In this document: one piece after another, positions 1-9,307 of the stretch
How the letters are laid out: each line of letters opens with the position of its first letter
Position numbering within the stretch: position 1 is the first letter of the stretch
Made by a program: the position numbers and the translations under genes
The notes under the pieces: model-generated
What the model was told of the DNA's origin: nothing
The model's input: only the letters and a program-made list of their open reading frames with translations
The model's database searches: none
Assembly (NCBI GenBank): GCA_007136585.1
Contig: SLGR01000059.1
Coordinates: 1 to 9,307, forward strand
Reading direction: 5' to 3'
DNA length: 9,307 nucleotides
DNA from: Candidatus Sumerlaeota bacterium
GTDB taxonomy: Bacteria; CG03; SLGR01

Positions 1-1
1 C

Positions 2-2605
2 CTTGGCTTTGTCCGTACTTTTATGGTGCTGTTTTTCTCAGACTTTATAATCCGCTCTGTAATAGGCGTTATTGTCGCCTTCTTTTTTATAATCAACACA
101 CTCTACGCCAGGAAAGCCATACTCCCTTATTCTTCAGTTGAAGTATTGGATCTGGGCGGAAAGCGCGTTTCATTGATAATTGTTCTTGCGGGTCTTTTTG
201 TTGGGTTTTTGTTCAGTGCGGGGGCGGTGGGGGCAAGGGATACGGTTCTTATGTATCTTAACCAGACTCCTTTCGGATACACTGACCCTGTATTTGCTAA
301 AGATATAGGGTATTACGTCTTTTCTCTTCCGTTCTATAATCTTATAAAAAATCTTGCTTCTGGCATTGTTTTGCTGACAGCCTTCACCGTACTTGTTCTT
401 TATTACTCCAAGACTCTTATGACCGCTTACAGCATAAATACTTTCAGGGGGCTTTCTCTTAAGCTTCCTGCCAAGGCTTTAAATCATCTTACAGTTTTGA
501 CTGCTGCGTTTCTTTTACTTAAGGCCTGGGATTACAGGCTCAGGGTGTATGAGCTTTTATTCTCTCCGCGCGGCGTTGTGTTCGGGGCGGGGTATGCGGA
601 TATAAACGCGAGTCTTTTGGGTTTAAGGATACTGTTCTTTGTAGTAATCTTCTCTTCTTTATTGTTACTTGCTACGATAATAAAGAGAAACTATAAACTC
701 TTTATTGGGAGCATCGGGCTCTGGGTCCTATCTTCCGTTTTGCTGCTGGGCGTTTTCCCTTCTCTTGTTCAGAGATTCAGGGTGGATCCCAACGAGCTTG
801 AGATGGAGAGAGAGTATATCGGTCACAACATAGAGATGACCAATAAGGCCTACGGACTGGATAATGTCAGAGAGGAAAGATTTGCGCTTGATAACAGGCT
901 GAGCAGGGAAAGCTTAGTAGAGAATAGAGGGATAATAGATAACATCAGGATATGGGATCACAGGCCCAAGCTTTCTGTATACAGGGAGCTGCAGGAACTA
1001 AGGCCCTATTACAGGTTTAATGATGTTGATGTTGGCCGCTATTACATTGACGGGGAGTACACCCAGGTTATGATATCCGCAAGGGAGATGGATCAGAGGA
1101 GGCTTCCGAGCCGCACCTGGATAAACGAGAAGCTGATCTATACTCACGGTTTCGGGTTTGTTATGTCCCCGGTTAACAAGGTTACAGCAGAGGGGGCTCC
1201 GGAGTATATCGTAAGGGATATACCTCCGGTAACTTCAGGGGGCATAAGGGTAGATAACCCCGCTATCTATTACGGAGAGAGCACCGATGATTATGTCATA
1301 GCAAACACCAGGGTCAAAGAGTTCCATCACGTCAGCGGCGATGATAACGTGTTCAGGCATTATACCGGCTCAGGAGGGGTAGGGCTGGACAGCTTACTCA
1401 AAAAAGCTCTTTTCTCTTTAAGGTTCAGGGAGATAAAGATACTCCTGTCTGAAGATATTCATTCTGAGAGCCGGATAATGTTCCACAGGAATATACAGGA
1501 GAGGGTTAGGAAGGCCGCCCCTTTTCTTTATTACGACCGCGACCCTTACCTGGTAGTGGCTGAAGGGCGCCTCTTATGGATACAGGACGCCTATACGGTA
1601 ACTGACGGTTTCCCTTACTCCCGTCCTTACGGGAATATGGGGAATTATATCAGGAACTCCGTAAAGGTGGTTATAGACGCGTATAACGGCGATATGGACT
1701 TTTACGTTATGGATGAGGATGATCCCCTTATCCGGACATACAGGAATATCTACACCGATCTTTTTGTTTCGCAGGATGAGATGCCGGAATATATAAGGCG
1801 GCACATAAGATACCCGGAGGACCTCTTCAGCATACAGGCGGATATTTTCAGGACTTACCATATGAGGAATCCCACGGTTTTTTATAACAGGGAGGCGCTC
1901 TGGGACATACCCACCGAGCACTATGCCGGAAGAAGCAGGAAAATGACTCCCTATTATGTTATGAAGAGTTTTCCCGGGAATGATGAGTTAGAGTTCATAC
2001 TGATGCTCCCTTTCACCCCTGCTACCAGGAACAATATGATAGCATGGATGGGAGCCCGCTCGGACGGGGAACATTACGGAGAGCTTGTTCTCTACAGGTT
2101 CCCGACGGATCAGCTCGTATACGGGCCTCAACAGATAGAATCCGATATTGATGCAAACGATGAACTGTCGCAGTTAATAAGTCTGTGGAGCCAGCAGGGC
2201 TCGAGAGTCATTAGAGGGAATCTTCTTGTTATACCTATAGAGAACTCGCTTCTGTACATTGAGCCTCTTTACATAGAAGCAGAGACTGTCAGGATACCCC
2301 GTCTGAGGAGGATAATAGCTGCTTTTGACGGCAGGCTTTCAGTAGCTCCCAATCTTGAACAGGCCCTTATAAATCTTCTTGATTCGCGGAGTGAAGAGAT
2401 GATCATTGTTTCTGATGAGACTATTGAACCGGCGCCCTTTGCCGATGTGCCCGAAGATTTAAGAGAGCTTTCCGCAAGGGCAATGCGGAAGTATGAGGAT
2501 CTTATGGGGAGCCAGAGATCGGGCAACTGGGCCCGCTACGGAGAACTGCTTGAGGATCTGGAAGGTATCCTGAAGCGCTTGAATACCCTGGCAGAGCAAA
2601 GATAA
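2..2605 (+). CDS. UPF0182 (COG1615) family multi-pass membrane protein, N-terminally partial
   Basis: This is an integral membrane protein of the uncharacterised UPF0182 family (COG1615). The reading frame is open to the window edge and begins LGFVRTF before the first ATG at 23. In this family those residues follow a conserved Trp-rich N-terminal stretch, so the true start lies upstream and roughly one membrane segment is missing. Counting from the ATG at 23, about six hydrophobic segments are visible (near residues 4-28, 48-70, 108-128, 152-170, 198-220 and 226-247). They are followed by a large soluble region. Family hallmarks are DPVFAKDIGYYVFSLPFY (about 88-105), RVDPNELE, the DAYNGDMDFYV segment and PFTPATRNNMIAWM. 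The C-terminus is a charged, probably helical tail. The family function is unknown. No terminator is visible after the TAA. Assignment to the family is confident; the role is not. Confidence 0.93.
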   Translation, partial: LGFVRTFMVLFFSDFIIRSVIGVIVAFFFIINTLYARKAILPYSSVEVLDLGGKRVSLIIVLAGLFVGFLFSAGAVGARDTVLMYLNQTPFGYTDPVFAKDIGYYVFSLPFYNLIKNLASGIVLLTAFTVLVLYYSKTLMTAYSINTFRGLSLKLPAKALNHLTVLTAAFLLLKAWDYRLRVYELLFSPRGVVFGAGYADINASLLGLRILFFVVIFSSLLLLATIIKRNYKLFIGSIGLWVLSSVLLLGVFPSLVQRFRVDPNELEMEREYIGHNIEMTNKAYGLDNVREERFALDNRLSRESLVENRGIIDNIRIWDHRPKLSVYRELQELRPYYRFNDVDVGRYYIDGEYTQVMISAREMDQRRLPSRTWINEKLIYTHGFGFVMSPVNKVTAEGAPEYIVRDIPPVTSGGIRVDNPAIYYGESTDDYVIANTRVKEFHHVSGDDNVFRHYTGSGGVGLDSLLKKALFSLRFREIKILLSEDIHSESRIMFHRNIQERVRKAAPFLYYDRDPYLVVAEGRLLWIQDAYTVTDGFPYSRPYGNMGNYIRNSVKVVIDAYNGDMDFYVMDEDDPLIRTYRNIYTDLFVSQDEMPEYIRRHIRYPEDLFSIQADIFRTYHMRNPTVFYNREALWDIPTEHYAGRSRKMTPYYVMKSFPGNDELEFILMLPFTPATRNNMIAWMGARSDGEHYGELVLYRFPTDQLVYGPQQIESDIDANDELSQLISLWSQQGSRVIRGNLLVIPIENSLLYIEPLYIEAETVRIPRLRRIIAAFDGRLSVAPNLEQALINLLDSRSEEMIIVSDETIEPAPFADVPEDLRELSARAMRKYEDLMGSQRSGNWARYGELLEDLEGILKRLNTLAEQR

Positions 2606-2638
2606 TCCCACTGTTTTATAATTCAACTTGCTCAGGCA

Positions 2639-2667
2639 TTGCAATAATTTAATGTTTATATTAAAAT
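2639..2667 (+). promoter_or_regulatory. Sigma70-like promoter of the AbiE-type cassette, with overlapping inverted repeat
   Basis: A -35 TTGCAA (2639-2644, 4 of 6 consensus) and a -10 TAAAAT (2662-2667, 5 of 6) are separated by exactly 17 bp. The predicted transcription start, about 7 nt after the -10, falls at the GTG start codon (2674), so the transcript may be leaderless. An inverted repeat, TTTAAT (2648-2653) and ATTAAA (2660-2665) around a 6-nt centre, covers the -10. It could be an operator, since known AbiEi antitoxins repress their own promoter through inverted repeats. The operator reading is an inference, because such repeats arise easily in AT-rich DNA. Confidence 0.55.
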
Positions 2668-2673
2668 AATGCC

Positions 2674-3297
2674 GTGAAATTAGAAGAGTTTATTAAATTA
2701 ACAGAAGAGCATCCCGTAATTGAGTTATCAGCATTCTTTGGGGATGATAAGGGTATTAGGGTTCAGGTATCCCAATGGGTGAAAACGGGCAAATTGATTA
2801 TGCTCAAAAGGGGGTATTACATCCTTGGTGACCGATACCGGAAGATTAATCCCTATGAACTCCATATAGCGAGCGTATTGAAAAGGCCGTCTTATGTTAG
2901 CCTTGAAAAGGCATTAGAGTTTTACGGACTGATTCCGGAAATGGTCGTCCCGTATACTTCTGTTACCACTAAAAGACAGAATGAATACAGGAACGAAATC
3001 GGAATCTTTGAATACAGGCATATTAAGAAGGAACTATTTTGGGGTTATTCCGCTTTAACAAAAGAAAAACAGACGTGCTATATTGCCAGTCCGGAAAAGG
3101 CTATTCTGGATTTTTTTTATTTGCAAAAAAATGATATTTCTGATGATTTTATTGAAGAAATGAGATTTCAGAATACAGACAGGCTTGATGTCAGGAAATT
3201 TAAAAAATTTGCAGACAAATTTGAAACTAAAAGACTAGCGAAAGCATCGGAGCGTATGATCAGATACATTGAAGCGCAGGAAGAAAACACTTTATGA
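2674..3297 (+). CDS. abiEi: AbiEi-like type IV antitoxin / transcriptional regulator
   Basis: This 207-aa protein resembles AbiEi antitoxins. Residues 1-55 look like the winged-helix domain of the family, ending in a basic wing (TGKLIMLKRGYYIL, 38-51). A longer C-terminal antitoxin domain follows, with the typical YVSLEKALEFYGLIPE (74-89) and ASPEKAILDFFYL (138-150) segments. In characterised AbiE systems the N-terminal domain represses the operon, while the C-terminal domain counters the toxin without stable binding. The start is GTG at 2674. No SD precedes it and the upstream promoter puts the transcription start on this codon. The stop overlaps the next ATG (ATGA, 3294-3297), so the two genes are translationally coupled. 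Codons and base composition are visibly more AT-rich than in the genes either side, which suggests horizontal acquisition. The family call rests on motifs and on the partner gene. Confidence 0.85.
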   Translation: MKLEEFIKLTEEHPVIELSAFFGDDKGIRVQVSQWVKTGKLIMLKRGYYILGDRYRKINPYELHIASVLKRPSYVSLEKALEFYGLIPEMVVPYTSVTTKRQNEYRNEIGIFEYRHIKKELFWGYSALTKEKQTCYIASPEKAILDFFYLQKNDISDDFIEEMRFQNTDRLDVRKFKKFADKFETKRLAKASERMIRYIEAQEENTL

Positions 3298-4100
3298 AAG
3301 ATCACCTGCTTGAGATTGTTGAGAAGGAAAAAAGGGAAAGCAGCAAATTAAATATTATGCGTGAATACCTTCAGGCTTTTATTTTAAAAATTCTTCAGGA
3401 AAATAAGTTTTTTAATGCAGCGGCTTTTGCGGGAGGAACAGCCTTGAGATTTGCGTATGACCTGCCGAGGTTTTCTGAAGATCTCGACTTTGCCTCAACG
3501 AGGGAAAACGGTGAAGATTTGGAGTATTATGTAAAGTTACTGCAAAGAGAGTTAAGTCTTACCGGATATGATCTCTCTGTTTCATCCAATTTCTCTAAGA
3601 CGGTTAATTATTCCTTCATAAAATTTGAAGGCCTAAAGTATGAAGCCGGGATTTCTCCTCATAGGAGAGAAAAATTAATGATCAAGCTGGAATTGGATGT
3701 CAACCCGCCTGCCGGGGCTATCGTTGAGCGGGTTATTAAAAATAAATATTTTCTGCTCTCGTTTATGATTTATGACTTGTCGTCGTTGTTGAGCGGCAAA
3801 ATCCACGCCCTGATTTTCAGGAGATATACTAAGGGAAGGGACTGGTATGATCTGCTCTGGTATCTCACTTCTGAAAAGAAACCTGTCCCGAATTTCATAC
3901 TGCTCAACAACGCGACAAGGCAGAGTGAGAGCGCCTATGCTCAGGTTAGTGAAGATAACTGGAAGGAAATACTGAAGGAAAGAATCGCGGAATGCAACTT
4001 TGGGAAGGTGCGCGAAGAGATCTCAAAATTCCTGGAAAGGCCGGAGGAAGCCGGGTTCCTGACAGAAGAAAACTTTTATAAACTGCTGGATGAATACTAA
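3294..4100 (+). CDS. abiEii: AbiEii-like nucleotidyltransferase toxin (DUF1814 / PF08843)
   Basis: This 268-aa protein is the toxin partner of an AbiE-type pair. It carries the four family motifs: GGTALRFAYDLPRFSEDLDF (47-66), with the nucleotidyltransferase GG and the paired Asp 63 and Asp 65; KLELDV (131-136), supplying the third acidic position; the lysine of SGKIHAL (167-173); and RRYTKGRDWYDLLWYL (176-191), with its Arg-Asp pair. The family belongs to the polymerase-beta-like nucleotidyltransferases. Some members (MenT-type toxins) add nucleotides to tRNA 3' ends, while AbiEii was described as GTP-binding. All motif residues are intact, so the gene looks functional. The ATG lies inside the stop of the antitoxin gene, with an AGGAAG purine stretch about 12 nt upstream. 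Likely roles are phage defence by growth arrest or plain element maintenance. The protein's target cannot be read from the sequence. Confidence 0.92.
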   Translation: MKDHLLEIVEKEKRESSKLNIMREYLQAFILKILQENKFFNAAAFAGGTALRFAYDLPRFSEDLDFASTRENGEDLEYYVKLLQRELSLTGYDLSVSSNFSKTVNYSFIKFEGLKYEAGISPHRREKLMIKLELDVNPPAGAIVERVIKNKYFLLSFMIYDLSSLLSGKIHALIFRRYTKGRDWYDLLWYLTSEKKPVPNFILLNNATRQSESAYAQVSEDNWKEILKERIAECNFGKVREEISKFLERPEEAGFLTEENFYKLLDEY

Positions 4101-4195
4101 TGGGAACTCCGGGTCGTTTCATTGTTGTAAAAGGAGCATTTTCCTGTTGTCAAATAAATACATTTTAAGCATCTTAACCGCAGGAAGGAAATGGC

Positions 4196-4226
4196 TTGAC
4201 AGATCAAATGCGGCAACTGATACGAT
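4196..4226 (+). promoter_or_regulatory. Possible promoter of the serine hydrolase gene
   Basis: The 140-bp gap between the toxin and hydrolase genes (4101-4240) holds a perfect -35 TTGACA (4196-4201). A possible extended -10, TGATACGAT, ends at 4226 (hexamer 4221-4226, 4 of 6 consensus). The 19-bp spacer is longer than ideal, and the predicted start near 4233 would fall inside the SD of the next gene. The match may therefore be fortuitous. I see no convincing terminator in the gap. Confidence 0.28.
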
Positions 4227-4240
4227 CCCCGGAGAGGTAA

Positions 4241-5332
4241 ATGAATAACCCGGAACTTAAGGACCGGATAGAAAGGCCGTTCAGGGAGAGGGTGCGGAAA
4301 GATAAAAAAGTACGAAACGCATACCTGCTCGTGCACTCTGAGAAGTTAAACCTTCATATAAACATAGCCGAAGGTAAAACCGGGGAGTTTGAGGCCGATC
4401 CCGGCCAGGCGGTCCATCTTGCGAGCGTGGGGAAGCTCTTTACAGCAGTTCTTACAGGGGTCTTATATGAAAAGGGGAAGCTGGATTACAATGACCCCAT
4501 AGGCAGGCACCTTGAGAAAGAACTTGTTAGGGGGCTTAACGTTTACAGGGGAAGGGATTACTCCGGGGAGATTACGGTAAGGCATCTTCTTATGCAGACC
4601 TCCGGGCTGAATGATGTCTTTTATCATCTCCTGAAGAAAATGATGAAGGACCCTTCGTTTAAGGCCGGGCCCAGGGAAGCGGTCCTCTGGGGGAAGGAGA
4701 ATTTAAGACCCAAAGCAAGACCCGGAAAGAAATTCTTCTACACAGATACTAATTACTACCTCCTTGGTTTGATAATAGAGAGCATAACGGGGGAGAAATT
4801 TCATCAGGCGATGAGTGAGATGATCTTTGAGCCCCTTAAAATGAACCGCGCGTTTATTCACGGTTTTTCGGAGCCTCTCTTAAGATCTGAGTACCCGGTT
4901 GCGGGGCTTTTTATAAAAAACGTCAATCTCCTCTCTATTGAGGGTATTCATAAGATAGATTATGCCGGGGGAAGTCTCATAGCCCCTCTTGAAGAGTACC
5001 TGGTCTTTATGAGAGCCCTGGTTAATCAGGAGATAATAAAAAGAGAGACCCTTGATAGGATGATTGAAGATGATGTTTATATGGGGTTTCCGACAATCGG
5101 GTTTAATTACGGGTACTCAGTATGGAAACCAAAGAGAATACCGGTTCTTATGCCCAAGGAGTATTACTGCTGGGGATGCGTGGGGGTGACGGGGGCATTT
5201 ATGTTTTATCATCCCTCTACCGAATCACATATCATAGGAACGTTTAACGATTATTCATACAGGGGCAGAGCGCTTACGTTTATGTTTAAAAGAGTAATCA
5301 AACCCCTTCTAAGGGCAGAGAGAGACTCGTAA
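4241..5332 (+). CDS. Serine hydrolase, beta-lactamase / DD-peptidase fold (class C-like)
   Basis: This 363-aa member of the Beta-lactamase family (PF00144 type) has its nucleophile motif at Ser62-Val-Gly-Lys65, inside HLASVGKLFTAVLTGVLYEKGKLDYNDPI. The usual ITVRHLLMQTSGL signature is at 111-123. The second motif, normally Tyr-x-Asn, reads Tyr167-Thr-Asp169 in YTDTNYYLLGLIIESITG. The third motif, normally His/Lys-Thr/Ser-Gly, falls at GCVGVTGAF (312-320), where Cys313 occupies the expected His position. The fold is clear, but the substrate is not: such proteins include esterases, peptidases and amidases. No signal peptide or membrane anchor is visible, and the N-terminus is charged, so it is probably cytoplasmic. 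The ATG at 4241 is supported by GGAGAGG (4231-4237) just upstream. It stands alone between the AbiE-like cassette and the zinc-ribbon operon, with no sign of belonging to either. Confidence 0.9.
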   Translation: MNNPELKDRIERPFRERVRKDKKVRNAYLLVHSEKLNLHINIAEGKTGEFEADPGQAVHLASVGKLFTAVLTGVLYEKGKLDYNDPIGRHLEKELVRGLNVYRGRDYSGEITVRHLLMQTSGLNDVFYHLLKKMMKDPSFKAGPREAVLWGKENLRPKARPGKKFFYTDTNYYLLGLIIESITGEKFHQAMSEMIFEPLKMNRAFIHGFSEPLLRSEYPVAGLFIKNVNLLSIEGIHKIDYAGGSLIAPLEEYLVFMRALVNQEIIKRETLDRMIEDDVYMGFPTIGFNYGYSVWKPKRIPVLMPKEYYCWGCVGVTGAFMFYHPSTESHIIGTFNDYSYRGRALTFMFKRVIKPLLRAERDS

Positions 5333-5377
5333 AGGTATGTTCTGTTTTATTCGCAGTCTATTATTCTGATTAACAAA

Positions 5378-5406
5378 TTGAAATAGATGGTTTTTTTTGT
5401 TATCTT
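5378..5406 (+). promoter_or_regulatory. Sigma70-like promoter of the four-gene zinc-ribbon operon
   Basis: A -35 TTGAAA (5378-5383, 5 of 6) and a -10 TATCTT (5401-5406, 4 of 6) are separated by exactly 17 bp. The spacer contains a run of eight T (5391-5398). The predicted transcription start near 5413 leaves a leader of about 26 nt before the AGGA (5429-5432) and the ATG at 5439. It is the only good promoter before the four co-directional genes that end at the terminator at 9137-9189. The 5333-5377 stretch before it shows no hairpin or gene. Confidence 0.6.
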
Positions 5407-5438
5407 AAAAACATAAGAAACCGGAATCAGGAAAAACT

Positions 5439-5486
5439 ATGAAGATGACCACAGTGGCCGGAATAATTTTTTGGAATTTAAGTTAA
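5439..5486 (+). other. Well-placed ATG opening a 15-codon frame that is offset by one from the 430-aa ORF
   Basis: The ATG at 5439 sits 6 nt after AGGA (5429-5432) and about 26 nt after a predicted transcription start, so it is the best initiation site here. Its frame encodes MKMTTVAGIIFWNLS and stops at TAA 5484-5486. One extra T in the six-T run (5467-5472), or a -1 slip there, would join MKMTTVAGIIF directly to LEFKLNCLLKG of the long ORF. This may be the true N-terminus split by an indel or assembly error, a slippage site, or an independent leader peptide. The sequence alone does not decide among these. Confidence 0.5.
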
Positions 5487-6763
5487 ACTGCCTGCTCAAG
5501 GGCGAAAACTCCCAGGCCGGTTCCGGTAGCGATGCCCGATGCCGGCTGGAGGAGGAGAGTCTCTCCATACTCCCCGATTTCGGAGAAGCCCTTTATTTTT
5601 CTATCAGAGATATTACAAGCGTTTCGGCATCCGACTACCGGGTGCGGATAAACCTCACCTCCGGCGAGACCCTGGTCCTTTCCGAACTGGGTTATAAGTA
5701 CGAAGACTTCCTGCGCATACTCTTTAAGATCCGGAACGAGATGATAATAAAAGATATGCTTATGCAGGAGTCGGTGAAGAAATCCGGGGTAGAGGCCGAA
5801 TATACCCGAACCGATGAAAGTAAAGATATCCGCGAATCCGGGGAGTGCCGTGCGCGGCTCTACGAGACGGCCCTTGTCATTATACCCTCCAGGAGCGAGA
5901 TCTTGCGCATACCCTACTGCTATATATCCGGAATGAGAAAGGAGGGGTACTCCCTTGAACTGGATACGGCGTATGACGGCAGTATAAGCCTCTCGCGGAT
6001 GGGCAGGGAGTTTGATCCCTTCTGCCGGGCCCTCTCTGATATTATAAACGAGCTTTCGCTTAAGGCGCAGAAGATGATAAAGGAGCTTCTCCCCGAGGCT
6101 GATCCGCTCAGCGTAAGGAAAGTATCAGGGTTTATGAGAGAAGGTCTGGCGGCGCGCCGGAGCGATATAGACTCTGTATGCCCCGGGTTATGGTCCGGGA
6201 TGGAGAACAGGGTCAAGGAGCTTGAGAACGGCCAGGAGTACGAGTACCTCTCCCGGCTCGGGCGAAAAGATAAGATTTGTATAGGAATGAAGAGAGGCCT
6301 TATGGGGGATCTTACCGGAGAGTATTTATGGTTTCTTATCCCCATTTACAGCGTTGAGCCGGGGCGGCCGGGTAATATCGTGGCCATGGAGTCGGTTTCT
6401 CAGGAGAGCCGGGGCAGCGCCACGTATTTCTTCAGGCTGACCGGACGAAAAGAGTATCCCGGGTTCAGCGCCACAGACAGCCTTGACGCTGTGGCCGATG
6501 AGTTCATAACAAAAATAAACCGCTGTATGCTGGCGGTGAACTTCCGCAGGGAGCCGATCTACCTGCCCCGGGAGCGGCTGAACGAACCGGGGTACCTCAG
6601 ATACCGGGTAGCCGTATCGGCTATACCCGAGCTGCGGGAGCTGAGAGAGCTTTTTGTGGGGCGGGTTATACACAGGAGCCCCGGACAGTGGAAAGAGGAT
6701 GCCGATCAGCTTATGAGGTTTAACGCCGAGGCCGGCGAAGATTCTCTTAAGTGGTCAAAGTAA
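5471..6763 (+). CDS. Uncharacterised protein with two tandem PH-like modules and a conserved C-terminal region
   Basis: This 430-aa protein (from the TTG at 5471) is probably cytoplasmic, with no signal peptide or membrane segment. Two modules align with each other, at about residues 23-98 and 126-200. Each has a strand ending in Ile-x-Pro (SILP / VIIP), an acidic turn, an ISxh-type strand (DITSV / YISGM), a Tyr-containing strand, the element LSELGYKYEDF or LSRMGREFDPF, then an amphipathic helix. This layout resembles bacterial PH-like domains. The remainder (about 200-430) is a separate region containing FMREGLAARRSD, GMKRGLMG, EYLWFLIPIY, SATYFFRL, FRREPIYLPRERL and a basic FVGRVIHRSPGQW tail. 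Its Gly/Arg/Trp-rich motifs look constrained, but I cannot match it to a named family. The TTG has no good SD. The likelier start is ATG 5439, one frame away. Fifteen bases separate it from the next gene in the operon. Confidence 0.85.
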   Translation: MEFKLNCLLKGENSQAGSGSDARCRLEEESLSILPDFGEALYFSIRDITSVSASDYRVRINLTSGETLVLSELGYKYEDFLRILFKIRNEMIIKDMLMQESVKKSGVEAEYTRTDESKDIRESGECRARLYETALVIIPSRSEILRIPYCYISGMRKEGYSLELDTAYDGSISLSRMGREFDPFCRALSDIINELSLKAQKMIKELLPEADPLSVRKVSGFMREGLAARRSDIDSVCPGLWSGMENRVKELENGQEYEYLSRLGRKDKICIGMKRGLMGDLTGEYLWFLIPIYSVEPGRPGNIVAMESVSQESRGSATYFFRLTGRKEYPGFSATDSLDAVADEFITKINRCMLAVNFRREPIYLPRERLNEPGYLRYRVAVSAIPELRELRELFVGRVIHRSPGQWKEDADQLMRFNAEAGEDSLKWSK

Positions 6764-6778
6764 AAAGGAGGAAACTCT

Positions 6779-7111
6779 ATGCCCGGATATAAACACCCCT
6801 GCAGACACTGCGGCCAGCTTGCGCCGCCGAACGCTAACGTATGCCCGTTCTGCGGGAAGGTCAACCCAAAGGGCCCGGCCAGGTGTCCCAAGTGCCGGAA
6901 CCCGATAAAGAAAGAGTATAAAGTCTGCGCCGGGTGCGGGATTGAGCTGAAAACAGGATGCCCCAGGTGCGGGGAGGAGACTTTCCTCGGGGATTACTGC
7001 GATCACTGCGACGAGCGGCTGCTGGTAGTATGTCCGGGGAAAAAGTGCGGTCTGGAGCAGGCGCCCATAGGGGAGTTTTGCGTAAAATGCGGAGAGAAGT
7101 TAAACAGGTAA
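6779..7111 (+). CDS. Small multi-zinc-ribbon protein, eight Cys pairs
   Basis: This 110-aa protein consists almost entirely of zinc knuckles. Cys pairs occur at 8/11, 22/25, 36/39, 50/53, 61/64, 74/77, 85/90 and 101/104. All are CxxC except 85/90, which reads CPGKKC. Sixteen cysteines could form four zinc ribbons, each using two neighbouring knuckles. There is no signal peptide, membrane segment or enzymatic motif, so it probably acts as an adaptor or nucleic-acid/protein-binding module in the cytoplasm. The ATG at 6779 follows a textbook AAGGAGG (6765-6771) with 7-nt spacing, only 15 nt after the upstream stop. Rubredoxin-like electron transfer is a less likely alternative, because the knuckles have the CPxCG/CxxCG form of DZR-type ribbons. 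Confidence 0.9.
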   Translation: MPGYKHPCRHCGQLAPPNANVCPFCGKVNPKGPARCPKCRNPIKKEYKVCAGCGIELKTGCPRCGEETFLGDYCDHCDERLLVVCPGKKCGLEQAPIGEFCVKCGEKLNR

Positions 7112-7126
7112 AAAGGAGGAATTTCT

Positions 7127-7807
7127 ATGGCGATGAAGGCGTTTACAAGTAATTTTCAGGACAAGAGCACGGAAGCGGGGTTTCAGTTCATTTTCCAGTG
7201 CGATATATGCAAAGAGGGGTATAAGACTGAGTTCATAGAGTCGCAGACTTTCAGAAAAAAAGGGATATTTGCCAAAATAGCGAACCTTGTCTCCTCGGCT
7301 CTCTTTATGTCAGGCAAGAGTGGGGCCTACCGGGCAAGTTACGGTCTCAGGCGGGGGGCCCAGTCAGTGGGCTCCGGAGGCGCCGGGGTCAAGCAGTCCC
7401 CGAAGTGGCATAAGGAATACGAGGATGCCTTTGAGCTTGCCCAGAACGAGGCCAAGGAGCATTTCCACCGCTGCCCCAAGTGCAGTAAATGGGTATGCGA
7501 GACCGACTGGAACGAACAGGAGGGGCTCTGCACCAAGGAGGCCCCGAGGGTTGATGTGGAGGTGGCCGCGGCCAAGGCAGCAAAGACCGTTCAGGATATA
7601 CACGAAAAAGCAGCTTCAACCCAGAGTTTTACCGGTGAGATAGAGAGCAAGCAGACTATCTGTCCCCAATGCGGCAAACCCGCCGGCGAGGGTAAGTTCT
7701 GCAATAACTGCGGAACCGGGCTTGGTTTGAACAAGTGCGGTAAGTGCGGGGCTAAGAACCCGGCAGGGATAAGGTTCTGCGGAGAGTGCGGGACAGCGCT
7801 GAACTGA
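7127..7807 (+). CDS. Zinc-ribbon protein with split N-terminal Cys motif and two C-terminal double zinc ribbons
   Basis: This 226-aa protein has three parts. The N-terminal region holds CDIC (25-28), a basic and glycine-rich linker (about 40-92) and a helix (94-113) leading to HFHRCPKCSKWVCETDW (112-128), with further cysteines at 124 and 135. The first and second CxxC pairs may fold together as one split ribbon. A short Ala/Lys-rich helix (about 145-165) follows. The C-terminus carries CxxC pairs at 179/182, 192/195, 204/207 and 218/221, which form two standard zinc ribbons. There is no signal peptide; a mildly hydrophobic stretch at 46-61 is too polar to be a convincing membrane segment. 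The ATG at 7127 follows AAGGAGG (7113-7119) by 7 nt, 15 nt after the previous gene. It is likely a binding partner of the flanking gene products. The exact function is unknown. Confidence 0.9.
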   Translation: MAMKAFTSNFQDKSTEAGFQFIFQCDICKEGYKTEFIESQTFRKKGIFAKIANLVSSALFMSGKSGAYRASYGLRRGAQSVGSGGAGVKQSPKWHKEYEDAFELAQNEAKEHFHRCPKCSKWVCETDWNEQEGLCTKEAPRVDVEVAAAKAAKTVQDIHEKAASTQSFTGEIESKQTICPQCGKPAGEGKFCNNCGTGLGLNKCGKCGAKNPAGIRFCGECGTALN

Positions 7808-7809
7808 GA

Positions 7810-7855
7810 GTATCCGCCCTCAGATACCCGGGATACGGTTTTACTTTAACCGGGT
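7810..7855 (+). promoter_or_regulatory. Competing hairpins in the leader of the FecR-domain gene
   Basis: The 51-nt gap before ATG 7859 is dense in inverted repeats. GTATC (7810-7814) pairs with GATAC (7823-7827), and CGGTT (7836-7840) with AACCG (7848-7852). The alternative ACCCGG (7826-7831) with CCGGGT (7850-7855) excludes both. GTATCC (7810-7815) can also pair with GGATAC (7831-7836). The stem at 7850-7855 ends 3 nt before the start codon, where no SD is present. A translation-control role is an inference from this layout. None of the hairpins has a U-tract, so it is not an intrinsic terminator. Confidence 0.35.
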
Positions 7856-7858
7856 AAA

Positions 7859-9103
7859 ATGACCTGGAGCATAAAATCCGGCGGGGAGATCTCCGGCAGC
7901 CGGAGTATGGATGAGGTTTTTCTTCCTCTTCCTGAGGGGTGGGAGCTTACAGGGAGCGACGGGCTCAATCTTTCAGACCGGCAGGCCTTCGCGGAGGTAG
8001 GGCATATCCATCCCGACCCTCCCGAGTTCAGGACAGATCCGGACCTGGCCCTGGTATCCCGGAGCCTCTTTGAGCAGACTCGTAAGATGATGGACCGGTT
8101 ACGCAGGTCGAAGCACAGCAGGTATGATTATATCTGCGATATATCGGTTATTGCCTTTCCAGGCCGGGAGGAAGCCAGAAAGCACGCGGAAAACAGAATG
8201 ATCCCCTTTAAGGAAGGGGGCCTTGACTCGGTTCTGGAGGCCGCCGCCAGGCTTAACCCCGAAGCCGCTGAAAAGATAAAGGAGGCTCAGAAGGCTCTCT
8301 CCAAAGTGCCTGACGCCCTTATGGACAGGGGAGTTTCCGTCAGCGGAGGCAGGTTCCTGGGAGAGGAAGCAGTCTTTACCGCGGGTCCCGGAGGCAGGAT
8401 CCCGTCTGCTGTTATAATTAATAACTTTCTTCTAAGCGGAACTATCCTGGGAGCCGGTGAAATAAACCCGGGTTCGGTAAAAATACACTCCATAGAGTGC
8501 CGTAAGGCGAAAAAGAACCACAAATCCGGGTGCGGGTGCAGTTTATGCCTGGTTCACCCTCCCTGCTCGACCCGGGCTAATGAGAATCTCATCCACAGAG
8601 AGGAGGCCGAGGGTCTTCTTAAACTGCTTTTTGCGAGGCTCAGGGCAGATAATCGGGGCCGGGAAGATTCTCCCGGTTTTACCGTGGAGCGGAAGGGGAG
8701 CAGGGTTGAAAACCCCGGCGAGGGCGCCGGGCTCCAAAAGGAGGATATTATTAAAACCGGGTCTTCCGAAGTCAGTATAACCGACGAACTGGATAACCTG
8801 GTCTGTATCGCCCCCGGGAGCGAGCTAAAGGTGGAGGATGAGGCGCTTCTGGAGCAGGTTCAGGGCGAACTCAGGGCAAAGATAAGGAAGTTTCCCCGGG
8901 GCAGAGATTTCAGCATAAGGAACCCGGTGGCTGTCCTGGGCGTGAGGGGAACGGAGTTCTCCCTGCGGATGGAGCAGGGGATCTCGGAACTAAAGGTTTT
9001 CGAGGGCGAAGTTGAGTTCTCCGATTTAAAAGGAGGCAGTGTTACGGTCAGGGAAGGCCAGGGCTGCCGCTGCTCCGCTGAAGGACTCCGTAAGCCGTTT
9101 TAG
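7859..9103 (+). CDS. FecR-domain protein with unfamiliar N-terminal domain and Cys cluster, no membrane anchor
   Basis: In this 414-aa protein, residues 1-120 form a compact, motif-rich domain I do not recognise. It includes LPEGWELTGSDGLNLSD, EVGHIHPDPPEF (His49 and His51) and RYDYICDISVIAFPG. Residues 125-150 are a charged Ala-rich helix. Residues 205-240 carry a Cys cluster, C214-x10-C225-x-C227-x2-C230-x5-C236, which could bind a metal. Residues about 296-405 match FecR domains: DIIKTGSSEVSI, IAPGSELKVED, the hallmark VAVLGVRGTEFSL (357-369), KVFEGEVEF and VTVREGQG. FecR domains usually sit in the periplasm behind a membrane segment, but no signal peptide or anchor is present here. An in-frame stop at 7847 limits the start, and ATG 7859 is the first candidate. 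It has no SD and lies just after competing hairpins. It is the last gene before the operon terminator. Confidence 0.87.
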   Translation: MTWSIKSGGEISGSRSMDEVFLPLPEGWELTGSDGLNLSDRQAFAEVGHIHPDPPEFRTDPDLALVSRSLFEQTRKMMDRLRRSKHSRYDYICDISVIAFPGREEARKHAENRMIPFKEGGLDSVLEAAARLNPEAAEKIKEAQKALSKVPDALMDRGVSVSGGRFLGEEAVFTAGPGGRIPSAVIINNFLLSGTILGAGEINPGSVKIHSIECRKAKKNHKSGCGCSLCLVHPPCSTRANENLIHREEAEGLLKLLFARLRADNRGREDSPGFTVERKGSRVENPGEGAGLQKEDIIKTGSSEVSITDELDNLVCIAPGSELKVEDEALLEQVQGELRAKIRKFPRGRDFSIRNPVAVLGVRGTEFSLRMEQGISELKVFEGEVEFSDLKGGSVTVREGQGCRCSAEGLRKPF

Positions 9104-9136
9104 CTCTCAGGTAAACCCGCCGAACTCATAACCCCG

Positions 9137-9189
9137 CGCTGTAATAAGTATAGGCCTGGAGCAGGACCTTTACAGCGTTTCTTTTTTTT
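9137..9189 (+). terminator. Rho-independent terminator of the four-gene operon
   Basis: A perfect 8-bp outer stem, CGCTGTAA (9137-9144) with TTACAGCG (9170-9177), encloses an inner stem AGGCCT (9152-9157) with AGGACCT (9162-9168), which has one bulged A. The stem is followed at once by a U-tract, TTTCTTTTTTTT (9178-9189). It lies 34 nt after the FecR gene stop and closes the transcription unit that begins near 5413. No other intrinsic terminator of this quality is visible in the window. Confidence 0.85.
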
Positions 9190-9251
9190 GAGGGGGGTGG
9201 ACTTGTGATAAAAAGTTAAGCTGGGTTAAGATATTAATAAAATATATTTAT

Positions 9252-9279
9252 TTGGCAGTATTTTAATGAAAAGTATAAA
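9252..9279 (+). promoter_or_regulatory. Sigma70-like promoter facing out of the window
   Basis: A -35 TTGGCA (9252-9257, 5 of 6) and a -10 TATAAA (9274-9279, 5 of 6) are separated by 16 bp in a very AT-rich stretch. An inverted repeat, AATAAA (9236-9241) and TTTATT (9247-9252), abuts the -35. A direct repeat GTTAAG (9215-9220, 9225-9230) with a 10-bp period lies upstream. Either could bind a regulator. The predicted transcription start is near 9286. An ATG at 9291 is open to the window end but lacks an SD, so the gene served probably begins beyond the window. Confidence 0.5.
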
Positions 9280-9307
9280 GTTTTAATTAAATGTATTTTT
9301 CCGTACA

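Follow-up and report, generated by a model that had tools for sequence, protein, structure and literature searches.

A conserved three-gene unit of a double-PH protein and two zinc-ribbon proteins in Bacteria and some Archaea, with an optional FecR-domain partner

FecR domains are usually extracytoplasmic. In FecR anti-sigma systems, a transmembrane segment lies between the cytoplasmic anti-sigma part and the periplasmic FecR domain, and the gene of an ECF sigma factor is adjacent. CheF, a cytoplasmic adaptor of archaeal chemotaxis, begins with two PH-like domains (PDB 7ovp) and binds CheY-P via its C-terminal tail domain (PMC9126983). The PH fold is also represented in prokaryotes by the bacterial PH families (PHb, PF08000, and relatives), which have been proposed to act as protein-interaction platforms and several of which are membrane linked (PMC2817789).

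The window, by which we mean the whole analyzed stretch of DNA, is an entire contig (G000:C142, 9307 bp), and its final four genes are adjacent and co-directional on the + strand. As called from open reading frames, they encode a 430-aa protein with two PH folds (5471..6763), the 110-aa zinc-ribbon protein ZR1 (6779..7111), the 226-aa zinc-ribbon protein ZR2 (7127..7807), and the 414-aa FecR-domain protein FecR-A (7859..9103). The junctions measure 15, 15, and 51 nt in this order, exactly as an earlier note on this DNA had read them. Both 15-nt junctions contain the ribosome-binding sequence AAAAAGGAGG, and no such sequence is present in the 51-nt spacer ahead of the FecR gene (7808..7858, + strand), which lacks a Shine-Dalgarno and folds weakly (z -1.44). 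The TTG start of the PH gene is supported by the ATG of the nearest homologue, which occupies the same alignment position. The one promoter ascribed to the set is a match no better than chance: the site TTGAAA-17-TATCTT with an extended -10 (5378..5406, + strand) matches the consensus at 9/12 and is not significant, because 15 sites of this type are observed in the window versus 10.3 (sd 2.6) expected by chance. The terminator, described as strong, is plausible only; a hairpin at 9136-9178 with a T-rich tail (together 9136..9190, + strand) folds with -18.5 kcal/mol and z -2.24, yet a simple scanner overlooks it. Rfam yields no match in the window.

The AlphaFold2 model of the 430-aa protein (pLDDT 92.0, pTM 0.88; 61 full-length homologues aligned) comprises two PH folds of seven strands plus a helix, followed by a third domain. 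The first PH fold covers residues 1-97 (5471..5761, + strand; strands 2-71, helix 74-95) and the second residues 98-197 (5762..6061, + strand; strands 102-175, helix 178-206). Both halves align to solved PH-like domains with Z ~12-13 and an rmsd of 1.6-3.5 Å over 87-107 residues, and both display the seven-strand barrel with C-terminal helix cap that characterizes a PH-like fold. The prediction of a double PH-like protein is thereby borne out structurally, without Pfam support: the protein has no credible match in Pfam and none in NCBIfam or PADLOC, no bacterial-PH Pfam family reaches its cut-off among the 61 homologues, and the isolated weak values (YcxB 0.0055, PH_FAN 0.018) come from one member each and are inconsistent.

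What the earlier description overlooked is the C-terminal domain (residues ~198-430; 6062..6760, + strand), which reaches pLDDT 93.2 when folded separately from residue 197. The majority of the family's invariant residues fall within it, namely G225, G272, Y319, F358, P362, Y378, R392, and G397, along with K274, R359, R360, R398, and H401 at 98%. In the predicted model, its fold is without a convincing relative. No Foldseek match lies below E 0.2, and the EspG rows (E >0.2) were not accepted. A second-look search returned an isolated match to the DNA-binding C-terminal domain of TnsE (Z 6.5 over 122 residues at 3.7 Å), followed by a next row at Z 3.8. We do not take this match as evidence of kinship, since a Z of 6.5 falls within the range that can arise in its absence and all Foldseek rows exceed E 0.2; moreover, TnsE_C (PF18623) has no Pfam match at E 0.1 in the 61 members. 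A genome search with PF18623 gave no match in any genome, with the controls equally silent.

These structural matches bear on an alternative in which nucleic acid or a nucleoprotein machine is the target of the unit. Here, the ribbons and the basic C-terminal domain would bind DNA or RNA, while the PH pair would serve as a protein platform, as in FACT. The double-PH middle domains of Pob3, SSRP1, and Spt16 are indeed among the best Foldseek matches, but CheF and BBS5 have double PH folds too; the conserved basic residues named above (K274, R359, R360, R392, R398, and H401) would suit such a role, as would the DNA-bound state of the TnsE domain, a likeness that, for the reasons given, we do not read as kinship. 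In addition, the alternative fits poorly with the membrane-anchored ZR1 proteins described below, and we consider it unlikely.

ZR1 passes the Pfam cut-off for DZR (1.2e-13) and contains 16 Cys, each conserved at 91-100% across 78 homologues, which points to four zinc ribbons in series. ZR2 passes the cut-offs for both Zn_Ribbon_1 and DZR; six of its 14 conserved Cys belong to an unnamed N-terminal zinc-site domain and eight to two C-terminal ribbons. The Pfam matches thus confirm two zinc-ribbon proteins.

Together, PH, ZR1, and ZR2 form a conserved three-gene unit across Bacteria and some Archaea. The PH protein is present in 2/97 other genomes of the first search, and a PH profile gives strong matches in six of 386 diverse genomes (G000 included) and a weak partial one in G275. 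A strong ZR2 match occurs in these same six genomes and in no others; G306 adds a distant ZR2. Scanning directly with the PH protein yielded no named relatives, and named genomes were therefore reached via ZR2, a scan of which gave 250 relatives in Bacteria and Archaea. Eighty of these loci were fetched; with near-duplicates removed and the window included, 81 are counted. ZR1 and ZR2 lie within 200 bp of each other in 76 of the 78 loci having both, and the PH gene shares the locus in 69/81, usually in the order PH-ZR1-ZR2. In two Chloroflexi, the PH gene is located past the ZR1-ZR2 pair on the opposite strand. Among the 12 loci without PH, two start at a contig end, four have a complete or partial PH gene elsewhere in the genome, and in six none was found, while two Chloroflexota loci contain PH and ZR2 and no ZR1 within the fetched stretch. 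Further, the divergence of PH correlates with that of ZR2 (r 0.45, against a maximum of 0.26 in 2000 permutations, host relatedness being not removed).

Recorded hosts include Elusimicrobiota, Aminicenantota, Bacillota, Actinomycetota, Chloroflexota, Acidobacteriota, and Patescibacteria as well as Thermoplasmatota, Bathyarchaeota, and Micrarchaeota. Single host assignments might be binning errors, yet the Micrarchaeota contig spans 344 kb and one Patescibacteria contig 236 kb. The gene set has stayed together in hosts as different as Patescibacteria with genomes <1 Mb, Micrarchaeota, and Clostridia, and is therefore probably useful to them. The homologues are co-located rather than scattered as far as PH, ZR1, and ZR2 are concerned, whereas the FecR gene accompanies them in ~6/82 loci. 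The four-gene unit originally proposed is hence reduced to a core of three genes plus a facultative one.

FecR-A matches PF04773 at residues 313-386 (8795..9016, + strand; E 1.7e-8, passing the curated cut-off). Its highest 19-residue hydropathy is 1.49 and neither a signal peptide nor a transmembrane segment is evident, in agreement with its earlier description as unanchored; the protein seems to be cytoplasmic. The N-terminal region (7859..8665, + strand) has no trustworthy Pfam or PDB relative. Homologues sharing it with the window protein are 25-32% identical (pairwise E 7e-23 and 4e-41 in two comparisons), and it is known from five lineages, two of them archaeal. In four other distinct units, the gene lies between PH and ZR1: L038 (Stahlbacteria), L050 and the near-identical L052 (Aminicenantes), L095 (Micrarchaeota), and L113 (Thermoplasmata). 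The window alone has it after ZR2; in G006 that place is taken by a strong hairpin immediately downstream (z -5.79), and in G053 by other genes. The N-terminal region occurs in 5/50 unit-carrying genomes, in one copy each and invariably at the unit. Except for one weak partial match, none of the 386 diverse genomes carries it other than that of the window, and 120 genomes of the phylum of L038 hold no additional members. Because this region is found only at loci of the unit, the FecR gene belongs to the unit as an option. Alignment and pairwise comparisons highlight a Cys cluster, C225-x-C227-x2-C230-x2-H-x2-C236 (8531..8566, + strand), which is a possible metal site; variant forms are seen in L038, L050, and L113, and L095 lacks it.

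Other optional genes inside the unit mostly encode exported or membrane proteins. They comprise a second FecR-like family, assigned by eye (L040, L050, L073, L084), small lipoproteins that are Ig-like by eye (L046, L062, L091, L094, L100), a CsgG/FlgO lipoprotein whose tail resembles these small lipoproteins (L033), a secreted protein that by eye is propeller-like (L088), and Ig-like and lipoprotein genes, again by eye (L039). In the Patescibacteria L083, L101, and L112, ZR1 makes up the tail of a membrane protein whose PPC-type domains lie outside, an assignment based on weak Pfam matches in two of the three and made by eye in the third. In the DPANN archaea L080 and L095, ZR1 itself bears the membrane segment. 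In L080, L083, and L095, the segment has basic residues on its ZR1 side. In all five loci, ZR1 follows a transmembrane segment and is predicted to be cytoplasmic. Most ZR1 proteins, including that of the window, have no membrane segment. Apart from widespread families (ABC transporters, dehydrogenases, transposases), no other neighbor recurs across lineages; TMEM43 is encoded beside the unit in L097 only and an AIM24-like protein, identified by eye, in L055 only.

In a further alternative, the unit would remodel or survey membranes in an ESCRT- or phage-shock-like manner, with the PH domains binding lipid or a membrane protein and the ribbons recruiting cargo or a remodeling factor. PH domains and zinc fingers are combined in Vps36 and in the Asgard Znr_PH_CC_SB protein (PMC10936438), zinc-ribbon proteins are encoded together with PspA in the ydj operon (PMC11237479), and the two single neighbors just mentioned would be in keeping with such a role. 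However, genes for PspA, ESCRT-III, SPFH, or AAA ATPase proteins do not recur beside the unit, and the window genes likewise include neither PspA nor ESCRT-III. This makes a remodeling function distinctly unlikely.

In the window, GC3 of the unit is 64-71% versus 38-53% in its neighbors. This contrast is not repeated across 72 other loci, where unit and flanks agree (median difference 0.4, p 0.39), and recent transfer is therefore not supported by composition. The tree of PH and ZR2 intermixes archaea and bacteria, with weak support and from binned genomes, for which reason we make no claim of transfer. Plasmids and phages yield no copy of the unit, and viral contigs a single zinc-ribbon match only. 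Such data speak against an anti-phage or other conflict system, which the patchy spread over phyla and an AbiEi/AbiEii pair nearby in the window might otherwise suggest: none of the four proteins matches a PADLOC-DB family even with E values up to 1 allowed, no defense neighbor recurs, an effector enzyme is absent, and unit and neighbors generally have the same GC3. A role in defense thus appears highly improbable.

The earlier note saw no recognizable enzyme in the unit, and Pfam, NCBIfam, and PADLOC reveal none either; we infer that a binding or scaffold complex is its best reading. The cytoplasmic sensing or assembly complex envisaged at the outset is retained as a scaffold, but it is probably placed at the membrane rather than simply in the cytoplasm, given that in five loci a transmembrane segment precedes ZR1 and that the optional partners are mostly exported. 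Our main reading, to which we assign a probability of roughly 0.45, is a membrane-tethered adaptor of three proteins that sits on the cytoplasmic side of the membrane and connects surface or sensor proteins with the interior of the cell. In this adaptor, the four-ribbon chain of ZR1 would dock on the cytoplasmic tails of membrane proteins or be fused to them. ZR2, as the constant partner, and the double-PH protein would bind ZR1, and the PH protein would serve as a platform whose conserved C-terminal domain contacts a downstream target. The optional proteins could be lineage-specific sensors or clients, i.e., FecR-A in the window and FecR-like, Ig-like lipoprotein, CsgG-like, or PPC-domain membrane proteins elsewhere.

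The adaptor is favored by the co-location of the three genes, their matching presence in 386 genomes, and the correlated divergence of PH and ZR2, as well as by the membrane segments of ZR1, the mostly exported optional genes, the two PH folds, and the lack of a recognizable enzyme. Against it stand the lack of a membrane segment in most ZR1 proteins, the six genomes with ZR1-ZR2 and no detectable PH, the two Chloroflexota loci with PH and ZR2 and no ZR1 in the stretch fetched, and FecR-A, which seems cytoplasmic although FecR domains are typically found outside the cytoplasm. That the proteins form a physical complex, that it is at the membrane in the window organism, and that it senses or signals is what we infer from these patterns.

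The largest protein of the set, the double-PH protein, matches no curated family, and the set itself is apparently unnamed: neither curated family libraries, nor the defense library, nor the open-access papers searched give a name to PH-ZR1-ZR2 or describe it as a known operon. As a gene system it appears to be new, while its function may prove to be of a familiar kind. With somewhat less than even odds, we tentatively propose an undescribed signaling or scaffold system common to Bacteria (Patescibacteria among them) and Archaea (DPANN among them). In it, a sub-membrane zinc-ribbon hub would connect exchangeable sensors, of the envelope or FecR type, with a double-PH protein whose C-terminal domain is new. 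If a common membrane-side adaptor is at work, many hypothetical and "zinc ribbon" genes would be explained together, and tandem PH domains would gain a defined prokaryotic role with testable partners.

The unit resembles known systems in parts and differs from each of them. Like the envelope-linked ydj phage-shock operon of B. subtilis (PMC11237479), it encodes zinc-ribbon proteins, whereas PspA, SPFH, and TPM-phosphatase genes are missing from the unit and the proteins differ. FecR-A has PF04773 in common with the FecR anti-sigma regulators, but it has no membrane segment and carries a unique N-terminal region with a Cys cluster; moreover, no ECF sigma factor gene is found among the window genes or recurrently in related loci. 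The bacterial PH families have the PH fold in common with the unit, which in contrast combines two such folds with a third domain and matches none of them at the Pfam cut-off. Tandem PH folds also occur in the FACT subunits Pob3/SSRP1 and Spt16, yet these are eukaryotic histone chaperones without zinc-ribbon partners and show no sequence match to the PH protein. CheF likewise has tandem PH-like domains and is the best Foldseek match of the full PH model (E 3.1e-6), but the alignment is limited to the PH part (model residues 1-175), and zinc-ribbon partner genes accompany this unit and not CheF. CheF is not among the matches listed for the C-terminal domain folded alone, although such an absence proves nothing by itself. 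The PDB includes 7ovp, yet searching it with the profile built from the 61 homologues gives no chain at E up to 1, and we therefore treat CheF as an analogy and not as a homologue. As such an analogy, CheF shows that adaptors built on two PH domains do occur.

Upstream of the unit, the window carries the gene of a UPF0182 membrane protein (2-2605; E = 4.1e-275), which is truncated by the contig start, followed by an AbiEi/AbiEii-type toxin-antitoxin pair (2674-4100; PADLOC, 7.3e-56 and 1.1e-65) and a serine beta-lactamase-family protein (4241-5332; PF00144, 9.1e-34), whose score is far under the cut-offs of the named beta-lactamases. The unit itself (5471-9103) has a GC3 of 64-71%, compared with 38-53% in the four preceding genes, and this contrast differs from most related loci.

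At its 3' end, the window shares 360 bp (8948-9307) at 100% identity with the end of contig G004:C202, which is probably the continuation of the window. G004 is a genome of the same order as that of the window, albeit of a different family, and either the window contig or G004:C202 may have been wrongly binned. Past the overlap, the next genes on G004:C202 are, by eye, a DUF4258-like and YgiT-like small-protein pair.

Among related loci of other genomes, the PH proteins of L050 (1049-3109) and L040 (1325-3382) carry ~240 additional residues at the C-terminus, with no Pfam match in the case of L050. Single neighbours include a TMEM43 gene immediately 5' of ZR1 in L097 (2-1102; 5.7e-48) and, past ZR2 on the opposite strand in L055, a gene assigned by eye as GYF plus AIM24-like (6838-7740). 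In genome G306 (locus L129), where the genome search gave no PH protein match, a distant ZR2 is followed by a gene that resembles, on visual inspection, a CsgG-like lipoprotein; a CsgG-type lipoprotein also lies within the unit of locus L033.
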